Source: Bacteroidales bacterium UBA4363 (GTDB taxonomy: Bacteria; Bacteroidota; Bacteroidia; Bacteroidales; Paludibacteraceae). From it: a stretch of 11,464 nt of DNA. The position numbers and the translations under genes were made by a program. The notes beneath the pieces were generated by a model. It was not told the origin of the DNA and ran no database searches. It saw only the letters and a program-made list of their open reading frames with translations. Every line of letters begins with the position of its first letter. The stretch's first letter is position 1. The DNA lies in the NCBI GenBank assembly GCA_002393965.1, contig DGSL01000029.1, positions 1 through 11,464 on the forward strand, given 5' to 3'. This document shows positions 1-11,464 of this stretch, in pieces.

Positions 1-533
1 AGATAGAAGAAGCAGGCGACTACTCTTACCTCACGCAAAGCCTCCTGACAGGATGTGACAGCACCGTGTACCTGCACTTGAACGTCCATCAAGAAGAGGA
101 GACCGAAGTAACCGTACAAATGCCACAGAAAGGCTTCTACGAATGGGAAGGGGACGAATACCGGGTACCTGGTACTTATCATAAGAAACTGCAAAGCATG
201 TGGGGGTGTGACAGTCTGGTCACGTTGACGATTGAGCCTAACCCTGAAGTCGAGATTGTATTGCCCGAAGGGTTCTCCCCGAATGGTGACGGAATCAACG
301 AAACCTTTGTCATTCAAGGCATCGAAAACTACCCGGAGAATCGTATCCGTATCTTCAACCGGTGGGGGAACAAGATATATGAAGCCTCACCGTACCATAA
401 CGACTGGGACGGAAGGAATCACGAAGGCGGTCACATCGGGAGCGCTGAACTACCTGTCGGAACCTACTATTACCTCCTGTGGCTACATGGTAGCGGCAGT
501 CCAAAGAAGGGATATATTTACCTTAACCGTTAG
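1..533 (+). CDS. T9SS type B cargo, adhesin-like surface protein (5' partial)
   Basis: This is the C-terminal end of a larger secreted protein; the reading frame is open from position 3 and the window cuts off the 5' part, leaving 176 residues. The visible part holds the ends of two similar modules finishing in GCDSTVYLHLNV (residues 17-28) and GCDSLVTLTIEP (68-79), a pattern seen in long repetitive Bacteroidetes adhesins. It ends in a gliding-motility/CHU_C type B sorting domain: FSPNGDGIN at 91-99, FNRWGN at 118-123, LPVGTYYY at 150-157 and GYIYLNR at the very end. In this family that domain directs export through the type IX secretion system to the cell surface. The next gene, 14 nt downstream, encodes a PorP/SprF-like protein, the partner class often found beside type B cargo, as with SprB-SprF in Flavobacterium. 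What the missing N-terminal part binds cannot be told. An internal GTG at 66 is not a real start. Confidence 0.9.
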   Translation, partial: IEEAGDYSYLTQSLLTGCDSTVYLHLNVHQEEETEVTVQMPQKGFYEWEGDEYRVPGTYHKKLQSMWGCDSLVTLTIEPNPEVEIVLPEGFSPNGDGINETFVIQGIENYPENRIRIFNRWGNKIYEASPYHNDWDGRNHEGGHIGSAELPVGTYYYLLWLHGSGSPKKGYIYLNR

Positions 534-547
534 AGGTCAAGTCGCAG

Positions 548-2170
548 ATGAAAAGACTTTCGCTCATATTGGTCCTGTTCCTTGTCACGCACATCACCTT
601 TGCGCAACAAGAGGCCATGTTCAGTTTCTATGACTGGAACAAGCAGTTGCTCAACCCGGCGGTAATCGGAGAAGGGGAAGGACTGGGTGCCACGTTGATT
701 CATCGCAGTCAGTGGGTCGGCTTTGACGGTGCACCGGTCACTCAGTCGCTGACGTTGGATGCTCCTGTCATGGGCGATGCGGTCAACTTAGGTCTCTCCG
801 TCCTCAACGACAAGGCTGGCCCTGTGCGCAACGTCGGTGTGATGATAGACTATGCCTTTCGTCTCCGCCTCACGGAAGAGTGGAAGATTGCCATGGGTCT
901 CAAAGCCGGCTTCAACGACTACGTCTTTGATTTAGGTAACGTAAAGACCATTGACCTTGACCGTGCCTTTTCGAAGAACGACAGCGAGTTTGACCTCAAT
1001 ATCGGTTTGGGAGCCTTCCTGAGCAGTCCACGTCTCACCGTGGGTTTTGCGATCCCCAAGATTCTGGAAAACCGGTTTGATTATGCCGTGAATGGAAGTG
1101 CGAAGGAATTTCGTCATTACTATGTGACAGGCGGCTATGCCCAGCCCCTCGGCGATCGGTTTACGCTCCGTCCGACCACTCTGGTAAAAGTCACCTCGGG
1201 AGCCCCCGTGGAAGGAGACCTAACCCTCACCTGTATTTATGACCAGAGATACTGGGTCGGGATGATGGGTCGAAGCCGTGACGGCATCGGTCTGCAGTGC
1301 GGAGCCTACCTCGGAAGGAATTGGGCATTGGGATATGCCTTCGACTGGTCTATTGCCAACACGACGGGTCGTACCAATGCCGGCAGTCATGAAGTGATGT
1401 TGCACTACGAATACGAGCGAGGCACGAGCGCCAAGCGTCGGACGCGTCAAGAAAAAGAGCGAAATCAGGCACCACCGATACCCACATCGCCTTCAGAGTC
1501 CCCCTCCGTCACGGCTCCTCCGGCAGAAGTCGAGTCCTCCTCCTTCAAGCCCACGGACGACAGAGAGCGAATGGTGGTGTATAACGTAACCGTTCTGAAT
1601 CAGCGCAACGGAGTCCCTGTGGAAGGTGCGGATGTCAGTGTCGGTGGCTTCATGGAGCGAACGACCGACTCCCTTGGCAAAGCTGAATTTGTCTTTGCCC
1701 AGGGAACCTATCCTGTTGACGTCCGAGCACTCGGCTACAACAGAGTTCATTACAACGTAAGGAGAGGGGACCGGCAAGACACAGTATTCATGACGGTTGC
1801 CCTAAACCGCAGCATCGTATTGAAAAACATCTACTATGACTTTGACAAATACGACCTGCGTCCGGAAAGCATAAAAGAACTTGAGAAAGTCGTCTCGTTC
1901 ATGAAAGCGAACCGAGACCTCTACGTTGAGTTAGGCAGTCATACCGACTCCAGAGGAAACGACGAATACAACCAACGTCTGTCGGAGAACCGAGCAAAGA
2001 GTGCAGTGGACTATATCATAAGTCGTGGCATCAGTCCTGAACGGATACGGAGTAAAGGGTACGGAGAGAGCCGGTTGGTGAACGGCTGTTCGAACGGTGT
2101 TGACTGTACAGAGGCGCAACATCAACTGAACCGACGAACCGAAATCATCGTTTCAGAGAGGAAACCGTAA
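548..2170 (+). CDS. PorP/SprF-type T9SS membrane protein fused to an OmpA domain
   Basis: This 540-aa envelope protein has a signal peptide (1-19, cleavage after ITFA). A PorP/SprF-like barrel region follows (about 20-290), opening with the family-like stretch FSFYDWNKQLLNPAVIG. Next come a Pro/Ser/Glu-rich linker (about 291-335), a carboxypeptidase-regulatory/PEGA-like beta domain (about 343-418), and a C-terminal OmpA domain (about 425-536). The OmpA part shows IYYDFDKYDL (428-437), SHTDSRG (464-470) and NRRTEI (528-533). D467 and R482 sit 15 residues apart, as do the Asp/Arg pair that binds diaminopimelate in OmpA. Family PorP proteins are about 300 aa, so this is a fusion that could tether the barrel to peptidoglycan. 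The ATG at 548 follows the upstream stop by 14 nt, with a GAGGT-like stretch just before it, so the two genes are probably co-transcribed. The likely job is secretion or anchoring of the upstream type B protein. Domain calls are strong; the pairing with that cargo is inferred. Confidence 0.9.
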   Translation: MKRLSLILVLFLVTHITFAQQEAMFSFYDWNKQLLNPAVIGEGEGLGATLIHRSQWVGFDGAPVTQSLTLDAPVMGDAVNLGLSVLNDKAGPVRNVGVMIDYAFRLRLTEEWKIAMGLKAGFNDYVFDLGNVKTIDLDRAFSKNDSEFDLNIGLGAFLSSPRLTVGFAIPKILENRFDYAVNGSAKEFRHYYVTGGYAQPLGDRFTLRPTTLVKVTSGAPVEGDLTLTCIYDQRYWVGMMGRSRDGIGLQCGAYLGRNWALGYAFDWSIANTTGRTNAGSHEVMLHYEYERGTSAKRRTRQEKERNQAPPIPTSPSESPSVTAPPAEVESSSFKPTDDRERMVVYNVTVLNQRNGVPVEGADVSVGGFMERTTDSLGKAEFVFAQGTYPVDVRALGYNRVHYNVRRGDRQDTVFMTVALNRSIVLKNIYYDFDKYDLRPESIKELEKVVSFMKANRDLYVELGSHTDSRGNDEYNQRLSENRAKSAVDYIISRGISPERIRSKGYGESRLVNGCSNGVDCTEAQHQLNRRTEIIVSERKP

Positions 2171-2228
2171 GGATAAAGAACTGGACAGGCGAGAACGTGC
2201 GCCTATCGATATGGATTGTTACGGATGA

Positions 2229-3143
2229 TCAGGAATTATTCTTCTGATTCAGGATACGCATCTGAAATTCCTTAGGCTTCATATTGAACTCCTTCTTAAA
2301 AAGCCTCGTGAAGTGATGTGGATAATCATATCCCAGTTCGTAGGCAGTGTCTGCGATAGGTTTACCACTAGAAAGCATGCCCCGTGCTCGTTCCATGATC
2401 AGCGCATGAATGATATGGAGAGGGGTCGTTTCCGTCAGAGCCTTGAATAAGTCACCCAGATAGTTTGGAGAAATATTCATCTCTTTTGCTACCGTCTTCA
2501 CAGTCGGTACTCCTTCCTTGTGTTGTCGTCCCTGATCGTAATAGGCTCTTACGACCTCGATCAGGCGGCTTTTCAGTTCCTCCCCTTTTGTCTGTTCCTT
2601 GAACTGACGTTGATAAAAACGCTGGCAGAAAGCCAGCATGATCTCTATGCTGGCAGAGAGGATACGTCGCTGTGCAGCATCATGGTAATTCCGCAGTTCG
2701 CTACGCACCTGGCGGAAACAGCCTGTCATGATTTCGTGTTCTTCCTTAGTCATGTAAAGAGCCTCATCGGAGTAATAAGTCAAGAAGCCGTACTCATTCA
2801 TCCGTGTTGACATATTGGAAGTGCTGATCAAAGCCGGGTCAAACAACATTGCCCAACCTTTCACATCTTTCAGGAAGACCTCGTCATCGAGTCCGAGACA
2901 CTGTCCCGGAGCGACGGATATCATGGTTTTGTCGCTATGCTTATAGAGTCGGTCGCCGTACTTGAGTCCCTGTACAGCGGCATCGCAAAGGAAGATGCCA
3001 TAGACGCAGTATTTGAGGTATCCTGTTCGTACCTGGTCCAGTTCGTCGAAGTTGACGATACAAATCAGAGGGTGTTCATCCGGAACACCTATCCAGGCAT
3101 TGTAATCATGTACTGTCTTTATTTCATGTACTTTCTTCTCCAT
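2229..3143 (-). CDS. AraC-family transcriptional regulator
   Basis: This is a 304-aa cytoplasmic DNA-binding protein. The C-terminal third carries the two helix-turn-helix motifs of the AraC/XylS family. The first lies at about 214-236 (TVKTVAKEMNISPNYLGDLF); the second at about 262-284 contains the hallmark AYELGYDYPHHFTRLFKKEF, followed by MKPKEF. The N-terminal part (about 20-110, with DRLYKHSDKTMISVAPGQ) looks like a cupin-like sensor domain, but the ligand cannot be read from sequence. The gene is convergent with the PorP-OmpA gene (58-nt gap, no strong terminator) and divergent from a small outer-membrane barrel gene across 286 nt of AT-rich DNA. Control of that neighbour, or of itself, is plausible but unproven. 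I see no clear TAnnTTTG box upstream. Confidence 0.92.
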   Translation of the reverse strand: MEKKVHEIKTVHDYNAWIGVPDEHPLICIVNFDELDQVRTGYLKYCVYGIFLCDAAVQGLKYGDRLYKHSDKTMISVAPGQCLGLDDEVFLKDVKGWAMLFDPALISTSNMSTRMNEYGFLTYYSDEALYMTKEEHEIMTGCFRQVRSELRNYHDAAQRRILSASIEIMLAFCQRFYQRQFKEQTKGEELKSRLIEVVRAYYDQGRQHKEGVPTVKTVAKEMNISPNYLGDLFKALTETTPLHIIHALIMERARGMLSSGKPIADTAYELGYDYPHHFTRLFKKEFNMKPKEFQMRILNQKNNS

Positions 3144-3223
3144 CGTTCACATCTTCTTTATTGGACCGTATAAACAAGTCTCCAAATAACAATCTGGTCG
3201 CAAGTTACCAATTTTTCTTAATA

Positions 3224-3284
3224 CTGCTATAAATTATAACCATTTTTTATACTCCATCTAACCTATCATATTGATAATTAGCAG
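3224..3284. repeat. Imperfect inverted repeat between araC-type gene and barrel gene
   Basis: CTGCTA (3224-3229) and ATTAT (3233-3237) are mirrored by ATAAT (3274-3278) and TAGCAG (3279-3284); the left arm has three extra bases. It lies in the AT-rich divergent intergenic region. It could be an operator for the AraC regulator, but AraC sites are usually direct repeats and AT-rich DNA gives such matches by chance. Confidence 0.25.
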
Positions 3285-3373
3285 AAAATAACGGATAGAA
3301 AAAAGGATTTTTAACGGTTTTTATCTCCTCATAAATGGCTATGAGATTGAAAACATTTACTCACTTTGGGGGA

Positions 3374-3404
3374 TTGTCGGGTTTCAGAACCACCGCTACC
3401 TTTG
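3374..3404 (+). promoter_or_regulatory. Bacteroidetes-type promoter of the barrel gene
   Basis: TACCTTTG at 3397-3404 matches the phylum's -7 consensus TAnnTTTG. TTG at 3374-3376 lies 23 nt upstream, where the -33 TTTG element is expected. The predicted start is around 3408-3411, giving a leader of about 20 nt before the ATG at 3430. Confidence 0.65.
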
Positions 3405-3429
3405 CAAGGCAAAGATTAATCATTCAAGA

Positions 3430-4050
3430 ATGAATTACATGAGACACTTACTTATTGTACTGCTGCTGGCAACAGCGATTGTCAGGGCTGAAGCATGGAC
3501 CATCGGTGGCGAGATTGGATTTGAGCACAACGACACACATGACATGCCTGCTGTTGGAAACATCACGAACGGCCGTTACGACACATTCACGTTCAATCCG
3601 TGGATAGAATATGACTTAAGCGACGCATGGACTGTCGGAACCTATGTAGAGATGGGTTGGCATAAAGACAAGAGCACCGGACCATCGGAGAGACAGGTTT
3701 CCATTGGTCTTGCACCCTATCTGCACTACACTGTCCTTGAATTCGGGAAATTCAGTCTCGGCTTCGAAGGTTGTCTGAGGGGAGTCCTGTCAGATGCCTT
3801 CGGCAACGGCAGTGACCGATTTGACTCCTTCGTTGTAGGGTTCACCGTCAAACCGGACCTATCGTATGCCCTGACAGACCACTGGAATCTGGACATGGAC
3901 CTGAACTTTGCTGCCTTGAGCGTCCTATATGCCAAAGACGGCATCGCAGGAGCCAAAGACAGCCGCACGTTCCATGCCGGGATGGACCTCGACAGCGATA
4001 ACGTCCTGAACGTCGGAGACTTGTCGGTCGGCGTTTCGTACTCCTTCTGA
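3430..4050 (+). CDS. Small outer-membrane beta-barrel protein
   Basis: This is a 206-aa secreted protein with an N-terminal signal peptide (about 1-22: MNYMRHLLIVLLLATAIVRA, then EA). The mature part alternates polar and aromatic/hydrophobic residues in strand-like stretches, for example FNPWIEYDLSDAWTVGTYVE and LSYALTDHWNLDMDLNFAAL. It ends in VGVSYSF, a terminal aromatic residue typical of outer-membrane barrels recognised by BamA. Size and pattern fit an eight- to ten-strand barrel of the OmpW/OMP_b-brl kind, but no transported substrate can be named. ATG codons at 3430 and 3439 are both possible starts; I keep the first because it lies a normal distance from the promoter at 3397-3404. The gene is alone on its strand, divergent from the AraC-type regulator, and ends before a strong hairpin at 4114-4161. 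Confidence 0.8.
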   Translation: MNYMRHLLIVLLLATAIVRAEAWTIGGEIGFEHNDTHDMPAVGNITNGRYDTFTFNPWIEYDLSDAWTVGTYVEMGWHKDKSTGPSERQVSIGLAPYLHYTVLEFGKFSLGFEGCLRGVLSDAFGNGSDRFDSFVVGFTVKPDLSYALTDHWNLDMDLNFAALSVLYAKDGIAGAKDSRTFHAGMDLDSDNVLNVGDLSVGVSYSF

Positions 4051-4113
4051 AAAGAGTCGGGGATGCGTCTGAAAGAGGATAACAGGAAGGCTAAAACGAC
4101 ATAGCAGGGCTTG

Positions 4114-4161
4114 ATAAAGAGAAGCAGGGGTTGACCATGGTCAGTCCCTGCTTCTCTTTAT
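4114..4161. terminator. Bidirectional hairpin between convergent genes
   Basis: A self-complementary stretch centred between 4137 and 4138 gives 24 bp of stem (4114-4137 with 4138-4161) with two G.T pairs and no formal loop; the core is TGACCATGGTCA. It sits between the barrel gene and the convergent ddl. The tails are only moderately T-rich (CTCTTTAT on either strand), so it is a likely two-way terminator rather than a textbook one. Confidence 0.65.
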
Positions 4162-4177
4162 TCCTGTCGTACTTCGA

Positions 4178-5155
4178 TTATCGAGACATAGACTCCTCGA
4201 TGATATCCGTCATTACATCCTTGATATCGAGTCCAGCCGCCCTGATTTGCTGCGGGATGAACGATGTAGCGGTCATGCCAGGGGTCGTATTGACCTCCAG
4301 GAGATTAATCCTATCCCCTTCGGTAATGATATAATCCACCCGGATGATGCCGCGTGCACCCAACAGATCGTAGATCCTTGAAGTTGTTGCCTGTACGCGT
4401 CCAGTCAGTTCGGGAGACAGGCGTGCGGGCGTTATCTCACTCACCTGTCCCTTATACTTGGCATCGTAATCAAAGAACTCATTTTGGCTGACGACCTCGG
4501 TCACAGGAAAAACGACAGACTTTTCGCGTGTCTTATAGACTCCGCACGTCACTTCCGTCCCCTTCATAAAGCTCTCGAGAATCACCTGGTCTCCTTCGCG
4601 GAATGCCTTCGAGACCGCCTCCCGCACCTCGTTTTCGTTCTTCACCTTTGTCACGCCGAAACTAGAACCTCCCACGTTCGGTTTCACGAAAATCGGCAGT
4701 CCGAGTTGTTGAACTGCCTCGTCTGCCTCGATGGTCTCGCCTTTTCGCAAGAGGATGTCGGGTGCGATGTTCAGTCCGAACCCTTGCAGATAGTGGTTAC
4801 ACGTGAATTTATTATACGTCATGGCGGCAGCCAGTACGTCGCAACACGTATAAGGCATTCCGATCATCTCGAAATACCCTTGCAGTCGTCCGTCTTCGCC
4901 CGGTATGCCATGAATGGTCACATAGGCACAGTCGAACGTCTGTTTCTTTCCGTCTCTTGTGTAACTGAAATCGTTGCGGTCAATCGGGTAGGACGTACCG
5001 TCCACTTCCGCTCTCCAGTTGAGTCCTTCCAGGACCACCACTGTCAGGTCATACTTCTCGTTATCAATGAAAGTCAGCAAACCTGCCGCACTACGCAGCG
5101 ACACTTCGAATTCCGACTGGTCACCCCCGGCCACGATCGCTATTTTCTTCTTCAT
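4178..5155 (-). CDS. ddl: D-alanine--D-alanine ligase
   Basis: This 325-aa cytoplasmic ATP-grasp enzyme joins two D-alanines using ATP to make the dipeptide end of the peptidoglycan precursor. Residues matching the E. coli DdlB active site are present: E15 in GGDQSEFEVS, S164/S165 in GGSSFGV, K233-Y234 in FFDYDAKY, R272 and D274 in IRVDY, and E287/N289 in LLEVNTTPGMT. The Tyr at 234, where D-lactate-making relatives carry Phe, supports D-Ala-D-Ala rather than depsipeptide synthesis. Length is normal for the family. The start ATG gives the expected N-terminus MKKKIAIVAGG. It lies 56 nt downstream of the AsmA-like gene on the same strand, with no terminator or TAnnTTTG box between them, so the two are probably one operon. 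Confidence 0.95.
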   Translation of the reverse strand: MKKKIAIVAGGDQSEFEVSLRSAAGLLTFIDNEKYDLTVVVLEGLNWRAEVDGTSYPIDRNDFSYTRDGKKQTFDCAYVTIHGIPGEDGRLQGYFEMIGMPYTCCDVLAAAMTYNKFTCNHYLQGFGLNIAPDILLRKGETIEADEAVQQLGLPIFVKPNVGGSSFGVTKVKNENEVREAVSKAFREGDQVILESFMKGTEVTCGVYKTREKSVVFPVTEVVSQNEFFDYDAKYKGQVSEITPARLSPELTGRVQATTSRIYDLLGARGIIRVDYIITEGDRINLLEVNTTPGMTATSFIPQQIRAAGLDIKDVMTDIIEESMSR

Positions 5156-5211
5156 TCTCTGTATTACTTAATTGTATATAACTGTTTTTTTTCAGGATCA
5201 GACTATCTGTT

Positions 5212-8200
5212 TTACTTCTCAGGTGTTGCCGTGGATGACTCCGGTCGTAGAGCGGCCGGTTTTGTCTCTGTTGCCGTAGCGTCGGTATCCTTCGTCGGTG
5301 TTCCGGCTGGAGCCGGCAGAGAGGTCCGTTGTTTCTCTTCGACGGCATAGGCATCGATTGCATTATTCACTGCGTCCTTGAGTTTCTTCTGCAGTTCGGT
5401 TCTGAGATTGATTCCGCCATAAGCGAACTGTCCCTCCTTCGTAATGGTCTTCTCATCCTTGTAGCGTGCCTTGCCGAGTTTCACCTTCATATCGTCCATC
5501 GTACCACTCACGTTGACACCCAGTTTGAACGGCAGCGGCGATTTCAGTACGGAGATGTGGTAGTTGAACAGCATATCAAGCGTATTCTCTCCTCCGACGG
5601 CGACGCGGTACTTATCCATTTCCAACATAAACGGAAGTACCTGCATTTGGTTGTTCTGGAGGATGAGTTCGACGGACATATTATCGATCAGGTTCTTCGT
5701 TTTCTTCTTGAACATCAAGAGTTTTGCCACTTCGGCGAACGTCTCACCATCCATGAGAACGAGGTCGTTGCCATGAATGGCTGTGGCAGCGGAGAGCGAA
5801 GGCATCACGACATCATAGATGCTGTCGAGTTTCGTCTTCGCCGTCACGTCGAGAGTCACGACGCCCTGGAAGGATCGGAGCATCGGCACGAGCGTATCGA
5901 CCTCCGGAACGGTATTCACGAGGTTCGTGATATCCACGTTCGAAGCGACGGCATCGAGTCCCACGTCGGCGAAATCATTGCCTGTGCAGTGGTACATGGC
6001 ATTGAGTTTAAGGTCTCCAACATTCGTATTCGTCGTAATATCCTTCATCTGAAGTGTGCTATTCTTCATTGCCACGCCGCCGAGGAAATTCGTGCAGATG
6101 AGGTTGGCAAAACGGAGCGTATCGACCTTCGCATTGAAATTGACATTCAGATTATTCGGCAAGCACATGAGGTGGAAGACCGCCGTTGAGTCCAGCGCCG
6201 TTGTATCGGTTGCCTCCTCGTTATCGTTATTAGCCAGAGCGGCGATGCTGTCCTGCTCCTTTTGTGCCTCGACCAAGCTCATGATACTATCGTAGCGAGC
6301 CTGCCTTACGGGGTCTCTCTGCCGTTCCTTGCGCCGCATCTCGACCTTCTGCTGGTAGCCTCGCTCGAAGACCTGTGGGCGTATCAACCGATCGCCGCTT
6401 ATGTTCATCGGTTTGATGAAGCCCATTCGCTGTGCTTCCTTGAACTGTGCGATGCGTGCCCTTGTCTGATCACCCTTATAAACGGCGTTGAGAATCTCAT
6501 TGACGTTGATTCGTCGTGATGTCAGGTCGAGGTTTGCTGTCAGGGTACGTCCACGCCGGAAATAGCGTCGGAAGTTCTGCACGTCGCCCTTCAGACGTAC
6601 GGCGGAGCGTCCCGTCCTAAGCCATACGTTATTCAGTTTGATTGTATCGTCGGTAAAAGCCAGATCGAGTTTACGCATTGCCGTGCTCAACGGGTAATAC
6701 GGAGAATAGTAGCGTACCAGCTTGGTATCCGCCGTGCCGTCGAACCTAAACTTACGCAGAGCCTCGTCGAAGGCATCCGGAGCATCCGCCACGGACTGGA
6801 GCAGGGCGGTCAGGGAGTCCACCCCTATTGTCTTTCGTTCGCTCGGGTCTATGGCGACGCGCACGCCGTTCACACGCTTGAAGCGTCGCACGCGTGGTCG
6901 GATAGTGAGTCGGAAGCGCAGCGAATCGGCAAGCGCAGCCATTGACGGTTCGAAATACATCATAGAGTCCATGCGGACGTTGGCGCGCAGCATCGGGATC
7001 AGCGTATCGGTCGTATCCTGTCGTAGAGTCAGGGAGACGTTCGTCTGGTTGCCGACGACAGCCATCGTGTCATCCACAATAGCCTTGACACCACGGAATC
7101 GCATTGATCCTCGCAGGAACGGGATCCCGCGGTCCATACGGTCCGCCGTCGCGGAGGAATAGAAATTCTGTGTTGAGAGTCGTATCTGTTTGCCGTAGGC
7201 GAACAGCATGGTATCTATATCGACACGCGTCTGGAACAGTCGTGTCTTTCCGCTACGTTTCCCTTTGACCGAATTGAACCCGGACTCGATATTGGCATTT
7301 TTACCGAAGAGATTGACTCCTTCACTTGGCATGCGGACCTTCAGTCGTCCGATGTCCATATTGGTATAAGCATATATCTTCTCGAATCGCATGCGGTCGA
7401 TGTCCGCCATGTTGAAACGTGCCGATGCCCGTCCTTTGAGATTGCCACTATAGTAGATACCCGGCACCTCCGGTATCATGCGTTTCAGGTGGTCGAGGTT
7501 GAGGGCGGTCCGTGCATCCATATCGACATAAGGATTGTTGCCCATCAGTCGTTTGATTTCTCCCTTCGCCTTCACGTATGACGGTCCTGCCTTCACGTCC
7601 AGGACATCCAGTTTCAGCCAGGATGCGTTCGGCGACTCCGTGTTCAGGCTCATCTGGCTCTCCATGTTTGCATCGACTCGTCCCTCCTTGCCTCCGAAGT
7701 GCACCCAAGCGTCCTTCAGGCTGACGTTGGCATCGACGGTCGGGTACTGTTCGCCTTTCATCTCTCCCTTCGCCGTTCCCTTCGCGTACAAGGCACCTCC
7801 GGCGGACATCTCCTTGAGGTCCTTGTCGTAGGGGCTTGGTATCATACCCAACACCTGGTTAAGGTCGGGGATATTCACCATCCAATCCAAGTCTGTGTAC
7901 CAATTCTCGTACGCCGTATCGGTACGTGCCGTACCAGTCAGTCGTGCCTCTGCGTCACGGAGGCGAGCATAGAAATTATTGATTGCGAAGTCCGTTACCG
8001 TCGTATCGGTCTGCAGATCGATGTCAACGTGCAGCGGTTGTGGGCGCATGCTCATCGTCGTATCGCGGAAGGCGACCCCCTGGCTTGCGAGCGATCCCTT
8101 AGCGATCATGCTCTCCTTCATAAGGAAAGACACGTTCATCGAAGTCGTATCGGCGACGGCGCACATCTTGGACGAGAGGTCTTCGTAAACGAGCTTGCGA

Positions 8201-8805
8201 GCATTCATCACCACGTCGGCCCGTATGCGGTCCGTATATTCCACATCCTTGAGGTTAAGGTTGAGATGTTCGCTGAAGACCTTCATCGCACTCTGTTCGT
8301 CCGTCCAGCGTACCGTTCCGTCCTTGATCTGCAGATGTTCCACCCAGACCTTAGGCATAGGAGTCTGCGTCGTGTCCTCGCTTTCATAGACCTCGAAATT
8401 CCCCTTCCCGTCACTACGTACGTGTCCGTTGAAATCTGGATTCACCAGGTACGCCTCCGTAACGCGGATATCGTCCTTATCGAGGAACAATCCAAGGTCC
8501 ATCGTAGCGCACAGCGTATCGGCGCAGGCAAGGTGCTCCTTCTTTTGCAGCACGTCGCTTGTGAGCGACAGGCCATCAATCTCCACCGTCACCATCGGAT
8601 AGGAAGAGATGAGAGTGAGATTCACGTGTTTTATATTCGCCTCCCCATTGATCATCTGGGAGACCACCTTTGAGATCTGACGTGCGCCGAAGTCCGTCCC
8701 TATCAGAGCGTAAGCCACCGTCGTCAGGGCCACCGCCAGGCACAGAGTCCCACCGGCTATCAGTGCAATCCATTTTATGATACCCTTCATCGCTTTCATA
8801 AACAT
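5212..8805 (-). CDS. AsmA-like inner-membrane-anchored envelope protein
   Basis: This 1197-aa protein has a single N-terminal membrane segment (about residues 9-35) and a long, beta-rich remainder expected to lie in the periplasm. The start region (GTDFGARQISKVVSQMING) and the C-terminal region (about 960-1150, with GVVTLDVTAKTKLDSIYDV and FKLGVNVSGTMDDMKVKLG) fit the AsmA and AsmA-like C-terminal families. Members of that superfamily (AsmA, TamB, YhdP) are linked to lipid transfer and outer-membrane assembly; the substrate here is unknown. A charged, probably helical stretch with many K, R and E lies at about 800-880, and a Thr/Pro/Ala-rich tail covers the last 40 residues. A GTG at 8817 would extend the frame by four residues, but it would begin within two bases of the predicted transcription start, so I prefer ATG 8805; ATG 8799 is also possible. 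It is followed by ddl. Confidence 0.87.
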   Translation of the reverse strand: MFMKAMKGIIKWIALIAGGTLCLAVALTTVAYALIGTDFGARQISKVVSQMINGEANIKHVNLTLISSYPMVTVEIDGLSLTSDVLQKKEHLACADTLCATMDLGLFLDKDDIRVTEAYLVNPDFNGHVRSDGKGNFEVYESEDTTQTPMPKVWVEHLQIKDGTVRWTDEQSAMKVFSEHLNLNLKDVEYTDRIRADVVMNARKLVYEDLSSKMCAVADTTSMNVSFLMKESMIAKGSLASQGVAFRDTTMSMRPQPLHVDIDLQTDTTVTDFAINNFYARLRDAEARLTGTARTDTAYENWYTDLDWMVNIPDLNQVLGMIPSPYDKDLKEMSAGGALYAKGTAKGEMKGEQYPTVDANVSLKDAWVHFGGKEGRVDANMESQMSLNTESPNASWLKLDVLDVKAGPSYVKAKGEIKRLMGNNPYVDMDARTALNLDHLKRMIPEVPGIYYSGNLKGRASARFNMADIDRMRFEKIYAYTNMDIGRLKVRMPSEGVNLFGKNANIESGFNSVKGKRSGKTRLFQTRVDIDTMLFAYGKQIRLSTQNFYSSATADRMDRGIPFLRGSMRFRGVKAIVDDTMAVVGNQTNVSLTLRQDTTDTLIPMLRANVRMDSMMYFEPSMAALADSLRFRLTIRPRVRRFKRVNGVRVAIDPSERKTIGVDSLTALLQSVADAPDAFDEALRKFRFDGTADTKLVRYYSPYYPLSTAMRKLDLAFTDDTIKLNNVWLRTGRSAVRLKGDVQNFRRYFRRGRTLTANLDLTSRRINVNEILNAVYKGDQTRARIAQFKEAQRMGFIKPMNISGDRLIRPQVFERGYQQKVEMRRKERQRDPVRQARYDSIMSLVEAQKEQDSIAALANNDNEEATDTTALDSTAVFHLMCLPNNLNVNFNAKVDTLRFANLICTNFLGGVAMKNSTLQMKDITTNTNVGDLKLNAMYHCTGNDFADVGLDAVASNVDITNLVNTVPEVDTLVPMLRSFQGVVTLDVTAKTKLDSIYDVVMPSLSAATAIHGNDLVLMDGETFAEVAKLLMFKKKTKNLIDNMSVELILQNNQMQVLPFMLEMDKYRVAVGGENTLDMLFNYHISVLKSPLPFKLGVNVSGTMDDMKVKLGKARYKDEKTITKEGQFAYGGINLRTELQKKLKDAVNNAIDAYAVEEKQRTSLPAPAGTPTKDTDATATETKPAALRPESSTATPEK

Positions 8806-8825
8806 AATAACTGCCACGTTATCTA

Positions 8826-8833
8826 CAAAGATA
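8826..8833 (-). promoter_or_regulatory. -7 box for the AsmA-like/ddl unit
   Basis: Read on the - strand this is TATCTTTG, an exact TAnnTTTG match. The start would fall near 8819-8822, leaving a leader of about 15 nt before ATG 8805. No good -33 element is visible upstream. Confidence 0.55.
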
Positions 8834-8903
8834 ATTCATTCGTTGATTCGACGCTGCGGAATGCATCCCTTTTTTATTCTTTTTCCTCACTCTTCTCTTG
8901 AAG

Positions 8904-8936
8904 TTGTTGATCTCGGAAGTAAAAAATCTATCTTTG
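8904..8936 (+). promoter_or_regulatory. Promoter of the Nudix gene
   Basis: TATCTTTG at 8929-8936 is an exact TAnnTTTG box. TTG at 8907-8909 (and again at 8904-8906) lies at the expected -33 distance. The predicted start near 8940 gives a leader of about 19 nt before ATG 8959. The same -7 sequence serves the divergent AsmA-like gene. Confidence 0.65.
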
Positions 8937-8958
8937 TTCATTATTCATCACTCATTCC

Positions 8959-9351
8959 ATGGAAAGAAAACACATCGAGGTCGTTGCCGCCGTCATCCAT
9001 CGTGGCAACGAGTATTTTGCCACGCAGCGCGGTTACGGAGACTACAAAGGATGGTGGGAATTTCCCGGAGGAAAGATAGAGGCTGGTGAGACGGCAGAAG
9101 AGGCGTTGTGTCGTGAGATTCGTGAGGAGTTGCACACCGATATTGCCGTTGAGCGTCTTCTCGTCACGGTCCATTACGACTATCCCAAGTTCCACATGAC
9201 CATGTACTGTTACCTCTGCCATGTGGTGCATGGGGAATTGGAGTTGGTCGAGGCATCGGATTCCTGTTGGTTCACTCCATCGGATGCGCCTCGTCTGCGT
9301 TGGTTGCCGTCGGATGTGGAAGTTATCGAGGTCCTGCGCAGACTGTCTTGA
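8959..9351 (+). CDS. Nudix hydrolase, MutT/NudG-like
   Basis: This is a 130-aa cytoplasmic pyrophosphohydrolase that would cleave a (deoxy)nucleoside triphosphate to the monophosphate. The Nudix box runs from G38: G-x5-E44-x7-R52-E53-I54-x-E56-E57, so all metal-binding glutamates are present. The usual final Gly is His (H59), a tolerated change. WWEFPGGK at 32-39 is typical of MutT-type sanitation enzymes that remove 8-oxo-dGTP. D119, in WLPSDVEVIEVL, lies where E. coli MutT has Asn119. Asp there is seen in CTP-pyrophosphohydrolase (NudG)-like members and in human MTH1, so the preferred substrate is open. Length is normal. It is a single-gene unit divergent from the AsmA-like gene. Confidence 0.92.
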   Translation: MERKHIEVVAAVIHRGNEYFATQRGYGDYKGWWEFPGGKIEAGETAEEALCREIREELHTDIAVERLLVTVHYDYPKFHMTMYCYLCHVVHGELELVEASDSCWFTPSDAPRLRWLPSDVEVIEVLRRLS

Positions 9352-9438
9352 TTTAGGGCCATGTTCCGCAAATCAACTTTTCATTTTACGTAGCATGATG
9401 CATATTCGCACTGTTGAAAAACATATTATTGGATAATA

Positions 9439-9465
9439 TTGAATAAAACAAAATAGTTATATTTG
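9439..9465 (+). promoter_or_regulatory. Promoter of the candidate structured RNA
   Basis: TATATTTG at 9458-9465 is an exact TAnnTTTG -7 box. TTG at 9439-9441 lies about 19 nt upstream, near the -33 position. The predicted start (about 9468-9472) coincides with the 5' edge of a 12-bp stem. Confidence 0.65.
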
Positions 9466-9467
9466 GT

Positions 9468-9752
9468 GCGTTGCTCTCAGCAGAAGCTCAACTAACGGGA
9501 GAGTGGACAGTGGGAGCAACGCGACATATTAGTTTAGCGTTTACTTGACGCTTTGTGTCTTTAGCACTTGGAAATTCGCAACTTCATTGAGAACTAAAGA
9601 ACAAAGCAACGGTAGATGCTCATGTGGTGATTTTATACTCTCAGGGAGGGTGTATCTTCATAGTGCGTGGGCTTCTGCGTTGCTCGTTCAGTTCTCAGGG
9701 CAATGCGAAGCCTCCAAGTGCGGGACGAGCAATCGAACCCGCGCTTTTTTTG
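9468..9752 (+). ncRNA. Candidate structured RNA or regulatory leader, about 285 nt
   Basis: This stretch has no credible protein but has its own promoter and an intrinsic terminator. Stems seen: GCGTTGCTCTCA (9468-9479) with TGGGAGCAACGC (9511-9522), 12 bp with one G.T; GCTTTGT (9550-9556) plus TCTTTAG (9558-9564) with CTAAAGA (9594-9600) plus ACAAAGC (9601-9607), 14 bp with one bulged G; GGCTTC (9670-9675) plus GCGTTGC (9677-9683) with GCAATGC (9700-9706) plus GAAGCC (9707-9712), 13 bp with one bulge and one G.T; and the terminator stem at 9716-9746. TGCGTTGCTC occurs at both 9467-9476 and 9676-9685, so GAGCAACGC (9514-9522) can pair with either. I do not recognise the family: no RNase P, tmRNA or SRP hallmarks are seen. 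6S-like or Bacteroidales-1-like RNA remains possible. It could be a free RNA or a leader of the gene at 9836. Confidence 0.6.
9716..9751 (+). terminator. Intrinsic terminator
   Basis: AAGTGCGGG (9716-9724) pairs with CCCGCGCTT (9738-9746), 9 bp with one T.G. An inner CGA-GCAA-TCG mini-stem (9726-9735) lies in the loop. Seven T follow from 9745. It ends the candidate RNA, or acts as an attenuator before the gene at 9836. Confidence 0.75.
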
Positions 9753-9769
9753 CCCATAAGTGAACATGG

Positions 9770-9829
9770 TTTATTTAATTGGCGTAGGGTGAGAGGAAAA
9801 GAGAATTTATGTTTAACCAATTAAATAAA
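9770..9829 (+). repeat. Perfect 13-bp inverted repeat in the leader of the BspA-like gene
   Basis: TTTATTTAATTGG (9770-9782) is the exact reverse complement of CCAATTAAATAAA (9817-9829), with 34 nt between. The right arm ends seven bases before ATG 9836 and would cover the A-rich translation-initiation region if folded. It could be an mRNA hairpin or a protein-binding site. No TAnnTTTG promoter is visible between the terminator and the ATG. Confidence 0.6.
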
Positions 9830-9835
9830 AAAGCT

Positions 9836-11005
9836 ATGAAGCAAAAACTTTTATCAACAATGTGCGCGTTGTTTTGCACAATATGCGCATGGTCTGCAAG
9901 TGGATTCGAGGAAGACGGAATCCTGTATGAAATAGAAACGACATACAATAGCGCTACTCACAAATATGAACCAACAGGGGGCGTCATTGTTACAAGTTAC
10001 TATCACGACAATGACACATACACAGAAATAAGGAAAGAGTACACTGGAAACATAACAATACCTGCCACAGTAACACACGAAGGAACGACCTATCCTGTCA
10101 AAGGCATTGATTCATACTGGTGTGACCTCAGCAAGGTAAGTAACATAAATGTAAGTCCAGACAATAGTTACATCAAAAGCATTGATGGAGTCGTTTATAG
10201 CAAAGACGGCGACACCCTCATATGCTGTCTAAATAGAACAGAATTTTCTATACCAGAGGGAGTAAAGGTAATCGGAGAGTACTCTTTTGGCTATTGTAAT
10301 GACTTAACAACACTAATAATGCCAGCAAGTCTGGAATATGTCGGAACTTTTGGCGAATACGACAAATTAGGCACCAAGAATCTGAAATATATAACAATCA
10401 AAAGCACAACGCCTCCAGAAGCAGCATATGACGATATTGTATGCAACAAAAATGGTTATTTATACGTTCCAAAAGAATCATACTCTTTGTATGACGAGCA
10501 TTGGTATTGGGGCGGCTTCAAGCACATACAATGCATAGAAGACGGAGTTGCGGCAGCGCCTGGCGGCGTAACAATTGAAACTGGCACAGGCAGCGCTGTA
10601 TTCACATGGCCAAAGAGCGACAATGCTGTCGCATACGAACTGAAAGTCTTGAAAGACGGTGTGGAAGTATGCTCGCTGGAATTCAACGCTCAAGGGCAAG
10701 TGACCGGCATAGTGTTAAGATCCTTTGGCGAAAGCGAAGGCTTCAAGTTTAAGGTTAGAGGTCTGGAGGCAGACTCCGAGTATGACTTCAGATTAAAGGC
10801 AATAGGAGAAAACGACACAGAGATAACCTCATACACAGGAACATTCAGAACCTCCGGCATAGCCACAGCAGTGCCAGAAGCCGAGGAAAGCATCGTAGAG
10901 ACCGCGCGCTACGACATAAACGGAAGACCGCTGAACGCTCCGACTAAGGGCGTGAACATAGTGAAGTACAGCGACGGAAGCTTCGAGAAGGAGTTTGTGA
11001 AGTAA
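9836..11005 (+). CDS. Secreted BspA-like/FN3 surface protein with T9SS-like tail
   Basis: This 389-aa protein has a signal peptide (about 1-21, hydrophobic LLSTMCALFCTICAWSAS). An N-terminal part contains BspA-type leucine-rich-repeat-like segments: ITIPATVTHEGTTYPVKGI (73-91) and FSIPEGVKVIGEYSFGYC (137-154), followed by LTTLIMPASLEYVG. A fibronectin type III-like domain covers about 243-340 (FTWPKSDNAVAYELKV, then GLEADSEYDFRLKAIG). The C-terminus, ARYDINGRPLNAPTKGVNIV ending in EKEFVK, matches the short sorting tail common on Prevotella/Bacteroidetes secreted proteins. BspA-like proteins often bind host or bacterial surfaces; no ligand can be named here. ATG 9809 would extend the frame by nine residues, but it puts polar residues ahead of the signal peptide and runs across the inverted repeat, so ATG 9836 is preferred. 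The 5' part is AT-richer (about 40% GC at 9961-10020) than the 3' end (57% at 10861-10920). Confidence 0.87.
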   Translation: MKQKLLSTMCALFCTICAWSASGFEEDGILYEIETTYNSATHKYEPTGGVIVTSYYHDNDTYTEIRKEYTGNITIPATVTHEGTTYPVKGIDSYWCDLSKVSNINVSPDNSYIKSIDGVVYSKDGDTLICCLNRTEFSIPEGVKVIGEYSFGYCNDLTTLIMPASLEYVGTFGEYDKLGTKNLKYITIKSTTPPEAAYDDIVCNKNGYLYVPKESYSLYDEHWYWGGFKHIQCIEDGVAAAPGGVTIETGTGSAVFTWPKSDNAVAYELKVLKDGVEVCSLEFNAQGQVTGIVLRSFGESEGFKFKVRGLEADSEYDFRLKAIGENDTEITSYTGTFRTSGIATAVPEAEESIVETARYDINGRPLNAPTKGVNIVKYSDGSFEKEFVK

Positions 11006-11073
11006 AAAGAATTGTTATTACAGCAAAAGCGATGCACTCCTGATAACACAGATGAGTGTGTGGATTACCCATA

Positions 11074-11118
11074 AAAAACGAGCAGGGTTTGCAGAAAATG
11101 CAAATCCTGTTTGTTTTT
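11074..11118. terminator. Strong terminator hairpin after the BspA-like gene
   Basis: Positions 11074-11093 pair with 11099-11118 in a 20-bp stem with three G.T pairs and a GAAAA loop. The central arms are CAGGGTTTGCA and TGCAAATCCTG. The 5' flank is an A-run and the 3' arm ends in TTTGTTTTT, so it can work in both directions. Confidence 0.8.
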
Positions 11119-11129
11119 ATGTATAATCG

Positions 11130-11173
11130 TCAAAACGAAAAGTACACGTTTTCAAAATGAAAAGTACATTTTT
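11130..11173. repeat. Tandem 22-bp repeat with internal dyads
   Basis: Two adjacent 22-bp units (11130-11151 and 11152-11173) share 19 of 22 positions around the core GAAAAGTACA. The first contains the dyad AAAACG/CGTTTT (spacer 9), the second AAAATG/CATTTT (spacer 7). It looks like a pair of protein-binding sites or an element end; no owner is visible. Confidence 0.6.
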
Positions 11174-11349
11174 TATAAGAGAAGCGGACGACAGGCGTCG
11201 CCGTCGTTCTCCTCGATGCGCACGGCCAGAGCCAGCGTCTTCAGGTGTCGGTTGGATAGGTTGGACTTGCGTTTGTCTTGTTTCACAAGACATTTTGGGC
11301 GGTGCCTCGGGATAACAAATAAATTTATTTTCCTCTCGGTTTGCTCCAT
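11173..11349 (-). CDS. Possible small ORF or gene remnant, 58 aa
   Basis: An ATG-started frame of 58 codons begins inside the first 76-bp repeat copy and ends at TAA 11173-11175. Its first 25 residues are encoded by the repeat. The last 30 (starting SNLSNRHLKTLALAVRIEE) use GC-ending codons and look more gene-like than the repeat part. I recognise no family. It may be the tail of a decayed gene joined to a repeat, or chance. Confidence 0.15.
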   Translation of the reverse strand: MEQTERKINLFVIPRHRPKCLVKQDKRKSNLSNRHLKTLALAVRIEENDGDACRPLLL

Positions 11350-11424
11350 TGTCTTGCTTTACAAGACATTTTGGGCAGCGCCTCGGGAAAACAAATAAAT
11401 TTGTTCTCCTTTCGGCTTGCTCCA
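11275..11424. repeat. Two tandem copies of an AT-rich 76-bp-period repeat
   Basis: Copies at 11275-11348 and 11351-11424 match at 65 of 74 positions without gaps. Each starts with a small hairpin, GTCTTG/CAAGAC, whose stem is unchanged while the 5-nt loop differs. Each then runs through TTTTGGGC, CCTCGGGA and ACAAATAAATTT to end in TTGCTCCA. It resembles AT-rich interspersed intergenic repeats I recall from Prevotella/Bacteroides; that is memory, not a search result. If read on the - strand as peptide, six of nine differences change the amino acid, which argues against coding. Confidence 0.75.
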
Positions 11425-11464
11425 AAATTGGACGGGTTGGAAGGTGACGCTCCTACGGAGTTCT

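Follow-up and report, generated by a model that had tools for sequence, protein, structure and literature searches.

A predicted switching RNA leader of Bacteroidales, located between its own promoter and a BspA-like gene

Transcription-attenuating riboswitches and related leaders are built from a promoter, a structured leader in which an antiterminator and a terminator exclude each other, and a downstream gene. 6S RNA, which we take to be Rfam family RF00013, and 6S-flavo RNA are long, hairpin-like RNAs encoded by free genes. Weinberg 2010 (PMC2864571) gives 6S-flavo RNA as RF01685, marks the cis-regulation and switch status of Bacteroidales-1 RNA (RF01693) with '?', and includes the two motifs GUCCY-hairpin and Bacteroides-2 among predicted structured RNAs of Bacteroidetes, for which Fremin and Bhatt 2021 (PMC8040213) reports 3161 candidates. 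FopS and GibS, small RNAs of Bacteroides thetaiotaomicron, form a multicopy Bacteroides RNA family with its own promoters, in which FopS is ~65-70 nt long and trans-acting (PMC11697453, available in part). The present study describes an RNA leader in a window of 11,464 nucleotides (the whole stretch of DNA analysed, from Bacteroidales bacterium UBA4363; features of the leader lie on the forward strand). Positions 9458-9752 are one copy of a predicted switching RNA leader of Bacteroidales, located in the order promoter, RNA, gene, and comparative sequence evidence makes it highly probable that this leader is a cis-acting transcription attenuator with mutually exclusive stems upstream of a BspA-like gene, an RNA predicted to adopt either a fold that terminates transcription or an alternative one in which the terminator is lost.

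A covariance search for 6S, Bacteroidales-1 and other families, which an earlier note on this DNA had suggested, returned no match to the element: an Rfam cmscan with 4227 families found none in the window (E up to 5) and none at 20 loci that carry relatives (E up to 1), where five Rfam matches, one of them a tRNA, all lay elsewhere in the loci. Identification as 6S RNA, Bacteroidales-1 RNA or a T-box leader was rejected on the lack of a covariance match in the window and these 20 loci, and no tRNA or tmRNA was found in the window. The leader is, like Bacteroidales-1 RNA, a conserved RNA of the same order and, like 6S and 6S-flavo RNA, long and hairpin-like, but it shares a covariance match with none of them and, by its genomic placement, would occupy a leader position as opposed to a free gene. 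FopS and GibS, as far as the available part of their description goes, are similar in being a multicopy family with its own promoters; membership was rejected on size and mode, the leader being ~285 nt as predicted from promoter and terminator and, on present evidence, acting in cis. From transcription-attenuating riboswitches and leaders it differs in having no matching Rfam family, unrelated downstream genes, and up to 13 scored copies per genome. The literature searched held no description of the element, nor did the available portions of PMC7160235 and PMC7366714, and none of five Bacteroidales names looked for in PMC11109978 occurs there. The element could be identical to one of the 3161 candidates of Fremin and Bhatt 2021 or to GUCCY-hairpin or Bacteroides-2 of Weinberg 2010, which are likewise predicted structured RNAs of Bacteroidetes. 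The RNA apparently belongs to an unnamed class, in the sense that no family record was found and not that it has never been seen.

The Bacteroidetes -7 box has the consensus TAnnTTTG, to which the leader promoter holds an exact match, TATATTTG (9458-9465), and transcription would start at ~9468. Of 66 related loci, 57 have such a box ahead of the RNA, where base shuffles predict 3.6, and none has one between the terminator and the gene (3.0 expected); the corresponding figures in a second set are 46 of 68 and 2 of 44, and the window's own gap (9754-9836) contains no match to TAnnTTTG. Because the box precedes the RNA and is nearly absent from the gap, the gene seems to depend on read-through. 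At 119 loci with the exact core described below, which are among the matches listed for that core, the first ORF after the RNA shares its strand in 103 cases and opposes it in 4, with none called in 12. Among the 68 model-found copies of the second set, which includes a few poorly placed copies with low alignment scores, the counts are 56, 1 and 11, whereas upstream ORFs are of mixed orientation (60:44 at the exact-core loci, 43:19 in the second set). The median gap from terminator to downstream ORF is 80, 75 and 73 nt in three counts. The element is a 5' leader between a promoter and a same-strand gene.

These figures bear on a proposal that the earlier note had made beside the leader, namely a free RNA, 6S- or Bacteroidales-1-like. 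A trans-acting RNA of ~285 nt, either 6S-like or a regulatory sRNA, lying near genes by chance would explain why the element has its own promoter and terminator, and its terminated product could accumulate, but a strand bias of 103:4 and 56:1, the short gap, the near absence of a -7 box from that gap (0 of 66 and 2 of 44), and the missing Rfam 6S match are all at odds with it, and we consider it improbable. The attenuating leader is the reading followed below.

The RNA would begin with a 5' hairpin (9468-9522) of 12 bp (9468-9479/9511-9522), the sequence of which varies among copies. The two rival pairings proposed for 9514-9522 are both present in the window, where GAGCAACGC is complementary to 9468-9476 and to 9677-9685, but they do not extend to the class: among 88 leaders the 5' stem sequence GCGTTGCTC recurs as it does at 9677-9685 only in four (L001, L002, L036 and L064), close relatives of the window, and the others carry a 5' hairpin of different sequence. 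Within this hairpin the strand GCAGAAGCTC (9480-9489) can pair with core positions 9669-9678 and forms a candidate open-state helix, PX. An exact core complement of at least 9 nt occurs in 29 of the 88 leaders compared with 1 of 440 dinucleotide shuffles, which lends PX some support; it is not universal, since 59 of 88 leaders do not reach 9 nt. In a look for the conserved short ORF of a leader-peptide attenuator, made outside the 5' hairpin region, the ATG of GTAGATG was found replaced in several rows of alignment A4 (L003, L016, L025, L033, L076 and L087).

Positions 9468-9754 fold at -122.6 kcal/mol compared with -85.1 (sd 4.8) for 200 dinucleotide shuffles, none of which was as good (z -7.8). 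RNAalifold applied to the whole-leader alignment recovered the structure only in part because the variable arms misalign; half-alignments were used instead, together with swap tests in which arms were exchanged among 68 copies in 200 swaps and the mean uninterrupted helix was scored (native versus swapped values are given below). In the predicted closed state, P3 joins 9564-9572 to 9713-9721, of which 9720-9721 are common to the terminator stem (7.85 vs 3.84, sd 0.155, 68 copies), and P5 joins 9587-9595 to 9690-9698 in the window sequence (8.32 vs 4.45, sd 0.146). The long-range arms of P3 and P5 comprise 51-61 distinct sequences in the 68 copies, yet are paired within each copy; the two helices co-vary. 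Between them P4 pairs TTCGCA (9575-9580) with TGCGAA (9704-9709; 6.94 vs 6.30), the former also being the loop of a local hairpin, H4 (4.21 vs 3.73), and upstream of P3 stands a conserved hairpin, P2 (AGCGTTTACTTGACGCTTTG, 9536-9555; alignment A4; 5.75 vs 5.35). For P2, P4 and H4, as for helix A and the terminator (see below), the swap excess is small and exceeds all 200 swaps, which supports these helices less strongly than P3 and P5. P6 pairs AGCAACG (9605-9611), a 5' arm conserved in A4, with 9678-9684; its native and swapped values are equal (6.74 vs 6.74), as are those of the antiterminator in the first set (11.6 for both), because the search pattern fixed the core and thereby the partner strand. 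The apical domain (9619-9664) is very variable in sequence and length, and the distance from the GCAACGG anchor to the core is 56-119 nt in 98 copies.

The core GCGTGGGCTTCTGCGTTGCTCGTTC (9665-9689) is strongly conserved (alignment A3). Its last part, 9679-9689, is the 5' strand of an antiterminator (AT) of 11 bp, G-U pairs included, with a 3' strand at 9723-9733 that overlaps the 5' strand of the terminator. The claim that TTGCTCGT (9680-9687) is complementary to ACGAGCAA (9725-9732) in the terminator loop proved exact, and the pairing extends to these 11 bp and is conserved across relatives. In 67 distinct rows, GTTGCTCGTTC with GGGACGAGYAAC is paired in 98.4% of cells (slid controls 31-56%), and 5 pairs have changed on both sides, a number reached by 3 of 500 shuffles. 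Since this first set was mostly core-selected, the AT was retested on 52 copies with variant cores, where the native helix of 10.67 bp compares with 7.94 after swapping, a mean that none of 500 swaps attained. Its length in these copies ranges from 5 to 13 bp, five of the 52 having an uninterrupted AT of just 5-6 bp, and variant pairs include GTTGCTTATCC with GGGATAAGCAA in L235 and GTTGTCAGTTC with GAACTGGCAA in L214. An RNA that would act in trans by near-complementarity to the core was also searched for (18-nt core complement, up to 2 mismatches) and rejected, as all 11 matches in 4 genomes sit at leader copies; a backwards control gave 1 match.

The intrinsic terminator (9720-9751) consists of the stem GCGGG (9720-9724) / CCCGC (9738-9742) and seven T (9745-9751). 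It is conserved, with 89.4% of cells paired (slid controls 24-74%), and its co-variation is modest, in that the covariation score was not equalled by any of 500 shuffles and the count of 3 pairs changed on both sides was reached by 121 of 500. The AT and the terminator are mutually exclusive because the AT takes the GGRA that the terminator needs. A further open-state helix, A, pairs 9550-9564 with 9594-9607 (7 + 7 bp with a bulge at 9557; 8.63 vs 7.99, sd 0.18) and overlaps the ends of P3 and P5 and the start of P6, and from this geometry helix A and the complete P3-P4-P5 stack would be unable to coexist. Taken together, the alignments support two exclusive folds, closed and open, for a leader structure that is conserved and co-varies as those of riboswitches do. 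All elements that the earlier note had listed for 9458-9752, its -7 box, stems, competing pairings and terminator, are in place, and its view of an attenuator or riboswitch-like leader controlling the BspA-like gene gains strong support from gene strand, promoter placement and covariation; the stems are conserved in related loci with compensatory changes (P3, P5 and AT), the opposite of the decay that it had named as counting against it.

By nearest-neighbour energies, 66 of 68 copies have a closed state that differs from the free minimum by no more than 1 kcal/mol, and the open state (helix A plus AT) lies a median of 18.9 kcal/mol above the closed one, in a comparison that spans P2 to the AT 3' strand, with the 5' leader, hence PX, as well as pseudoknots, tertiary contacts and kinetics outside it. 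The whole leader of the window gives -122.6 kcal/mol unconstrained, -121.8 with the terminator forced, -114.0 with helix A plus terminator, and -109.2 with the AT. As the closed fold is the more stable, the modelled default is probably off, and the stability gap means that the on state would need a strong trigger or kinetic control through co-transcriptional trapping. We infer the following sequence of events. After initiation at ~9468, the RNA would by default take the closed state, a single long hairpin made up of P3 to P6 and the apical domain, which buries the AT 5' strand (9679-9689), so that the terminator forms and a ~285-nt transcript is released. A signal, which may be a ligand, a protein or an altered polymerase speed, would favour the open state: helix A would form early, the core would be freed and perhaps held by the 5' leader through PX, GTTGCTCGTTC would pair with GGGACGAGCAA, the terminator would lose its 5' strand, and the polymerase would continue into the BspA-like gene.

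The read-through part of the leader (9752-9835) is without a -7 box and in the window contains a 13-bp inverted repeat (9770-9782/9817-9829) in place of a motif, GGG(G/A)RTY, that 50 of 119 loci (counting distinct sequences; 9% expected by chance) carry in the gap as a GGGGARTC-like loop. The arms around this loop co-vary (stem 5.52 vs 4.61; 0 of 500 swaps as high), and such a second hairpin suggests that the read-through RNA is itself functional. The gene that would be controlled, at 9836-11005 on the forward strand, encodes a BspA-type leucine-rich-repeat protein (Pfam LRR_5, E 2.2e-06). Within the own genome a BspA-like gene appears to follow three of four copies (by Pfam for the window, by a reading of the repeats for the others), and the ORF after the remaining one reads as glycosyltransferase-like. 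Across 96 downstream proteins, the window's included, Pfam recognised 7 LRR_5, 5 DUF4988, 5 collagen-repeat, 5 Glug and 3 NusG proteins, 2 matches to GTP_EFTU, a single HSP70 and a single HaeIII-type restriction enzyme. By a crude rule the products of the downstream genes, mutually unrelated, often look exported (52 of 94 downstream proteins compared with 128 of 454 more distant ORFs). A link to defence genes was rejected, as just single members of the 96 match any PADLOC model. UpxY/NusG-like proteins are antitermination factors of capsule operons, and at three loci (L050, L087 and L118) the leader stands upstream of genes read as UpxY/NusG-like. On a contig listed as viral (L154, 390-2378), a leader copy precedes a gene that, from its translation, resembles an EF-Tu-type GTPase.

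With attenuation as the preferred reading, two proposals concern its trigger, and the likelihoods that we attach to them refer to the trigger only. An orphan riboswitch, a finer version of the attenuator reading in which a small metabolite or second messenger would be bound directly by the core and internal loops and the fold chosen thereby, would agree with the leader position, the exclusive terminator and antiterminator, and the strongly conserved core. Second-messenger riboswitches precede many unrelated genes, as this leader does. The proposal comes without a ligand or a common pathway, and core conservation may also stem from strands that have two partners each; it is a somewhat doubtful candidate. 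The fold may instead be set by an RNA-binding protein that binds the leader, making it a protein-dependent antiterminator or attenuator. We hold this only tentatively: the several short conserved motifs (TTTACTTGA, GGTAGATG and GGGCAATGCGA), the GGGGARTC-like loop of the gap, and a stability gap large enough to suit a protein point towards it, but no candidate protein was found, and NusG-type genes lie downstream of the leader in just 3 of 96 cases.

When 9400-9840 was used as a blastn query, the own genome proved to hold two more copies, one at 87% and one weaker, and 16 of 61 genomes, the own included, gave matches (E up to 0.01). No plasmid-borne relative was found by blastn with the window's copy. 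The exact core 21-mer GGGCTTCTGCGTTGCTCGTTC occurs in at least 118 stretches of the scan; 76 of the 80 titled ones read as Bacteroidales-type, three are titled as Clostridia-type bins and one as uncultured bacterium, one viral contig also matched, and among the matches listed are Bacteroides acidifaciens, Paraprevotella clara, P. xylaniphila, Prevotella denticola, Phocaeicola oris and Hallella mizrahii. R1, a covariance model built on the leader's 3' half, scored four copies in the own genome, of which the last is weak (37.7 bits); two further matches, weak and antisense, fall at copy sites. This weak copy (L158, ~1495-1680 on the minus strand of contig C4) is short and divergent, lies upstream of a BspA-like gene, and shows P3- and P5-like pairings by eye without a long apical domain, which suggests further subfamilies near the model threshold. 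In the window's family R1 matched 194 of 300 genomes and 22 of 33 genera (E up to 1e-4), with up to 13 copies per genome, a lower bound as 13 candidates were scored; it matched 37 of 247 genomes of the order (E up to 1e-3) and one of 296 in a phylum-wide draw, the window's own. Eight genomes chosen for holding a copy have 1 to 9 each, including 5 in B. acidifaciens DSM 15896, 9 in P. clara YIT 11840 and 9 in P. xylaniphila YIT 11841 (E up to 0.01).

Many copies per genome upstream of unrelated genes would also be expected of a small mobile or repeated DNA element with palindromes (MITE- or REP-like), and here the identities among copies are informative. They were compared, without a random baseline, for 6 of 9, 5 of 9, 5 of 5, 5 of 6 and 4 of 4 copies in five genomes. 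Paralogs within one genome are 54-78% identical, except for two pairs at 84 and 88%, whereas four of the six P. xylaniphila copies have a 93-97% identical counterpart among the five P. clara copies, and the 600 nt that follow are 75-93% identical; the best identity for the remaining two is 75-76%. When the five copies of B. acidifaciens are set against Bacteroides sp. GM023, one is matched well on both sides (91% and 90%), a second solely in the RNA (88% and 60%), and three are not. This pattern fits retention in place for part of the copies, with evident turnover, and not recent hopping. A conserved promoter, a conserved orientation and copy-specific compensated stems are likewise not expected of a MITE or REP, and we regard such an element as very improbable. 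If attenuation by this leader is right, 194 of the 300 genomes sampled from the window's family, about two thirds, share an RNA switch, often in several copies, and one signal could govern many unrelated surface and accessory genes. It is conceivable, at somewhat below even confidence, that the leader represents an order-wide class of RNA switch through which one shared cellular signal sets the transcription of accessory surface and envelope genes copy by copy; on the same footing, its copies, all of one leader type but each with private P3 and P5 stems, could make up a global RNA-level regulon.

Other features of the window lie outside the leader. A 24-nt inverted repeat (4114-4161), 92% complementary and with no spacer, is located between the convergent ORFs 3430-4050 (forward) and 4178-5155 (reverse) and looks like a two-way terminator; within the window, Rfam scores better than E 0.01 fall only on the near-perfect inverted repeat 4107-4168, as microRNA, and are spurious. 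Downstream of the BspA-like gene are two 22-nt tandem repeats (11130-11173) and two tandem 76-nt repeats that are 88% identical (11273-11424). At the beginning of the window, 3-533 and 548-2170 are type IX secretion-linked genes, with a type B sorting domain and a PorP/SprF protein with an OmpA domain.
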